A DNA stretch of 64,000 nt from Pricia antarctica (GTDB taxonomy: Bacteria > Bacteroidota > Bacteroidia > Flavobacteriales > Flavobacteriaceae). Location: NCBI RefSeq assembly GCF_900101815.1, contig NZ_FNAO01000007.1, positions 62,001-126,000 of the forward strand. The letters run 5' to 3'. The position numbers and the translations under genes are program-made. How positions within the stretch are numbered: the stretch's first letter is position 1; each line of letters opens with the position of its first letter. Below the pieces are notes generated by a model. The model was not told the DNA's origin. It was given only the letters and a program-made list of their open reading frames with translations, and made no database searches. Positions 1-64,000 of this stretch are shown one piece after another.

Positions 1-490
1 AGGTAAAATGCAGCTCCTTTATGCTTCCTTCAATTGTACCAAAAAGCTCGATCAATTTTTGTTCCCGATGAGAGAAAATTTGCTGCAATTGCTTTTTAAC
101 TAAGATGGGATGCGCCAATTGGCCTAATATACCCAAAGGGAGCTTATAATCAATGATATCTTCCATCTCCGTTCCTCCCTGGATTTCATGTAGAAAATGC
201 TTATGGTGCCATAACGCATACGGTCCAAAACGCTGCTCGTCGACAAAATAGTCCCCCTCCTTAACATGTGTAATTTCCGTCACCCATTTGGTGGAGTACA
301 CTGGAAAAGGGGATACATTATAGGCTATAATCTGACCGGCGAACATCGGCCTATCGCCTCCCGACAAAATGTTGAACCCCATGTGTTCGGGCGTAATGAT
401 CTTTAAATTATTGGGGTCGGAAAGAAAATCCCATGCCTCCTGTTTTGAAACGGGTAAAGATTGTTTGGAGTGTAATTGATAGAGCTTCAC
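1..490 (-). CDS. SRPBCC family ligand-binding protein (partial, 3' end outside window)
   Basis: About 163 codons are open on the minus strand and run off the left edge. The reading begins at a GTG at 490 because no early in-frame ATG exists. The translation starts MKLYQLHSKQ and contains ITPEHMGFNIL, a tryptophan-rich middle and a C-terminal SIKELHF, which match the small SRPBCC (START-like) proteins common in Flavobacteriaceae. These form a hydrophobic pocket and usually have about 160 residues, so only a few codons should be missing. A TATATTTG element at 504-511 lies just upstream and supports the GTG start. The ligand is unknown. Confidence 0.75.
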   Translation of the reverse strand, partial: MKLYQLHSKQSLPVSKQEAWDFLSDPNNLKIITPEHMGFNILSGGDRPMFAGQIIAYNVSPFPVYSTKWVTEITHVKEGDYFVDEQRFGPYALWHHKHFLHEIQGGTEMEDIIDYKLPLGILGQLAHPILVKKQLQQIFSHREQKLIELFGTIEGSIKELHFT

Positions 491-503
491 AATATTGTTT
501 TTA

Positions 504-511
504 CAAATATA
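504..511 (-). promoter_or_regulatory. -7 promoter element TATATTTG
   Basis: On the minus strand this reads TATATTTG, a perfect match to the Bacteroidota -7 consensus TAnnTTTG. It sits 14 bases before the GTG start of the SRPBCC gene. No clear -33 TTTG was seen. Confidence 0.45.
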
Positions 512-718
512 AATCCAATTTTGTTTAACGAAAAATTATAGTGGTTAAACAAATAATAAAGTCGGCTGGTGCCAATAGTAGGAAGGCCACATGAATCACG
601 CTATCTAATCGGCAGATTACTCGGAACACCGTATGGAAGCGGAGTGAAATATGAATCGGATTTTACCCAAACGGGATTGATTTAAGATATCATTAACAGC
701 TGTACTGGCTGTTTAGAG

Positions 719-726
719 TAGCTTTG
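719..726 (+). promoter_or_regulatory. -7 promoter element TAGCTTTG
   Basis: TAGCTTTG matches TAnnTTTG. Transcription would start near 733, after the possible TTG start at 724 and before the ATG at 748. It therefore argues for 748 as the true start of the DUF2911 gene. Confidence 0.5.
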
Positions 727-747
727 TCAAAACTTAAAAACGAACAG

Positions 748-1593
748 ATGAAAAAATTATTACTATTAACAGCTTTTATTTTAGCGTCCTTGTCTTTGCA
801 AGCGCAAATAGAGACTCCGGCGCCCAGTCCCTTCTCAAAAGTGGAGCAGAAGGTGGGCTTGACCGACATAACCTTGGAATATTCCCGCCCTGCTATGCGC
901 GGCCGTACAATTTTTGGAGATTTGGTGCCTTATGATAAATTATGGCGCACCGGGGCCAATGCCAACACTAAAATCACCTTTGGCGACGATGTGACCATCG
1001 ATGGCCAAGATGTAAAAGCGGGTACTTACTCCATATTCACCAAACCGGGAGAATCCAGCTGGGAAGTATTTGTGTACGCCCAAGACGAAGGTGGTTTGCC
1101 CAAGGAATGGGATGAGAGTAGGGTTGCGGCCAAGACCGTTTCGCAAGTGGTTTCTTTGCCTATGAAAATTGAATCTTTCACTATAGGTTTTGATGATCTG
1201 GAATCGGGTTCCGCTATTTTGGGAATGATGTGGGAAAATGTCTATGTACCGGTAAAAATCGAAGTGCCCACCGAAAAAATGGTCTCTGAAAGTATAGAAA
1301 AAACGATGGGGGGAAATCCTAAAGCTGAAGATTATTACACCGCTGCCGTATATTACCTAGACTCGGATAAGGATATCAAAAAGGCCCAGGAGTGGATGGG
1401 CAAAGCTATGGAAATGACCGATGATCCGGCATATTGGCAATTACGTCAGCAGTCATTGATCCAAGCCAAGGCAGGTGATACAAAGGCCGCCATCAAAACC
1501 GCTAAAAACTCCCTTGCCAAAGCCAAGGAGGCCGGTAACGATGACTACGTTAAACTAAATACGGATTCATTGAAAGAATGGGGCGCAGAGTAA
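748..1593 (+). CDS. DUF2911 domain-containing exported protein
   Basis: 281 residues from the ATG at 748. An in-frame TTG at 724 overlaps the predicted promoter and would put eight residues before the signal peptide, so it is rejected. Residues 1-20 are a signal peptide ending LQAQ. Residues about 25-165 hold the DUF2911 core, with MRGRTIFGDLVPY and KLWRTGANANT followed by an AGTYSIFT strand. The last 100 residues are helical and TPR-like (YYLDSDKDIKKAQEWMGKAM). DUF2911 proteins are common periplasmic or secreted proteins in Bacteroidota with no proven activity. The gene stands alone and converges on the DUF5107 gene, with a shared terminator between them. Confidence 0.85.
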   Translation: MKKLLLLTAFILASLSLQAQIETPAPSPFSKVEQKVGLTDITLEYSRPAMRGRTIFGDLVPYDKLWRTGANANTKITFGDDVTIDGQDVKAGTYSIFTKPGESSWEVFVYAQDEGGLPKEWDESRVAAKTVSQVVSLPMKIESFTIGFDDLESGSAILGMMWENVYVPVKIEVPTEKMVSESIEKTMGGNPKAEDYYTAAVYYLDSDKDIKKAQEWMGKAMEMTDDPAYWQLRQQSLIQAKAGDTKAAIKTAKNSLAKAKEAGNDDYVKLNTDSLKEWGAE

Positions 1594-1634
1594 AAGGCAT
1601 CCTTTTTTAAAAAACAAGTTAAGACGAGTTCATT

Positions 1635-1666
1635 ATAAACCCTGGTTTTTACAAGCCAGGGTTTAT
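1635..1666. terminator. Bidirectional intrinsic terminator
   Basis: A perfect 11-bp stem (ATAAACCCTGG with CCAGGGTTTAT) encloses a 10-base loop and is T-rich on both sides. It lies between convergent genes and overlaps the TAA of the minus-strand gene ending at 1663. Confidence 0.8.
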
Positions 1667-4600
1667 TGTTTTAGTGACCAAGTGGCTATTTCAAGAACAT
1701 CCATTGGAACTAAATTTTCTGATTCAAGGACTTCTATTTCTTTGGTGTTGTTTTCATAGAGGGCAATTGCCAGTTTGCTTTTCGAATTAGTATCACCCGA
1801 AGTTTCTTTCAGTTTTGAAATATAGCCGGACAGCTTCCGATCTTCCCCCGATTTTTTCATCGCCAATAAACCGTATAGATGGTTTAAAGAATTTGAGTTC
1901 AGGTGATTTTGAGAGTATTCAACAATTCCATTAAGAAGCTCTTTACTTTTTTCGGTTTCCCCGGTTTCTTTTAGCGCTAAAGCCAATAGATAATCCTGTG
2001 CCCGTTCATCGGGAGTATAGGGCTTTCCCACACCGATGTTTTCAGGCCATTCTTTGGACTTTTCCAATATTTGTATCGCCTTCTTATAATTCTTACGCTC
2101 CAAATGCGATTTCGCAACACCTATATACGCCCTTTCGTATATATCACGACTTTCGCTGGCATGTTCGTAGGGCAGTACTTGAATATCCTTCAAAACAGAT
2201 AGCACTTTTTCGAACCGACCTGTGTTTAGCAAAGCTTTGGCGTGGGCCAAACCGATAGTGTAGTTTTTCGGAAATTTTGAAAAGGCTTTGTTTGATAATC
2301 CATAGGCTTCTTTGTAATTGGCATTTTTAAGCTGGAATTGAATATTCTCTTCCCAGACCTTCCAGTCATTGGGCTGCACATCCAAAGCTTTGGTTAGGTC
2401 TTTCGATGCGCTTGCGGCATCATCATCCCCTGTCATCTTTGCTCGGAACCTGTAGAAAATATCGGAATCAGGTTTATCGCCCAAAGCCTTTAAGAGGGAC
2501 TTCCCCTTTTCAATCTGTCCCACGGCCAAGTAGTTTTGTGCTAGGTAGTATACCACCTTCCAGTTATCGGATTGCTGTGCGGCCCATTCCATAACCGGAA
2601 GGGTTTCCCGGCGGTAGGGGGATACAAAGTCCACCTTCTCATTTGCGGTATCTTCCAGAAGCTTGCTGCTTTTTGTGGCATCCGTTTTTTGTAGTAAAAA
2701 GGCTTTCCAAATCTTATTTTTGGTATCTTTTTTATCTTGGTCCAATAGGTGAAGAGCTTCTTCCTCTAAGCCAAAACGTATGTATTGAATCGCAAGTCCC
2801 AAAAGGTTTTCCGACGGAAATTCATTGGTAAAGGCCAAGACGGAATTTTCTCCTTCCATAAAACTTTTTTCCGTTTGTATGAAATAATCCAAGGGAGCGA
2901 TTTCTGAAATCGCGGTTATTTCTTTTTCGAATTTCTCTTTTTGTTGGTTCTTTCGTGCGGAGACGGCCAATACTTTTCTGGCATTTAGGGCATACCGGTT
3001 GAAATCTAATGCTTTTTGGCCATATATTTCAGCCCTTTGGTAGTTTTTCGATGCCAAATAGAGTTCCGCCATTTGCGCAAAGGCGACGGATCGGTATTTG
3101 ACATCCCTGGCCGCCCAACCTAATGATTCTAGGGCGTTGATGGTATCGTTCATTGCGCGGTAAGTGATTCCCGCAATGTAATTGGCGCCGGAATTGTAGG
3201 TGTCCATTTTCAGCACGCTATTGGTATGTTGCAGGGCGGCACTGTAATCCGCTTTTCGATATTCGAGTTGAGCCAATTTGATAAGGCCAACCCGATGCGA
3301 AGGGTCCAACCGGACCAGTTCCGATAATTTCCTACGGGCCAGATCGTACTCGCGGAACTCCATGGCTTCCGTACCCTCGGCAAGTAATTGTTCCGATGGG
3401 GATACCTGTAGTTTTTGATCAGGATTAAAAGGCCTTTTCAGAAGGTTTGTCTTCGGATTGTTGGTATAAGACAGTTCGGTACCTTCGATAAAAACCCGTA
3501 TGCTATCGGATGCCCGTACGGGAAGGGATTTGGAGAAAATTTCCATGGGCCGTAACTTCAGTTTTTCGGTGAGGGATGTTTCTCCATTGAGGACGACTGT
3601 AATTTTGGAATCGAGATTTTGCAAGGCGTTCAGTCCGATTTTAAGCTGACCCCCATCCTTTTCAACATTTAGGACCCCTTCCTCGGAAGCATCTACCATG
3701 CCCCCAATCTCTTTATAGGGAAACCAGATTTCGTGCCATTTGTCCATCATATAGGGGTCAAACCCGACTTGACTAATAGGGTTGATGGCCCCACCGGAAT
3801 ACTGGTCGAGCAACCTGCCCGCCTGAAATTCGATGTATTGCCCGTCGGAATCGGTCAGCAAATCTTCCCAAATACCACCGGAGCGGGACAAGGCCCACAG
3901 CCATAATTTTTGTCCTGGCATTTCTTCGTAAGGGGCCCATTGGCCGAAACCGAAGTTGCGATCGTGGTAATAGCCACCGAAAAAATCATTGTATTCCCCG
4001 ACGACATGGTAAGATTTTGCAGGTCCGAAATCATTGTTTTTGTACAACGACAGGTTTCGGCCGTCCTCATCAATAGGCCAGGTATGGGCATTTCCATTAT
4101 GCCCTACATAGGTATTGCCGGGAATGAAGAATTCAAGGTCATTGGTAGCCACCGCCGCGGCCGTCATCCAATTGTAATAGGATTCCGTTAAGGGGGATGC
4201 GTTATACCAAGAGGCGTTAGTCTCGAAATAGGCCTTGTCCTTTTCTAAACGGATTTCGACCGTCCAAGAGGTGTTTGACGGAAGGTCGGTAGCGCCCACA
4301 ATACAGCTTACGCTGCCATCGGCATTGGTCCGAGTGATATAATCGACCGGGGTAGCCGTAGAAGGATGATGTCCGATAATACCGAAATTGAATTCGATAC
4401 CGCCCGAGGTCCATGGGCCGCGCATGGCGATATTACGGAATTTGACGACTTCGTTCTTGTATAGAAATTCTTCCCCCGTACTTTTTTCGATGGCGCCCCA
4501 GACCTTTCCCCCAATTTCGGGAAGCACCATTACTTTGATATATTCATTTTCCAAGGTGACGACCTTCCAATCTTTCTTCTTGGACGTATGTTCGTATTCC

Positions 4601-4785
4601 TCGAACTTGAAATACGGGTATATTTTTGGATTCTCGGCAAGGATGGGCACGGGATTTGGTTTTGAGAACCCGTAGGTTTCCAAGGATTGTATTTCTTCCT
4701 TTATAGTTACGGATTGTGCCCGGGTTGCCGAACCCATTAGAATGGTCATAAAAAGGAATGCAAAGTAACTTAGCTGTCGAATCAT
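1663..4785 (-). CDS. DUF5107 and TPR repeat exported protein
   Basis: 1040 residues. Residues 1-23 are a signal peptide (ending RAQ). Residues about 35-345 form the DUF5107 domain, with strings such as VMVLPEIGGKVWGAIEKS, GGIEFNFG and PFNFGxxHHP-like text; this fold is thought to resemble the mutarotase-like beta-sandwich of sugar-active enzymes. From about residue 470 to the end there are many TPR helices (for example AMEFREYDLARRKLSELVRLDP and YSAALQHTNSVLKMD). The gene starts 35 bases after the FG-GAP gene, so they are probably co-transcribed. In Bacteroidota such proteins often accompany SusCD loci. Whether the domain binds or cleaves carbohydrate is not known. Confidence 0.85.
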   Translation of the reverse strand: MIRQLSYFAFLFMTILMGSATRAQSVTIKEEIQSLETYGFSKPNPVPILAENPKIYPYFKFEEYEHTSKKKDWKVVTLENEYIKVMVLPEIGGKVWGAIEKSTGEEFLYKNEVVKFRNIAMRGPWTSGGIEFNFGIIGHHPSTATPVDYITRTNADGSVSCIVGATDLPSNTSWTVEIRLEKDKAYFETNASWYNASPLTESYYNWMTAAAVATNDLEFFIPGNTYVGHNGNAHTWPIDEDGRNLSLYKNNDFGPAKSYHVVGEYNDFFGGYYHDRNFGFGQWAPYEEMPGQKLWLWALSRSGGIWEDLLTDSDGQYIEFQAGRLLDQYSGGAINPISQVGFDPYMMDKWHEIWFPYKEIGGMVDASEEGVLNVEKDGGQLKIGLNALQNLDSKITVVLNGETSLTEKLKLRPMEIFSKSLPVRASDSIRVFIEGTELSYTNNPKTNLLKRPFNPDQKLQVSPSEQLLAEGTEAMEFREYDLARRKLSELVRLDPSHRVGLIKLAQLEYRKADYSAALQHTNSVLKMDTYNSGANYIAGITYRAMNDTINALESLGWAARDVKYRSVAFAQMAELYLASKNYQRAEIYGQKALDFNRYALNARKVLAVSARKNQQKEKFEKEITAISEIAPLDYFIQTEKSFMEGENSVLAFTNEFPSENLLGLAIQYIRFGLEEEALHLLDQDKKDTKNKIWKAFLLQKTDATKSSKLLEDTANEKVDFVSPYRRETLPVMEWAAQQSDNWKVVYYLAQNYLAVGQIEKGKSLLKALGDKPDSDIFYRFRAKMTGDDDAASASKDLTKALDVQPNDWKVWEENIQFQLKNANYKEAYGLSNKAFSKFPKNYTIGLAHAKALLNTGRFEKVLSVLKDIQVLPYEHASESRDIYERAYIGVAKSHLERKNYKKAIQILEKSKEWPENIGVGKPYTPDERAQDYLLALALKETGETEKSKELLNGIVEYSQNHLNSNSLNHLYGLLAMKKSGEDRKLSGYISKLKETSGDTNSKSKLAIALYENNTKEIEVLESENLVPMDVLEIATWSLKQ

Positions 4786-4820
4786 TTTGATTGGGTTTGA
4801 AATTGGTAGAATTATACGAA

Positions 4821-7800
4821 TTATTTCACTTCATAGGTTTTCACTCCCTCATCGTTTCTTGCAAAAAGGAGAAGTTGTTTTCCGTCTGCCATTTGAATGG
4901 AGGAGATATCCCTAATTTCCCCATCGATATTGAGTCCGCTTTCTTGCGTACTTACCGGTTCAAAATTGCCCTTGCCATTTCCTAATAACAGCAAGCCTTT
5001 ATTGGCATCGTACCGACCGTACTTTACTCGGGTACCAAAGAAGTTGCCGGCGAGAATCACATCCAAATTTCCATCGGTATTAAAATCTTGGGCAAGTATG
5101 CCGTAAATAGGGGAAAACTGTGCGGGAGCGGGTAAGGGGCTTACTTTAAATTTATTGTTGCCCAGGTTTTCGATATAGCTGGTCGCGAAATTTTTGGCTT
5201 TCAGAATTTTTGCGTCGGAAAGTTCTTCGGATGTAAAGATGTCCGTGATTTTTTCATCGGCGTAGTCGGAATAATTCACGTACTTTCTTTTAAGGCCACT
5301 GAGCTGTCCCAGCAGGTCATCCTTTGAGAATACGGGATAACTCTCGCCCATGATATAGGAAGTCATAATCGGGTCAAGCGAACCGTTACCGTCAAAATCT
5401 TTATAGTACATCTGCACGGGTTCGTCAGGGGATGCTTTCAATTGGGAGTTGAGCCCGAAATTCCCCACGATATAGTCCATATCGCCATCGTTGTCAAAGT
5501 CACCTTGCGCGATGCGGTTCCACCAGCCTTGGGAATCCGTTAATCCGGAATTCACATTTAGTTCGGTCAATCGACCGCCCGTATTTTCAAAAGCGCGGAT
5601 GGCCATAAACTCCCCAACTAGCATCAAGTCCGCTTTACCATCCCCGTTAAAATCGGTCCAAATCGCATCGGTAACCATTCCGGGGGATTCGAGAGCAGCG
5701 CTTACCGATGCGGTGATATCCTTAAAATTTCCATTCCCGTCGTTTTTAAGGATATAACTTCTTGTAGCGATCGGATATTGGCCGGGTATGCCCCTTCCAC
5801 CAACGAACAGATCTTGGTCACCATCATTGTCAAAATCGTTGGCGGTCACGCATGAACCGCTAACGGCCATCGGTGGGAGGGAAGTGGGGTTGTTTTTAAA
5901 CCCGCCCTTCCCGTTGTTGAAGTACAACCGGTCTTGTAGTTCCGGGGCATCGATTTCAAATTCGTTGCTTCCGCTGACCACGTAAAGGTCGAGATCACCA
6001 TCGTTGTCGGCATCAAAGAAAAGGGCGTCTATGTCTTCCGATCCGGAATCGGCATCGAAAGCCTCCCTTGTTGTCTTGAATTCACCTTTTTTGGTCTGTA
6101 ACAGCACTTCACCGGGACTTCCTTTGGCCCCTCCTATAAAAATATCATCCAGGCCATCGCCATTTACATCGCCCTTGGTCAATTTCGGGCCTTGGGTCGA
6201 GAGTTTGTGGGGCAGCAGTTGTTCGCGCTTAAAATCGGTATAGTTGTCCTCTATATGTATATATGGGATCAGACTATCTTGGGAAACATCTTTAAAATAT
6301 ATTTGATTGGATGCTTCTACCGTATTCTGAGCTTCTTTGTTCCGCACTTTTTTGGATTCACTTTGTTGGACCAAAAGCGTTTGATTCGTCTTGACATTTG
6401 TTAGGGTCTGTTTTCTGGTATCGGGCCATAACACGGTAAGACTATCAACCTGTTTAGCATCACTCAGACCGAAGACCAAGGTATAATCTACCGAAGATTG
6501 GTAGCCCCTGGTAGGTATCAGTTCTTGCACGAGCTTTTGTCCCCCGTTGTGAACGGTAACTTTAGATCCGATACCAAAAGTATTTTTGCCATCCCCTTTC
6601 AATTGAATTTTCAGGTAGTGGTTGTCAGTAAACTTTTCTGTATTGTTACGGTACACAAAGGCTGCGGACTCAATATTGTTGACCACCAGATCAAGATCCC
6701 CATCATTGTCCAGATCACCGTAGGCCGCACCGTTGGATAATGACTTTTGGTCAAGGCCCCAAGCGGAGTTTACCTTGGTAAAGGTCAAGTCGCCGTTGTT
6801 GTGATAGGTGTAGTTTTCTTCGATTGTAGACGGTATGTTTTTTAGGAGTTCCGTTATCGCGGTTTGTTTTCCGGTCTTGTTCTCCTTAAGCTTTTCTTGA
6901 ACCGCAAAGTTCATAAAATCCATGTTTGTATAATCGCGTTTGTAACCGTTTGTAATGAATACGTCTTTAAAACCGTCGTTGTCGAGATCGGCAAAAAGGG
7001 ACGCCCAGCTCCAATCTGTATTCGAAATGCCGGAAAACTGACCGATTTCGGAAAACGACTGTCCCTTATTGTTCAATTGTAACATGTTACGCATGGTCTG
7101 ATTGTAAAATCCCGATTGGACCAATAGTTGGTATTTGTCGTAATTATCAGGTCCAGAAACCATTTTTTGACGGATATTGCCCTCGGGTAGCATATCCAAT
7201 GTCATGATATCTGTGTAACCGTCATTGTTGATGTCGGCGATGTCGGATCCCATAGAGAACAAGGAGGTATGTCCGATAAAGTGCTCCAAGTTTTCAGAAA
7301 ACGTGCCGTCTTGATTATTGATGTAAAGATAATCCTGTTCGTTATAGTCGTTGGATATGTATATATCTAACCAGCCATCGTCGTTGATGTCTGAAATGGC
7401 CAGGCCCAATCCGAAACCAAGAACGTTCGAAATTAACCCCGCCGCTTCACTTACATCCGTGAATTTTCCGTTATCGTTTCGATACAGTTTGTCTGAAAAG
7501 GACGGATTTTTTTTATTTTTTAAGGAAGCTGTTATATGGCCGAACCCAGCAAATTCTTGGGTGGAATGGTTCAAGACGTAAAGGTCAAGGTCACCATCTT
7601 TGTCATAATCAAAAAAAGTGGCCTGAGTGGAATACCCCGTATCGTCTATTCCGTATTCAGATGCTTTTTCCGTAAAAGAGACTTGTCCCGATTCCGCAGA
7701 AGGGCCGTTATTGATAAAGAGTAAATTTTTACGTTTGGAAGGGTTGGGAGCAGCCGAGCGACATACATAGATGTCCAACAATCCATCGGCGTTGACATCG

Positions 7801-8150
7801 GCCATTGTCGTTCCTGTGTTCCATAAACCCGCTGCGAAAACACCTGCTTCTTTCGCGATTTCCACAAATTCGAAATTTCCTTTATTTAGATAAAGATGGC
7901 TGCCGACCATGTTGCCCGTGAAATAAATATCGGGTAGACTATCATTATTGATGTCCCCGATGGAAACACCACCTCCATTATAAAGATAACCGTAGGTCAG
8001 TACATTGAATTCTTCGGTTTCCTGAACAAGGTTTTTGAAGTTTATACCTGTTGTTTTGGGGGATAGCAGCGTGAATTGTTTGTTGTCATCTTCCTGTTGG
8101 CAAGAATAGATTAAGGTGATTAGTAGACAAAGTTTTAAGATAGTACGCAT
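4821..8150 (-). CDS. FG-GAP/VCBS repeat lipoprotein with ASPIC/UnbV domain (CRTAC1-like)
   Basis: 1109 residues with a lipobox ending in Cys17 (LIYSC). The chain has many FG-GAP/VCBS blade repeats with calcium-binding signatures of the type DINNDSLPDIYF and DFDNDGDQDLFV, in two sets. An ASPIC/UnbV segment at about residues 515-590 (IGSKVTVHNGGQ, RGYQSSVD, LTVLWPDTRKQ) separates them. The architecture matches CRTAC1-family secreted proteins, which often lie beside SusCD pairs. A beta-propeller surface role in ligand binding or adhesion is likely but unproven. A strong terminator at 8205-8230 separates it from susD, so it is either independently transcribed or expressed at a reduced level. It probably forms an operon with the DUF5107 gene. 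Confidence 0.88.
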   Translation of the reverse strand: MRTILKLCLLITLIYSCQQEDDNKQFTLLSPKTTGINFKNLVQETEEFNVLTYGYLYNGGGVSIGDINNDSLPDIYFTGNMVGSHLYLNKGNFEFVEIAKEAGVFAAGLWNTGTTMADVNADGLLDIYVCRSAAPNPSKRKNLLFINNGPSAESGQVSFTEKASEYGIDDTGYSTQATFFDYDKDGDLDLYVLNHSTQEFAGFGHITASLKNKKNPSFSDKLYRNDNGKFTDVSEAAGLISNVLGFGLGLAISDINDDGWLDIYISNDYNEQDYLYINNQDGTFSENLEHFIGHTSLFSMGSDIADINNDGYTDIMTLDMLPEGNIRQKMVSGPDNYDKYQLLVQSGFYNQTMRNMLQLNNKGQSFSEIGQFSGISNTDWSWASLFADLDNDGFKDVFITNGYKRDYTNMDFMNFAVQEKLKENKTGKQTAITELLKNIPSTIEENYTYHNNGDLTFTKVNSAWGLDQKSLSNGAAYGDLDNDGDLDLVVNNIESAAFVYRNNTEKFTDNHYLKIQLKGDGKNTFGIGSKVTVHNGGQKLVQELIPTRGYQSSVDYTLVFGLSDAKQVDSLTVLWPDTRKQTLTNVKTNQTLLVQQSESKKVRNKEAQNTVEASNQIYFKDVSQDSLIPYIHIEDNYTDFKREQLLPHKLSTQGPKLTKGDVNGDGLDDIFIGGAKGSPGEVLLQTKKGEFKTTREAFDADSGSEDIDALFFDADNDGDLDLYVVSGSNEFEIDAPELQDRLYFNNGKGGFKNNPTSLPPMAVSGSCVTANDFDNDGDQDLFVGGRGIPGQYPIATRSYILKNDGNGNFKDITASVSAALESPGMVTDAIWTDFNGDGKADLMLVGEFMAIRAFENTGGRLTELNVNSGLTDSQGWWNRIAQGDFDNDGDMDYIVGNFGLNSQLKASPDEPVQMYYKDFDGNGSLDPIMTSYIMGESYPVFSKDDLLGQLSGLKRKYVNYSDYADEKITDIFTSEELSDAKILKAKNFATSYIENLGNNKFKVSPLPAPAQFSPIYGILAQDFNTDGNLDVILAGNFFGTRVKYGRYDANKGLLLLGNGKGNFEPVSTQESGLNIDGEIRDISSIQMADGKQLLLFARNDEGVKTYEVK

Positions 8151-8204
8151 AACATATTGAATAAGGGTACTGTAAATTTACTAGTTGGCAATTTCATTTT
8201 ACAA

Positions 8205-8230
8205 AAAAGACCGCTTTAAAGCGGTCTTTT
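8205..8230 (-). terminator. Intrinsic terminator after susD
   Basis: AAAAGACCGC and GCGGTCTTTT form a perfect 10-bp stem around TTTAAA, with a T-run on the exit side. It lies 22 bases past the susD stop. Confidence 0.85.
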
Positions 8231-8251
8231 ATTTAATAAAAATCTGAAATA

Positions 8252-9847
8252 TTAGTTTTTTGCATCCCACCATAGTTTGGTTGTGCCCAAATCAGGTCCT
8301 CCCAATAAATTGGCAACCGCCGCTTCTGTTGCGGCGGTATTGTCAGCATATTCAGTTGCAGTATAGGTCACCCTTCTCGGTAACTTGTCTACTGGAATAT
8401 TGGGGTTGATACTATTCAATCGATTATAAAGTGTAGGGTAGCCAGTTCTTCTACGCTCCGCATACGCTTCTTCACTATCCGGCCACAGTGCAATCCATTT
8501 TTGGGTAATAATCTGTTCCAGCTGTTCTTCTTGGGCGCCCCCTGCATTATAAGCCACGGGTACAGTAGATACAGGCGGCGTAGTGCCGTCAAATGATGAT
8601 GGTGTCAACATACTGGTCACGTAATCTTCACCGGACAGGTTATTTCCGTCGTAACCGAGTTGTAAATGACTGGCAACGATACCTTGATTGTACAACTCTT
8701 CGGCCGTTCCTCCCATAGCCCAACCTCGAAGTGCACCTTCGGCTCTCAAGAAATAAGGCTCTGCTGAAGCCATCACCACCCATGCAGGGCCTGGATCTCC
8801 TCCCAATGTATATGGAGCTGCCATGTTAGAGGCCAAATCATTAAAATTAGTGGTTGCTTTAGATTCAGATGTTTGTCCGTTACGCATTCCTTCATAAGGA
8901 AAGTCAACACCAGCAGGGTCATCTGTCGGGTCTGGAATAACGGCAGGAGCAAAATAGCTAGCCATTCGGGGATCTTGATATCCTTTTAAGATACTTTCCA
9001 TATCTGCACTCATTCGGAATTCTCCCCATTGAGTAATCGTGGTATAACTATTCTGGAAATTAATATCGGTTTTAATCATGGCATTATCGTCGTTAGATAG
9101 CATTACACCATCGGCGACCGCTTTTTCAGCATTACTTTGTGCAAGAGCTGGAGCCACATACGACACGCGCATTGCCAGACGCAAGCGTAACGTATTGGCA
9201 AACTTTAACCAAGAGTCTACATCGCCACCAAAAATCACATCATTTCCACCTAAAAACGAGGTTCCACCGGCATTGGCCTTAAGAACGGTCGCGGCCTCTT
9301 CCAGGGAAGTAAAGAAATCATTATAAATCGCTTCTTGTGAATCGTAAGGAACTTCTTTCTCCAAATTCCCGAAACTTAAGTAAGGGATAGGACCCCATAA
9401 ATCCGTAATTCTATGATAGGCATAGACTCGCCAAACTTTCATCATTGCGTTTTCGACGGTAAAACCGAGCTCTTCAGCAGAGTCTTCGGAAAATTTAATA
9501 AGTGGAGCTGGTCGTTGATAGAAATAACTGTAAGCCCCGTTCAACCAACCTCCGACCAATTCAAATTGATCACTGCCAAAATTGGCCGCGGTAGTAGCAA
9601 AATAGTTGGCATAGATGTCCGGAAAAAGTGAGTGTCCCAACTGAAAAGGCCCCCTGGCCTGATCAAAAGGTAAATAATTTGGCGTATATAAAGCCCTTTT
9701 AAAAAACAAAGGATATTCAGCTGCCGTAACCGCATCTTCAGTAAAATTCTTGGGATCGGTGTTCAATTCGGTGAAATCATCGGTACAACTTGTGACATAT
9801 GTTAGCAGTAATATGCCTAAACACAGTTCTTTTATTCTTTTCTTCAT
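8252..9847 (-). CDS. SusD/RagB-family outer-membrane lipoprotein (SusD-like_2 type)
   Basis: 531 residues with a lipoprotein signal ending at Cys21 (YVTSC). The N-terminal FTELNTDPKNF, the central WRVYAYHRITDLWGPIPY and the C-terminal QKWIALWPDSEEAYAERRR match SusD/RagB nutrient-binding lipoproteins, in particular the short SusD-like_2 class often paired with TonB receptors for peptides or small glycans. SusD forms the lid on its SusC partner at the cell surface. The gene begins 31 bases after susC in one operon and is followed by a terminator. The substrate cannot be deduced because no hydrolase is co-transcribed. Confidence 0.93.
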   Translation of the reverse strand: MKKRIKELCLGILLLTYVTSCTDDFTELNTDPKNFTEDAVTAAEYPLFFKRALYTPNYLPFDQARGPFQLGHSLFPDIYANYFATTAANFGSDQFELVGGWLNGAYSYFYQRPAPLIKFSEDSAEELGFTVENAMMKVWRVYAYHRITDLWGPIPYLSFGNLEKEVPYDSQEAIYNDFFTSLEEAATVLKANAGGTSFLGGNDVIFGGDVDSWLKFANTLRLRLAMRVSYVAPALAQSNAEKAVADGVMLSNDDNAMIKTDINFQNSYTTITQWGEFRMSADMESILKGYQDPRMASYFAPAVIPDPTDDPAGVDFPYEGMRNGQTSESKATTNFNDLASNMAAPYTLGGDPGPAWVVMASAEPYFLRAEGALRGWAMGGTAEELYNQGIVASHLQLGYDGNNLSGEDYVTSMLTPSSFDGTTPPVSTVPVAYNAGGAQEEQLEQIITQKWIALWPDSEEAYAERRRTGYPTLYNRLNSINPNIPVDKLPRRVTYTATEYADNTAATEAAVANLLGGPDLGTTKLWWDAKN

Positions 9848-9878
9848 GTTTTTTCTTTTAAGATATTACAATTTTTTT

Positions 9879-12800
9879 TTAAAATCCAAAGTTGATCGAA
9901 ACACCCACGCTGCGGGAAGTCGGTAGTGCGAAAGCCTCACGTCCTTCACTATCATTACTGACACTGTTAACGATTTCCGGATCAAAATTTTCTGCTTTGT
10001 TGGTAATAAAGAATAAGTTTCTTCCCACCAAAGAAAAATTGGCCGAGGTCAAAAAAGTGTCTGATAACATTTTTTGTGGTAAGGTATAGCCGAATACCAT
10101 TTCCCGTAATCGTATATTGGAGAGTTCCCTGACAAATGCCTCACCTACAGGTGTATTTCTACCCCCTACCCGGTTGTAGTAGTCCTCTGCACTAACGGAT
10201 ATTGTATTTGGCGAGCCATCTTCCCTTACCGCTGTTTCCCCTGAAAAAATATTTTCGCCAAAGATAAGGCCTCCATCACGACCATTGGCAGTATAGTCCA
10301 GAACTCCATCTCTTGCAAGAATGGCCTCGGAAAAACTGGTTACACTACCCCCTTGTCGAATATCGATTAGCGTACTAAAATTAAAGTTCTTGTAACGGAA
10401 CGAATTTCGAATACCACCCAACCAGTCGGGATTGAAGTTTGCCACCTTAACGGCATCGCGTCCAGGAGTAATCAGAGGAAGACCCAAAGCGTCTACGATT
10501 ACTCGACCTTGATCGTCACGCTCAAAACCTCTTGAATAGATGTCGCCGTATTCACCGCCAACTTCCAGTACGTAATCACGGATAAAGTCGCTGTTAACCG
10601 TTAATTTGTCAAATCCTTCGGCTATTTCGAGAACCTCATTCTGATTGGTTGCAAAGTTCAAGTCTAAATCCCAAGAAAAGTTGTCATTGTTGACTATGGT
10701 TGCGCCCAATACAACCTCAACCCCTCTGTTTTCGATATTGGCGCCATTTTGAAAAACGTTGGCGATACCAGAGGCTACCGGTGTTGGTGTACTAAAAATC
10801 TGATCAAAGGTATTGGTCTTATAGTAGGTAACATCGAAACGCAGTCGGTTGTCGAAAAACCTTGAATCAAAGCCAAGTTCCAAAGACTGTGTACTTTCCG
10901 GTCTTAAATTTGTATTGGGTTGCGTTGGGTTGATATCTAAAGTACCGTTACGGATGTCTGCCCTTCGTGACAATCGAAAAGACCCCGTATCATTACCCAC
11001 TTCGGCCCAGTTGGCCCGTAACTTCAAAAAGCTTAAACCACTTCCGAAATCGACCAAATCGCTCACCACCGCGGTGAGACCTACAGAAGGGTAGAAATAA
11101 GAGCGGTTACTTTCAGGTAAGGTAGAGCTCCAATCGTTTCTTGCCGTCAGGTTGAGAAAAATTGCATTTTTGTATGAAAATTCACCAAGGCCATAAATCG
11201 ATTGTACCTCGAACCTGTCAAGAGCTTCGCTGGCGACTGGGTTTTGCGTGTTGCTTAATGCAAAGAAATTCTCTATGGTAAAATTAGTTCCTGAACCCGT
11301 CAACTCGTTCCTTTTATAAACTCTTTGGTTGGCTCCAGCATTTAGGCCTATTTTAAAATCTTCCGAAAGGTTTTTATTGTAGGTGATTAGCACATCAGTG
11401 TTCCAGTCGTACGAATTACTGGCTCTTTTGGTGTACTGTCCCAATGGTGCCTGCGTATAGGTGTCGTTATACCAAATCTGTTCTTCAGATCGACTGGTTC
11501 GATCCATCGCCGAGCGGGCAAATATCGCTAGGTCATCTGTAATATCATATTTAACGGACAGCATTGCCAAAACCCTTTCGTCCAATCGAGGTCTAATAAC
11601 ATTATTAATAGTCCAATATGGATTTCCGCCTCCGTTAAACTGTGGTAAGAAATAATGCTGTCTAAGTTTGCCCTCATCATTGATGAATTCGTAATGTTCA
11701 AAATCTTCCGTACGAATGTTCCTTGGTGTTTTATACAGATAACGAACTGGATTGTCGAAACCTTCCCCTGCGGAAAGTACATTTGAAAAATCGTCACGAA
11801 TGTAATTGAGTTTAGCATCTATCTCTAATTTTTCGGTGACATTCGAATTCACCCTAGCAGAAATACTATGTCGTTTCAAATCGTTTCCTGGTACGAGACC
11901 TCCCGCATCAGTGAACGTATATCCTAAAAACACATTGGACTTTTCAGAATTGATATTGACCCCTAGATTTGTCGCCAACTCATGCCCCAGTTGAAAAAAG
12001 TCCTTAACATTATCGGGTTGGGCTTCATAGGCATACGTACCACCAAACGCGGAATAGTTGGGGTCATTGGACCAATGGGCTACTTGGCTACCATCAAAAC
12101 GTGGGCCCCAAGAAGTTGTTGCTGTTGGGGAATAGGTTCCTGCGGAACCTTGCCCATACTCATTCTGAAAGTCTAACAAATGTATAGCACTTGTTATTGT
12201 AGATGCGAAACCCAGTGTGGCGGAAACCCCCTCGCGTGCTCCTTTGCCGGATTTAGTGGTGACGATAATTGCACCGTTCGCAGCCCTACTACCGTAAAGT
12301 GCTGCCGCGTTCGCACCTCTTAGTACGGAAATTTCCTGAATATCGTCCGGGCTAATATTATTAATATCACCATCGAGCAATATCCCATCTACAACGTATA
12401 AGGGTTGACTGCTTCCATCAATCGATCTATTCCCTCTCATGACTACCTTTACAGGGGCACCGACCCCCGAAGATGATCTAGTTACCGATACACCGGCAAC
12501 TTTACCGCTTAATCCTTCCAAAACGTTAACCGATCTGGCTTTTGTTAGTTCGTCGGTATCTACCTGCTGATTGGCATAGGTTAGGGATTTTTCTTGTCGT
12601 TCCAAACCCAATGCAGTAACGACAACCTCTTCTAATTGGCTCGCATCTTCAACTAAAATCACGTCAATTGTACTCGAGTCCCCGATGTTCACACTTTGGC
12701 TTTTTGTGCCAATATAGGAAAATACCAAAATATCGCTGTCGGTGGCGTCGATGGCATAATTACCATCAAAATCTGTTTGGGTACCGTTCGTGGTACCTTG

Positions 12801-12941
12801 TACTAAAACATTGACCCCTGGCAGAGGCATTCCGTCCGCAGCGGAAGTTACCGTGCCGGTAATCGTTTTCTCTTGGGCATAAGTGCCCAAGCATAGAAAC
12901 AACGCCCCGATAAAAAAGAAATAATTGAGTTTTCTGTTCAT
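9879..12941 (-). CDS. SusC/RagA-family TonB-linked outer-membrane receptor
   Basis: 1020 residues. Residues 1-23 are a signal peptide (LGTYAQ). A CarboxypepD_reg-like domain follows (ITGTVTSAADGMPLPGVNV, about 28-105), then the plug (LEEVVVTALG, VYVVDG-type strings and LRGANAAALYGSRAANGAI, about 105-235) and a TonB-dependent beta-barrel that ends GVSINFGF. There is no N-terminal STN domain, so this receptor should not signal to a FecR anti-sigma, unlike the second SusC of the window. It is the first gene of a two-gene unit with susD. A 451-base AT-rich region upstream should carry its promoter. Confidence 0.95.
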   Translation of the reverse strand: MNRKLNYFFFIGALFLCLGTYAQEKTITGTVTSAADGMPLPGVNVLVQGTTNGTQTDFDGNYAIDATDSDILVFSYIGTKSQSVNIGDSSTIDVILVEDASQLEEVVVTALGLERQEKSLTYANQQVDTDELTKARSVNVLEGLSGKVAGVSVTRSSSGVGAPVKVVMRGNRSIDGSSQPLYVVDGILLDGDINNISPDDIQEISVLRGANAAALYGSRAANGAIIVTTKSGKGAREGVSATLGFASTITSAIHLLDFQNEYGQGSAGTYSPTATTSWGPRFDGSQVAHWSNDPNYSAFGGTYAYEAQPDNVKDFFQLGHELATNLGVNINSEKSNVFLGYTFTDAGGLVPGNDLKRHSISARVNSNVTEKLEIDAKLNYIRDDFSNVLSAGEGFDNPVRYLYKTPRNIRTEDFEHYEFINDEGKLRQHYFLPQFNGGGNPYWTINNVIRPRLDERVLAMLSVKYDITDDLAIFARSAMDRTSRSEEQIWYNDTYTQAPLGQYTKRASNSYDWNTDVLITYNKNLSEDFKIGLNAGANQRVYKRNELTGSGTNFTIENFFALSNTQNPVASEALDRFEVQSIYGLGEFSYKNAIFLNLTARNDWSSTLPESNRSYFYPSVGLTAVVSDLVDFGSGLSFLKLRANWAEVGNDTGSFRLSRRADIRNGTLDINPTQPNTNLRPESTQSLELGFDSRFFDNRLRFDVTYYKTNTFDQIFSTPTPVASGIANVFQNGANIENRGVEVVLGATIVNNDNFSWDLDLNFATNQNEVLEIAEGFDKLTVNSDFIRDYVLEVGGEYGDIYSRGFERDDQGRVIVDALGLPLITPGRDAVKVANFNPDWLGGIRNSFRYKNFNFSTLIDIRQGGSVTSFSEAILARDGVLDYTANGRDGGLIFGENIFSGETAVREDGSPNTISVSAEDYYNRVGGRNTPVGEAFVRELSNIRLREMVFGYTLPQKMLSDTFLTSANFSLVGRNLFFITNKAENFDPEIVNSVSNDSEGREAFALPTSRSVGVSINFGF

Positions 12942-13392
12942 CTTAATGATGTTTAAGTGAGTTTTAGCTTTAAAGAATACGTTGGTTTACGAGCACGAAA
13001 TTAACAACTTTTTAGGATTATGTATTATGTATGTTAATAAAATATAAGATCACCTTAGCACGTTATTTTTTAAGAATCTGATTAACAATTAGTTAATGTA
13101 TTATAAACTTTTGTGATTTAGTTAAAAATACTTAAAATTTAGATTTTTTTTGGTTTTTAAAAACCAATTGAAATATTTTTCTTACCCTAGGGTTTGAATT
13201 TTGATTATTTGTCATAGGATAATTTTATATTTTCTGTAACACCTTGACTGCAAAACCCCCAGAGATCGCAAATTTTTCCCCACAGCCGATTTCATAGCCC
13301 CTTGTTCCCGGTATAATCTGATAACAGCTTATCATGGGGTAAACCTTCAGTTTCCTTAATCTTCCTGCGCACCTGTTTTTAAATGGTCATTT
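12942..13392. other. Intergenic region upstream of susC
   Basis: 451 bases between the susC start and the end of the dipeptidase gene. The 12960-13240 part is strongly AT-rich and probably holds the susC promoter, though no clear TAnnTTTG was found on the minus strand. The 13240-13392 part is more GC-rich. It holds only a 36-codon open frame (13225-13335, minus) that resembles nothing I know. Confidence 0.5.
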
Positions 13393-14511
13393 TCAGGTCA
13401 TGATCTTATTTAGGGTTCGAATCCAATTGCCCCTGAAGATATTTTCCCTGTCCTTAGTTGCGTATCCCCTTTTTTCAAGAATGGCGTCGAATTTTTGGAG
13501 GTCGGCAATGGTATCGATATCATGCGGGGTTTGTTCCAAACCGAAAAGTCCGTCTAGATCACTCCCAAAACCGATATGCTCGCTATTGCCTGCCATTTGG
13601 CAGATGTGGTCGAAGTGGTCGACCAAAAGTTCCATGTGAATGTCGCGTTCCTTGGGATTGTCCCTGCCCAATTGAAAATCGGGATAGAGCATCCACGTAT
13701 CCAAGGCACCTCCAATAATCCCGTTGCGTTCAAGAATACATCGGATCTGGTCATCAGAAAACTGGCGTTCTCCCGGAACGATGCTCCTACAGTTCTGGTG
13801 GCTGGCGACTACCGACCCCTGAAAGATGTCCAAAGCTTCAAAAAAGCCTTTGTCGGTAAGATGGGTCAAATCTAATTGAATAGGAAGTTGGTTCATTTCC
13901 CTCAATAGTTCCTTTCCTATGGGTGTCAGCCCGGTTCCGTCGGAATGTGTGCCGGCGGCATATCTGCCCGGACCGAAATGCGAGATTCCGATGGAACGGA
14001 GTCCCTGGTCATGATAGGTATGTAGATACTCGAGATCGACAATGGAATCGGCCCCTTCCAAGGCTAGGATATAACCAATAGGTTTTTTACGATTGTCATC
14101 GGGGCTTTGCGTCCACAGTGCTACATGTTCGGTCAATCCTTTTTTTGTGGTAATCTGCACCATTTCACCCAAAGCTTCCATTTCACGGTACCATGCCAAC
14201 TGGCATTGCGCATGGGCATACGCCTGCCGGGGCGAGTGCCAGCCTTTCAAAGCCATGGTGTGCAAAGGACTTCCGTTTTCGGAATAGCGGGAAATGAGCG
14301 TGGCGAGTACAAGACCGACATTGCCTTCACGAAGTTCGGGCAAGGCTACGGTGCCTTGTCCGCGGTCTTGATACTCTTTCCATCCCAACAGTTGTTCCTT
14401 TTCCCTGATTTCATGTACCGTTTGTGTCAGGTCGCGGTTCAGGGTCATGGCATTGGTGGCTAGGTCTAAATGCCCGTCTACGATAAGAGGTACTTTGAGC
14501 GAATTTTTCAA
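13393..14511 (-). CDS. Peptidase family M19 (membrane dipeptidase-like)
   Basis: 372 residues. The family signature DGHLDLA (D12, H14, D16) gives the first metal ligands. Later LALEGADS (Glu), DLTHLTDKGF (His), VASHQNCRSI (His) and GFGSDLDG complete the M19 binuclear zinc site. M19 enzymes hydrolyse dipeptides, including some with D-residues at the C-terminus; members also act on beta-lactams. No signal peptide is seen, so it is probably cytoplasmic. It lies 92 bases after the 3HCDH-family gene on the same strand, likely in one transcript with it and the beta-propeller gene. The exact dipeptide is unknown. Confidence 0.88.
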   Translation of the reverse strand: MKNSLKVPLIVDGHLDLATNAMTLNRDLTQTVHEIREKEQLLGWKEYQDRGQGTVALPELREGNVGLVLATLISRYSENGSPLHTMALKGWHSPRQAYAHAQCQLAWYREMEALGEMVQITTKKGLTEHVALWTQSPDDNRKKPIGYILALEGADSIVDLEYLHTYHDQGLRSIGISHFGPGRYAAGTHSDGTGLTPIGKELLREMNQLPIQLDLTHLTDKGFFEALDIFQGSVVASHQNCRSIVPGERQFSDDQIRCILERNGIIGGALDTWMLYPDFQLGRDNPKERDIHMELLVDHFDHICQMAGNSEHIGFGSDLDGLFGLEQTPHDIDTIADLQKFDAILEKRGYATKDRENIFRGNWIRTLNKIMT

Positions 14512-14603
14512 GGTTACGTATTTGGAAAAAAATGATTAAAAAAATACTTTTATAATTTTGGCACATCTATTTTGCATCCTTATATAGAGTTGCCATAGAT
14601 GGC

Positions 14604-15581
14604 TCATTCCGGTATCTCTTGGGAAGGAATTTTGGCTATTTCAGCGGCGTACTTTGCGGACAAGCGGTTCATGTCAAAGGCAAACCGATCAAAAGTTTCT
14701 GCCCATTTTTTCGCCTCCTCCGGGGTATATTCATAAAAGCCTTTCCCGTTAAAAACGCCATTGCCGTCCGCTTGAGCGATGTCGTCGATCAGTTTCGGAA
14801 CGCTGGTCTGGCTGCTCAGTTCTGGAAAAAGATCTTTCATTACCGCGTGGTACGCTTGTAATCCCGTTAAATCCATATATCGGAAAGGTCCACAGAACGC
14901 CATCCATTGGCCCCCATTCTTGCAGGCGCGGTCGACATCGGCAATGGTTGCATGGCCCTTTTCTACCAAATGAAAAGCCTCTCGGTACATGGCATACATT
15001 ATCCTATTGGTAATAAAACCCCTGATATCCTTTCGTACCAAGGTGGGTTCCTTTCCCCATTGTTTTGCGATTTCATGTAGTTGTTCGCCAATTTCAACCG
15101 GACTTTTATCACCACATATGATTTCTAAAAAACGGGAGGTATAGGCGGGGACGGCCCAGTGTATCCCAAAAAAACGTTCTGGAACCTTAAAAAAATTTTG
15201 TAGTATACTTATGGGTATGGCCGAGGTATTCGAAGTAATAATCACGTCGTCGGCCACATGGTCTTCTATTTTTTTAAAAACTTCTTGCTTGATATTCAGG
15301 TCTTCAAAAACAGATTCCATGACCAGCCAACAGGGTTGCAGATTGGCATAATCTGAGGTAAAGGTGATGTTCACCATCAGCTCTTCCGGTGTTTCTAGGG
15401 TCATGCCCTCCCGGAAACATTCCACCAAAGCTTGCCGTATACGATGGGGGGCTGATTTGTCTAAATCGGAGACTATCGGTGCCACGGCAATTACCTTTTG
15501 GCCATTTAGCAATAATGCCACAGCTATGCTGGTGCCCATCAGCCCTAGACCGACGATACCAATGGTAGCATTGTTATTCAT
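14604..15581 (-). CDS. 3-hydroxyacyl-CoA dehydrogenase-family NAD-binding protein
   Basis: 325 residues. The N-terminus IGIVGLGLMGTSIA is the Rossmann GxGxxG of the 3HCDH_N domain. TSNTSAIPIS and the C-terminal NGKGFYEYTPEEA are typical of the superfamily. The usual catalytic string H-F-F-N-P reads GIHWAVPAY here, so the His is kept but the following residues differ. The protein is single-unit and not fused to an enoyl-CoA hydratase. It is therefore more likely an oxidoreductase for a free or small 3-hydroxy acid (as in gulonate or carnitine dehydrogenases) than a beta-oxidation enzyme; this is inference. It lies between the beta-propeller and dipeptidase genes in a probable operon. Confidence 0.8.
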   Translation of the reverse strand: MNNNATIGIVGLGLMGTSIAVALLLNGQKVIAVAPIVSDLDKSAPHRIRQALVECFREGMTLETPEELMVNITFTSDYANLQPCWLVMESVFEDLNIKQEVFKKIEDHVADDVIITSNTSAIPISILQNFFKVPERFFGIHWAVPAYTSRFLEIICGDKSPVEIGEQLHEIAKQWGKEPTLVRKDIRGFITNRIMYAMYREAFHLVEKGHATIADVDRACKNGGQWMAFCGPFRYMDLTGLQAYHAVMKDLFPELSSQTSVPKLIDDIAQADGNGVFNGKGFYEYTPEEAKKWAETFDRFAFDMNRLSAKYAAEIAKIPSQEIPE

Positions 15582-15625
15582 TTGGGTTTTATTTTTGACG
15601 GTCCTTAGGTTTGTTTAGAAGCGGC

Positions 15626-16498
15626 TCATTCCTTGATCACTTTATAGGCAACCGCTGTATTACCGTAAAAAGTGGGTACTACCAAAAGATTTTGTTCGGG
15701 CAAATAAATGAGATCGGCCGCATTGAGGTGTTCGGCTTTGGTATCCAACAGCTTCTTTGTTTTACCGTTTGCCCAGACATAATAAACCTCCCCGTTCCAG
15801 TTTGAAATAATAAAATCGTCGCCAATGGGCGCTATACCGTCCCCACCCTGCAGACCCTCGGCAATTTTTCTCAAGGATTTTGTTTTTTTGTCTATTTCGT
15901 AAAAAATGCCTGCATTCATATCGATCATGTAAAACTTATTTTGATATGCCAAGAGGCCGTTCGGCTTTTGAAAGAAATCTTTTTCCAACCATACGCTGGC
16001 CTTATCGTTTTTAATTTGGTAGATTTTTTTGTTGTCGGAATCGGAAACATATACGATTCCTTTTTTGTCCACGGTAATATCGTTGAGCATACCAGCGCCC
16101 TCTACTTCGATCGTCTTGACCAATTTCCCCGTTTTGGTGTCGATTACTACCACTTTTTTCAGATCGGCTACATATAATAAGCCTTTGGAAAGACCAAGAC
16201 CTTTCGGGGAATCCATTCCGCCGATCGCCCATTCTACTTCCAAAATTTTTCCTTCAGGTGAAATGCGTCCTATAGATCCATTACCATCCTTGCCGGCCTT
16301 TGGGTCATTGATATTCGACACATAGATTACGTTGGACTTCGCATCGAAAAGCACCGATTCCGGTTCTTTTAAAGTGGTAGGGGTTTCCCATTTTTTTTCC
16401 AAACGTATGTCCGTTTGGCCCATAACCGGCTCATAAAATGCTGAGCAGAGTGTGCATAGGCAGAAAAGCAAACTATTTTTAGGAGTAAGATTCTTCAT
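15626..16498 (-). CDS. Exported SMP-30/NHL-like beta-propeller protein
   Basis: 290 residues with a signal peptide (hydrophobic residues 8-27, ending VMGQ). The body is made of repeats of about 45 residues with NVIYVSNIND, GIVYVSDSDN, NKFYMIDMNAGIFYEID and VSNWNGEVYY-like strands. This is the pattern of SMP-30/gluconolactonase or NHL-type six-bladed propellers. Enzymatic lactonase activity is possible, but a binding role is equally likely. It is the first gene of a probable minus-strand unit with the 3HCDH-family gene 44 bases downstream. Such proteins are sometimes labelled ATP/GTP-binding in databases; no P-loop is visible. Confidence 0.75.
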   Translation of the reverse strand: MKNLTPKNSLLFCLCTLCSAFYEPVMGQTDIRLEKKWETPTTLKEPESVLFDAKSNVIYVSNINDPKAGKDGNGSIGRISPEGKILEVEWAIGGMDSPKGLGLSKGLLYVADLKKVVVIDTKTGKLVKTIEVEGAGMLNDITVDKKGIVYVSDSDNKKIYQIKNDKASVWLEKDFFQKPNGLLAYQNKFYMIDMNAGIFYEIDKKTKSLRKIAEGLQGGDGIAPIGDDFIISNWNGEVYYVWANGKTKKLLDTKAEHLNAADLIYLPEQNLLVVPTFYGNTAVAYKVIKE

Positions 16499-16717
16499 GG
16501 TAAATTGATTTAGAAATGATAGTTAAAATCCGAAAAAATTTATGAACTTGTACGTGTCAACGAATATACAAAATGGATGCAACATAATATATAATAACAT
16601 TGTGGCATATACCATAGACTACTGGTGGAATGCATGTGGGTCCTTATTACGAAGAGCGGAGGGGCGTTTGCACTTGAAAACATTTTCGGCTTGATATATA
16701 CATGAAATAATGGTACT

Positions 16718-17440
16718 ATGAAAACAGTAATGCTACTGGCAGGCTTTTTTATTCTAGCCAGTCAAAATCCATTGGAAATGCAAAAGGATAAAAAACTAAT
16801 AGTAAAGGAAATCGAGCACAAGGGTGCGGCCAGTTTGAAAGAGGTTTCCACTTTACTGGAAGAGCAGACCGAACTGAACAGCATTGGCGTATTGAATTGG
16901 GAGGCATTCGCCTACGCTCCCAAGGTCCAATTCAGGATCGCCCGTAACAAAAATGACATTTGGTTGAAATACTACGTGACCGAAGATAATATTCTGGCCA
17001 AACATACCGACACAAACTCGGCTGTTTCAAAGGATAGTTGTGTTGAATTCTTTTTTGATCCGTTAGGGAACGGTAACTATTACAATTTTGAGATCAATTG
17101 CATCGGAACCATCCATTTGGCTTATGGATCTGGTCGAAATGATAGGAAATATGTGGATCCCATGGTGATACAAAAATATATCAAGGCCGAATCCAGTTTG
17201 GGAAACCGCCCCTTTGCAGAAAAAACGGGCGGCCATACTTGGGAAATGACTATCGTTATTTCGGCAGAAGCCATGACCCATAACAAAGGCATTTCATTAA
17301 AAGGCCTGTCTTCTAAATCGAACTTTTACAAATGCGGCGACGATACATCCCAAAAGCATTATATCACTTGGAATCCGATAAAGACCGCAAAACCCGATTA
17401 CCACAGGCCCGAATATTTTGGGGATTTGGTTTTTGAATAA
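16718..17440 (+). CDS. CBM9-like carbohydrate-binding protein
   Basis: 240 residues. A hydrophobic N-terminus (MLLAGFFILA) suggests export. Motifs in the body such as VLNWEAFAYAPKVQFRIARN, DIWLKYYVTED, DSCVEFFFDPLGNGNYYNFE and WEMTIVISAEAM match the CBM9-like (DUF1083) beta-sandwich family, which occurs alone or fused to glycosidases and binds sugars or reducing ends. It converges with the symporter gene with only 20 bases between the stops. No enzyme domain is present. The partner protein is unknown. Confidence 0.75.
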   Translation: MKTVMLLAGFFILASQNPLEMQKDKKLIVKEIEHKGAASLKEVSTLLEEQTELNSIGVLNWEAFAYAPKVQFRIARNKNDIWLKYYVTEDNILAKHTDTNSAVSKDSCVEFFFDPLGNGNYYNFEINCIGTIHLAYGSGRNDRKYVDPMVIQKYIKAESSLGNRPFAEKTGGHTWEMTIVISAEAMTHNKGISLKGLSSKSNFYKCGDDTSQKHYITWNPIKTAKPDYHRPEYFGDLVFE

Positions 17441-17460
17441 AGTATCCTTATTTAACGCTT

Positions 17461-19194
17461 TCAACTCTCCAGACGCGGATTCTTCAGCATCCTATCGAAG
17501 CCTTCAAAAACAAAGGCTACAAAAATAACCAGACCGCATCCGATAAAGTTGAGCCAAAGATACCCAAGTTTTTCCTCACCTTCGGGATAGTTGAATATCA
17601 GGGTGTAGAAGAGTACGAAAATGATCAGCTGGGTCAAGATGGCAGCAAAAAAGACGGCGTTACCTTTTACGAATTTGAAGAAAATGGCTAAAAGGAATAT
17701 CCCGAGTACATTTCCGTAAAATATGGATCCGATGATATTGACCAGTTGGATCAGGTTATCAAAAAGATTGGCGATGCTAGCAATGCCGATGGCGATCAGC
17801 CCCCATACTAACGTAAAACCTTTAGTAGCTATGACGTAGTGTCGCTCGGTGAAATTTCCTTTTTTGTTTCTTTTGTAAAGATCCAGCGCGGTGATGGTAC
17901 CCAATGCGTTGAGTTCAGAGGCTGTAGATGACATGGCTGCAGATAATATGACGGCCAGAAGGAGTCCGATCAATCCTGTAGGTAGGTTGTTGAGTATAAA
18001 ATGAATGAACACATAATCCTTGTCGTTGGTTTCCACGACACTGTCGGACTGCGAAATTAAAGTCTTAGCGGCCTCGCGGTTGGCCCTGTCCTTTTTGTTC
18101 AAGGCGATGATCTGTTGTTTGGCCTCTTCAACGGCCGTATATTCCTTAAGCTCAAGCGCAGATGAAAATTTGTTCTGGGCCATTTTCTTTTCCTGCTCAA
18201 GTTTGGTCTGTCCCTCTTGAAGTATCTTATAATCCTTGGCATAGACCGAATTCATGACTGCGTTGGTCGCGGAAGGATTGAAGTTAAGGGGCGAGGGGTT
18301 GTACTGGTAAAAAACAAATACCATGATGCCGACCAAAAGGATAAAGAATTGCATGGGAATCTTTAAGATACCGTTAAATACAAGCCCCAATTGACTTTCG
18401 CGCACCGATTTGCCCGAAAGATAACGTTGTACCTGGCTTTGATCGGTCCCGAAATAGGCCAAGGCCAAAAAGAGACCTCCGGTAATACCGCTCCAGAAGG
18501 TATATCGGCTGGTGGTGTCAAAACTGAAATCAAGAATTTGAAGCTTATTGCTGGCACCGGCAATTTTTAGAGCTTTGCCGAAGTTAATATCCGCAGGGAG
18601 ATATCCCAAAATATAAAAAAAGGTGACGAACATACCGGTCATGATGATGAACATCTGCTGCTTTTGTGTCACACTAACTGCCTTGGTGCCTCCGGATACC
18701 GTATATATAATAACCAAAACACCGATGATGACGTTCAGGGTGCGCAAATCCCATCCCAACACAGCGGATAATATAATGGAAGGAGCAAATATGGTGATGC
18801 CGGCGGCCAAGCCTCTCTGAATCAAAAAAAGGATGGCGGTCAACGAGCGGGTCTTTAGGTCGAACCGGCCTTCTAAAAATTCATAGGCGGTGTAGACCTT
18901 GAGCCGATGGTAAAGCGGTACGAAGACCAAGCAGATGATAACCATCGCCAAGGGTAGTCCGAAGTAAAACTGCACAAAACCCAGGCCGTCGTGAAAGGCC
19001 TGGCCGGGTGTGGACAAAAAGGTAATGGCACTCGCCTGCGTGGCCATGACCGATAGGCCGATGGTCCACCATTTGGCATCTTTACCGCCACCGACATAGT
19101 CGTCGACGTTTTTGCTCCCTCGCGTCCTCCAAACGCCGTAGCTTACTATAAATAGCAGGGTACTTGACAGTATGATCCAATCGAGTGTGCTCAT
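17461..19194 (-). CDS. Sodium:solute symporter family (SSS) permease
   Basis: 577 residues with about 13-14 hydrophobic segments beginning at LDWIILSSTLLFIVSYGVW. GGGKDAKWWTIGLSVMATQASAITFLSTPG and a later FGTDQSQVQRYLSGKS are typical of SSS-family transporters (SGLT/PutP fold). A charged loop of about 70 residues near 320-390 (EGQTKLEQEKKM, VEEAKQQIIALNKK) is longer than usual. The substrate could be a sugar, amino acid or sialic-acid-like compound. It lies downstream of the PIG-L deacetylase on the same strand, but 219 bases with repeats separate them, so co-transcription is uncertain. Confidence 0.92.
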   Translation of the reverse strand: MSTLDWIILSSTLLFIVSYGVWRTRGSKNVDDYVGGGKDAKWWTIGLSVMATQASAITFLSTPGQAFHDGLGFVQFYFGLPLAMVIICLVFVPLYHRLKVYTAYEFLEGRFDLKTRSLTAILFLIQRGLAAGITIFAPSIILSAVLGWDLRTLNVIIGVLVIIYTVSGGTKAVSVTQKQQMFIIMTGMFVTFFYILGYLPADINFGKALKIAGASNKLQILDFSFDTTSRYTFWSGITGGLFLALAYFGTDQSQVQRYLSGKSVRESQLGLVFNGILKIPMQFFILLVGIMVFVFYQYNPSPLNFNPSATNAVMNSVYAKDYKILQEGQTKLEQEKKMAQNKFSSALELKEYTAVEEAKQQIIALNKKDRANREAAKTLISQSDSVVETNDKDYVFIHFILNNLPTGLIGLLLAVILSAAMSSTASELNALGTITALDLYKRNKKGNFTERHYVIATKGFTLVWGLIAIGIASIANLFDNLIQLVNIIGSIFYGNVLGIFLLAIFFKFVKGNAVFFAAILTQLIIFVLFYTLIFNYPEGEEKLGYLWLNFIGCGLVIFVAFVFEGFDRMLKNPRLES

Positions 19195-19368
19195 ATTAAG
19201 TAAAAGCGGTCATTATATAACTAAAGATCAGTACATACAATATGTTCAAAATAAGTACCAAAGTATATTCTTTTTTCCAATCGAATTTATCAAGCATTTT
19301 TTGGAAATTAATTGTTCGTTATCTTCAAATAAAGGAGCAGGTGTTCTAGAAATTTGTCGAGCACAAAA

Positions 19369-19400
19369 GTTTATGAGTTTATAGGTTTATGAGTTTATTA
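19369..19400. repeat. Four copies of an 8-bp repeat, GTTTATnn
   Basis: Units GTTTATGA, GTTTATAG, GTTTATGA and GTTTATTA follow each other without gaps between the deacetylase and symporter genes. A related array lies at 25793-25824. Confidence 0.8.
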
Positions 19401-19413
19401 TAAATAACATTGG

Positions 19414-21927
19414 CTATTGGCTACTATCCTTACCAACTGATAGCATATTAGCAAACAACTTGTAGGCTCCCGGAACTCCCGCCGGCAATTCCCTGAAAAA
19501 ACTCAGTCCCGTGTAAATATAATGGCCCTTTCCGTACTTTGCTATCAAAAGGCTACCCTCTTTAGCGGATTCCCCATCATCTTTCATGGATAGTACAGGC
19601 GTAAATTCCTTGGCCCATTCGTTGGGGAAATACAGTCCCCGTTCCTGTACCCAGCCCTCGAAATCTGCCGGGGTAATGGTATTGGGAAAATTAATCAGCG
19701 GACTATCTTTTGCCACTATGTCCACTTCCGAATTTTCATCCGTCACCCTATCATGGGAAAGGGTAAGCGGGTAGGGCGCGATGTTCTCGAATTGCTCTTT
19801 CCATCGTCCAGCTGTATTATACTGCACAATCAACGTGCCACCATTTTTGACATAATCCATTAAAAAATGCTGTTTGAACTGGAGTTCGTCGACCACATTG
19901 TAGGCACGGATTCCAATAACCACCGCATCGTATGATTTCAAACTGCCCGCACTGATAGCGCTGGGCGAAATGGTTCGAACGCTATAACCGATTTGCCGCA
20001 GGCTTTCGGGCACTTCGTCTCCTGCACCGACAATATATCCGATCTGTTCCCCTGCCTTTTTAATATTAATCCTCACCGTTTTTGCTTCTGAGGGCAACAA
20101 CACGGATTGCTTGGGTATATGATCGTAGGCTATGGTAACCAGTTCTTTAGTCGTTTCTTTGCCGTCAATTTTGAGAATCGGCGAAATGTAGTTCTCGTTT
20201 TCCTCGGCGGGAGGGGATAGGGTAAAGAAAACGGTTCTTTTGTCCCCTTTTTTGGCGATTTCAAATGTTTTGGTATCCGTATCGACCGACCAGCCTTCGC
20301 CGTGAATAAGTTGTATTTCTCCTTTGATGTTATCGGCGTGGGCCTCGATAGTAACAGGCACCTGTTTTGGTTTTCCATCGGCAAAGATCAAAACCTTATC
20401 CGAAAAGCTAGCCGTTGCCTTGGGCAGAACTTCAAAAGGCTGGTACAGTTCCCCTTTTTCCGGTTTTGCGTAATGGTAGATCACTGGTTTTTCAAAGTTG
20501 ATTGTTGTGCCGTTGAAATCAATTTCGAACGCAGCCGTGAAAGCTCTTGGGGTTTCCGGTTTGCCGATAAGTTGCTGATCGAGGACTTTATACATGCCCA
20601 GACTTCCTTTTTCTTTTAACCAATAGGGGCTGGTGTATTCCGTATCCGAGGGCACATTTAGCGTCAATTCAAAGTTTTGTTTTGTATTGTTTTTCAGGGG
20701 GATGTTCGGATTCAAGGCGGCATCCGAAGAAGAAATCTGAATTGATTTTAGAACCATATCGGTATTACTTCGATTGATGGCCTCAATAGTGACTTTGACC
20801 TTCCCACCTGGATTTGTAGCGGCCGATTCCGAGGAAGCTTCCAGATAGAGTCCCGTTACATCGGCGATTAGGCTCTTCAATGCTTTGGATTTTACTTTTT
20901 TCCAATGATCATCCTGTATATTTTGGAGCAGGACATAGGCTTCCAAAAGCTGGGGCAGATGTTTTGTAGGATTTTCGAAATCGAAGTTTTTCTCCAGGGC
21001 GTTCAAGATAGTCCCGATAGCTTCACCGCCTTCGATACGGGACCACGACGTATCGATACCATCGAAAATGTTTGTTTTATCCTTGGGCAGGTCTCCCTTT
21101 AACAATTCCAGATATTCGTCTTGCACTCCTCGTTCCGACAACCTTCCAAAACCTTGGGACAGATGCTGGCTGCTGGCCAAAGCGGCAATTTCGTTGTTGG
21201 ATGTTCCCAGAACGGGGTAGTAGTTTCCGACATCCAAATTCAGCATATTCGACTTGTCGGCTTTTTCAAATTTCTCCTCGCTACCATAGAACCACCAAGA
21301 GGTGTTGAAAAATAGGCGTTGGGGCTGCCATGTATCGGTAAGTTTCAGTTGTTCGGGGTAGGCGGTCTTGTCATTGGCCAGGTCAAAGGCCTCCACACTC
21401 AGCATGGCGGAAGAAGTGTGGTGCCCGTGGGTGGTACCGGGACTGCGATGATCGAAGCGGTCGATGATTACATCGGGCTTGAAATGGCGTATGGCCCATA
21501 CCACATCCCCTAGAACGGCTTCCTTATTCCAGATTTCCAATGTTTCCTCGGGATTTTTGGAGTACCCAAAATCGTTCGCACGGCTAAAAAATTGTTCCCC
21601 GCCGTCGATCCGTCGGGCCGCCAACAGCTCTTCGGTACGCAGTACGCCCAAAAGTTCCCTAAGTTCTGGGCCAATAAGATTCTGCCCCCCATCGCCGCGA
21701 GTCAGTGAAAGGTATCCGGTGCGGGCGTGCATTCCGTTCGATAAATAGGATATGAGGCGCGTATTCTCATCATCGGGATGCGCCGCAACATAAAGCGCGG
21801 TACCCAAAAAATTCAGTTTTTGAAGGGAATGGTAAATCTCTGAAGAAGAAGGCTGGTGGGGCTTTTGGGCAAAAGCGGTATTGGAAAGGAAGAATATTCC
21901 TATCATACATACCAAAAAATGACGCAT
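19414..21927 (-). CDS. Large exported PIG-L family deacetylase
   Basis: 837 residues. Residues 1-21 are a signal peptide. The LmbE/PIG-L motif AAHPDDE gives metal ligands at His50, Asp52 and Asp53, and HGHH at 167-170 supplies the later histidine. These zinc enzymes remove N-acyl groups from amino sugars or related compounds. The remainder, about 330-837, is not catalytic: beta-sandwich segments (VKVTIEAINRSNTDMVLKSI, VPVTIEAHADNIKG) are followed by a C-terminal Rossmann-like region (YDAVVIGIRAYNVVDEL, NGGTLIVQYNT). The size and signal peptide separate it from the small cytoplasmic BshB1 enzyme elsewhere in the window. A role in extracytoplasmic glycan or glycolipid processing is inferred. 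Confidence 0.88.
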   Translation of the reverse strand: MRHFLVCMIGIFFLSNTAFAQKPHQPSSSEIYHSLQKLNFLGTALYVAAHPDDENTRLISYLSNGMHARTGYLSLTRGDGGQNLIGPELRELLGVLRTEELLAARRIDGGEQFFSRANDFGYSKNPEETLEIWNKEAVLGDVVWAIRHFKPDVIIDRFDHRSPGTTHGHHTSSAMLSVEAFDLANDKTAYPEQLKLTDTWQPQRLFFNTSWWFYGSEEKFEKADKSNMLNLDVGNYYPVLGTSNNEIAALASSQHLSQGFGRLSERGVQDEYLELLKGDLPKDKTNIFDGIDTSWSRIEGGEAIGTILNALEKNFDFENPTKHLPQLLEAYVLLQNIQDDHWKKVKSKALKSLIADVTGLYLEASSESAATNPGGKVKVTIEAINRSNTDMVLKSIQISSSDAALNPNIPLKNNTKQNFELTLNVPSDTEYTSPYWLKEKGSLGMYKVLDQQLIGKPETPRAFTAAFEIDFNGTTINFEKPVIYHYAKPEKGELYQPFEVLPKATASFSDKVLIFADGKPKQVPVTIEAHADNIKGEIQLIHGEGWSVDTDTKTFEIAKKGDKRTVFFTLSPPAEENENYISPILKIDGKETTKELVTIAYDHIPKQSVLLPSEAKTVRINIKKAGEQIGYIVGAGDEVPESLRQIGYSVRTISPSAISAGSLKSYDAVVIGIRAYNVVDELQFKQHFLMDYVKNGGTLIVQYNTAGRWKEQFENIAPYPLTLSHDRVTDENSEVDIVAKDSPLINFPNTITPADFEGWVQERGLYFPNEWAKEFTPVLSMKDDGESAKEGSLLIAKYGKGHYIYTGLSFFRELPAGVPGAYKLFANMLSVGKDSSQ

Positions 21928-21970
21928 AGTGTTGGCTTTTTGCGGTAAACTATTAGTTAGGGAACCTTTT

Positions 21971-21978
21971 CAAATATA
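21971..21978 (-). promoter_or_regulatory. -7 promoter element TATATTTG
   Basis: TATATTTG on the minus strand, 44 bases before the PIG-L deacetylase start, matches TAnnTTTG. No convincing -33 element was seen. Confidence 0.45.
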
Positions 21979-22063
21979 AGAAGAATACAAAGCTGCCCCG
22001 TTTTTTTGTATTTCTTTAACAAAAATCGTTCCGAGTTGTTCAAATACAACGTTAAGTTTTTTC

Positions 22064-22112
22064 GCTATACGCTATACGCTATACGCTATACGCTATACGC
22101 TATAGGCTATAC
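22064..22112. repeat. Seven tandem copies of the 7-bp unit GCTATAC
   Basis: Seven units of GCTATAC in a row, the sixth reading GCTATAG. They lie between the divergently placed end of the MscS-like gene and the start of the deacetylase gene. There are no spacers, so this is a simple tandem array and not a CRISPR. Confidence 0.95.
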
Positions 22113-22196
22113 GCCTTGAGCTTTGCGCAGCTTTTATAGCTTCAAGGGGGATGAATGGAAAAGCAAAAGGCATTTATCGAAATGGTTAAAGCCTAA

Positions 22197-22745
22197 CTAG
22201 GTACCCTCTTCGTACATCACTTCATCTTTATATAATAGAGTAACCGCCTTCTGCATCATCAGGTTGTTGGGATAGACCAGCAGTTCGCCATTGTCTTTTC
22301 GAAGGCTTACGTGAAAGGCCCTGATATCTTCGATGAGGTAAGGTTCTTCCCCTTCAATATCCTTATCCATGATTTTGACGCGATCCCCTATTTTAAAGGG
22401 GAAGGAAAAGAAAAGAACGACCCCGGCCGTAATGTTGCTCAAAATGGACCAGCTGGCAAAAAGGGCGACCCCGATAATGGTAAAGACCGAGGCGAAGGCG
22501 ATGCCGACGTCCTTGAATTTGATGTTCCAGATAAAAGTTAATAGTCCAAAGCCCAATATCGTAAGTAAAATCGAAACATATTTGGTAATCAACAAGGTAC
22601 GGGCCTCGACAATATCGCTCATACGCCCCACCTTGCGAATGGCCTTCGTCAACACCAGTTTCAATATAAACAAAACTGCAATGAGAATGACGGTTGCTAG
22701 CAATTCCTGTTTGTAGGCAGCAAAAAATTCTTCCAACGATATCAT
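22197..22745 (-). CDS. Small MscS-like mechanosensitive channel protein
   Basis: 182 residues. Three hydrophobic segments (about 14-33, 54-73, 76-97) are followed by an MscS-type beta domain with SILSNITAGVVLFFSFPFKIGDRVKI and LVYPNNLMMQKAV. It resembles the short MscS proteins of flavobacteria rather than full 280-residue MscS, and the C-terminal alpha/beta cage is missing. The ATG overlaps the TGA of the upstream lipoprotein gene by four bases (ATGA at 22742-22745), which points to coupled translation. It is the last gene of the DUF2520-kdsC-maf operon. Osmotic-shock release is the family role. Confidence 0.85.
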   Translation of the reverse strand: MISLEEFFAAYKQELLATVILIAVLFILKLVLTKAIRKVGRMSDIVEARTLLITKYVSILLTILGFGLLTFIWNIKFKDVGIAFASVFTIIGVALFASWSILSNITAGVVLFFSFPFKIGDRVKIMDKDIEGEEPYLIEDIRAFHVSLRKDNGELLVYPNNLMMQKAVTLLYKDEVMYEEGT

Positions 22746-23689
22746 AATTCTAAACTATCGCGCAAAGATAAATCCTTATTTCCGTTTTGTTGCCAATATG
22801 GGGTCTTTAAAGTTTTCATCTTGGTCGCTGTCGACGTCATCTGTTTCGCGTTTTTTCCAGACCCGCTTGTAGCGGTTTCCGTCCAACCTTGAATGGCGTA
22901 AGGAAAATCGGTGGAGAAATCGATTTTGAGTGTGCGTTCAAGTTCAGAATAGTTGATTTCATACGTGCTGATCCCTTCTGATTCGGTAAGGGCCAAACTA
23001 GCTTTGTAGGCCTTTACTTCTTTATGGGATAACCGAATATACTCCAAAGACGGAATCACATCGAAATCACCTGTGGGTAGACCTGCTGGGTCGATCCTGA
23101 TTTTATTCCAAAGTTCGTTTTCCAGAATGGTCTTATCCAATTTCAGGTCTTGATCGGCCTCGCCTTCAAAATAGGAATGCGACATCAAATCAAACTGTTC
23201 CCTGTTGTTCAATTGTGCATAGACTTGTCCGCACCATTCCTGGGATGAAAAAGCGACCTTGATGGCGTGTTGGTTATCGTGTACGGGATAAAAGGTGCTG
23301 GTCATAATGGAGTAGGGGTAGATGCCCGTCACATAGTTTTTTGTCGCGTTCAGTTTGAGCACCGGAACATTATCCGGATGGCTTGCATCCGCTTTTACCT
23401 GAATTTCTGGCAAAAAAGGCTCGGTGACGTAAATAAGCACCGCTTCCCCATCGCGTGTTTCACCGTAACGCGCCTGTTGTAGTTTGTAGGAGGTGATTTC
23501 GGCTTCCCCCGCATACCAGTAGGTTTTGAAGGCTTCGGATAGTTGTTTTTTGGATGTTGACTCCGCTTTTTTCTCTTTTTGCGTTGTTTCTTGATTCTTA
23601 GCGGATTCTTTTTCGCTGCACGATGTTACTGACAGCGAAAGGGCGGCCAGGGTTAAAACAATGCGGTCTAATTTGATGTATGTTTTCAT
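22742..23689 (-). CDS. Conserved lipoprotein of unknown function, downstream of maf
   Basis: 315 residues with a lipoprotein signal ending at Cys24 (VTSC) and a charged linker. The body has FKTYWYAGEAEITSYKLQQARYG, GEAVLIYVTEP, LNATKNYVTGIYPYSIM and SSQEWCGQVYAQL. I recognise this as a conserved Flavobacteriaceae lipoprotein that is sometimes labelled septum formation inhibitor Maf, probably because it sits next to the real maf gene. It has none of the Maf motifs. The function is unknown. It overlaps the MscS-like gene by four bases. A possible promoter element (TAAATTTG) lies at 23812-23819. Confidence 0.8.
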   Translation of the reverse strand: MKTYIKLDRIVLTLAALSLSVTSCSEKESAKNQETTQKEKKAESTSKKQLSEAFKTYWYAGEAEITSYKLQQARYGETRDGEAVLIYVTEPFLPEIQVKADASHPDNVPVLKLNATKNYVTGIYPYSIMTSTFYPVHDNQHAIKVAFSSQEWCGQVYAQLNNREQFDLMSHSYFEGEADQDLKLDKTILENELWNKIRIDPAGLPTGDFDVIPSLEYIRLSHKEVKAYKASLALTESEGISTYEINYSELERTLKIDFSTDFPYAIQGWTETATSGSGKNAKQMTSTATKMKTLKTPYWQQNGNKDLSLRDSLEL

Positions 23690-23811
23690 GTATTCATATT
23701 TTATTTTTCCGTAAGGCTTTGTGTTTCTCCACGAATTTCGGTGTAAAAGCTTACCTATTTAGGACACCGGGATTTGCCAAAGTAAAGTAGCCGAGTTTTC
23801 CGTCGGTATAA

Positions 23812-23819
23812 CAAATTTA
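23812..23819 (-). promoter_or_regulatory. Possible -7 element TAAATTTG
   Basis: A TAnnTTTG match on the minus strand just past the maf stop. It could start a separate transcript for the lipoprotein and MscS-like genes, with a leader of about 120 bases. Confidence 0.3.
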
Positions 23820-23824
23820 CGAAA

Positions 23825-24418
23825 TTACCCGCAAGCCATTATATCTAAAAGTGTCTCATAAACCAAATGCGTCGGCAGCCCGACCACATTCGGATACGAT
23901 CCTTCGATTTTCTCGATACCGATTAATCCTATCCATTCCTGAATGCCGTAGGCTCCCGCTTTATCGAAGGGCTTGTAGTTTTCGATATAGAAACGGATTT
24001 CCTCGTCCTTCAATACGTTGAACTTGACTTTGGTGGTCTGGTTTACTGTCTTTTGGTAGTCTTTTGTAGTAAAACAGACCGAAGTGATGACTTCGTGCCA
24101 ATCGCCAGATAGTGTTTTTAACATGGCGAAAGCTTCCCCCGCACCCTCCGCCTTTGCCAGCGAGATATTCTTGTGCCAAACTACGGTATCGGAAGTGATC
24201 AAGATTTCATTTGAAGCCAGGGTTCCCTCAAAAGCGGATGCCTTCAATTCGGCCAAATAATCGGAAATAGCGCTTCCTTCCAATTGATTTGGATAGATTT
24301 CCTCCACCGATTTGATACGGATCTCGAAATCCAATCCCATTTCCCGAAAAAACTGCTGTCTTCTTGGGGAAGCTGAGGCTAGTATGATTTTGTGATTTTT
24401 TAGTTTATCGGATAGCAT
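23825..24418 (-). CDS. maf: Maf family nucleotide pyrophosphatase
   Basis: 197 residues. ILASASPRRQQFF at residues 12-24 is the Maf signature (SxSPRR). ITSDTVVWH and the FDKAGAYGIQEW segment (K and GIQ) complete the active site, and IEGSYPNVVGLP is the conserved C-terminal string. Maf proteins hydrolyse non-canonical or modified nucleoside triphosphates such as dTTP, UTP or m5UTP and can affect septation. The length matches the family. It follows the KdsC-like gene by 30 bases in a minus-strand operon. Confidence 0.95.
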   Translation of the reverse strand: MLSDKLKNHKIILASASPRRQQFFREMGLDFEIRIKSVEEIYPNQLEGSAISDYLAELKASAFEGTLASNEILITSDTVVWHKNISLAKAEGAGEAFAMLKTLSGDWHEVITSVCFTTKDYQKTVNQTTKVKFNVLKDEEIRFYIENYKPFDKAGAYGIQEWIGLIGIEKIEGSYPNVVGLPTHLVYETLLDIMACG

Positions 24419-24448
24419 ACGTCTCGAATGGGATTACTGGATTTTTTC

Positions 24449-24976
24449 TCAATCATTCGCTGCATCAAAATTCGTCATCCAATCTCCCCTGACCTTCAAA
24501 ACCTGTTCGATAACATCACGAACGCAGCCCTCACCCCCGTTTTTATGGGATACGTACTTTGAAATGGCCTTCACTTCCGGAACCGCGTTCTGCGGACAGG
24601 TGGGCAACGCCACCACTTGCATCGGGGGAATATCAGGAATATCGTCGCCCATGTACAACATGGTACTTGTGGATATTTCGTAGATATCCATATATTCTTC
24701 CAAAGCATCCATTTTATGGTGTGCCCCTAAATAAATATCCGTAACGCCCAAAGCCTTCAGGCGATTACGGACACCTTCGTTGGTGCCACCGGAGATAATA
24801 CACACCTTATATCCTTTTTGAAGGGCCGTTTTTAGGGCATACCCATCCTTAACGCTCATTCTACGCAGCATTTCGCCCTCGGTAGTGATAATTAAGGTAC
24901 TGTCGGTAAAAACCCCATCCACATCAAAGACGAACGTATCGATATGCTGCAGACTTTCTTTATAACTTTTTTCCAT
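24449..24976 (-). CDS. KdsC-like HAD phosphatase (KDO 8-phosphate phosphatase family)
   Basis: 175 residues, the normal KdsC length. FVFDVDGVFTDST holds the HAD nucleophile Asp18 and acid Asp20. CIISGGTNEGVRNR is motif II, HHKMDALEEYM gives the lysine of motif III, and MLYMGDDIPDIPPM is motif IV. KdsC releases phosphate from 3-deoxy-manno-octulosonate 8-phosphate in lipopolysaccharide synthesis. Other C0-type HAD proteins, such as acylneuraminate-associated phosphatases, share this layout, so the substrate is not certain. It starts 14 bases after the DUF2520 gene. Confidence 0.88.
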   Translation of the reverse strand: MEKSYKESLQHIDTFVFDVDGVFTDSTLIITTEGEMLRRMSVKDGYALKTALQKGYKVCIISGGTNEGVRNRLKALGVTDIYLGAHHKMDALEEYMDIYEISTSTMLYMGDDIPDIPPMQVVALPTCPQNAVPEVKAISKYVSHKNGGEGCVRDVIEQVLKVRGDWMTNFDAAND

Positions 24977-24990
24977 GTATTGGTTTCAGG

Positions 24991-25770
24991 TTAATGATGT
25001 TGCCCGTTGGTATCCTTCCCATATAATTTCCCTATCGACTTACTCAAAACCCCATAAACCTCCCCAAATCCGGATTTTTTCAACTCCTCCAAATGCTTTG
25101 AGATGGTCTCGGAATCTCCCCGACGTGCCGGTCCGGTCTGCGCTTGGTAAGGCGTCAACTGCTTCGTTTTATCCAAAGTTTCTTGAATTAAAGGTTGTAG
25201 AATCGCAAACGGTAATCCCTTTTCATCGCAGATTTCTTTTCCGATATGATAAAGATGGTTCGTAAAATTATTGACGAACACCGCTGCCAAATGAAGCACC
25301 TTCCGTTGTTCGGAATTCACTTCGTACACTTTGTCCGATAGTTTGCCCGCAAGATTTTTAAGCAGGTCCAGATCCGTTTCATCATGGGCTTCCAAACAAT
25401 AGGGAACGGAATTCTTGGCTACTTTTCGGTCGTCGGTGAAGGTTTGTAAGGGATAGAAAACGCCATGGCGCCTTTGGCCTGATAATACATCCATCGAAAC
25501 ACTTCCAGAGGTATGCGCGATCAATCCTTTCTTATTTCTAAGATATTCGGAAACCGCTGCGATGGCATCATCCTTTACGGCAATAATGAAAATATCGGCA
25601 TCCGAAATTTTTGAAAAATCCGAAAGGGTATCCACGGAGTTTCCGAAAATCTTTAAGGCAATTTTATTCCTTCCGATAATTTGGACAACTTTCACGTCCT
25701 CAATTTTCATAAAAGTAGCGAACAAGTGTTTCGCCACATTGCCGGTACCTAAAATACTGACGCGTATCAT
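24991..25770 (-). CDS. Rossmann-like and DUF2520 domain protein
   Basis: 259 residues. VSILGTGNVAKHLF at 4-17 is a Rossmann GxGxxA fingerprint. IAVKDDAIAAV and IAHTSGSVSMDVL follow, and the second half is the helical DUF2520 domain (LHLAAVFVNNFTNHLYHIG). The protein resembles ProC and ketopantoate reductases but has no assigned reaction. It heads a conserved flavobacterial minus-strand run DUF2520-kdsC-maf, and its position suggests a housekeeping role. Confidence 0.9.
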   Translation of the reverse strand: MIRVSILGTGNVAKHLFATFMKIEDVKVVQIIGRNKIALKIFGNSVDTLSDFSKISDADIFIIAVKDDAIAAVSEYLRNKKGLIAHTSGSVSMDVLSGQRRHGVFYPLQTFTDDRKVAKNSVPYCLEAHDETDLDLLKNLAGKLSDKVYEVNSEQRKVLHLAAVFVNNFTNHLYHIGKEICDEKGLPFAILQPLIQETLDKTKQLTPYQAQTGPARRGDSETISKHLEELKKSGFGEVYGVLSKSIGKLYGKDTNGQHH

Positions 25771-25792
25771 ACGGCGAAAATAGGGAAAAATC

Positions 25793-25824
25793 GAGTTTAT
25801 GGGTTTATCGGTTTACGAGTTTAT
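25793..25824. repeat. Four copies of an 8-bp repeat, nnGTTTAT
   Basis: Units GAGTTTAT, GGGTTTAT, CGGTTTAC and GAGTTTAT are contiguous. The core GTTTAT and period of 8 are the same as in the array at 19369-19400. Confidence 0.8.
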
Positions 25825-26083
25825 TTTCAACGTTCAAGATTCCCAATTCACGAATTTGGCAATTCTCCTATGAATTATCGAATCCTGATTCAAATAAGAC
25901 ACATCGCTCATCTGGCATCTTAAATCCATTAATACCACACAGCCCAATTCCAAAATCACACTAAGGGAATCGGGCACCCAGCACCAAGCATCCATCGTTC
26001 CATCAAAAAACTTTCACTTAGAATTAACATTGCCATTCCACCGAATATGGCATTATCATCCCCAAAAATTACAAAAAGACCCG

Positions 26084-26091
26084 TATTTTTG
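26084..26091 (+). promoter_or_regulatory. -7 promoter element TATTTTTG
   Basis: TATTTTTG matches TAnnTTTG and lies 26 bases before the ccsBA start. Confidence 0.5.
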
Positions 26092-26117
26092 CATCCTGAA
26101 AACCAATTCAGCTGCTG

Positions 26118-29100
26118 ATGAAGGATTTGCTCAAAAATTTTTTCTTTTCCACTCGCCTAATGGCCATCCTTTTTATCGTTTTTGCCACCGCAATGGCCTT
26201 TGGTACTTTTATCGAAAGTAAATATAGTACGGAGACCGCCCGAATTTGGGTCTACAATGCTTGGTGGTTCGAGGCCATTATGGTATTTTTTGTTATCAAT
26301 TTTATGGGTAATATGTTTCGTTACCGGCTTTTCCGATGGGAAAAATGGCCGGTACTGACCTTACACCTCTCTTGGATATTGATTATCATCGGTGCTTTCG
26401 TTACCCGCTATATCAGTTTTGAGGGAATGATGCCCATCCGTGAGGGCGAGACCGAAAAGGTGTTCTATTCCGATAAGACCTATCTGACCGCCTATGTAGA
26501 TGGTCAAATCGACGGGCAACCGAGACGGAAGACCTTGCAGGAAGACCTAATCGTTACCGCCGAAGGGATCCAATCGGACCTGCCTTGGGATTCGGATTAT
26601 AAGGGACAGCCCTTTACGATTTCGTTTGTGGATTTCATCGATGGCGCCAAGGAAGGCTTGATTCCCGATGAAAACGGCAAGCAGTATTTAAAAATCGTTG
26701 AAGCTGGCGACGGCCAACGCCACGAACATTTTTTGGAAAACGGACAGGTAGCCAGCATCCATGGGGTGCTTTTTGCCCTAAACAAAGACACGGAAGGCGC
26801 CATAAATATCATTTCAACCGACAGCATTTATCAAATCATTTCCCCGTTTGAGGGCAGTTTTATGCGGATGGCGGACCAGTTTCAAGGTCAGGTCGCCAAA
26901 GACAGCCTACAAGAATTTCAGTTGCGCTCACTTTACAATATGGCCGGGATGCAGTTCGTAGTTCCTGAATCCATTGTCAAAGGTTCGTATGGGGTGGTCA
27001 AGGTGCCCAAGAATGAAATGAACGAAGGTACCCTTGATGCCTTGATCGTTGAGGTAACGGCTAATGGCGAAACCGTGCAAAAGAAATTATTGGGCAGTAA
27101 AGGAACGGCCGATTTTTCCGAAAAATTCAATGTTGGCGGCCTTGATTTCAGTTTAAGTTATGGCTCGAAAGTATACGAACTGCCTTTCGGTATCAAATTG
27201 AACGATTTTATTGCGGAAAAATATCCCGGAACCGAAAAGGGCTACAAATCGTTTATGAGCAAGGTTACCGTAGAAAACGATCGTCCGTACGATTACGATA
27301 TCTTTATGAACAACATTCTCGATCAAGGCGGATACCGCTTTTTTCAGTCCAGCTTCCATCCCGATGAAAAAGGTACCGTTCTATCGGTAAATCACGACCA
27401 ATGGGGTACTCGAATTACTTATTTAGGCTATTTCTTGCTATATGCAGGATTAATGGGCATCATGTTTTTCGGAAAGACCCGTTTCAAAGATCTGGGCACA
27501 TCCCTTGAAAAATTAAAATCCAAAAAAGCGGCACTGACTTCGGTCTTGGTATTTGCAGGATTGTTCGGACTGCAAGCGCAAGAGCCACAAAAGGCGACGG
27601 CCGGCAATGAACCTGAACAAGTATCCCTAGAACAGGCGGCCGATCTACAGGAGCATGCTATCGGTGACGGTCATGAACACAACACTGAGATGCCCACACA
27701 GGCGCAAATCGACTCGTTGATAAAGACTACCATTGTTTCTGAAGCACACGCCGAGAAATTTGGAAAGTTGGTTATTCAGGATGACGCGGGTCGTATGAAA
27801 CCGATTCACACCTTTTCGTCGGAACTCTTGCGCAAACTGAGCCTCGACGACAAGTTTAAGGATATGAACGCCGATAAGGTATTTCTTTCGATGATGCTAA
27901 CGCCGGCGGCGTGGTATAATACCGAATTTATAATTCTGGATAAATATGCTAAAAACGATAGTATTAGGCACGTAATAGGTGTTCCAGAGGGGCAGAAATA
28001 TGTAAAGGCAACCGATTTTTTCACCAAAGAGGGTTCCTACAAATTGGAGCCCTTTTTGAAGCGGGCCACTACTACGAATATCCCCACGGAATTTGATCGG
28101 GATTTTAAGAGTGCGAATGAAAGAATAAGTCTTCTAGATCAGGCCTTAAGTGGCCGTATAGTGAAAATTTTCCCTTTGTTGAACGATGAAAATAACAAGT
28201 GGATTTCCGCGTTGGAATATCGTGGGGGGCAGTTCCAGATTCCCGACTCTTTGTATGCGAATTTTATTAAAAATTCCATTCCTTACTATTTGATGACCCT
28301 AAGAAGGGCGAACGAAACCGGGGATTATACCGATGCCGACAAGCTTTTGGATGCCTTTAAGCAAAACCAGAAAAACCATGGTAGCGAAGTACTGCCCTCG
28401 GAAGCGAAAATAAATACCGAGGTAATCTACAATAAACTGAACATTTACAGTTGGTTATGGAAAGCGTACGCAGTAGTAGGATTACTCATGTTTTTCATAT
28501 TGATATTCCAGATTTTTAAGGACCGATCTATTTGGCGGATAGCCGTTTATTTTTTCAAAGGAACCATTTTACTTTTGTTTCTATGGCATACCGCGGGCTT
28601 GGTATTGCGTTGGTATGTCTCCGGCCACGCCCCTTGGACCAACGCCTACGAAAGTATTCTCTATGTTTCTTGGGCAACCATGGGCATCGGACTTCTATTT
28701 ATAAGGAAAAACGATATGACGGTCGCCGCAACCGCATTCGTGGCCTCGATTCTTTTAATGATAGCCCATGGCAATTGGGTAGATCCAGCAATCGGCACCC
28801 TTGTGCCGGTACTTGACAGCTATTGGTTGATGATTCACGTGGCCGTAATCGTCGCCAGCTACGGCCCCTTGATCGTAGGCGCCATTTTAGGTCTGGTCTG
28901 CCTGCTTTTGATGATTCTCACCAACAAAAAGAACAAGGTCCGGATGGAAATGAACATTAGGGAGTTGACGATTATCAACGAAATCGCCCTCACCGTAGGC
29001 CTGATCATGCTGACCATCGGTAATTTCTTGGGTGGCCAGTGGGCCAACGAAAGCTGGGGCCGGTATTGGGGCTGGGATCCCAAGGAAACGTGGGCCTTGA

Positions 29101-29369
29101 TTTCCATTATGGTCTATGCCTTCGTCATCCATACCCGTTTAGTACCCGGACTTCGGGGAAAATGGACGTTCAACTTTTTGAGTATGATTGCCATCGGTAG
29201 TATCATGATGACCTATCTAGGCGTTAATTTTTACTTGGTAGGCCTTCACAGCTACGGCCAAAGTGGCGGAGCGGCTATAACGCCCGATTATGTTTGGTAC
29301 ATTGTCTTGGGTGCCTTGATTTTAGGAGGCATCAGTTTTTGGCGGTATCGGGTGAATTATGGAAGGTAA
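26118..29369 (+). CDS. ccsA: Fused cytochrome c maturation protein CcsBA (ResB-CcsA)
   Basis: 1083 residues. The N-terminal ResB/CcsB part has membrane segments at about 14-34, 50-66 and 76-94 and a periplasmic region up to about 430. A segment at about 430-450 and another at 483-500 lead to a hydrophilic insert (about 505-770, with a His-rich HAIGDGHEHN). The CcsA half has eight or so membrane segments and the haem-handling WGRYWGWDPKETW motif at about 980-992. The System II synthetase exports haem and attaches it to CXXCH apocytochromes. The fusion is usual in Bacteroidota. It converges on the sigma factor with only two bases between stops. A CISCH cytochrome lies 11 kb downstream. Confidence 0.94.
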   Translation: MKDLLKNFFFSTRLMAILFIVFATAMAFGTFIESKYSTETARIWVYNAWWFEAIMVFFVINFMGNMFRYRLFRWEKWPVLTLHLSWILIIIGAFVTRYISFEGMMPIREGETEKVFYSDKTYLTAYVDGQIDGQPRRKTLQEDLIVTAEGIQSDLPWDSDYKGQPFTISFVDFIDGAKEGLIPDENGKQYLKIVEAGDGQRHEHFLENGQVASIHGVLFALNKDTEGAINIISTDSIYQIISPFEGSFMRMADQFQGQVAKDSLQEFQLRSLYNMAGMQFVVPESIVKGSYGVVKVPKNEMNEGTLDALIVEVTANGETVQKKLLGSKGTADFSEKFNVGGLDFSLSYGSKVYELPFGIKLNDFIAEKYPGTEKGYKSFMSKVTVENDRPYDYDIFMNNILDQGGYRFFQSSFHPDEKGTVLSVNHDQWGTRITYLGYFLLYAGLMGIMFFGKTRFKDLGTSLEKLKSKKAALTSVLVFAGLFGLQAQEPQKATAGNEPEQVSLEQAADLQEHAIGDGHEHNTEMPTQAQIDSLIKTTIVSEAHAEKFGKLVIQDDAGRMKPIHTFSSELLRKLSLDDKFKDMNADKVFLSMMLTPAAWYNTEFIILDKYAKNDSIRHVIGVPEGQKYVKATDFFTKEGSYKLEPFLKRATTTNIPTEFDRDFKSANERISLLDQALSGRIVKIFPLLNDENNKWISALEYRGGQFQIPDSLYANFIKNSIPYYLMTLRRANETGDYTDADKLLDAFKQNQKNHGSEVLPSEAKINTEVIYNKLNIYSWLWKAYAVVGLLMFFILIFQIFKDRSIWRIAVYFFKGTILLLFLWHTAGLVLRWYVSGHAPWTNAYESILYVSWATMGIGLLFIRKNDMTVAATAFVASILLMIAHGNWVDPAIGTLVPVLDSYWLMIHVAVIVASYGPLIVGAILGLVCLLLMILTNKKNKVRMEMNIRELTIINEIALTVGLIMLTIGNFLGGQWANESWGRYWGWDPKETWALISIMVYAFVIHTRLVPGLRGKWTFNFLSMIAIGSIMMTYLGVNFYLVGLHSYGQSGGAAITPDYVWYIVLGALILGGISFWRYRVNYGR

Positions 29370-29371
29370 TA

Positions 29372-29986
29372 TTAATCCAGAAATTGAGATTCATTCGCAC
29401 TTCGGCAACTAAAACCTTTTCTCCCGAAAAAAACAAGCAAAAACGTTTGATACTCCGACCCTAGTTTTTTGCGTAGTACGCCAAAAGCTTTGGTAAGGTG
29501 CGCCTCTACTGTCTTGATGGAAACTTTAAGGTATTCTGAAATTTCAATATTGGTCAATCCCTCTTTTCTACTTAGGAGCAAAACCTCTTTACATCTTGGC
29601 GGTAGGTTTTCAATTTCGAGAGTTATTCGTGTCATCACTTTTTCCCAAGAGATATCATCGTGTTTTTGTACCGCTTTGTCCAAAGCCTCGAAATACTTCT
29701 GTTCCAACACCATGGTCGATCGGTTTTTCTTGTACTGGTTGATAAACTGGTTGAAAACTGACTTGAACAAATAGTTCTGAAGGGAGGTTGTGATACGCAG
29801 GGTTTTGCGCTTTTCCCACGTATTAAGAAAAACATTTTGAAGAATATCCTCTGCCAAAGTATGGTCGTTCGTCAATGTCAGGGCATACCCGAACAGTCTG
29901 CGGTTGTAAAGGTCTATTAGATGTATGAACGCCTTTTCTTCTCCATTTGTTAATCGTTCGATCAATTCTATATCTTCATTATCCAT
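29372..29986 (-). CDS. ECF RNA polymerase sigma factor (SusCD-associated)
   Basis: 204 residues. Region 2 includes FIHLIDLYNRRLFGYALTLT and HTLAEDILQNVFLNTWEKR; region 4 includes LPPRCKEVLLLSRKEGLTNIEISEYLKVSIKTVEAHLTKA. This is the Bacteroidota ECF subgroup that pairs with FecR anti-sigmas. It is divergent from the fecR gene (124 bases between starts), next to a SusC with an STN domain, so it should drive the susCD-phosphoesterase genes. The C-terminal tail after about residue 180 (FFGRKGFSCRSANESQFLD) is not typical. The 3' end almost touches ccsBA. Confidence 0.93.
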   Translation of the reverse strand: MDNEDIELIERLTNGEEKAFIHLIDLYNRRLFGYALTLTNDHTLAEDILQNVFLNTWEKRKTLRITTSLQNYLFKSVFNQFINQYKKNRSTMVLEQKYFEALDKAVQKHDDISWEKVMTRITLEIENLPPRCKEVLLLSRKEGLTNIEISEYLKVSIKTVEAHLTKAFGVLRKKLGSEYQTFLLVFFGRKGFSCRSANESQFLD

Positions 29987-30075
29987 CGTCTACCATTGCT
30001 TTAAACACGATAAATATACTGGGACAAAATGTAATTGTGAAAGAAAAGTCAACTAAAAGTTAGGGTTATGAAAAT

Positions 30076-30083
30076 TAGCTTTG
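30076..30083 (+). promoter_or_regulatory. -7 promoter element TAGCTTTG
   Basis: TAGCTTTG, 26 bases before the fecR ATG, matches TAnnTTTG. This suggests the housekeeping sigma factor reads fecR. Confidence 0.45.
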
Positions 30084-30109
30084 TCTTATCAATATAGACC
30101 AGGCTAATT

Positions 30110-31288
30110 ATGCTCGTCCGAGACACAGAAAATCGAATTGTCAAATATCTTCTGAACGAAGCAACAATTCAAGACTTGGATTTTTTATCCGATTGGATCT
30201 TGGTCGGGGACAACGAGCGGATTTTCGAAGAGTTCGCCCAGTCGCACTATGAAGCCACCACCGTTATGAACGAACCGGATAAGCATAAAATCAAGGAAGT
30301 CCTGATGCGGAGGATGAAGAAGGATAAAAACATCTTCCAACGCCAAAAAATTCGTTCGCTGTTGAAATATGCCGCAGTAGGGATGGTTTTCGTGACACTT
30401 GGTTATATTTTCCATGAGAACCAAACAAAAGACCCTGTTTCGGGTCTACTCGTACCCAAAGAAGAAGCGATAACCATCACCTTAGAAAACGGTACCGTTG
30501 AAACCCTAGATCCGTCGGCGAATAAAAATGTAATGGATTCACAAGGAAACATAATCGGGAACCAGAAAAGGTCTAAACTTACTTATAGTGGGTCTACTTC
30601 CAGTTTTGCCGAGTACGGCAATTCCAAAACTTTAGTTTATAACACCATAAAAGTGCCCTACGGCAAACGCTTCGACGTGATATTGTCCGACGGCACCCAT
30701 GTTTTTTTGAACTCCGGTACGTCCTTGCGTTATCCGGTGCAGTTTCTAAAGGGACTTGGTCGAAGAGTATTTTTAACTGGGGAAGCCTATTTCGATGTGG
30801 CGAAAGACAAAGAACATCACTTCACGGTTCAAGCCGACGAACTGGACATCGAAGTGTTGGGCACCAAGTTCAACGTTTCCCATTATCCCGAAGACACCAA
30901 TATCAATACCGTTTTGGTCGAGGGATCGGTTGAAATCAATATAAAAAATGAGAAGGATAAAAGCAGGGCAGGTATTTTGTTAGAACCAGGCTTTAAGGCC
31001 GAATGGCGAAAAGTGGGCGACGATATCTCTATCGAAAATGTTGATACCGAAATCTACACCGCTTGGGTACAGGGAAAACTCGTGTTTCGCAACACCCCAT
31101 TTCGAAAAATCCGACAGGCCTTGGAACGCAAATACAACATAACTATCAAGAACAGGGATAAAGATTTGGACAAGCAATTGTTCGATGCAACCTTTGATAT
31201 CGAGACTATTGAAGAAGTTTTGGAATCGTTTAATAAAAGTTATGCTATTTATTACAAAATAAATAACAATAAAGTAATAATCGATTAA
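30110..31288 (+). CDS. FecR family anti-sigma factor
   Basis: 392 residues. A cytoplasmic N-terminus (1-83) would bind the sigma factor; a membrane segment lies at about 84-101. The periplasmic FecR domain follows, with VPYGKRFDVILSDGTHVFLN, LRYPVQF, GEAYFDVAKDKEHHFTVQ and VLGTKFNVSHY, and a C-terminal DUF4974 segment from about 320 (FRNTPFRKIRQALERKYNI). The STN domain of the downstream SusC should contact the periplasmic part and release the sigma factor when substrate is bound. It stands between the sigma gene and susC, in the standard order for these systems. Confidence 0.94.
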   Translation: MLVRDTENRIVKYLLNEATIQDLDFLSDWILVGDNERIFEEFAQSHYEATTVMNEPDKHKIKEVLMRRMKKDKNIFQRQKIRSLLKYAAVGMVFVTLGYIFHENQTKDPVSGLLVPKEEAITITLENGTVETLDPSANKNVMDSQGNIIGNQKRSKLTYSGSTSSFAEYGNSKTLVYNTIKVPYGKRFDVILSDGTHVFLNSGTSLRYPVQFLKGLGRRVFLTGEAYFDVAKDKEHHFTVQADELDIEVLGTKFNVSHYPEDTNINTVLVEGSVEINIKNEKDKSRAGILLEPGFKAEWRKVGDDISIENVDTEIYTAWVQGKLVFRNTPFRKIRQALERKYNITIKNRDKDLDKQLFDATFDIETIEEVLESFNKSYAIYYKINNNKVIID

Positions 31289-31345
31289 TATAAATTAAAC
31301 AGCTTATGGATAAATTTGAATAGCTAAAAATCAATTCAAAAAGAA

Positions 31346-31377
31346 AAATCGGAAAATGCAGTCACATTTCCCGATTT
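31346..31377 (+). promoter_or_regulatory. Stem-loop in the fecR-susC intergenic leader
   Basis: AAATCGGAAAATG (31346-31358) pairs with CATTTCCCGATTT (31365-31377): 12 of 13 positions pair, one A-C mismatch, 6-base loop. No T-run follows, so it is not a standard terminator. A second CCGATTT at 31385-31391 could compete for the same 5' arm. It lies 41 bases before the susC start. Confidence 0.5.
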
Positions 31378-31418
31378 GGTAAAACCGATTTAAATAAAAC
31401 CGATAACACCACTTAATT

Positions 31419-34400
31419 ATGAAAAAACGCTTTAAATTTTGGGATATTGCATGCAGTCTTCCTAAACTAAGCCGGAAAATGAAACTCACTTTATTGCTTA
31501 CCATAATTTCTATGTTTCAGATTCAGGCGAACACCTATTCGCAAAACAAGAAAATCACGCTGGATATGCCAGATGCGACGGTCGAAGAAGTGATTCAGGA
31601 AATAGAATCCCTTTCAGATTTTAAGTTTTTATTGAATAGAAGGGATGTCGATATACATAGGGAGGTTTCCATAAAAGTTGAGAAGGAAAAAATCGCTACT
31701 GTGCTATCAGAACTATTTGCTGGTACTGACGTCGATTATGAAGTTTTGAAGAAACAGATAATTTTAAGGAAGGATGCTAAAAACACAACTCCGACCAAAG
31801 TGTCGAAAACTTTGCAGCCTAACAATACGGCAATACAATTTCAAGTCTCGGGTACCATATCCGATGCCAATGGAGCACCTCTACCCGGTGCGAACATTCT
31901 AGAAAAAGGTACGACAAACGGGGTACAGACCGATTTTGACGGTAACTTCTCCATTGAACTTTCCGACGAAAATGCAGTTTTAGTGGTCTCTTACATCGGT
32001 TTTGCTGAAGAGGAGGTAGCTGTCAATGGACAGACTACCATTAACGTGCAACTGGAGGAAAGTGCGCAAGGATTGGACGAGGTTGTTGTTGTCGGGTATG
32101 GTACAACAAACAGGGAAATGCTCTCTACGGCGGTTAGTACTGTCGAAACTGCCAACATTGCAGAACGCCCAATAGCCGATGTTTCTTCCAGTTTGCAAGG
32201 TCTTAGTCCCGGTCTAAACGTAACTCAGTCCACGGGTAAAGTTGGTGATGAACCAAGAATCAATATCCGCGGGTTTACGTCTATAAATGGTGGCCAACCA
32301 TTAATATTGATTGATGGGATTGAAGGCAGTTTGAGTAACCTAAATCCAAACGACGTAGCATCCATTAGTGTATTAAAAGATGCAGGAGCGGCTGCAATAT
32401 ACGGTGCCAGAGGTTCTTTTGGGGTAGTTTTAGTTACCACAAAAGATGCTAAACAGGGTAATATTCAAGTTAATGTCGGTGTCACCACGGCCATCAGTTC
32501 ACCGACCAACAATACCGATTTTGTTACTGACCCTTACCAAGCGGTATCTATCGTTGATGAAGCTTTTAGGAATAACAGCGGGGCTTCGTATACCGGTTAT
32601 ACGGAAGCTGATATGGCCGAGCTTTTAAAGGTCTCCCAAAATCCGTCACTGGCAAGGGTCATTGTCGATCAAAGGAATGGACGGGATCAGTATGTGCATT
32701 ACGGGCATACGGATTGGTGGAACTATTTTTTTAGAAAAAACTATCCATCGCAAATCTATAATGCGTCAATTTCTGGAGGTTCAGAAAAAATAAAGGCAAA
32801 TTTTTCTTATAGAAACTACAGGTCTACAGGTATCCTCAAAGTTCAGGATGATACGTATAAGAAATACAATCTAAGGGGGAAATTGGATATTGAGGCTACA
32901 GCTTGGATGACGTTTTCCAATAACATGCAATATAATAGTTCAGCGGATTTGGAACATGGCGGAAGCCAATACGGAAGCTATGGAAGGCCTTGGGGCAGCT
33001 TGATCTGGGTTCATGCCTTACCTTCTTATGTGCCCGTAAACCCGAACGGCGGAGCTCTCTGGCGTACAGAGTTGAACAACTACACAATTGGGGACGGGGT
33101 ATATGCGGGGTTATTGCAGGGTACTTCAAAACAAGTAACGAATGCCGACGAATTTTCGAACATTGCTTCTGTTGAGATAAGGCCTTTTTCTTCAACTACT
33201 ATCAATATGAACTATGCTATACGTAGAAATAATTTTAACCGGTATCAGCGTTCCACTAGAATTCCATATTCCATTTACCCCGAAGAGATAGGGCTCTTGG
33301 GCAACGATTATTTGAACGAGTACCGTACCGAAAGCAGCTATGATGCCTTTAATATTTATGGAGAGTACAGAGGGTCGTTCGGCGACCATAGTTTAAAAGT
33401 AACGGCCGGTTTTAACCAAGAGACATTTTTGACAAAAAGTATAGAGGCAAGCAAACAAAACCTGATTTCCAACGACCTGAATTCATTAGGATTGGCAACT
33501 GATAATCCCGAGGCGGGCGGCAGTGCTTCCGAATGGGCACTACAAGGTTTGTTTTATCGACTTTCTTATGATTTTAAGGATAAGTATCTTTTGGAATTCA
33601 ATGGAAGATACGATGCTACCTCACGATTCCCGTCCGATTACCGTTGGGGCTTTTTTCCATCTGTCTCCGCAGGATGGTTAATCAACAGGGAAGGTTTCTT
33701 CGGGGAATCCAAAAACCTAAATCTTTTTAAACTAAGGGCTTCCTATGGCTCTTTGGGCAATCAAAATATTGATGATTATGCGTATTATCCCACCTTACCA
33801 AACGGTACTTATAGTTATCCTTTGAACGGCACGCGTTTGAATTATATAGAATCGCCCGGTCTGAATCCCTCCGAAATTACCTGGGAAGAAGTCAGCACTT
33901 TGAACTTGGGAACCGATATTGCCATGTTCAATAACCATTTGACCATGAATTTTGACTGGTTCCAGCGCGATACCAAGGGTATGTTGGCCCCGGGCGCAAG
34001 CCTACCGAGTGTTCTTGGGACGCAATCCCCTCTGGAAAACGCTGCTGATTTGAGAGCACGGGGTTTTGAACTTTCTTTGGGTTACCAAGATTCATTTGAT
34101 TTAGATAATGACCCCTTCTCTTTTTCTATTACAGGAAATTTATCGAATTCCATAACTAAGATAACTAGGTTCGAAAATCCAAATAAAAGTCTTATAGACT
34201 TTTATGACGGTATGACTATCGGGGAGCTTTGGGGCTATCGAATCGAAGGCCTATTTCAGTCTGAACAAGAAATAGCCGACCATGCCGATCAGAGTTTTGT
34301 CTCTAATCGTATTTCATCTGGGGGTGGACTTAAGCCAGGCGACGTGAAGTATATAGATTTAAACGGGGACGGTTTTATCGGCGAAGGCGAAAACACGGTG

Positions 34401-34979
34401 AACGATCCCGGCGACAGGGAAGTTTTAGGTAACTCGGCACCCCAATATCTATATAGTTTTATTTTGGATGCCAAATGGAAAGGTTTTGATATTTCAGGAT
34501 TTTTTCAAGGCGTGGGTAAACAGGATTGGTATCCCAATTCGGATTCCCGGTTCTTTTGGGCTCAATATAACCGGCCCTACAACTCTTACATTAGAAAAGA
34601 TCTTGTTAACAATATGTGGTCACCGGATAATCCAGATGCTTATTTTCCACGGAACTATGGATATATTGCGTTGGGCGGTTCTTTGGAAAAAATAAACGAC
34701 AGGTATTTACAAAGTGTGGCTTATCTTCGGTTAAAGAACTTGACGATTGGGTACACCCTACCCGGAGGAATAATTTCAAAATCCCCTTCCACAAAGCTAA
34801 GGCTTTATCTCAGTGGGGAAAATTTGTTCACCTTTTCGCCTTTGACCGATTATATCGATCCAGAAGCGGCCAGTTCTTCCGTGAACCTTAATAGTCCATC
34901 GGCATCTTCCAACAGGAGTACGGCACAAGTAAATCCTTTTTCCAAAACATATTCCTTGGGATTAACCTTTCAATTTTAA
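31419..34979 (+). CDS. SusC/RagA-family TonB receptor with STN signalling domain
   Basis: 1186 residues. An extended signal sequence (1-41) precedes an STN/secretin-like domain at about 45-125 (KITLDMPDATVEEVIQEI and VSIKVEKEKIATVLSELF). A CarboxypepD_reg-like domain lies at about 146-225 (SGTISDANGAPLPGANILEK), a plug at about 230-345 (LDEVVVVGYGTT, VLKDAGAAAIYGARGSFG) and then the barrel, ending YSLGLTFQF. The STN domain marks a signalling receptor paired with the FecR just upstream. SusD is 12 bases downstream. The later genes encode phosphoesterases, so the imported compound is likely a phosphate ester or its breakdown product; this is inference. Confidence 0.95.
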   Translation: MKKRFKFWDIACSLPKLSRKMKLTLLLTIISMFQIQANTYSQNKKITLDMPDATVEEVIQEIESLSDFKFLLNRRDVDIHREVSIKVEKEKIATVLSELFAGTDVDYEVLKKQIILRKDAKNTTPTKVSKTLQPNNTAIQFQVSGTISDANGAPLPGANILEKGTTNGVQTDFDGNFSIELSDENAVLVVSYIGFAEEEVAVNGQTTINVQLEESAQGLDEVVVVGYGTTNREMLSTAVSTVETANIAERPIADVSSSLQGLSPGLNVTQSTGKVGDEPRINIRGFTSINGGQPLILIDGIEGSLSNLNPNDVASISVLKDAGAAAIYGARGSFGVVLVTTKDAKQGNIQVNVGVTTAISSPTNNTDFVTDPYQAVSIVDEAFRNNSGASYTGYTEADMAELLKVSQNPSLARVIVDQRNGRDQYVHYGHTDWWNYFFRKNYPSQIYNASISGGSEKIKANFSYRNYRSTGILKVQDDTYKKYNLRGKLDIEATAWMTFSNNMQYNSSADLEHGGSQYGSYGRPWGSLIWVHALPSYVPVNPNGGALWRTELNNYTIGDGVYAGLLQGTSKQVTNADEFSNIASVEIRPFSSTTINMNYAIRRNNFNRYQRSTRIPYSIYPEEIGLLGNDYLNEYRTESSYDAFNIYGEYRGSFGDHSLKVTAGFNQETFLTKSIEASKQNLISNDLNSLGLATDNPEAGGSASEWALQGLFYRLSYDFKDKYLLEFNGRYDATSRFPSDYRWGFFPSVSAGWLINREGFFGESKNLNLFKLRASYGSLGNQNIDDYAYYPTLPNGTYSYPLNGTRLNYIESPGLNPSEITWEEVSTLNLGTDIAMFNNHLTMNFDWFQRDTKGMLAPGASLPSVLGTQSPLENAADLRARGFELSLGYQDSFDLDNDPFSFSITGNLSNSITKITRFENPNKSLIDFYDGMTIGELWGYRIEGLFQSEQEIADHADQSFVSNRISSGGGLKPGDVKYIDLNGDGFIGEGENTVNDPGDREVLGNSAPQYLYSFILDAKWKGFDISGFFQGVGKQDWYPNSDSRFFWAQYNRPYNSYIRKDLVNNMWSPDNPDAYFPRNYGYIALGGSLEKINDRYLQSVAYLRLKNLTIGYTLPGGIISKSPSTKLRLYLSGENLFTFSPLTDYIDPEAASSSVNLNSPSASSNRSTAQVNPFSKTYSLGLTFQF

Positions 34980-34991
34980 AAAAATCAAGTT

Positions 34992-36731
34992 ATGAAAATT
35001 AAGCATATACTATCGATTGCGGCCCTTGCGCTGGGTTTATACGCCTGTAGCGATGATTATTTGGATAAGGAGCCCTTATCCGAGATTACAGCAGAAAATT
35101 TTTTCAATACCGAAGCTGATCTAAAACTGTATACCAATAGTTTTTACAGGATGTTTCCAAGCACTTCAATTTACGATGGGGATGCCATTACGGATAACAT
35201 CATCCAGAATGAATTAAGTGAAGAGATGAGGGGCGCCCGTTTGGTACCAACTTCCGGAGGAGGTTGGGATTGGGCCTATTTAAGGGATATCAACTTCTTT
35301 CTTCAAGAATATGAAAAATCCGAGGAGGAAAATGCCAAGGCGCATTATGGCGGTGTTGCCCGCTTTTTCAGGGCCTATTTTTATTTTGATAAGTTACAAC
35401 GTTTCGGTGCAATTCCTTGGTATGGTGAACCAATTGACCCAAAGGACTCCGAAACTTTGACAAAACCAAGGGATTCCAGACAATTTGTCGTTGATAAAAT
35501 TCTGGAAGATCTTGATTGGGCAATCGCAAACATGAGAGCGGAACAGAATGTGTACGAGATTACTAAATACACCGCGTTGGCCTTAAAGTCTAGGGTCGGA
35601 CTTTATGAAGGCACTTTTGAAAAATACCGGGGTATCGAAGGCTATGGGAAGTACTTAAACGCATCTGTAGCGGCTTCGGAAGAGTTGATCAATGACTCGC
35701 CCTATAAGCTCTATAGCAGCGGAAGCCCTGATGATGATTATAGGAACCTGTTCAATTCGCATGATGCCATAGCCGACGAAATAATTCTCTCGAGGGCCTA
35801 TTCAGAGACCCTGAATATTGGCCATAATGTAAATTACTATACTACAACCAGTTCCTATGGTAGGCCTGGAATGCCTAAAGACCTTGTAGATAGTTATTTA
35901 AATGCGGACGGTTCCCGCTTTACCGATCAGGCGAATTTTGACCAGATCTTCTTTACGGAAGAAGTGGCCGACCGTGACCCGCGATTGTTCCAAACGATAA
36001 GGACCCCCGGCTATACACGGAAAGGGGAAGCAATCGAACGTGCGCCCAATTTAGGAGCAACGGTTACCGGTTACCAGATTATTAAATATGTGACCGAGCC
36101 CGTTTACGATACCAATGGCCAGTCGATTACCGATTTGCCTTTGCTCAGGTTCGGTGAAACACTTTTGAACCATGCCGAGGCAAAAGCGGAATTGGGGACT
36201 TTGACCCAGGAAGACCTCGATAAATCTATAAACCTATTAAGGGCGCGGGTTGATATGCCCGGTTTAATACTGGATGCGGCCAATAGCGATCCTGATTCCT
36301 TTATAGCCGATCAATACGTAGGGGTAGTGGGCGCAAATAAGGGCGTCATCCTGGAAATTCGGAGGGAAAGGCGTATCGAGTTATATATGGAAAATTTTCG
36401 GTGGGACGACATTGTCCGCTGGAAAGCGGGCGAAACCTTGACCCAGCCCATTCGTGGCCTATATTTTTCCGGTCCGGGGGAATATGATCTTACAGGTGAT
36501 GGCGAAATTAACGTAGTATTATATGAAGGGGAACGACCGGACAATGTAATTACGGGAATCCAGTATTACCAATTGGAATCCGATACGTTTTTGGACAATC
36601 AAGGCTTAATAACGCCCCACCCCGATTATGAGAACAGGACCTTTGACGAAAACAAGGATTATCTCTATCCTATTCCAAGGGTAGAATTACAATTAAATCC
36701 GAACTTGGAACAAAATCCTGGATGGCAATGA
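34992..36731 (+). CDS. SusD/RagB-family outer-membrane lipoprotein
   Basis: 579 residues, with a lipobox ending at Cys19 (LYAC) followed by SDDYLDKEPLSEITAENFF, the classic SusD N-terminus. Later strings include FFRAYFYFDKLQRFGAIPWYG and the C-terminal IRRERRIELYMENFRWDDIVRWKAG and YLYPIPRVELQLNPNL. It is the full-length SusD type, unlike the shorter partner at 8252. It follows susC by 12 bases and overlaps the next gene by four (ATGA at 36728-36731), so translation is probably coupled with the phosphodiesterase-like enzyme. Confidence 0.95.
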   Translation: MKIKHILSIAALALGLYACSDDYLDKEPLSEITAENFFNTEADLKLYTNSFYRMFPSTSIYDGDAITDNIIQNELSEEMRGARLVPTSGGGWDWAYLRDINFFLQEYEKSEEENAKAHYGGVARFFRAYFYFDKLQRFGAIPWYGEPIDPKDSETLTKPRDSRQFVVDKILEDLDWAIANMRAEQNVYEITKYTALALKSRVGLYEGTFEKYRGIEGYGKYLNASVAASEELINDSPYKLYSSGSPDDDYRNLFNSHDAIADEIILSRAYSETLNIGHNVNYYTTTSSYGRPGMPKDLVDSYLNADGSRFTDQANFDQIFFTEEVADRDPRLFQTIRTPGYTRKGEAIERAPNLGATVTGYQIIKYVTEPVYDTNGQSITDLPLLRFGETLLNHAEAKAELGTLTQEDLDKSINLLRARVDMPGLILDAANSDPDSFIADQYVGVVGANKGVILEIRRERRIELYMENFRWDDIVRWKAGETLTQPIRGLYFSGPGEYDLTGDGEINVVLYEGERPDNVITGIQYYQLESDTFLDNQGLITPHPDYENRTFDENKDYLYPIPRVELQLNPNLEQNPGWQ

Positions 36732-37588
36732 AAAATATAATAGGTATCTTATGTCTCATTTGTGGTATTGTCGGATCTGCACAAAATACCGAAAAAAACC
36801 TGACGGTCATGACCTTTAATGTGAGGTATAATAACCCTGACGACGGCATTAATATTTGGGATAATAGAAAGGAATGGTTGACCAAGAGTATCCGGTTCTT
36901 TGAAGCAGACCTCGTTGGGGCGCAGGAGGTCACCTATTCCCAATTACAGGATATGGAGGCGTTATTGCCTCAATATGACCATGTGGGAGTCGGTCGGGAA
37001 GGTGGTAAAAAGGGAGAATTCACTCCTATTTTTTATAAGGAAGATCGTTTTGAACTTTTGGAGCACAATACCTTTTGGCTCTCGGAAACCCCGGAAAAGG
37101 TAAGTTCGAAAGGATGGGATGCCGCCCTGCCACGAATCGTAACCTGGGCAAAATTCAAGGATCAAAAAGGGGGCGAAGTTTTTTATTTTTTCAATACCCA
37201 TTTTGACCATAGGGGCCAACAGGCAAGAAAAAAGGGCGCGGAATTGATTGCAATGGAAATCAAGCGCATTGCCGGTGAAAATACGGTGGTACTGACCGGG
37301 GATTTTAATACACCTCCAGATTCCGACCCCTATACGGTATTGACGGACCATGCCCTAAAAGATCCATTTTCTATGCTGGATGCCGAGAATACATATGGTA
37401 CGAAATATACGACCAATGGTTGGGACATCGAGGCGGGGGAGGAACGCAATAGAATCGATTATGTTTTTTATAAAGGAAAACAAATAATTCCGATTAAGTA
37501 CCATGTGCTTGATGGGCAGCGGGGAAAGCGATTTATCTCGGACCACTTTCCGATACTTGTCGATTTTAAGCTCAATGCCGTGAAATAA
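36728..37588 (+). CDS. Exported endonuclease/exonuclease/phosphatase (EEP) family enzyme 1
   Basis: 286 residues from the ATG at 36728, which makes an ATGA overlap with susD; an ATG at 36722 would add two residues. Residues 1-19 are a signal peptide (GIVGSAQ). EEP catalytic motifs: MTFNVRYN (Asn31), GAQEV (Glu67), NTHFDHRG, LTGDFNTPPDSDPY, RIDYVFYKG and ISDHFPILVDF. The family includes DNase I-like nucleases, sphingomyelinases and inositol-phosphate phosphatases, and this one has the arrangement of the exported Bacteroidota group. Position in the susCD operon indicates that it acts on the substrate handled by that pair. Confidence 0.9.
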   Translation: MKNIIGILCLICGIVGSAQNTEKNLTVMTFNVRYNNPDDGINIWDNRKEWLTKSIRFFEADLVGAQEVTYSQLQDMEALLPQYDHVGVGREGGKKGEFTPIFYKEDRFELLEHNTFWLSETPEKVSSKGWDAALPRIVTWAKFKDQKGGEVFYFFNTHFDHRGQQARKKGAELIAMEIKRIAGENTVVLTGDFNTPPDSDPYTVLTDHALKDPFSMLDAENTYGTKYTTNGWDIEAGEERNRIDYVFYKGKQIIPIKYHVLDGQRGKRFISDHFPILVDFKLNAVK

Positions 37589-37617
37589 AGTTTGACGAAC
37601 GTCGTATATTACAAACA

Positions 37618-38445
37618 ATGAAATATCTATATCTAATCTTATTTTTCGGTACTATAGGTATCGCGAGCTTTTCCGGAATTTCAAAATGTTCCGGTTTTGA
37701 TGAGACCAATAACCGCTTACATGGGGAAGAACGGCCGCTATGGATTATGGCTTACAATATCCACCATGCCAATCCGCCTTCCACGCCCGATTCCATCGAT
37801 ATTCCGGCCATTGTCCGTACCATAAGGGCACAGAATCCCGATATTCTGGCCCTACAGGAAATTGATGCGAACACCAAAAGGTCTGGACGGGGTAACCAAG
37901 CGGATATAATAGCGGACAGCCTTGGTATGAATGTATTTTTCGGCAAGTCCATCGATTTTGAAGGGGGAGAGTATGGCGTCGCCATTCTGTCAAAATTCCC
38001 CATTTCGGAAGGAACGGTTTATAGACTTCCCACGGCGTCCGGCACCAATGGCGAAAAAAGAATTCTGGCTACCGTAAAGATAGCTTTGCCCAATAATAGG
38101 TTTATCCGGTTCGGAAGTACCCATTTGGATTCCCAAAAGGAGAATACCAATCGTCTTCTTCAAATAAGGGAAATACAGCGCATTGCCTCGGAAGACGGTT
38201 TGCCCATGATAATCGCGGGCGACTTTAATGCTCCGCCCAGCTCGGAGGTCATCACCATTTTGGACCAAGGTTTTAAAAGAACTTGTGATACCTGTCAACC
38301 TACCATTCCCGTGGACCATCCGGAAAAGACCATTGATTTTATCGCTTTTAGACCCGAAAATTCATTTAAAATAATTAATCATAAGGTTATTAATGAAACC
38401 TATGCTTCAGACCATTTACCTATTGTGGCGTTACTTGAACATTAG
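37618..38445 (+). CDS. Exported endonuclease/exonuclease/phosphatase (EEP) family enzyme 2
   Basis: 275 residues. A hydrophobic leader covers residues 3-22; a Cys at 24 could be a weak lipobox (ISKC), so secretion or membrane attachment are both possible. EEP motifs: MAYNIHHAN (Asn47), ILALQEID (Glu81), GSTHLDSQ, IIAGDFNAPPSSEV, TIDFIAFR and SDHLPIVAL. It is diverged from enzyme 1 and lies 29 bases downstream of it. Two different EEP enzymes in one unit suggest sequential or parallel cleavage of phosphodiester or phosphomonoester bonds. Confidence 0.9.
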   Translation: MKYLYLILFFGTIGIASFSGISKCSGFDETNNRLHGEERPLWIMAYNIHHANPPSTPDSIDIPAIVRTIRAQNPDILALQEIDANTKRSGRGNQADIIADSLGMNVFFGKSIDFEGGEYGVAILSKFPISEGTVYRLPTASGTNGEKRILATVKIALPNNRFIRFGSTHLDSQKENTNRLLQIREIQRIASEDGLPMIIAGDFNAPPSSEVITILDQGFKRTCDTCQPTIPVDHPEKTIDFIAFRPENSFKIINHKVINETYASDHLPIVALLEH

Positions 38446-38520
38446 CATATGATCATTTACTAAGCCATACGCTTGTACAAATCCTCCTTAAGTCCATGCC
38501 AACTTGAATTTTGACCCTAC

Positions 38521-39762
38521 ATGAACAAAAATCAAAAAATATCCCCAGAGAACAATGGCAGGAGAGGTTTTATAGGAAAGCTTTCTAAAGCTGCAATCAT
38601 GGGCGCCTCTCTGCCTTTGAACCCGGTCATTGCCATGCCCACGATTTCGGAAGGGAACGGGGGCGGTCCATCAGAGGATTTGTTTGAGCTGTCGACCGCC
38701 CCCTATCTTCAGAATTTAACGGAAAGTTCCGTAACTATACTCTGTATTACAAACGCCAAAGCACATAGTTGGATAGAATTTGGCCCGAAAACCCTTAATC
38801 TCAGAACAGAAACCCATTCCGACGGTTTCGTGCAGGCAAATAACAGTCTACACAAAATACAATTATGCGGATTACAAGCGCATACTACCTACAAATATAG
38901 AGTGGCGAGCAGACCAATCGTCAAATTTGACCCATACGACCTTGTCTTTGGAGAAACCGTATTTAGCAACATGTTCAGTTTTACTACCCCAGCTACCCAT
39001 GCGGATTCTGTTTCCTGTATAATTCTCAACGACATTCACGACCGCCCGTATTCTTTTTCAGATCTTCTTTCCCTATGTGGCGATTTCAAATATGATTTTG
39101 TAGCGCTAAATGGCGACATGTTCGATTTTCAGACCGATGAAAAGCAACTGATAGATCATTTAATTGAGCCATGCACAACACTTTTTGCCAGCGAAAGGCC
39201 TTTCCTAATGATAAGGGGAAATCATGAAACTCGGGGCAAATACGCAAGACATTTCAAAGATTACTTCACGTACAAGGATAATGAATATTACTTTTCATTT
39301 AAACAAGGCCCGGTGCATTGGATAGTTCTCGATACAGGGGAGGACAAAGAAGATAGTGCACCCGCTTATGGCGAAATCGTTTGCTTCGACCAATTTAGGG
39401 AGACACAAGCCATTTGGTTGGAAACGGAATTGGAGAAATTGGAATTCAAGGACTGTAAATATCGCGTCGTCCTCATGCATATTCCTGTATTCCATTCGGG
39501 AGATTGGCACGGCACTATGCACTGTCGGAAACTCTTCCATCCTATTTTCGAAAAACACGGGGTAGATGTGGTTATTTCAGGCCATACTCATACGTATGGC
39601 ATTCACCCGCCAAACAATGAACATAGGTATCCGATTATTATAGGCGGAGGGCCTAAAACAGATACTCGGACCGTAATTCAGTTAAAGGCCGACAACCGGC
39701 AATTACAACTAAAAATGATACGGGATGATGGTTTAGTGGTTGGTGAGTATAGTATTGATTAG
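38521..39762 (+). CDS. Metallophosphoesterase with purple-acid-phosphatase-type N-domain, probable Tat substrate
   Basis: 413 residues. The N-terminus has a twin arginine in NNGRRGFIGKLSKAAIMGASL, consistent with Tat export. A fibronectin-like PAP N-domain follows (TAPYLQNLTESSVTILC, about 55-150). Metallophosphatase motifs are complete: LNDIHD, ALNGDMFDF, RGNHETRGK, VVLMHIPVFH and SGHTHTYGI. The fold carries a two-metal centre for phosphomonoester or diester cleavage in the periplasm. It lies 75 bases after EEP enzyme 2 on the same strand. The Tat route would fit loading of metal before export. Confidence 0.88.
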   Translation: MNKNQKISPENNGRRGFIGKLSKAAIMGASLPLNPVIAMPTISEGNGGGPSEDLFELSTAPYLQNLTESSVTILCITNAKAHSWIEFGPKTLNLRTETHSDGFVQANNSLHKIQLCGLQAHTTYKYRVASRPIVKFDPYDLVFGETVFSNMFSFTTPATHADSVSCIILNDIHDRPYSFSDLLSLCGDFKYDFVALNGDMFDFQTDEKQLIDHLIEPCTTLFASERPFLMIRGNHETRGKYARHFKDYFTYKDNEYYFSFKQGPVHWIVLDTGEDKEDSAPAYGEIVCFDQFRETQAIWLETELEKLEFKDCKYRVVLMHIPVFHSGDWHGTMHCRKLFHPIFEKHGVDVVISGHTHTYGIHPPNNEHRYPIIIGGGPKTDTRTVIQLKADNRQLQLKMIRDDGLVVGEYSID

Positions 39763-39982
39763 GAAATATGAAGAATTAGGAGTTCGGAATTGATGATAAA
39801 CGATTTATATTTACGGAAATAAAACCTTGTTGATTGTCGAAAAAAGGACAAATACCGATATTGTTAGAAAATAAAATTAATATTAGCGAGATTCCACAAT
39901 CCTTCTGATAGCCGTGCTGATTGCCACGGCGGACTTCCAACAATCTCTAATGCCTTCATTTCCGATTACGCTAAATTTGTAC

Positions 39983-41380
39983 ATGGACGTATTGCAACAA
40001 CTTCTCGGCCGCTTACATCCCTTGATTGTGCACCTTCCCATTGGTTTTATCCTGTTGGGTCTGCTATTGCAATGGCATGACAGAAAAACCCGGCAGTACG
40101 GCAAAGTAATAGGTCTTATTTTTCTATGGGCGGGAATCAGTGCCGTTCTGGCTTGTAGCACGGGCTATTTGCAATATTTGGGAGAAGGCTATGGGTTCGA
40201 TACCGTGAAATTGCATTTGTGGTCCGGTATCGCAACGGCCCTTTTTTCGTTCATAATGTACGCCCGCTTGAGGAAATGGAAACCAGCGGATTTCCTTGCT
40301 AAAATTCCGATGGTCGCATTTTCCATCCTCCTTTTTGTAATGATTTCATTTACGGGACATCAAGGCGGGAACATCACGCACGGCGAAGATTATTTGGTGG
40401 AACCTTTGCCCAACTCCATAAAATCGGCCTTGGGCTATGCGACTTTCGAGGAAAAGAAAATCGTGCTGAACGAACAAAATTGGGACGAAGCCCAACTTTA
40501 TGAGGAGGTAATCGATCCTATTTTGAACAATAAGTGCATAAGCTGCCATAATCCCAAAAAAACTAAGGGCGAATTGCTTTTAAATTCAGAGGAAGGCATT
40601 TTGACCGGAGGTGAAAACGGCGAGGTGGTCGTGACCAACAGTGCTTCCGATAGTGAAATCTTTATTCGTATGAACCTGCCCAAGGACAATGACGACCATA
40701 TGCCGCCGGAAGGCAAAACCCAGCCGTCAAAGGAAGAGATTGCCCTGATCGGTGCCTGGTTGGATGCGGGGCATCCTTTCGGGGGAACGATTGCGGAAAG
40801 TGGTCTGGGAAAGGAACTGTTCCGTCCATTTTTCCCCAAAAAAGTGGATAATGATTATCCTAATTTGGATATCGTCGCGGCATCCCAAGACAGTATCGAC
40901 GCTATTAAAGACCAGGGCATCCATATCGATAAAATCAGTACGGCGGTTAATTTTCTTAAGGTTTCCTGCCTCAACAAGCCCTCATTTTCAGATTCGGATT
41001 TTGTCCTTTTGAATTCCTTAAAAAAACAGATAGCCGTTCTGGATCTGGGCGGCACCCGAGTATCCGACGCTATCTTCGAAAAGCTGGCGACCCTTCCCCA
41101 TTTGACTATTTTGAATTTGGATGATACGGATATCACCGGAAAAGGTATCGAAAAGCTGGCGGACGCATCCGAACATCTAAAATCCATCAACCTCACCAAC
41201 TCAAAATTCCAGGAGCCCTATCTGGAAAAATTGGCGGATTTCAAAAAATTGAAAAAGGTCTATGTCTTCAATAGCCAACTGGACGCCGACGGCACGAAAA
41301 GTCTAAAAGACGGACAGATTACCATTGATTATGGCAATTACGAACTGCCGGCAATCGCTTCCGATTCCATTGTTTATTGA
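39983..41380 (+). CDS. DUF2231 membrane / c-type cytochrome / leucine-rich fusion protein
   Basis: 465 residues from the ATG at 39983 (MDVLQQLLGRLHPLIVHLPIG); an ATG at 39950 and a GTG at 39914 are less likely because a small inverted repeat (39911-39930) lies across them. Residues 1-125 hold about four membrane segments of a DUF2231-type domain with an HPLIVHLPIG motif. A PSCyt1-type haem domain with CISCH at about 185-189 follows (KTKGELLLNSEEG, DHMPPEGK). The C-terminal about 150 residues have leucine-rich repeats (LPHLTILNLDDTDITGKG). The haem would be added by CcsBA, encoded 10 kb upstream. Electron partner and role are unknown. Confidence 0.82.
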   Translation: MDVLQQLLGRLHPLIVHLPIGFILLGLLLQWHDRKTRQYGKVIGLIFLWAGISAVLACSTGYLQYLGEGYGFDTVKLHLWSGIATALFSFIMYARLRKWKPADFLAKIPMVAFSILLFVMISFTGHQGGNITHGEDYLVEPLPNSIKSALGYATFEEKKIVLNEQNWDEAQLYEEVIDPILNNKCISCHNPKKTKGELLLNSEEGILTGGENGEVVVTNSASDSEIFIRMNLPKDNDDHMPPEGKTQPSKEEIALIGAWLDAGHPFGGTIAESGLGKELFRPFFPKKVDNDYPNLDIVAASQDSIDAIKDQGIHIDKISTAVNFLKVSCLNKPSFSDSDFVLLNSLKKQIAVLDLGGTRVSDAIFEKLATLPHLTILNLDDTDITGKGIEKLADASEHLKSINLTNSKFQEPYLEKLADFKKLKKVYVFNSQLDADGTKSLKDGQITIDYGNYELPAIASDSIVY

Positions 41381-41524
41381 AAAGAGTCGAGTTGAAAGAG
41401 GGCTAGCGGTTGCATTAGGCATCAGGGTCAGAAATCCTGCTTTATATTGAGAAGCTCATCGGTAAACCCGACCTCATTTTCGGGTGATATTTAGTAACTT
41501 TACGCCTTGCAAAAAATCAAACTC

Positions 41525-42703
41525 ATGAATCCAAACAAAAAAGGTCTCAACACCATCTGCACCCACACCGGCGAAGTAAAGGACAAGCAGTTCAAGGGAG
41601 CGATATCCCCCTTATATATGAGCACTTCCTATGCATTCGAGGATGTAGACGTCAAACGCTATCCCCGTTATTTCAATACGCCCAACCAAGAATCCCTCTG
41701 CAAAAAAATCGCCGCTTTGGAACATGCGGAATCCGCCTTGATTTTCGGTAGTGGCATGGCGGCCATCAGCACTGCTTTGATGGCTTTTTTGAAAGCAGGC
41801 GACCATATTGTGCTGCAGCAGACCTTATACGGGGGTACCTATAATTTGGTGACAGAGGAGTTCCATAAATACGGCATCGAATATTCCTTTACCGAGGGAT
41901 GGCAACCTGAGGCTTTTGAGGATAAAATTCAGGAGAATACCAAGGTCCTCTATATCGAGACCCCATCTAACCCGCTGTTGACGGTAACCGATTTGGATGC
42001 CATCGGCAAACTATCGAAAAAACACGGACTTATTTCCATGATCGACAATACATTCGCCAGTCCTGTCAATCAGAATCCCATTGATTTCGATATCGATATC
42101 GTCATCCACAGTGCCACGAAATATATGGGCGGGCATTCCGATATCTGTGCGGGTGCGGTGGCATCGACCGAAGAAAATATCAAACGGATATTTGCCCTGG
42201 CCAAGAATTTCGGGGGAAGCCTTAGTGATTACACGGTCTGGCTGTTGGAACGCAGTATGAAGACGATGGGCATTCGCGTAAGAGCACAGAACGAAAACGC
42301 ACAGCGGATGGCCGAATACCTTGACGCACATCAAGATATCGGAGCGGTGTACTATCCCGGCCTACCAAACCATCCCGGTCATCGGGTTGCCAAAGCACAA
42401 ATGAAAGGTTTCGGAGGGATGTTATCCTTCGAACTCCATGAAGGTCTGGACGCTTCCCAGTTCCAAAAATCCTTGCAACTAATAAAACCCTCCATGAGCT
42501 TGGCGGGCGTTGAAAGTACCGTACTTTCGCCATCGCAAACCTCGCATGCCCTTTTAGGAGCCGAAGAAAGGAAGCGACAGGGCATCAAAGATGGCCTGAT
42601 CCGTTTTTCGGTGGGTATCGAAGAGACCGAAGATTTGATTGCGGATATCGAACAGGCACTCAATAAAATAAAATCAAAAGGTACTGCGGTAACCCGTTCA
42701 TGA
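41525..42703 (+). CDS. Trans-sulfuration family PLP enzyme (cystathionine gamma-lyase/synthase or methionine gamma-lyase type)
   Basis: 392 residues from the ATG at 41525; a TTG at 41507 would add six residues ahead of a normal N-terminus. The Cys/Met metabolism PLP family is shown by GAISPLYMSTSYAF, IFGSGMAAISTALM, SLYGGTYN-like VLQQTLYGGTYN, the Schiff-base Lys199 in HSATKYMGGHSDICAGAV and VESTVLSPSQTSHA. The substrate among cystathionine, homoserine esters and methionine cannot be fixed by eye. It is followed 58 bases later by bshB1, whose pathway ends with addition of cysteine, so a role in cysteine supply is plausible. Confidence 0.9.
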   Translation: MNPNKKGLNTICTHTGEVKDKQFKGAISPLYMSTSYAFEDVDVKRYPRYFNTPNQESLCKKIAALEHAESALIFGSGMAAISTALMAFLKAGDHIVLQQTLYGGTYNLVTEEFHKYGIEYSFTEGWQPEAFEDKIQENTKVLYIETPSNPLLTVTDLDAIGKLSKKHGLISMIDNTFASPVNQNPIDFDIDIVIHSATKYMGGHSDICAGAVASTEENIKRIFALAKNFGGSLSDYTVWLLERSMKTMGIRVRAQNENAQRMAEYLDAHQDIGAVYYPGLPNHPGHRVAKAQMKGFGGMLSFELHEGLDASQFQKSLQLIKPSMSLAGVESTVLSPSQTSHALLGAEERKRQGIKDGLIRFSVGIEETEDLIADIEQALNKIKSKGTAVTRS

Positions 42704-42761
42704 CCTGTAAAATGTATCTCGGCCTTAAACCTGAGGGTCAAATATTGAACTTGAACTTAAC

Positions 42762-43484
42762 ATGAAACTAGACATAGTAGTATTCGGCTCCCACCCCGAT
42801 GATGCCGAACTCGGTGCAGGGGCAACCATCGCCAAGGAGGTCGCCAACGGAAAAAAGGTCGGTATCGTCGATTTGACCCGGGGAGAACTTGGAACAAGGG
42901 GCTCTGCCGAAATCCGGGATAAGGAAGCGGCCAAATCCGCAAAAATTTTGGGCGTTTCGGTACGCGAAAATTTGGCATTTGACGACGGATTCTTTGTGAA
43001 TGATAAAGCACATCAGTTGGGAATTATTCGTATGCTGCGAAAATATCGACCCGAAACTGTGCTTTGTAATGCCATCGACGACCGCCACATTGACCATGGA
43101 AGAGGTAGTAAACTGGTCAGTGATGCCTGTTTTTTAAGTGGATTGGTGAAAATCGAAACAAAACTTGATGCCAACGCTGAAGTACAACTTCCTTGGCGCC
43201 CAAAAGTGGTCTACCATTATATCCAGTGGAAAAATATCAAGCCGGATTTTGTAGTCGACGTTTCGGGTTATATCGAAAAGAAAACAGAGGCTATTCTAGC
43301 CTATTCCTCGCAATTTCACGATCCCAATAGTAAAGAACCCGAAACCCCGATTACGAGTAAGAATTTTCTAGATAGTGTAGCATACCGCGCAAGGGATTTA
43401 GGACGCTTGGTTGGCGTAGGGTACGGAGAAGGGTTTACCGTAGAACGGCACGTTGCCGTTAATCGCTTGGGCGATTTGAAATGA
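42762..43484 (+). CDS. bshB1: Bacillithiol biosynthesis deacetylase BshB1
   Basis: 240 residues, the usual size. FGSHPDDAELGAGATIA gives the zinc ligands His11, Asp13 and Asp14 of the PIG-L fold; LTRGELGTRGSAEIRDKEAAKSA-type text and AIDDRHIDHGRG are specific for BshB1. The enzyme removes acetyl from GlcNAc-malate in bacillithiol synthesis. The C-terminus (GYGEGFTVERHVAVNRLGDLK) is intact. It is downstream of the trans-sulfuration enzyme and converges on the histidine kinase with 62 bases between. Confidence 0.93.
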   Translation: MKLDIVVFGSHPDDAELGAGATIAKEVANGKKVGIVDLTRGELGTRGSAEIRDKEAAKSAKILGVSVRENLAFDDGFFVNDKAHQLGIIRMLRKYRPETVLCNAIDDRHIDHGRGSKLVSDACFLSGLVKIETKLDANAEVQLPWRPKVVYHYIQWKNIKPDFVVDVSGYIEKKTEAILAYSSQFHDPNSKEPETPITSKNFLDSVAYRARDLGRLVGVGYGEGFTVERHVAVNRLGDLK

Positions 43485-43546
43485 AACATAAATTTTAACC
43501 TGCTTCCCGTGACTAAAATTACACTAACTGCCACTAACGACCGAAA

Positions 43547-45637
43547 TCACCCCGTCTTCCGATATGACTTCTTCGCCCGAGGCACTGTAAAATGAAACGT
43601 ACTACCTTTTCTGAGTAAACTCTCCGCCCAGATGCTACCCCCATTTTTTTCGACCATTTCCTTACATAGCGAAAGTCCGAGTCCGGTGCCTTTTTCATTG
43701 TTGGTACCATAGGTAGTGTGATTGGAGTTCAATGCAAAAATCCTTTCGATGGTCTTAGCGTCCATGCCGATGCCCGTATCCCGAATGGAAACTTGCCAGT
43801 ATTGACCTTTCTCTTGGGCCGAAATGGTTACCATTCCGTTTTTGGGCGTGAACTTAAGGGCGTTGCTGATGAGGTTCCTGATGACGATATCGATTTGATC
43901 ACTATCTGACCACACCAGGGTATTCGTAGGTATTTGGCTTACGAGTTTGATGGACTTGTTCTGCGCGATTTCGGACAATAAATGGATGTTGTCCTTTACT
44001 ATCGATTCCAGACCCACTACCGAAGGTTTCGTTACGGCACCGTTCATCTGCGTATGGCCCCATGTCAGTAAATTGTTCAAAGTAAAGGAGATATGGTCAA
44101 TATCGTGCCGCAGTTTGGGTATGTATTCCATGAATTCGCTTTGGCTTATATCGCCTTCCTTGAATAGTTTTAGCAGCCCTTGGAATGCGCCGATCGGACC
44201 TCGCAGATCGTGACCAATGATAGAAAACAACTTGTCTTTCGTCCGGTTGATGTCTCGCAGTTCTTGCTCACTTTTCTCTAAATCTGTAGTTTTCCCTTTC
44301 AGTTCGGTGTTGAGATTCTTTTGTATTTTTTCACTTCGGCGTACCAAGAAGGTAATTACAACAAATATTAAAAGAATGGCCAACGCTGCGTTTACGTAGT
44401 TTCTTTGTTGTGCCAATTGCTTTCTGTTCACCTCGATCAGATCTTGCTTTTGCTTTTGATGTTCCATTTTGGTTTCTAGCAGGGTAAGGCTTTTTTTGTT
44501 CTCGTTGCTGGATAGGGAGTCCGACAATCTCTGATAAAGCTCGTGATATTCCAGCGAAGCGGCGAAGTTCTTTTTGTTCTTATGGATTTTGTACAAGGTT
44601 TTGGCACATTTTTGTTTACCCTCCATAAACTGTAGTTTGTCGGAAACTTCAAAGGCCTCGAGCGCATAACGTTCCGAAATATCATCCTGTTTTAGTCCGA
44701 AATAGGCTTCCGCCATTCCGTTGAGCAAATCGATTCTTCCACGATCGTCATCGAGATTTTTGTGCAACATTTCGCTTTGACTATACCAGTAGATGGCCCA
44801 TTTGAACTTATTTTCTTTGAGATAGGTTTTCCCTTTTACTTGATAGGCAAAGGCGAGCCAATCCATAATTTCAAGCTTTTCGAAAACCGTGATACTACTA
44901 TTGACGTTGTACATGGCATAGTCAAGTTGGCCCATATCGGCGTATAGCGATGCGATATTGCTCATGGTTTCCGCAGAATAGATTTCGTTACCGATTTCCT
45001 GATTTATTTTTTTTACTATTTTATAGAACTCAAGGGCTTGAACGTAATCTTTTTGCGAGATATAAAGATTGGCGATGTTTTCGCTCATTACAGAAAGCAT
45101 TAAGGAATCGCCGTAGGCTTTCGCCAAATCAATTCCTTCCAAATAGCCGATCAAGGCTTTGGCATAGTCTCCTTTGTAACCGTATTCCCCTGCCAGGTTG
45201 TTTTGCGATTTCAAGATCAGTTCTTGGTTTTTAGTAGTTTTACCAAGTGATAGTGCCTTTTTATAATAAGTAATGCCCTTTTTGTGGGCACCTTTATCGG
45301 AGTAATAGTCGCCAAGGCCCAACAGTGCCTTATTTTCGCCCAATTTGTAGTCGGAAGATTTACTTAATTCCAGCGCTTGGTTCGACAGCTTAAAAAGGCT
45401 ATCGCTGTTGTAAAATCGCATTTCGTTGCCTAATGCATTGATTAGGTCGATGTAAAGGGTGTCTTTGGTGGTGAACCTCGGTTGTGACCTCTTTATATGC
45501 AGCTGCTCTTTTAAACTATCCTTGACATTCTGCTGGGCGTTATTTTGAATGGGGACGAATAGGGCAACCCCTAAAATAAGCAGGTGTTTTTTTAAAAGGG
45601 AAGACAACGTCAAAAAGTAGGTTTTGACAATATTCAT
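43547..45637 (-). CDS. TPR-containing sensor histidine kinase
   Basis: 696 residues. An N-terminal signal/anchor lies at about 17-34, TPR repeats cover about 95-375 (GENKALLGLGDYYSDKGAHKKG-type units), and a membrane segment lies at about 414-433. The kinase core has the H-box KLFSIIGHDLRGPIGA with His476, the N-box NLISNALKFTPKNG, and G-boxes RDTGIGMD and GTGLGLSLC. No receiver domain or DNA-binding domain is present, and no response regulator gene adjoins it, so its partner lies elsewhere. The TPR part would sense a periplasmic protein or ligand. Its own promoter was not recognised. Confidence 0.92.
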   Translation of the reverse strand: MNIVKTYFLTLSSLLKKHLLILGVALFVPIQNNAQQNVKDSLKEQLHIKRSQPRFTTKDTLYIDLINALGNEMRFYNSDSLFKLSNQALELSKSSDYKLGENKALLGLGDYYSDKGAHKKGITYYKKALSLGKTTKNQELILKSQNNLAGEYGYKGDYAKALIGYLEGIDLAKAYGDSLMLSVMSENIANLYISQKDYVQALEFYKIVKKINQEIGNEIYSAETMSNIASLYADMGQLDYAMYNVNSSITVFEKLEIMDWLAFAYQVKGKTYLKENKFKWAIYWYSQSEMLHKNLDDDRGRIDLLNGMAEAYFGLKQDDISERYALEAFEVSDKLQFMEGKQKCAKTLYKIHKNKKNFAASLEYHELYQRLSDSLSSNENKKSLTLLETKMEHQKQKQDLIEVNRKQLAQQRNYVNAALAILLIFVVITFLVRRSEKIQKNLNTELKGKTTDLEKSEQELRDINRTKDKLFSIIGHDLRGPIGAFQGLLKLFKEGDISQSEFMEYIPKLRHDIDHISFTLNNLLTWGHTQMNGAVTKPSVVGLESIVKDNIHLLSEIAQNKSIKLVSQIPTNTLVWSDSDQIDIVIRNLISNALKFTPKNGMVTISAQEKGQYWQVSIRDTGIGMDAKTIERIFALNSNHTTYGTNNEKGTGLGLSLCKEMVEKNGGSIWAESLLRKGSTFHFTVPRAKKSYRKTG

Positions 45638-45796
45638 GCTTGCGACGAATTATAGACAATCGAAATTAGCCGTTGAAGCCCAGTCTAGGTAAATTTTGTT
45701 GTGAAACGCTATATTTTGTGTGTTTTGTCCGATTTGGGATGCATTTCATCGGAGTTTATCGGGTTTGGATACGAATTTCTGCTGGACCTAAAAAGC

Positions 45797-45828
45797 AAAA
45801 GTCCCATCGCAAAGCGACAGGACTTTTT
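45797..45828 (-). terminator. Intrinsic terminator after tRNA-His
   Basis: AAAAGTCC pairs with GGACTTTT around an inner TCGC-AAA-GCGA stem. It is bounded by A and T runs and is 12 bases past the 3' end of the tRNA. Confidence 0.75.
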
Positions 45829-45840
45829 GTTTACCTATTG

Positions 45841-45915
45841 GGTGGAAGACCGGTTTCGAACCGGCGACCTCTTGAACCACAATCAAGCGCTCTAACCAGC
45901 TGAGCTACAACCACC
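45841..45915 (-). tRNA. tRNA-His (GTG anticodon)
   Basis: The minus strand reads GGTGGTTGTAGCTCAGC onwards. The D-arm GCTC/GAGC, an anticodon stem CTTGA/TCAAG with loop TTGTGGT (anticodon GTG) and a T-arm GCCGG-TTCGAAA-CCGGT are all formed. An encoded extra G precedes position 1, as usual for tRNA-His, opposite C73. CCA is not encoded. Pairs 5-68 and 6-67 of the acceptor stem are both T-T, the remaining pairs being normal. Confidence 0.93.
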
Positions 45916-46015
45916 GTTTAAGAAGGCGCAAAGATATTTTTTTTGAGCGATCTTTCAAATTAAAAAGAAGGTTATTTTACAAGCACCGGCCACGCATAGC
46001 TCTAGCCTTTCCAAC

Positions 46016-47584
46016 TTACTTACTCGCCTTATCGGCGACAATACGCTGTTCGCGATTGGCTATTTCCCAGGCGGTATAAAAAATTAACCTCGTCCGATTT
46101 TCTAACAGGTCGTAATTGATTTTGTCAGGCGTATCACCGGGTTTATGGTAATCGGCGTGCGTTCCGTTGAAGTAAAAGATGATGGGAATGTTGTTTTTGG
46201 CAAAATTGTAATGATCGCTACGGTAATAAAAACGGTTTGGATCGTTTTCGTCGTTGAATTTATAGTCCAACTCGATGTTGGTATATTTTTTATTCACCGC
46301 CTCGGATAGCTCGTGCAGTTCGGTACTTAGTTTATCGGAACCTATCAGATAAAGATAGTTTCGATTTCCTTTGTATTCCGGGTCAATGCGACCGATCATA
46401 TCGATGTTAAGATCGGCGACCGTATTTTCAAGCGGGAATATCGGATCGAAATCGGTATAGTAACGCGAGCCCAAAAGGCCTTTTTCCTCGCCGGTAACGT
46501 GAAGAAACACGATAGATCTTTTGGGTCCCTGTCCGGCATCGGCAGCTTTTTTAAAAGCCTCTGCAATTTCCAAAAGAGCTACCGAACCCGAACCGTCATC
46601 GTCGGCACCGTTATTGATCTGTCCATCGGATGTGATGCCAATATGATCTAAATGTGAGGAGATTATTAAATATTCGTCCGGTTTTTCCGAACCTTTAATA
46701 ATGGCCACCACGTTTTCGGAATTTACTTCCTTATTTTCACTTTTAATGGCGATGTTCAGTTCCACCGGTAAGACTTCGGGCGTGCCGTTCGTTTCGATAC
46801 TCGGCAGTAGGGCCTTGGCCAGTTGGGCATCGATAAAAAAGTTGGCAAATCCCGCCTCCTGGTCATCGGCGAGTTCCATTCTGCCGCTATCGTTGTTCTT
46901 CATGTAATCGAATCGGCTTTTAAAACGGCTATAATTTGCCTCGTCAAAATAGAAAACGGCGGATGCACCTTTGCTGGAGGCCAGTTCCATACGCTTTCCA
47001 ATAGATTCGGACATATTGCTCCATATCGATGGCTCGTTCGAACCGGATAAGGTATACGACCCATCTTGGTTTTTTGGCTCCCCGGCCTTGATCAAAATAA
47101 CTTTTCCTTCGACATCCAATCCCTTATAATCGGAATAGTCGGCCTCCTCTATCCCATAGCCGACATACACGATGTTGTCATAGGTGCCTTCAGCTTGCGA
47201 GAAAGTCAAAAAACCATCCCCTAATGCATATTCTTTTCCGTTTACCGTAACCGAACCGGTAGGTACTTGGCCAACTTCTAAAGGTACTTTTTGAAAATAG
47301 TCCCCGTTTTTCTGCGCTGCGGGAATGTTTAGTTGCCCATATTGGGCCTTTAGGTATTCCACGGCCTTCTTTTGGCCCGGCTGTCCTGTTTCCCGGCCCT
47401 CGAATTCATCGGATGCATAGGTGTACAGATGTTCCTTCAATTCCGCTTCGGTTATCGTTTCCGCATAGGTCGTCGGATCTGAGACTTCCGTAGGAGTTAG
47501 TGTTTCGGTAGATTCGGATACTGCGGGTTGCGAAGAATTGCACGACATGGCCAACGCAATCGCCAAAAATGCGATATTTTTCAT
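46016..47584 (-). CDS. M28 family metallopeptidase (lipoprotein, with PA domain)
   Basis: 522 residues with a lipobox ending in Cys15 (LAMSC). After a Ser/Thr-rich linker comes GRETGQPGQKKAVEYLKAQY, typical of M28 aminopeptidases. A PA-type insert is at about 110-255 (DNIVYVGYGIEEADYSDYKG, GKVILIKAGEP). The zinc ligands are in ISSHLDHIG, NNGADDDGSGSVALLEIAEAF, HVTGEEKGLLGS, DMIGRID and RSDHYNFAK. It probably removes N-terminal residues from peptides at the outer membrane. Two promoter-like elements stand at 47613-47630. It lies beside the hydroxyproline genes but on its own transcript. Confidence 0.93.
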   Translation of the reverse strand: MKNIAFLAIALAMSCNSSQPAVSESTETLTPTEVSDPTTYAETITEAELKEHLYTYASDEFEGRETGQPGQKKAVEYLKAQYGQLNIPAAQKNGDYFQKVPLEVGQVPTGSVTVNGKEYALGDGFLTFSQAEGTYDNIVYVGYGIEEADYSDYKGLDVEGKVILIKAGEPKNQDGSYTLSGSNEPSIWSNMSESIGKRMELASSKGASAVFYFDEANYSRFKSRFDYMKNNDSGRMELADDQEAGFANFFIDAQLAKALLPSIETNGTPEVLPVELNIAIKSENKEVNSENVVAIIKGSEKPDEYLIISSHLDHIGITSDGQINNGADDDGSGSVALLEIAEAFKKAADAGQGPKRSIVFLHVTGEEKGLLGSRYYTDFDPIFPLENTVADLNIDMIGRIDPEYKGNRNYLYLIGSDKLSTELHELSEAVNKKYTNIELDYKFNDENDPNRFYYRSDHYNFAKNNIPIIFYFNGTHADYHKPGDTPDKINYDLLENRTRLIFYTAWEIANREQRIVADKASK

Positions 47585-47612
47585 AGGGTTTCGTTTTGTC
47601 TAGAATAATGGG

Positions 47613-47630
47613 CAAAAATAGGCAAAACTA
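47613..47630 (-). promoter_or_regulatory. Two tandem -7 elements TATTTTTG and TAGTTTTG
   Basis: On the minus strand, TAGTTTTG (47623-47630) and TATTTTTG (47613-47620) both match TAnnTTTG and lie 29-46 bases before the M28 peptidase start. Confidence 0.4.
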
Positions 47631-47641
47631 AAAGAACATTT

Positions 47642-48493
47642 TTATTTGAAGGCATACTGATTCGTGTACTTTGAAGGTACCATCCCCTTTAGCTTTCTGA
47701 ACTGTCGATTAAAGTTCGATATCGATGAAAAGCCAGATCGCTCTGATATTTCCAAAACGGACAACTCTTCTTCATCCTTTACCAACAGCTGACAGGCGTG
47801 TTCAATTCGGAGTTCGATCAAGAACTGAAAGTAGGTCTTGTTCGTACGTTGCTTAAAATACCGGCAGAAAGCGTTCGGGGTCATGTGCACCAATCCCGCG
47901 GCTTCCTGCAAGGTAATGTCGTGCTGAAAATTCTTGATGGTATAATCGAAAATCAACTGCATCCGTTTTCCCTCCCTGATAGTGATTTCCTTGGGATACA
48001 GAAATTGTGTTAAGGCTTGTTTTTCGGAAGGGACTACTTTTTTTAGCAACAGAAGGAAGTTCATTAAACGTTCCAATTTCTCGGATTTTAAAATCCGAAG
48101 CATCAGCGCTGCGATTACTTTTTTGTTTCCTGTCAAACGAAATCCTTCTAAGGCCATATTGAAAAAAGGATACACCTCTTCAAGAACTGGAAGTTCAAAA
48201 AAGCCTTTCCCAAAAGTTTTCTCGGTAAAGAACAAGCTGATCATATGTACACCCTGCGGTGAAGGGTCATTGCTAAAAAGATGCGGACTGTGCGGAGGGA
48301 TGGCGAAAAAATCACCGTCTTCAAACGGGTGCACACTATCGCCAACGATTAATTTGCCCTTACCTTTCACGATAAGGCTCAACTGCAGTTCTTTATGTTG
48401 GTGCAATTGGCCGTAGAACGTAGGCACCCGATCCTCCTGTACAATTAGGTTTTCATGTAGGGGTTTGGGAATTTGAAAAGGGAGGACTTTCAT
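47642..48493 (-). CDS. AraC family transcriptional regulator
   Basis: 283 residues. An N-terminal cupin-like sensor domain (PTFYGQLHQHKELQLSLIVKGKG, FAIPPHSPHLF) precedes two helix-turn-helix units at about 180-283: ITLQEAAGLVHMTPNAFCRYFKQRTNKT and LEISERSGFSSISNFNRQFRKLKGMVPSKY. It is divergent from the DapA-like gene of the hydroxyproline cluster with 155 bases between the starts, so it probably controls that cluster in response to hydroxyproline or a catabolite. The effector assignment is inference. Confidence 0.92.
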   Translation of the reverse strand: MKVLPFQIPKPLHENLIVQEDRVPTFYGQLHQHKELQLSLIVKGKGKLIVGDSVHPFEDGDFFAIPPHSPHLFSNDPSPQGVHMISLFFTEKTFGKGFFELPVLEEVYPFFNMALEGFRLTGNKKVIAALMLRILKSEKLERLMNFLLLLKKVVPSEKQALTQFLYPKEITIREGKRMQLIFDYTIKNFQHDITLQEAAGLVHMTPNAFCRYFKQRTNKTYFQFLIELRIEHACQLLVKDEEELSVLEISERSGFSSISNFNRQFRKLKGMVPSKYTNQYAFK

Positions 48494-48518
48494 GGAGCTC
48501 TATCGGTAGTTTGTTGAG

Positions 48519-48526
48519 CAAATATA
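48519..48526 (-). promoter_or_regulatory. -7 promoter element TATATTTG for the AraC gene
   Basis: TATATTTG on the minus strand lies 26 bases before the AraC start and matches TAnnTTTG. Confidence 0.4.
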
Positions 48527-48648
48527 TATCCAATTCCATCGAAAGCCGTATTAACTCGGTTAAAATAGTCTCAAATACGGATAAAATCCGATTAAAAATT
48601 GCGAAGATTCTGAAGTATTTTTGGACTCAAATTCTAAAACAGTACAAC

Positions 48649-49590
48649 ATGCAATTCGAATGGAAAGGGGTAATGCCCGCAATTACCACAAAATTTACGG
48701 ATAACGATACCTTGGACATGAAAATGTTCGGGAAGAATATCAACGCACAGATCAATGCCGGGGTAACTGGCATCGTTTTGGGGGGTTCCCTTGGGGAGGC
48801 CAGTACCTTGACTTCTGACGAAAAAGTCGAACTTATTAAGGAGACCGTCAATTTGGTCGGAAAAAAAATTCCTGTGGTGATGACAATCGCCGAACAGGCC
48901 ACTAATATTGCGATAGCCGAAGCGCAGAAGGCACAAAAAAACGGAGCAAACGCCCTGATGATATTGCCCCCGATGCGCTACAAATCAACAGACCATGAAA
49001 CGGTCGAGTACTTCAAAGAGATTGCAAAAAGTATCGACTTGCCCGTGATGATCTACAATAATCCGGTGGATTATAAGATTGAGGTGACCGGTGATATGTT
49101 CGAAGAGCTTTTGCAATTGGAGAACATTCAAGCCGTTAAGGAATCCACCCGCGATATTATCAATATCGGAAGGTTACAGAACCGTTTCGGGGATAGGCTT
49201 AAAGTCTTGACCGGTGTAGATCCCCTAGCCCTTGAAAGCTTGCTGCTGGGAGCCGACGGATGGGTAGCGGGGCTAGTCTGCGCTTTCCCGGCCGAGACTG
49301 TAGCAATTTACGAATTGGCCAAGGCGGGATATGTCAAAGAGGCGACGGCGATATACCGATGGTTCTTGCCTTTGTTGGAACTAGATATAAGTCCGCAATT
49401 GGTGCAGAATATCAAGTTGGCAGAAGTAGCCACGGAAATCGGCACCGAAAATGTGCGAAAACCACGGCTTAAACTTCAAGGCGAAGAACGAAAAAGAGTA
49501 CTGAAGGTTATCGAAGATTCCCTTAAAACCCGTCCCAATTTACCGGATTACAAGAATTTGGAGTCGATTGGGAGATTGGCCTCAGTTTAA
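48649..49590 (+). CDS. DapA-family deaminase/lyase, probable 1-pyrroline-4-hydroxy-2-carboxylate deaminase
   Basis: 313 residues from the ATG at 48649. An upstream in-frame TTG at 48511 adds 46 low-quality residues and is rejected, as the DapA fold starts at FEWKGVMPAITTKF. Family motifs: GGSLGEASTL (45-54), Tyr136 in MIYNNPVDYK and the Schiff-base Lys164 in QAVKESTRD. Co-location with a 4-hydroxyproline epimerase, a D-amino-acid-type dehydrogenase and a 2-oxoglutarate-semialdehyde dehydrogenase points to the deaminase step, which gives 2,5-dioxopentanoate. The fold alone would also allow other aldolase or lyase reactions. Confidence 0.85.
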   Translation: MQFEWKGVMPAITTKFTDNDTLDMKMFGKNINAQINAGVTGIVLGGSLGEASTLTSDEKVELIKETVNLVGKKIPVVMTIAEQATNIAIAEAQKAQKNGANALMILPPMRYKSTDHETVEYFKEIAKSIDLPVMIYNNPVDYKIEVTGDMFEELLQLENIQAVKESTRDIINIGRLQNRFGDRLKVLTGVDPLALESLLLGADGWVAGLVCAFPAETVAIYELAKAGYVKEATAIYRWFLPLLELDISPQLVQNIKLAEVATEIGTENVRKPRLKLQGEERKRVLKVIEDSLKTRPNLPDYKNLESIGRLASV

Positions 49591-49942
49591 ACGTATCCGA
49601 AATACGTAAAGGTGACGGCATCCGAAATAAATAATTGTGATGGTCTCTATGGTCCCCGAAAAATAGGTTACAGGTCTGTTCGAGTGCAGTCGGGAACTTC
49701 GAGCTGCCGGCAGTTTCGGTCTCGATCGCGCTCGACCTGACAAACCTCGACCGTGGCTACCGAGTACATTGGCTACGCTAGGTACTGACGTAGCCAAGGT
49801 GCTCGACCTGACGAGCAGATGAGTCTCCATCTGATTAGTTTAACCTATCAGGTTTCACGTTACATGCGTTAAGTCATTATTAACAGCATTTCTCCTTCGC
49901 TTCTACTATCTTAGCGGAGAACCTAAAATTAGAACACACGAT
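49591..49942. other. Structured GC-rich intergenic region inside the hydroxyproline cluster
   Basis: 352 bases between two co-directional genes, more GC-rich than most spacers. It holds a 12-bp direct repeat GCTCGACCTGAC at 49730-49741 and 49801-49812, a perfect 9-bp inverted repeat TTGGCTACG/CGTAGCCAA (49769-49777, 49789-49797) and smaller hairpins at 49801-49834. No reading frame or known RNA was recognised. No T-run follows these stems. Confidence 0.7.
49769..49797. repeat. Inverted repeat with 9-bp arms
   Basis: TTGGCTACG and CGTAGCCAA are perfect reverse complements separated by 11 bases. A related GGCTAC lies at 49755-49760. Confidence 0.85.
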
Positions 49943-51526
49943 ATGATTACCGGAAAAAACTACATTGGAAAAGAACTATCCTCCAAAGGAAGCAATACCT
50001 ATACCACTTTCAATCCAAAGCTGAACTCCGATACGGAGTGGACGTTTCACGAAGCGACGAAGGAAGAGATCGATGCGGCCGTAAACAAGGCCTATGAGGC
50101 TTTCAAGGTGTACAAATCATTTTCGGGTGAAAAGAAAGCGGAATTTTTAATAGCCATTGCCGAGGAAATCGAAGCGCTGGGCGACCCACTTATCGAGGCC
50201 TATACCAAGGAGTCCGGTTTACCCGAAGGCCGTGCGAAAGGCGAACGGGGCCGAACCATGGGGCAGTTAAGAGCTTTTGCTACTTTTCTTAAAGAAGGCT
50301 CTTGGGTCGAGGCGACCATCGATACGGCACAGCCCGATCGTGAGCCGATGCCGAAAACAGACCTCCGTAAAATGCTATTGCCGATCGGACCTATTGCCGT
50401 GTTCGGTGCCAGTAATTTCCCCTTTGCTTTTTCTACCGCTGGTGGCGATACGGCCAGTGCTTTGGCCGCAGGTTGCCCGGTTATCGTAAAGAGCCATCCC
50501 ATGCATTCCGGCACGGGGGAGCTAATATCCTCAGCCATTATAAAGGCTGCGGAACGAACGGGCATGCCCGATGGTGTATTTTCCAACTTAAACAGCAGTG
50601 GTATTGAGGTCGGCCAACAATTGGTACTGCATCCTAAGGTCAAGGGCGTCGGATTTACGGGTAGTGCCAAGGGCGGTACCGCGCTCTATAAATTGGCGAA
50701 CGACCGTAAAGAACCCATTCCCGTTTTTGCCGAGATGGGGAGTATCAATCCCGTTGTGGCCCTGCCTTCCGCCCTGACGGATAAAGGAAGTGATTGGGCC
50801 AAGCAATATGCCGGTTCGATTATGTTGGGCGCGGGACAGTTCTGCACCAATCCCGGATTGATTTTAGGGATAAAAAGCACCTCTTTGGATAGTTTTATTG
50901 CCACTTTGGGAGCCGAAATTGAGCCGTTGGAACCGACCTGTATGCTGCACCCGAATATCCATAAAAATTATGAAAAGGGAAAACAGGAACTTTCCGGACA
51001 AGGGGGTACCAACGTTGTGGCCGCCTATGAATCGGATGTCGCACCCAACGTGGCCCAGCAAAAAGTGCTGACGGTAAACGGGTCGAATTTCCTGAAAAAT
51101 CCGAAGTTGCACCAAGAGGTTTTTGGACCTTTTTCTATCGTAGTCCGCTGCGCCGATGCCGCAGAGTTGGAACAAGTGCTGAACAAATTGGAAGGTCAAT
51201 TGACCGGCACCATTCTGGGCAATGCCGAAGAGATCAAAAAGTATGATAAAATCGTTGATGCCCTACAGGGTAGGGTAGGACGTATTATTTTTAATGGTGT
51301 CCCGACTGGGGTAGAGGTGTGCCCGTCTATGCAGCATGGGGGTCCGTTTCCCGCATCTACCGATAGTCGTTTTACTTCCGTGGGCACATCCGCGGCCAAG
51401 AGATGGGTACGGCCCGTTGCCTTCCAGAACTGGCCGGCAGCCGCGTTGCCCGATGCATTGAAAGATGAAAATCCGCTGGGTATTTCCAGGTTGGTCGATG
51501 GGAAACATACCGATGCCAAAATTTAA
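49943..51526 (+). CDS. 2-oxoglutarate-semialdehyde (2,5-dioxovalerate) dehydrogenase, ALDH family
   Basis: 527 residues, the length of the KGSA dehydrogenase subgroup. The N-anchor lies in ASNFPFAFSTAGGDT (Asn158), the general base Glu264 in PVFAEMGSINP, and the catalytic Cys301 in GAGQFCTNPG. FAEMGSINPV is typical of KGSADH enzymes. It oxidises 2-oxoglutarate semialdehyde to 2-oxoglutarate with NAD(P)+, the last step of hydroxyproline (and of some sugar-acid) breakdown. It follows the structured spacer and precedes the epimerase by 52 bases. Confidence 0.92.
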   Translation: MITGKNYIGKELSSKGSNTYTTFNPKLNSDTEWTFHEATKEEIDAAVNKAYEAFKVYKSFSGEKKAEFLIAIAEEIEALGDPLIEAYTKESGLPEGRAKGERGRTMGQLRAFATFLKEGSWVEATIDTAQPDREPMPKTDLRKMLLPIGPIAVFGASNFPFAFSTAGGDTASALAAGCPVIVKSHPMHSGTGELISSAIIKAAERTGMPDGVFSNLNSSGIEVGQQLVLHPKVKGVGFTGSAKGGTALYKLANDRKEPIPVFAEMGSINPVVALPSALTDKGSDWAKQYAGSIMLGAGQFCTNPGLILGIKSTSLDSFIATLGAEIEPLEPTCMLHPNIHKNYEKGKQELSGQGGTNVVAAYESDVAPNVAQQKVLTVNGSNFLKNPKLHQEVFGPFSIVVRCADAAELEQVLNKLEGQLTGTILGNAEEIKKYDKIVDALQGRVGRIIFNGVPTGVEVCPSMQHGGPFPASTDSRFTSVGTSAAKRWVRPVAFQNWPAAALPDALKDENPLGISRLVDGKHTDAKI

Positions 51527-51578
51527 ATGTCCAACACATTGACCCCAGCATCCCGAAAGTTCGTAAAACCAAACCACG

Positions 51579-52586
51579 ATGCCACATAGTACTTTTGTCT
51601 GTATCGATGCCCATACGGCGGGTAATCCCGTACGTGTGGTGGCTAAAGGCGGTCCCGAATTGCAGGGCGCCGACATGAGCAAAAAAAGGCAGCATTTTTT
51701 AAGGGAATACGACTGGATACGAAAGGGATTGATGTTCGAACCTCGGGGCCATGATATGATGAGCGGTAGTATTTTCTACCCGCCATCCGACCCGAAAAAC
51801 GATTTTGGCATCCTTTTTATCGAGACTAGCGGTTGTTTGCCCATGTGCGGCCACGGTACCATAGGTTCGATTACCATCGGCATCGAAGAGGGATTGTTGA
51901 AACCGAAAACTCCGGGAAAAATCCGAATGGAAGCTCCCGCGGGACTGGTTCAGATTGAATATGAATTAGTGGGAAAGAAGGTAGCGTGGGTAAAACTCAC
52001 CAATGTAAAATCTTATTTGGCAGCCACGGAACTCACGGTGGAAAGCTCCGATTTGGGCGAGCTCGTGTTCGATGTGGCCTATGGAGGCAATTATTATGCA
52101 ATTTTCGATGTGCAGAAGAATTTCTCGGGGATCAACACTTTTTCCGCCGGTAAACTGGTACATTTCAGTCAGGAAATTCGGGAAAAAATCAATCGGAAAT
52201 ATCCGGATAGGTTTATCCATCCAGAAGACGACACCATTCGCGATGTAACCCATCTGATGTGGTCGGGCAAGCCGATTTCCCCATTGGCCACGGCAAGAAA
52301 CGCTGTGTTTTATGGGGATAAGGCTATTGATCGTTCCCCTTGTGGCACCGGCACTTCTGCCCGCATGGCGCAATGGTACACCATGGGAAAATTGAAGCTG
52401 GGAGAGGAATTTATTCACGAAAGTATTATCGGTTCCCAGTTTATAGGCAGGGTAGAAGAGGAGACCCTTCTGGCCGGTAAACCGGCAATTATCCCCAGTA
52501 TTCAGGGCTGGGCGAAGATCTATGGTCATAACACGATTACCATTGACGACGACGACCCGTATGCGCACGGCTTTCAGGTCATTTGA
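51579..52586 (+). CDS. 4-hydroxyproline 2-epimerase (proline racemase family)
   Basis: 335 residues. Both catalytic cysteines are present: Cys90 in LPMCGHGTIG and Cys255 in DRSPCGTGTSARMA. The two-Cys arrangement is that of proline racemase and 4-hydroxyproline 2-epimerase, whereas trans-3-hydroxyproline dehydratases have Thr in place of the first Cys. The surrounding degradation genes favour the epimerase that turns trans-4-hydroxy-L-proline into cis-4-hydroxy-D-proline. The fold and length match. It is in the same unit as the ALDH and D-amino acid dehydrogenase genes. Confidence 0.92.
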   Translation: MPHSTFVCIDAHTAGNPVRVVAKGGPELQGADMSKKRQHFLREYDWIRKGLMFEPRGHDMMSGSIFYPPSDPKNDFGILFIETSGCLPMCGHGTIGSITIGIEEGLLKPKTPGKIRMEAPAGLVQIEYELVGKKVAWVKLTNVKSYLAATELTVESSDLGELVFDVAYGGNYYAIFDVQKNFSGINTFSAGKLVHFSQEIREKINRKYPDRFIHPEDDTIRDVTHLMWSGKPISPLATARNAVFYGDKAIDRSPCGTGTSARMAQWYTMGKLKLGEEFIHESIIGSQFIGRVEEETLLAGKPAIIPSIQGWAKIYGHNTITIDDDDPYAHGFQVI

Positions 52587-52663
52587 GAATTGGAAAATTT
52601 TCAAGTCAATCATTTCGAAGCGTTGAAAACTGGCATGTTTACTGAATTTATTCGACACCGGAC

Positions 52664-52698
52664 ATCTTCAAATCTTCAAATCAACACATTTTCAAATT
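52664..52698. repeat. Short TTCAAATC-type repeats
   Basis: TCTTCAAA occurs twice in close succession, then a related TTTTCAAA unit, in the 119-base spacer before the dehydrogenase gene. Confidence 0.6.
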
Positions 52699-52705
52699 AA
52701 AACTA

Positions 52706-53953
52706 TTGAAAAATATCATCATCATCGGCGGCGGCATCGTAGGTCTAAGCTCCGCCTATTTTCTGCAAAAGGAAGGGTATCAGGTCACCGTCATCGACAA
52801 ATCGGATATTACCTCTGGGGCATCCTTCGTCAATGCGGGCTACATCACGCCTAGCCATATCATTCCTATGGCATCTCCGGGAAAAATTGCACAGGGCATA
52901 AAATGGATGTTCGATTCTTCGAGTCCCTTTTACATCAAGCCCCGCTGGGATATCGATTTCTTCAAATGGTCATGGTACTTTCATAAATCGTCGACCGCGG
53001 CGAAAGTAGAACAAGCCATTCCCGTAATTAAAGATATCAACATCCTGAGCCGTGGACTTTATGAGGATATAAAAGCTTCCGGCGATTTGGGAGATTTCCA
53101 TCTCGAGCGCAAGGGTCTCTTGATGATCTACAAAACGGATGCGGCATTCGAACACGAAATGGAAGTGGCTCAAAAAGCGAGTTTTTTAGGGCTTGAGGTT
53201 GCCGAGCTGAACAAATCCCAATTGGAGACTATCGAGCCTGATATAAAGATCGACGCCAAGGGCGCTATCCATTATGAGTGTGATGGCCATATGTCACCCA
53301 CCGAACTGATGCCCAAACTGTTGGCGTTTCTAAAAAGTGCCGGAGTTCAAGTAAAAACAAAGGAAGAGGTGCTCGACTTATCGGTTTCCAATGGGAAAAT
53401 CAGTACTATTCGAACCTCAAATGGTTCATATACCGCCGACGAAATCATACTAGCCGCTGGTTCATGGAGCGGCATCCTATCTAAAAAGCTAAATATCAAA
53501 CTCCCATTACAGGCCGGAAAGGGCTACCGGATAAACGTACCGCGCCCCCTGGGCATTTCGATGCCCTCTATTTTAATGGAAGCCAGTATGGCCGTAACCC
53601 CGATGCGGGAATTTACCCGCTTTGCAGGTACCATGGAGTTTTCCGGCATCAACACTACCATTCGAAAAGAAAGGGTACTGGCGATTGCCAACGGCGCTAA
53701 AAACTTCTATCCCGAACTGGAAATTACCCAAGAAGAAATCGCCGATGCCAAAACTGGAATGCGCCCTGTCTCCCCAGACGGACTCCCCTATATCGGCAAA
53801 TCAAAAGATATCAAAAACCTGACCTTCGCCACCGGCCACGCCATGATGGGCTGGAGCCTCGGCCCCGCTACGGGAAAACTGGTTTCGGAAATTATGGGCA
53901 ATAAAAAAACTTCTATGGATATTTCGGCGTTCGCGCCGGGTAGGAAATTTTGA
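52706..53953 (+). CDS. FAD-dependent D-hydroxyproline (D-amino acid) dehydrogenase
   Basis: 415 residues starting with TTG at 52706. The TTG is chosen because the codons directly after it encode KNIIIIGGGIVGLSS, the FAD-binding GxGxxG at residues 8-13, and no ATG lies upstream. Further DAO-family motifs: ITSGASFVNAGYITPSH, AGSWSGIL, GKGYRINVPRP and the C-terminal TGHAMMGWSLGPATGKLVSEI. In this cluster it should oxidise cis-4-hydroxy-D-proline to 1-pyrroline-4-hydroxy-2-carboxylate, passing electrons to the respiratory chain. A DadA-type D-amino acid dehydrogenase is the alternative. Confidence 0.9.
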   Translation: MKNIIIIGGGIVGLSSAYFLQKEGYQVTVIDKSDITSGASFVNAGYITPSHIIPMASPGKIAQGIKWMFDSSSPFYIKPRWDIDFFKWSWYFHKSSTAAKVEQAIPVIKDINILSRGLYEDIKASGDLGDFHLERKGLLMIYKTDAAFEHEMEVAQKASFLGLEVAELNKSQLETIEPDIKIDAKGAIHYECDGHMSPTELMPKLLAFLKSAGVQVKTKEEVLDLSVSNGKISTIRTSNGSYTADEIILAAGSWSGILSKKLNIKLPLQAGKGYRINVPRPLGISMPSILMEASMAVTPMREFTRFAGTMEFSGINTTIRKERVLAIANGAKNFYPELEITQEEIADAKTGMRPVSPDGLPYIGKSKDIKNLTFATGHAMMGWSLGPATGKLVSEIMGNKKTSMDISAFAPGRKF

Positions 53954-54014
53954 TTATTAACTGTTTGAAACTAGCCTCGCAATCTCCTTTGCCAGGTAAG
54001 GGATCTTTTAGTAT

Positions 54015-54668
54015 TCATCGGATCAAATTTCTTATCAAATCCCCCTTCACTTCGTGGCCCCCTTTGAAAAGAATCTCTTCCGCTTTTCCGTCGAAGAGTT
54101 GTAGGATTTTTTCCGATTCCGTTTTTCGCCGTTCCTCGGTCACGTATTCATCATTGACGCCCACGATAACTGTAACTTTGGCATCCTTTTTAAAAAGGAA
54201 ATCAAAATCGGATGACTGTAATTCATCGGGGATTCCGCCTGCATATAATACCAGCTGGTTACATTCGATTTTTCGCTGCGCAACCCAGCGAGAGGCAATG
54301 GAAACGCCTTGTGAAAAACCGAGGACGATGAGATTGCAATTTTCGGGAAGTTTTTCCGCGTCCAGTACACCATCCAAATAGGCCATGAGGTTTTCGGTTT
54401 CCCGCTGCGTATCTTCCTTGGTTAACCAGCTCGCCCCGACACGGGTGAAACTGGTGTTCAAATAATATTTTGAAGGGGCCTGAGGCGCAATGATATAGTT
54501 TTCATCCGCAGGGAGTCCGTCGAAATGTCGTATAAAATAGCGGCTCAGATACCCAAGGCCGTGCAGTACGATCCACACGTTCTTCGTACTCTCCGACAAC
54601 CTATTTAAGGTAGTGTACGAATTGGTGCTGGTGTAGGTGAGGGTATTTTCCGAAGGAGTCATAAACAA
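54015..54668 (-). CDS. Alpha/beta hydrolase, phospholipase/carboxylesterase type
   Basis: 217 residues. VWIVLHGLGYLSRYFIRHF gives the oxyanion strand, LIVLGFSQGVSIASRW the nucleophile Ser119 (GFSQG), VIVGVNDEYVTEER the Asp region and FKGGHEVKGDLI the catalytic His. The length and GFSQG motif match the acyl-protein thioesterase/carboxylesterase family. It has no signal peptide. It is convergent with the dehydrogenase and divergent from the menI-like gene. The substrate is unknown. Confidence 0.88.
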   Translation of the reverse strand: MFMTPSENTLTYTSTNSYTTLNRLSESTKNVWIVLHGLGYLSRYFIRHFDGLPADENYIIAPQAPSKYYLNTSFTRVGASWLTKEDTQRETENLMAYLDGVLDAEKLPENCNLIVLGFSQGVSIASRWVAQRKIECNQLVLYAGGIPDELQSSDFDFLFKKDAKVTVIVGVNDEYVTEERRKTESEKILQLFDGKAEEILFKGGHEVKGDLIRNLIR

Positions 54669-54786
54669 TTGCTTTAAAGGATGTCGATTTTGATATAGGA
54701 TGATTATTTTTGAATGGATTTACGCCTGCTATTTCCGAATTCCCAAATTCGAAGTGACGCTGGAATAAAGTCCAAAAATAAAGGTT

Positions 54787-55212
54787 ATGGATGATTACAA
54801 GGATAAAATACTCAAGGTTTGCAATAATTCCTCAAAAAATACCTTGATGGAAACCCTGCAAATCGAATATACCGACGTTGGGGCGGATTTTCTTATCGGC
54901 AAGATGCCCGTAAATTCCAAAGTCTATCAACCGGATGGGGTTTTGCATGGCGGTGCCATGGTAGCCTTGGCCGAAAGTGTGGGCAGCATGGCCTCGTATA
55001 TTTTTCTCGATGCGCAAAAATTCTCCATTCGGGGTATCGAAATTGCGGCCAACCATGTGAGAAGTGTCCGCGATGGAGAGGTATTTGGCAGGGCAACAAT
55101 GCTGCATAAAGGGCGTACCACCCAGCTGTGGGAGATCAAGATTACCGATGGCCAAGACCGTTTGGTTTCCGTCTGTAAATTGACCACGATCACATTGCCG
55201 AAGAAAACGTGA
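54787..55212 (+). CDS. menI: PaaI-type hotdog thioesterase, probable DHNA-CoA thioesterase
   Basis: 141 residues. The hotdog motif HGGAMVALAESVGSMASYIFL lies at about residues 56-76, followed by GIEIAANHVRSVRDGEVFGRAT and WEIKITDGQDRLVSVCKLT, all typical of the PaaI/YdiI family. Directly followed 45 bases later by the isochorismate synthase gene, it probably hydrolyses 1,4-dihydroxy-2-naphthoyl-CoA in menaquinone synthesis. The family is broad, so the symbol rests on gene context. Confidence 0.8.
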   Translation: MDDYKDKILKVCNNSSKNTLMETLQIEYTDVGADFLIGKMPVNSKVYQPDGVLHGGAMVALAESVGSMASYIFLDAQKFSIRGIEIAANHVRSVRDGEVFGRATMLHKGRTTQLWEIKITDGQDRLVSVCKLTTITLPKKT

Positions 55213-55257
55213 TATCCGCTTGTAAATTGACTGCGATAGCCTGACCCACAAAATACT

Positions 55258-56397
55258 ATGCCGTTGGATTTCTTTGAAAGTATTAACACACAGTATGGAA
55301 AAAGGCTTCCTTTCGTGGTCTACAGGAAACCTCAGGAGGATAAAGTAAAAGCCATCTTTCAGACCGACGACCGACTTCATCATCTCAAAAAATTCTCCGA
55401 AACGGGATTTATTTTCGCTCCTTTTGATGCAAGACATTCTACCATCCTTCTGGCGCCGGACGAATTTTTGGAGATTTCGGGTTACGAACAGCCGGCCAAT
55501 ACTACAAAACGGGATGTGGCCCTGTCGACATCCGGTCGAGAAGATGGGGCCATGCCGATGTCCGATAAAAAAGAAAAAGCGTCCCACATCCATCTTATAG
55601 AAAAGGGAATCTCCGAAATAACAAAAGGCACCTTTAAAAAAGTGGTACTTTCTAGGCAAATTGAAATGAGATCCACCGCATTGCCGCTAGATCTGTTTCA
55701 AAACCTTTTGGCCAACTATCCAAACGCCTTTTGCTATTTCTGGTATCATCCGAAAGTCGGTCTGTGGTTAGGTGCGACCCCAGAAATTTTGCTGATGCTC
55801 AGAAACCGTCAGTTGACTACGATGTCCTTGGCCGGAACACAAAAATATGCAGGGACCGAAAATCCGAAATGGGGTCATAAAGAACTTGAAGAACAGCAAC
55901 TGGTCACCGACTACATTACCGACGCCTTAAAAGATCAGGTCGACCAACTCAGTAAGACAAAAACCGAAACCGTGCGTGCGGGAGAATTACTGCATTTGCG
56001 TACCAAAATCACCGGGCTTGTGGAAAAGGGAAATTTAGATGCCGTAGTAAAGGCGTTACATCCGACCCCTGCGGTCTGTGGTATGCCCAAGAAAAATGCA
56101 CACGATTTTATAATGGATAACGAAAATTACGATCGGGAATTTTACACCGGTTTTTTGGGCGAACTGAATCTGAAGACCTGTAAACAAAGGAGTTTCCGAG
56201 GAAGAAACCAAGAGAACCAAGCCTATCGGTCCGTTGTCAATACAACCACCTTGTATGTCAATCTGCGCTGTATGCAGTTAAAAAATGATAAGGCGTACCT
56301 ATATGTAGGCGGCGGCATCACCAAAGATTCCGACCCCGAACGGGAATGGGAGGAGACGGTGGCGAAAAGTAGCACGATGCTATCCATATTAGGATAA
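55258..56397 (+). CDS. menF: Isochorismate synthase
   Basis: 379 residues. The chorismate-binding domain has FKKVVLSRQIEM, GLWLGATPEILL, LAGTQKYAG, LHLRTKITGLV, LHPTPAVCGMPKK and YVGGGITKDSDPEREWEETVAKS, which cover the metal and chorismate sites. The size is that of the monofunctional enzyme, which converts chorismate to isochorismate. It precedes menD by 281 bases, so this is the menaquinone rather than a siderophore enzyme. Confidence 0.92.
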   Translation: MPLDFFESINTQYGKRLPFVVYRKPQEDKVKAIFQTDDRLHHLKKFSETGFIFAPFDARHSTILLAPDEFLEISGYEQPANTTKRDVALSTSGREDGAMPMSDKKEKASHIHLIEKGISEITKGTFKKVVLSRQIEMRSTALPLDLFQNLLANYPNAFCYFWYHPKVGLWLGATPEILLMLRNRQLTTMSLAGTQKYAGTENPKWGHKELEEQQLVTDYITDALKDQVDQLSKTKTETVRAGELLHLRTKITGLVEKGNLDAVVKALHPTPAVCGMPKKNAHDFIMDNENYDREFYTGFLGELNLKTCKQRSFRGRNQENQAYRSVVNTTTLYVNLRCMQLKNDKAYLYVGGGITKDSDPEREWEETVAKSSTMLSILG

Positions 56398-56663
56398 TTT
56401 TAGATTTCCGTCCCGTGAAGGGTTCAACCCTTCGAGTTCCCTCAGTGAATGGGTTCAATTCTACCTTTGGCAGGTTCAAAATTCGAGGTAGCGTAAGAAT
56501 TAGGTCAACTTTAAACCCTTGTATTGGGCAAAGTCGAAATATTGAACAGGTATGGAGTGGCGATTGAACTTTAAATATTACATACTTGCAATTTGCAACT
56601 ACCACCGGTGATTCCTAATAATAAAAACAGCTTCTAATTATAGGCTTTCGATACCCTGAATCG

Positions 56664-56671
56664 TACTTTTG
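56664..56671 (+). promoter_or_regulatory. -7 promoter element TACTTTTG for menD
   Basis: TACTTTTG matches TAnnTTTG and lies 7 bases before the menD ATG, so transcription would start very near the start codon. Confidence 0.35.
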
Positions 56672-56678
56672 CAACCCT

Positions 56679-58445
56679 ATGAGACACTCCAGCATTCCCT
56701 CGGCGCAATTGGTCGTGCAACATTGCAAGGCCAAACGGATCAAGAACATCATTATCTCTCCGGGATCGAGAAATGCCCCCTTGACTATCGATTTTACCGA
56801 GGATCCTTATTTTTCTTGTTTTAGTATCGTCGATGAACGTAGCGCGGCCTTTTTTGCATTGGGTATAGCTCAATATTTGAGGGAACCCGTGGCAGTAGTG
56901 TGTACTTCGGGCAGTGCGCTTTTGAATTATTATCCCGCAATAGCCGAGGCATTTTACAGTGGTGTTCCATTGGTGGTGATATCTGCGGATAGGCCGGTCT
57001 ATAAAATCGATGTCGGCGATGGACAAACGATTCGCCAAGACGATGTTTTCCATAGGCATATCGGATATTCCGCCCCTTTGAAACAGGATATCGTACATGC
57101 CACGGACCGTGTCGAAAAGTACGCCCCCAAATGGCTTGAAGATGATTCGGAAGATGCGCTGCAAAAACGGATACAACAGCACAATGACAGCGAATTGAAC
57201 ACGGCCTTGAACGTGGCCCTAAAGGTAAAGTTGCCCGTACATATCAATGTTCCTTTTGAAGAACCCTTATATGATACTGCCCTTAAGCCAGCGGCAGTGC
57301 CCTTGGTAGTGCCGGCGGAAACAACGGAACACCCTGCGATTACGGATATCCAAATCTTTGTTGATGTGTGGGATGCCTCCGAACGAAAGATGGTGCTTGT
57401 CGGTGTCAATCCCCCCAACGCGGTCGAACAGCGATTTTTAGATCAGCTTGCGGCAGATCCTTCGGTCATCGTTTTCACGGAGACCACATCGAATCTTCAT
57501 CATCCGAAATTTTTTGCCAGTATCGATAGTATTCTGGCGCCTATTGAAAAACGGGACAACCATGAAATGCTTTTCGAAAAATTAAGGCCCGATATTTTGC
57601 TCACGTTCGGCGGACTGGTGGTATCGAAAAAAATAAAGGCCTTTCTCCGGGAATATAAACCCAGACATCATTGGCACATTGATGCTTTAAAGGCGTATGA
57701 TACTTTTTTCGCGTTGAACCATCATTTTAAAATGGCGGCCAATCCGTTCTTCCAACAGTTTTTTCCGGTTGTGAAGTCCAAATCAAGCGATTATTTTTCC
57801 TATTGGAATACCGTAAGAAACGCCTATGAGGAAAAGCGTGCAGCTTATTTTGATAGCATCCCCTTTTCCGACATGACCGCTTTTAAAATTCTTTTGCCCG
57901 GTATTCCCGAAGGATATCAGGTGCAATTGGCGAACAGCTCAACCGTTCGCTATGCCCAATTGTTCGATCTGCATCCCTCTTTGCATGTATACTGCAATCG
58001 TGGGACCAGCGGAATAGATGGCTGTACTTCGACCGCTGTAGGGTCGTCGGTATATGCGGAGAACCCAACGCTGCTTGTTACGGGCGACCTGAGTTTTTTT
58101 TATGATAGCAACGGATTGTGGAACAACTACGTACGTCCCGATTTCCGCATTATCCTCATAAACAATAATGGAGGCGGTATTTTTAGGATTTTACCGGGAA
58201 AGGAAGATACCGAAAACTTCCAGCGCTTTTTTGAGACGGTCCACCAAATGGATGCCGAACATTTGAGTAAGCAATTTGGCTTTGATTATGCGTCGGCGTC
58301 TGATGAAAAAAGTTTGAAAATGGAATTATCGGAATTCTATGCTGCCTCGGCCCATCCAAAAGTACTTGAGGTTCATACTCCTAGAATATTGAACGACAAA
58401 ATTTTGCTCGGTTACTTTGATTTTATATCTTCGGATTATCATTAA
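56679..58445 (+). CDS. menD: SEPHCHC synthase (menaquinone biosynthesis)
   Basis: 588 residues. The N-terminus has IIISPGSRNAPLTIDF and CTSGSALLNYYPAIAEA, the central domain AEAFYSGVPLVVISADRP, and the thiamin diphosphate site GDLSFFYDSNGLW with NNNGGGIFRIL. MenD joins 2-oxoglutarate with isochorismate using ThDP. The length matches the family. It follows menF with a 281-base spacer that has a palindrome at 56417-56433 and a promoter-like element just before the ATG. Confidence 0.95.
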   Translation: MRHSSIPSAQLVVQHCKAKRIKNIIISPGSRNAPLTIDFTEDPYFSCFSIVDERSAAFFALGIAQYLREPVAVVCTSGSALLNYYPAIAEAFYSGVPLVVISADRPVYKIDVGDGQTIRQDDVFHRHIGYSAPLKQDIVHATDRVEKYAPKWLEDDSEDALQKRIQQHNDSELNTALNVALKVKLPVHINVPFEEPLYDTALKPAAVPLVVPAETTEHPAITDIQIFVDVWDASERKMVLVGVNPPNAVEQRFLDQLAADPSVIVFTETTSNLHHPKFFASIDSILAPIEKRDNHEMLFEKLRPDILLTFGGLVVSKKIKAFLREYKPRHHWHIDALKAYDTFFALNHHFKMAANPFFQQFFPVVKSKSSDYFSYWNTVRNAYEEKRAAYFDSIPFSDMTAFKILLPGIPEGYQVQLANSSTVRYAQLFDLHPSLHVYCNRGTSGIDGCTSTAVGSSVYAENPTLLVTGDLSFFYDSNGLWNNYVRPDFRIILINNNGGGIFRILPGKEDTENFQRFFETVHQMDAEHLSKQFGFDYASASDEKSLKMELSEFYAASAHPKVLEVHTPRILNDKILLGYFDFISSDYH

Positions 58446-58549
58446 TTAGTAATAGGAATTTGTTTTCCCCGTTTTCCTTGGAATCGGCCCTCAAGACCCC
58501 GACTTGAGGTGAAATAACCGAAACAGGTTCATAAATATGACCGACAAAT

Positions 58550-58891
58550 ATGAGTAGCAAAAGAGATGAATTAATCGAGAAGTACGTTGCCGACATCAAG
58601 GACATCTTCGGCGAACAACCCGACATTGATCTGTTGACCAAAGTTGCCAAAGGTCTTGGACCGGCCATCTACAATATGGACGCCTCAAAAGTTTCCGGCG
58701 GTGATGACAAGGAACTGGAAACCGTTAAGAAGAATTACCTGATCAAGAAATTGGGTATGGAAGATGAACCAAAGCTTATGGAGGCCATAAAATCTGTCAT
58801 GGACAAATACGGTGCATCGAATAGAAATAAGTATAGGGCGGTCATCTATTATCTGCTTTGCACCCATTTTGATAAAGCTTCCATCTATTAA
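58550..58891 (+). CDS. DUF2853 family protein
   Basis: 113 residues, soluble and charged, with RDELIEKYVADIKDIFGE, KVAKGLGPAIYNMDASKVS and FLIKKLGME-like NYLIKKLGMEDEPKLM. This matches the DUF2853 family, a small helical protein of unknown role found widely in Bacteroidota and proteobacteria. In flavobacteria it often lies next to menaquinone genes. A terminator follows at 58918. Confidence 0.82.
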   Translation: MSSKRDELIEKYVADIKDIFGEQPDIDLLTKVAKGLGPAIYNMDASKVSGGDDKELETVKKNYLIKKLGMEDEPKLMEAIKSVMDKYGASNRNKYRAVIYYLLCTHFDKASIY

Positions 58892-58917
58892 TGGATATTA
58901 TTTTAAATGATAAACGA

Positions 58918-58946
58918 CCGTTCACTGATTGTGAGCGGTTTTTTTT
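58918..58946 (+). terminator. Intrinsic terminator after the DUF2853 gene
   Basis: CCGTTCAC (58918-58925) pairs with GTGAGCGG (58931-58938) with one G-T pair, followed by eight T residues. Confidence 0.8.
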
Positions 58947-58952
58947 AACCCG

Positions 58953-58960
58953 TATCTTTG
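58953..58960 (+). promoter_or_regulatory. -7 promoter element TATCTTTG
   Basis: TATCTTTG ends four bases before the ATG of the S1-domain gene. A TTG at 58929-58931 could be a -33 element, but it lies in the terminator loop. The mRNA would have almost no leader. Confidence 0.45.
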
Positions 58961-58964
58961 CACT

Positions 58965-59795
58965 ATGATAGAACTGGGAAATTACAACGAGCTCGAGGTG
59001 TTACGCGATACAAGTGTGGGTCTGTTTTTAGGGAGCAAGACCGGCGTCGAGATTTTATTGCCGAATAAATATATTCCCAAAGACACGGAAATAGGCGACA
59101 TGTTAAATGTGTTCTGTTATTTGGATTATGAGGAAAGACCGATAGCCGCGACCTTGACGCCTACGGTGATTCGACATAAATTCGGCTTTTTGCAGGTAGT
59201 CGAAGTCAATAACATTGGAGCATTTATGGATTGGGGACTCGAAAAACATCTTTTAGTGCCCTTTAGCGAACAGCGCGAAAAAATGAAGGAAGGCCAGTGG
59301 TATGTTGTACGTTGTTATTTGGATGATATTTCTTTCCGATTGGTCGCGTCAAACAAACTCGACAAGTTTCTTAGCAATGATGAGCTGAAGGTCAGGGAAA
59401 GGGAAGAAGTCGAAATACTTTTTACCCGAATGACCGATCTGGGGTGGGAGGTAATCATCAATCATCTGCACAAAGGTCTGGTGTACCACAACGAAATTTT
59501 CAAAAGTGTAGCGGTCGGAGATGTTTCCAAAGGCTTTATAAAGAACATTCGTCCCGATAACAAAATTGACGTCTCCCTACAACCGTTGGGAGAAAAAATT
59601 CTAGAACCGGCCGCCAATAAAATCTTCGAACGTTTGATGGCGCACGGGGGGTTTTTGCCGCTCCATGACAAATCCGACCCGCAACAAATCAAAAAAGAGC
59701 TCCAAATGAGCAAAAAAACCTTTAAAAAAGGTATTGGTACCTTATATAGGGAACGGAAGATCGAGATTCAGGAAGATGGGATTCGAATGCTCTGA
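58965..59795 (+). CDS. S1 RNA-binding domain protein (CvfB-like)
   Basis: 276 residues. Several S1-like OB-fold segments can be seen: LRDTSVGLFLGSKTGVEILLPNKY, FLQVVEVNNIGAFMDWGLEKHLLVPF and LVYHNEIFKSVAVGDVSKGFIKNIRPDNKIDVSL. A C-terminal winged helix follows (MSKKTFKKGIGTLYRERKIEIQEDGIRML). This is the CvfB layout, an RNA-binding regulator. It has its own promoter between the DUF2853 terminator and the ATG. Confidence 0.88.
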   Translation: MIELGNYNELEVLRDTSVGLFLGSKTGVEILLPNKYIPKDTEIGDMLNVFCYLDYEERPIAATLTPTVIRHKFGFLQVVEVNNIGAFMDWGLEKHLLVPFSEQREKMKEGQWYVVRCYLDDISFRLVASNKLDKFLSNDELKVREREEVEILFTRMTDLGWEVIINHLHKGLVYHNEIFKSVAVGDVSKGFIKNIRPDNKIDVSLQPLGEKILEPAANKIFERLMAHGGFLPLHDKSDPQQIKKELQMSKKTFKKGIGTLYRERKIEIQEDGIRML

Positions 59796-59961
59796 AAACC
59801 AACATCATACTGATCTTTAACATCGTTTAAACCATTCTATACTACATAATTGGCTATTTTCGCAACATTCCGAGAGTGTATTTCATCGATCTTTCGGTAT
59901 TTTGGTTAACTTTATCAACAAACTTACAGTCTGGTTCAAATAATTCTGAAAAAATAATAAT

Positions 59962-60561
59962 ATGCCCTTTATAGAAGAAAGCGATCTTTTAGAATTGCAC
60001 AAAGATATAGACAAGGCGCAGATCATCAACGAACGTCTTCTCGATCAAATCAAGTTCAAGAACAAAGAGTTACGTAAGAATAAACTTCAGCGTAATGCCC
60101 TTGCTGGTATTACAGGCCTATTTCTCATCGGTACGCTGATCATATTTTCGTTTTCTGCCGGTAGAAGTGTTTCCAATAATTATGAAAGCCCGAGTAACCT
60201 GTTGGTTTCCATTGATAGTTTAGATGCTATAAAATCACGTATCAATAATTTAAAACAGCAGAACGAGGAATTGAGTTTGGTCAAGGAATTCTATTTGGCC
60301 AAGGAATTTCTACAAAAAGAGAAAATTTATTCCGTACAAATAAAGTCCTTTGTCGACAACAATATGACCTTGGCCTCCGAAGCGCTCACCAATACGATGT
60401 TCGTAAAAACCAATCCCTTTTATTCGTACTCGCTGGGCAATTTTGAAACCTTGAAAGAGGCTCAAAACTTTAGGGAGCAACTGGTAGACCTTGGGTTTCA
60501 AGATGCTTTTGTGGCATCGTACAAAGACGGAAAACGGGTTCAGATAGAAGACTCCGAATAG
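59962..60561 (+). CDS. Hypothetical membrane-anchored coiled-coil protein with SPOR-like C-terminus
   Basis: 199 residues. A charged N-terminal coiled coil (1-46) precedes one membrane segment at about 47-68 (ALAGITGLFLIGTLIIFSFSAG). A periplasmic helix (IKSRINNLKQQNEELS) follows, and the C-terminal part (about 122-198: IYSVQIKSFVDNN, YSLGNFETLKEAQNFREQLVDLGFQDAFVASYKDGKRV) has the beta-alpha pattern of SPOR domains. Its stop TAG is immediately followed by the TTG of menA, so the two are likely translated together. I do not recognise a specific name. Confidence 0.75.
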   Translation: MPFIEESDLLELHKDIDKAQIINERLLDQIKFKNKELRKNKLQRNALAGITGLFLIGTLIIFSFSAGRSVSNNYESPSNLLVSIDSLDAIKSRINNLKQQNEELSLVKEFYLAKEFLQKEKIYSVQIKSFVDNNMTLASEALTNTMFVKTNPFYSYSLGNFETLKEAQNFREQLVDLGFQDAFVASYKDGKRVQIEDSE

Positions 60562-61488
60562 TTGGATTTTTTAAAGAAAATAGGGCCATGGCTCAATGCG
60601 GCTAGGTTAAGGACACTTCCGTTATCGGTTTCCGGAGTTTTGGTAGGTACGGGTCTTGCTAATTATTACGGTAAAAGCGATGTATTGATATTTATACTTT
60701 CCTTGTTTACGACCATAGGTTTTCAGGTTACGTCAAATTTTGCCAATGATTATGGCGACGGCGTAAGAGGCACCGACAATGATGATCGCATTGGTCCGAA
60801 AAGGGCACTACAGAGAGGTATATTAACACGAAAAGTATTGAAAAGAGGTATTTTGATTTCTGTAGTTATCGATGCTCTTCTGGTGATTTCACTGATTTAT
60901 GCCGCCTTCGGCCCACAGAACCTACTCTTTTCGATTTTGTTTTTGATTTTAGGTGCTGCCAGTATTTGGGCCGCCTTAAAATATACCATTGGGGCATCGG
61001 CATACGGTTATAAAGGATTGGGCGATGTTTTCGTCTTACTTTTTTTTGGATGGGTGGCCGTTTTGGGAACCCTATTTCTATATACTAATTTTCTGACCCC
61101 TTGGGCATTCTTGCCGGCAACTGCCATCGGATTGCTCAGTGCCGGTGTACTGAATCTTAACAATCTAAGGGATCTCAATTCCGATAAAAAAGCAAAAAAA
61201 AATACTTTGGTGGTATTATTGGGTTTTGTAAACGGAAAAATCTATCATTATTTGTTGTTGGTTTCCGCTTTTGTCTGTATCGCCCTATTTCTGTATCTGA
61301 ATTTCGAAAGCTCGCCAGTAAGCTACTTCCCCTTACTGGCCTTTATTCCTATATTCTTTCATCTAAGAAAGATTTATCTTACAAGTAGCCCCGATGTAAT
61401 TGACCCTGAATTAAAGAAATTAGCTTTAAGCACCTTTTTTTTGGCAGTGCTTATGTACATCAATTGTAATATTTTTTCGTATTTTTAA
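60562..61488 (+). CDS. menA: 1,4-dihydroxy-2-naphthoate polyprenyltransferase
   Basis: 308 residues, about nine membrane segments. The start is TTG at 60562, directly after the TAG of the upstream gene; no in-frame ATG lies near, and RLRTLPLSVSGVLVGT must be included. The first Asp-rich motif is NDYGDGVRGTDNDD (62-75), the second NLRDLNSDKKAK. MenA joins a polyprenyl chain to DHNA in the membrane to make demethylmenaquinone. Zero spacing points to translational coupling. menB, menC and menE are not in this window. Confidence 0.93.
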   Translation: MDFLKKIGPWLNAARLRTLPLSVSGVLVGTGLANYYGKSDVLIFILSLFTTIGFQVTSNFANDYGDGVRGTDNDDRIGPKRALQRGILTRKVLKRGILISVVIDALLVISLIYAAFGPQNLLFSILFLILGAASIWAALKYTIGASAYGYKGLGDVFVLLFFGWVAVLGTLFLYTNFLTPWAFLPATAIGLLSAGVLNLNNLRDLNSDKKAKKNTLVVLLGFVNGKIYHYLLLVSAFVCIALFLYLNFESSPVSYFPLLAFIPIFFHLRKIYLTSSPDVIDPELKKLALSTFFLAVLMYINCNIFSYF

Positions 61489-61502
61489 TTTTTAATATCA
61501 AC

Positions 61503-61510
61503 TAAATTTG
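61503..61510 (+). promoter_or_regulatory. -7 promoter element TAAATTTG
   Basis: TAAATTTG lies 7 bases before the TTG start of the response regulator gene. It may give a separate leaderless-like transcript. Confidence 0.35.
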
Positions 61511-61517
61511 ACCTATT

Positions 61518-62267
61518 TTGGAACAAGCCATTAAAATTCTTATCGTAGAAGATAATGTAATTATTGCCGATGATATGCAATCGATGCTCGAGGAAATCGG
61601 ATATGAGATTGTCGATAATGTTATCGTTTACGAACAGGCAGAAGAAGTTTTGAAGAACCAACATGTCGATTTGGTACTGATAGATATTATTTTGGCCTCC
61701 GATAAAACAGGTATCGATCTTGGGAAGCACATTCGTGAAAACTACGATATTCCCTTTATTTTCGTAACATCCAACTCCGATAGAGCCACTGTAGAGAATG
61801 CAAAATCCGTTAAACCTAACGGCTACTTGGTAAAACCTTTTGAGCAACAGGATTTGTATACTTCCATCGAAATTGCACTTTCCAATTTCACACATTCCGA
61901 TAAGGCTAAAGCTACTAACGAGGCGGATGAAGATATAGCGATGTCGAACACGGTGCTTAAAGATTCCATATTCGTCAAAAAACAACATCTGTATTATCGT
62001 ATTCAGTTTGACGATATCCGTTTTATCAAGGCGGATAATGTATATTTAGAAGTAAATACAGTGGATAAGAAATTTTTGGTCCGCTCTCCATTAAAGGATT
62101 ATTTGGAAAAGCTGCCCAAGAATAAATTTTATCGGGCCCATAAGTCCTATATCGTAAATGTAGACCATATCGATGCTATCAATTCGAGGGATATAATGAT
62201 AAAAGATACGCTTATTCCGATATCCAAGGATTTCAAGGAGTTTATCATTTCCGCCATGAATTCATAA
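61518..62267 (+). CDS. LytTR-family response regulator
   Basis: 249 residues starting with TTG at 61518, which is needed because the receiver domain begins at once (IKILIVEDNVIIADDM). The phosphorylation site is Asp56 in LVLIDIILAS, and the switch lysine lies in NGYLVKPFEQQ. From about 150 onward a LytTR DNA-binding domain is seen (FVKKQHLYYRIQFDDIRFIKADNVYLEVNT, YRAHKSYIVNVDHIDAI). It lies 30 bases after menA and is followed by a terminator and a TPR sensor gene, so it is probably the regulator for that sensor. Confidence 0.93.
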   Translation: MEQAIKILIVEDNVIIADDMQSMLEEIGYEIVDNVIVYEQAEEVLKNQHVDLVLIDIILASDKTGIDLGKHIRENYDIPFIFVTSNSDRATVENAKSVKPNGYLVKPFEQQDLYTSIEIALSNFTHSDKAKATNEADEDIAMSNTVLKDSIFVKKQHLYYRIQFDDIRFIKADNVYLEVNTVDKKFLVRSPLKDYLEKLPKNKFYRAHKSYIVNVDHIDAINSRDIMIKDTLIPISKDFKEFIISAMNS

Positions 62268-62314
62268 ACTCGTTGCAATAAAAGCGAAGACTATTTTTCA
62301 AATAGTGTTCTCGT

Positions 62315-62348
62315 AAAGGGCCATGTCTTGACGGATAAGGCCTTTTTT
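62315..62348 (+). terminator. Intrinsic terminator after the LytTR gene
   Basis: AAAGGGCC (62315-62322) pairs with GGCCTTTT (62339-62346) with one G-T pair and is followed by more T. The loop is 16 bases. Confidence 0.65.
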
Positions 62349-62668
62349 AATTAAGGCGTTTATGGTACGTTCCTCTCGATAAACAAACCGTATTCGATAC
62401 ATCGAGGTAGCTTACCTATCTTTACCACGAAAAAACACAGTTTCACAACATAGGCCAATGGAGTTTATTAGCCCCCTATTGGATTTGAAGAACAGCCCAA
62501 AATGGTATACCAGTGTTCTGAAATCAAATGTAAATGCCTCTCGAGATCATTCGCCGTTTTGTTAACTATTTGTAAGTTAATAATTTAAAGGGAAAGAGAT
62601 TGAAACTAATATCAGCTTGATTGGAAAAAGATTTTGACGAGATTTATCAAATTTGTCCGTTAAGGTTC

Positions 62669-62676
62669 TATTTTTG
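62669..62676 (+). promoter_or_regulatory. -7 promoter element TATTTTTG
   Basis: TATTTTTG matches TAnnTTTG and lies 95 bases before the likely ATG of the TPR sensor. Transcription would start near 62683. Confidence 0.4.
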
Positions 62677-62771
62677 AGCTATAGATGCCAAACCTAACAA
62701 TAGGCAGACAACAAAAATTAAGTAAAACTGCCGAATACCGCTACTTTTGGGTTTTTCCCCTGCTTACCGAT

Positions 62772-64000
62772 ATGATACAACTAAGAAGCAAGAAAACTTT
62801 TTTTATTTGGCTCTTTTTCCTGGGTGCCCTTTTCAGTAGGGCGCAGCAAGAAGTGGAGACGAAAAGGAACACTTTTGTCGAATTCCAAGATTTCGAATCT
62901 GCGGACGAACGCTTTAATTTCTTTTTCAATACGCCCAATAGGTATAGCGAAAATTCTACGTACGATTGGCTCGATACGGTAAACCTCTATCTCAACGACG
63001 CCATAAAAAATGGTGATACCGAACAGATCAGAAAATACGAGCTGTTACGTGCCCGAATTTATTTTGATCTTGGCGATTACGACAAGAGTCTGGCCATAGC
63101 CAAGGACCTCCACACCCATATAAAGGAATTCGATATCTATTTCAAATCCAAATTATTGGATCTGATGGACGATAATTATGGGCAATTGGCCATGTACCCC
63201 GAACAGGTAGATGTCAGAAACGAGATTCGTGAACTGGGTATTACCGACAATGTGGTCTTCTATGATATTTATTCCAATTTGGGAATGTATAGAAGGGCTA
63301 TGGAAGATTATATCGATAAGGTCAAAAGAACTATTGAGGAAAACGACTTTTATGCCCAAGCGAAATACTATAATTCGCTAGGAAATTTTTTAAGGTTAGA
63401 CGATTCGACGCCTACTGCCCTAACTAATTATAAAAAGGCCAAAAGTTTTATAACGGTTTTCTTGAACGATGCTACCCGCAAAAAAAACGAAAACGAATTG
63501 ATTCAGGCTAGCTTGTTGAACGGTCTGATCGACGGTAACATCGGCAAATGTCATCTTCAGTTAAAACAATATAAAGACGCCATACCGCATTTGGAAAGTG
63601 CCATCTCGATCATCAAGGAATTCGGCAACGGCACCCTTCCCGATGAAATAACCGAAAACAGTCTGGCCATCTCCGAGTGCTACCTGCAATTAGAAGATTA
63701 TGCCAAAGCTACCGACTACCTTAGCGATGACCTGAAAACGAGATCTACCGAGAACCTGCTTCGTAAAAATCGTCTGTTATCGATTTATTATGAAAAGACT
63801 GAAGATTATAAAAATGAGGCTATCTATCTGAGAAGAAACCATCGCATACGCGATTCGATTATCGGTTCCGAATCCCAACTGAGGAAACAACAATTGGCCA
63901 CGGTCATGCAAAAAGACCTTGAACTTTCGAGAAATTTGGTGGCGAAGCAGAAGCTTGACCTTGAAAAATCATATAAAGATATGAACGAACAAAGGCGTAC
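62772..64000 (+). CDS. TPR-containing sensor, probable histidine kinase (partial, 3' end outside window)
   Basis: About 409 codons run off the right edge. The start at 62772 gives a signal peptide (FFIWLFFLGALFSRAQQ); an in-frame ATG at 62685 would add 29 residues without changing the rest. TPR pairs occupy about 60-355 (YYNSLGNFLRLDDSTPTALTNYKKAK and GKCHLQLKQYKDAIPHLESAI are typical). The last residues enter a long charged helix (VMQKDLELSRNLVAKQKLDLEKS) that in this class precedes the membrane segment and kinase core, which are not visible. Pairing with the LytTR regulator upstream supports a kinase. Confidence 0.75.
   Translation, partial: MIQLRSKKTFFIWLFFLGALFSRAQQEVETKRNTFVEFQDFESADERFNFFFNTPNRYSENSTYDWLDTVNLYLNDAIKNGDTEQIRKYELLRARIYFDLGDYDKSLAIAKDLHTHIKEFDIYFKSKLLDLMDDNYGQLAMYPEQVDVRNEIRELGITDNVVFYDIYSNLGMYRRAMEDYIDKVKRTIEENDFYAQAKYYNSLGNFLRLDDSTPTALTNYKKAKSFITVFLNDATRKKNENELIQASLLNGLIDGNIGKCHLQLKQYKDAIPHLESAISIIKEFGNGTLPDEITENSLAISECYLQLEDYAKATDYLSDDLKTRSTENLLRKNRLLSIYYEKTEDYKNEAIYLRRNHRIRDSIIGSESQLRKQQLATVMQKDLELSRNLVAKQKLDLEKSYKDMNEQRR

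Follow-up and report, generated by a model that had tools for sequence, protein, structure and literature searches.

A SusCD locus of Pricia antarctica bundled with phosphate-ester-cutting enzymes

In a 64,000-nucleotide stretch of Pricia antarctica DNA (contig NZ_FNAO01000007.1; hereafter, the window), we found an outer-membrane SusCD importer encoded alongside phosphoesterases and not alongside sugar-cleaving enzymes (Table 1). Analysis of open reading frames and Pfam domains bore out the gene set listed in the first-pass annotation, i.e., an ECF sigma factor, FecR, an STN-bearing SusC, SusD, two proteins of the EEP fold (EEP1 and EEP2), and a Tat-type calcineurin-like phosphoesterase (MPE), and a check of the bases returned exactly the spacings it had given (12, -4, 29, and 75). 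Its statement that the locus lacks glycoside hydrolases, lyases, and sulfatases agreed with the Pfam scan, and the CAZyme expected in the SusCD operon of a polysaccharide utilisation locus was not detected among the seven locus genes and six flanking genes scanned. The flanks were unrelated, and encoded ResB/cytochrome c assembly, a PSCyt1 protein, a Cys/Met PLP enzyme, a PIG-L-type deacetylase, and a histidine kinase. Out of 26 SusD-like_3 places in this genome, the window locus was the only one with an EEP gene within 10 kb, and the association of SusCD with EEP is therefore not ascribed to chance. A scan for sigma-70-type promoters and terminators performed no better than shuffled sequences.

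Table 1. Coordinates of the locus features within the window, and the evidence for each.
Feature	Position	Strand	Evidence
ECF sigma factor, Sig70_bacteroi1 type	29372..29986	-	PF04542/PF08281 over Pfam cut-off
Conserved promoter-like element GTTAGGGT-16-GTCTTA before fecR	30059..30088	+	Same element at other loci
FecR-type anti-sigma factor	30110..31288	+	PF04773 and PF16344 (FecR and FecR_C) over cut-off
SusC TonB-dependent importer, N-terminal STN	31419..34979	+	STN, CarbopepD_reg_2, Plug, barrel (Pfam)
N-terminal STN segment of SusC (aa 21-135)	31479..31823	+	Identity to other SusC
SusD surface lipoprotein	34992..36731	+	PF07980 164.4 bits, PF14322 49.2 bits; clade placement
EEP1, Bacteroides mannosyl-6-phosphatase-type EEP fold	36728..37588	+	PF03372 Exo_endo_phos
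EEP2, EEP fold related to PGAP2IP/Cwh43 C-terminal domain	37618..38445	+	PF03372 72.6 bits, PF23226 42.6 bits, both over cut-off
MPE, calcineurin-like phosphoesterase, twin-arginine signal	38521..39762	+	PF00149 70.3 bits; motifs; homologue contexts

The conserved core of the locus is susC-susD-EEP1, with EEP2 following in part of the cases. Among the 79 loci kept from a scan with EEP2 (best 80 of 224 relatives), susC-susD-EEP1-EEP2 was found in seven, hosted by Salinimicrobium, Salegentibacter, Gelidibacter, Leeuwenhoekiella, and one MAG (the source of both L015 and L026); a congener had it as well. L006 and L113 are apparently the same place. Four further genomes carried susC-susD-EEP1. Outside the genus, identity over the core unit was 75-79% for SusD and 77-80% for the SusC barrel. 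A survey of 397 genomes of the family based on SusD, and thus unbiased by EEP, gave six other genomes with a SusD of at least 67% identity; EEP1 was the next gene in all six and EEP2 was also present in two. The gene order had been proposed for a conservation check in other Bacteroidota, and the susC-susD-EEP1(-EEP2) part did recur in other genera; the full five-gene order that includes MPE was seen at no other locus examined and was rejected as the conserved unit.

MPE is an add-on, absent from the orthologous units: it was found at none of the 11 core loci with a readable downstream side (L015 ends 229 bases past EEP2 and could not be read), and the congener G080 keeps its MPE at a different SusCD locus, L124. 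These observations favor the notion that MPE is an unrelated neighbor of a system confined to the two-EEP core, which we consider possible but rather doubtful, since MPE lies on the same strand as EEP2, 75 bases away with no terminator-like site found in this gap, and MPE-EEP pairs recur in SusCD loci (four of the eight non-window MPE loci). One of the MPE loci, L142, has the arrangement SIG-FecR-SusC-SusD-MPE-EEP2 and belongs to the same SusD clade in another family. An RRGF motif at residue 14 predicted Tat export of MPE. The enzyme had been described as purple-acid-phosphatase-like, and this was not sustained in the strict sense. The PAP N-terminal domain PF16656 scored 23.7 bits, below the cut-off of 30 (the homologue at L125 passes with 31 bits). 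Motif II of purple acid phosphatases is GDxxY, with the tyrosine as a ligand; in MPE, motif II is GDMFD at residue 198, and a literal GDFKY at 187, 11 residues upstream, has no counterpart in L124 or L142.

The SusD, whose predicted model had a pLDDT of 76.2, placed the importer in a clade associated with phosphoesterases. At 12 of the 13 sister loci of this clade, EEP, GDPD, MPE, NPP, NAGPA, or PHP enzymes were encoded; at L143 of the clade, no phosphoesterase was found among the genes tested. When only EEP, MPE, and GDPD were counted, they occurred at 8 of the 13 sister loci vs. 2 of 25 other SusD_3 places of the genome (Fisher p 0.0009), where the control is a single genome scored by Pfam and includes one SusD with a GDPD gene about 11 kb away, and the clade was scored by Pfam or BLAST, with two of the eight loci (L123 and L147) resting on BLAST/phmmer only. 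Two loci among 22 ungrouped rows of the SusD tree, L041 and L075, also fell inside the clade, and each pairs EEP2 with an enzyme of the PHP or PF04185 type; having been found through EEP2, these two were not counted among the 13.

EEP1 and EEP2 share about 25% identity over the aligned part and belong to different subfamilies. The closest characterised structure to EEP1 is a sugar-6-phosphatase: its matches in the PDB were 3g6s (E 2.5e-67) and 4c1r, the mannosyl-6-phosphatase BT3783 (E 1.1e-45), and the metal-site residues were invariant in eight sequences, suggesting a sugar phosphatase of the BT3783 type. BT3783 has a role in yeast mannan use; however, the window locus has no mannan enzymes, and the uncharacterised Bacteroides vulgatus protein 3g6s is closer to EEP1. 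For EEP2, PF23226, the PGAP2IP C-terminal domain, exceeded its cut-off (42.6 vs. 27 bits), with PF03372 scoring higher, the AF2 model (pLDDT 89.3) had the EEP fold (4ruw, Z 29.8), and the metal-site residues were invariant in 50 sequences. According to Fossa et al. (PMC10704324), the cluster of Cwh43/PGAP2IP EEP domains includes GlcNAc-6-phosphocholine/ethanolamine phosphodiesterases, and all six metal-site residue types given there are invariant in EEP2; the GlcNAc-PDase group is mostly clostridial, though, and its likeness to EEP2 was judged by domain family and residue types. In the same set of 79 EEP2 loci (best 80 of 224 relatives), genes of GlcNAc catabolism lay nearby at some (ROK at 11, GH89 at 6, NagB-PIG-L at 4), and one had a choline-type transporter. 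GFO/IDH/MocA and DUF1080 genes accompanied 20 of the 79, in a glycoside context where further phosphoesterases were not found, and 37 had no SusC/SusD match; EEP2 by itself is therefore no marker of phosphodiester import.

The sigma factor, FecR, and the STN of SusC occur together at the locus, so that all three partners of TonB/STN-FecR-ECF cell-surface signalling are present. The sigma factor scored 122.8 bits against NCBIfam TIGR02985 (cut-off 126.4) and was 77-80% identical to those at L112, L184, and L124, and SusC gave 854 bits against TIGR04056. The element GTTAGGGT-16-GTCTTA, likely the target of the ECF sigma factor, also precedes fecR at L112, L124, L184, and L192; the exact pattern occurred twice genome-wide and its reversed control not at all. 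The STN-bearing part of SusC was 71-77% identical to those of L112, L124, and L184 over 98-115 columns, yet the barrels of L124 and L184 were only 27-28% identical to that of the window; for L192, the values were 80% over 101 columns and 28%. By sequence comparison, then, sigma, FecR, and STN form a shared module that is found within the genus on SusC proteins of unrelated barrel sequence, too. Sigma/anti-sigma control had been put at the core of the system, and for close orthologues outside the genus we rejected this: in other genera, the SusC of the closest orthologous units lacks STN, and sigma/FecR genes are not linked to them. Their SusC proteins (L005, L012, L015, L016, L017, L026, and L113) span 1089-1113 aa vs. 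1186 aa in the window, and the absence of STN rests also on this length, since the BLAST search for STN missed L115 and L116 too, both long enough to hold one. L114-L117 carry FecR and sigma genes of their own. In the genus, an STN-less lineage of SusC appears to have acquired the module, a difference from the known signalling systems. Phosphoesterases were present at three of the four distinct SusCD loci under this module; L184 has none, which counts against a phosphoester reading.

The suggestion that the system is undescribed was not supported. According to Lidbury et al. (PMC8115612), PUSI-PUSIV and PusCD1-6 of Flavobacterium are phosphate utilisation systems (PUS) in which SusCD stands with phosphomono- and diesterases replacing CAZymes, ECF sigma or FecR genes occur at PUSI and PUSIII, PusD is polyphyletic, and the table contains one EEP, the orphan Fjoh_0074, with a weak change. 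At the window locus, a SusCD pair likewise co-locates with PME/PDE genes; the enzymes differ, with EEP1, EEP2, and MPE in the place of PI-PLC/PhoA. A search of open-licence literature on SusCD with EEP or glycerophosphodiesterase genes pointed to PMC8115612 as the pertinent study, and no description of a susCD-EEP-EEP locus was found among the papers listed. The window locus looks like a variant of the published organophosphate SusCD type that differs in enzyme set and probably in SusD clade, and of the phosphoester capture system originally suggested, what stands is a SusCD importer with phosphoesterases whose SusD relatives lie mostly beside phosphodiester enzymes.

As to function, we lean with moderate confidence towards a role in which a small glycan or polyol head group bearing a phosphodiester is imported and then dephosphorylated stepwise in the periplasm. 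That the locus is simply a PUS, under PhoB-type control or low phosphate, scavenging diverse phosphodiesters such as lipid head groups and nucleotides with no special carbon substrate, is a possibility we regard with some doubt: it fits the published loci and the PUS-like locus L175 of the same genome (SusCD, PI-PLC-C1, and a PhoA-GDPD fusion), but the window SusD is not close to SusDs of PI-PLC loci, including the PUSI-like L174 (best BLAST 34% over 115 columns), and the pair of specific EEP enzymes, one of which is of the sugar-phosphatase type, seems to point to a narrower substrate range. Somewhat less probable still is a role accessory to ordinary glycan use, in which a phosphate-decorated glycan is imported and its breakdown is left mainly to glycosidases encoded elsewhere. 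The naming of BT3783, the GH89 neighbors of EEP2 homologues, and relatives of MPE and EEP in glycosidase loci (GH101-MPE-EEP-GH35-GLAA at L126, GH101/GH97-MPE at L125) point that way; against it, no glycosidase was present in the window locus or among the neighbors tested at L112, L005, L006/L113, L012, L016, L017, and L026. Scavenging of nucleic acids or nucleotides seems improbable, and nucleic acid is not favored as the substrate. Nucleases do lie within the EEP fold, which counts against our preferred reading, and TDP2 and nocturnin appear as structural neighbors of the EEP2 model (Z about 26); however, EEP1 had no nuclease match among solved relatives, and the sister loci hold GDPD, NAGPA, and NPP enzymes, not nucleases.

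For the preferred reading, stepwise dephosphorylation of an imported head group, we infer the substrate, the order of the cuts, the location of the enzymes, and the induction as follows. SusD and SusC would capture a small molecule carrying a phosphoester and take it up; the likeliest candidate is an oligosaccharide or polyol head group decorated with a phosphodiester, e.g., a phosphocholine/phosphoethanolamine or glycerophosphate glycan, or an inositol-phosphate glycan. EEP2 would open the phosphodiester in the periplasm, EEP1 would then take the remaining phosphate off the sugar or polyol, and the Tat-exported MPE may serve in this strain as an additional phosphomono- or diesterase. Loaded SusC would signal through STN to FecR and free the ECF sigma factor, which would act at its element and raise expression of fecR-susCD-EEP1-EEP2-MPE.

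A broader proposal, which we put forward tentatively, is that the SusD clade is specialised for phosphodiester-linked glyco- or polyol-conjugates with interchangeable enzymes, and that one ECF-FecR-STN module constitutes a phosphoester regulon of the genus. An importer lineage spread across Bacteroidota families would be paired with EEP, GDPD, NAGPA, NPP, PHP, or MPE enzymes that remove zwitterionic, glycerophosphate, or inositol-phosphate substituents from the head groups of glycans, so that both halves could be used, and in the genus several SusC proteins of this kind would have received the module. With a conserved two-EEP unit in a seemingly distinct SusD clade, the locus takes SusCD import beyond both polysaccharides and the low-phosphate loci already published, and it supplies a defined SusD lineage and sets of paired enzymes with which phosphodiester-bearing glycans could be screened as substrates. 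Moreover, its signalling module of sigma factor, promoter element, FecR, and STN has apparently been swapped among SusC proteins whose barrels are unrelated.

The locus at 29372-39762 is a real, coherent and partly conserved unit, and it likely has a phosphoester role. When open reading frames, domain matches and bases were rechecked, the genes, strands and spacings of the first-pass annotation all proved right: an ECF sigma gene (-), then FecR, STN-SusC, SusD, two EEP-fold enzymes (EEP1 and EEP2) and a calcineurin-like phosphoesterase (MPE). The EEP1 start and the SusD stop overlap by 4 bases, and the neighbours on both sides are genes unrelated to the unit.

Features with coordinates or sequence, in the window and elsewhere in its genome (G000)
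Feature	Location	Strand	Content
Signalling module	window 29372-31823		sigma, 30-base element, FecR, SusC residues 1 to 100-135
30-base element	5' of fecR		GTTAGGGT-16-GTCTTA
tRNA-His	window 45840-45914	-	sole tRNA gene found within the window
L149	G000 C17, about 443.9-447.1 kb		SusD-like_2 protein, then PAP-N metallophosphoesterase
L175	G000 C15, about 496.5-505 kb (L175:9520-17604)		PUS-like: SusC, SusD, PI-PLC-C1, alkaline phosphatase-GDPD_2 fusion

The proposed order susCD-EEP-EEP-MPE was found elsewhere only in part. A scan of genome contigs with EEP2 kept 79 loci from the best 80 of 224 relatives, and susC-susD-EEP1-EEP2 recurred in seven of them (L005, L006, L012, L015, L016, L017 and L026, with SusD 75-79% identical to that of the window), but MPE in none. 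A SusD search over 397 family genomes gave six others with identity of at least 67%; EEP1 lay directly next in all six and EEP2 too in two (G080, the congener, and G257), and MPE was inside the unit in 0/6. From both counts, the core is therefore susC-susD-EEP1, often with EEP2, and MPE is an extra in the window strain.

A SusD tree with 48 proteins placed the 13 EEP1-linked rows in one group (support 100/100), adjoined by L142-L144 (96/91), all within a 28-row clade (100/99). Among 13 sister loci, found through SusD alone, 12 carried phosphoester or phosphodiester enzymes: EEP (L118), GDPD (L119, L121, L145), NAGPA (L120, L146, L148), PHP with NAGPA (L122), NPP with an EEP (L123), MPE with EEP (L142), MPE (L144), and an EEP with GDPD (L147), the calls for L120, L147 and part of L121-L123 being based on BLAST or phmmer. 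None was present among the tested genes of L143. Counting EEP, MPE and GDPD only, 8/13 sister loci were positive versus 2/25 other SusD_3 places of the window's genome (p 0.0009), a small, single-genome control in which genes within 10 kb were counted; at one place a GDPD gene some 11 kb away was left uncounted. Alongside the SusCD pairs of L120, L122, L146 and L148 are genes for AP_endonuc_2 and for NAGPA, a phosphodiester glycosidase; two of these loci, L146 and L148, additionally have DUF218 and a BACON protein.

EEP1 and EEP2 are 25% identical and belong to separate EEP subfamilies. Their metal-site residues were invariant, in EEP1 (N31, E67, D192, N194, D272, H273) across eight sequences and in EEP2 (N47, E81, D202, N204, D265, H266) across 50. 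EEP1 is similar in sequence to PDB 3g6s (E 2.5e-67), itself uncharacterised, and to 4c1r, named mannosyl-6-phosphatase (E 1.1e-45). EEP2 scored above cut-off for two models, that of the PGAP2IP C-terminal domain and the general EEP one. Among solved structures, 4ruw was nearest to its AlphaFold2 model of mean pLDDT 89.3 (Z 29.8); Z was about 27 for 3mpr, 3l1w, 3g6s and 4c1r, about 26 for nocturnin and TDP2, and about 22 for bacterial sphingomyelinases. Such predicted fold likeness does not show function. According to Fossa et al. (PMC10704324), the EEP cluster with Cwh43 and PGAP2IP also holds phosphodiesterases removing phosphocholine or phosphoethanolamine from GlcNAc-6, an activity that would, by analogy, be a lead for EEP2.

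Within the 79 EEP2 loci (best 80 of 224 relatives), 42 had a SusC or SusD match and, by Pfam names, 20 had GFO/IDH/MocA with DUF1080, 11 ROK, six GH89, four NagB-PIG-L and one a BCCT transporter. The surroundings of the EEP2 family are therefore those of amino-sugar and other glycoside use, and a glycan bearing a phosphodiester would agree with this, short of proof. L009, L011, L013 and L059 combine SusCD and EEP2 with PKD-propeller proteins, ROK and GH89 alpha-N-acetylglucosaminidase, L011 additionally with NagB-PIG-L and a metallophosphoesterase-propeller; these are possibly phospho-GlcNAc glycan loci.

MPE has a twin-arginine signal and the motifs DxH, GD, GNHE, MH and GHTH; motif II is without the tyrosine of purple acid phosphatases, so membership of that family in the strict sense was rejected. 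Eight other homologues were found (six in one search, two in another), six near SusC/SusD genes and four (L124, L126, L127, L142) with an EEP gene adjoining or next but one. The family of this added gene thus keeps similar company. L142, from another family of the same class, reads sigma-FecR-SusC-SusD-MPE-EEP2, and its SusD (53% identity) falls in the same clade as that of the window.

Within the genus, the signalling module is common to the window, L112, L124, L184 and L192. The STN parts are 65-80% identical even between those of the loci whose SusC barrels share 25-30%. Outside the genus, orthologous barrels are 77-80% identical, and those SusC proteins gave no STN match and are about 75-95 residues shorter. 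The simplest reading of these sequences is that the module was grafted at the STN boundary, apparently being exchanged between SusCD loci with unrelated barrels; it may instead have been lost elsewhere and then regained. Phosphoesterases occur at three of the four distinct SusCD loci with the module: window/L112, L124 (MPE, NPP, EEP) and L192 (PhoD-like and sulfatase-family enzymes). L184 is without one and has a PepSY protein after SusD.

The locus had been put forward as a candidate for an undescribed system, but its kind has been described: Lidbury et al. (PMC8115612) gave the name phosphate utilisation systems (PUS) to SusCD loci that carry phosphomono- and diesterases and are switched on when phosphate is low. 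L174 is PUSI-like (ECF sigma, FecR, SusCD, PI-PLC-C1, metallophosphoesterase), and its SusD and that of L175 showed only marginal similarity to the window SusD. The window locus is therefore a variant of the PUS idea, sharing SusCD with phosphoesterases but having an importer of another clade and enzymes of other kinds.
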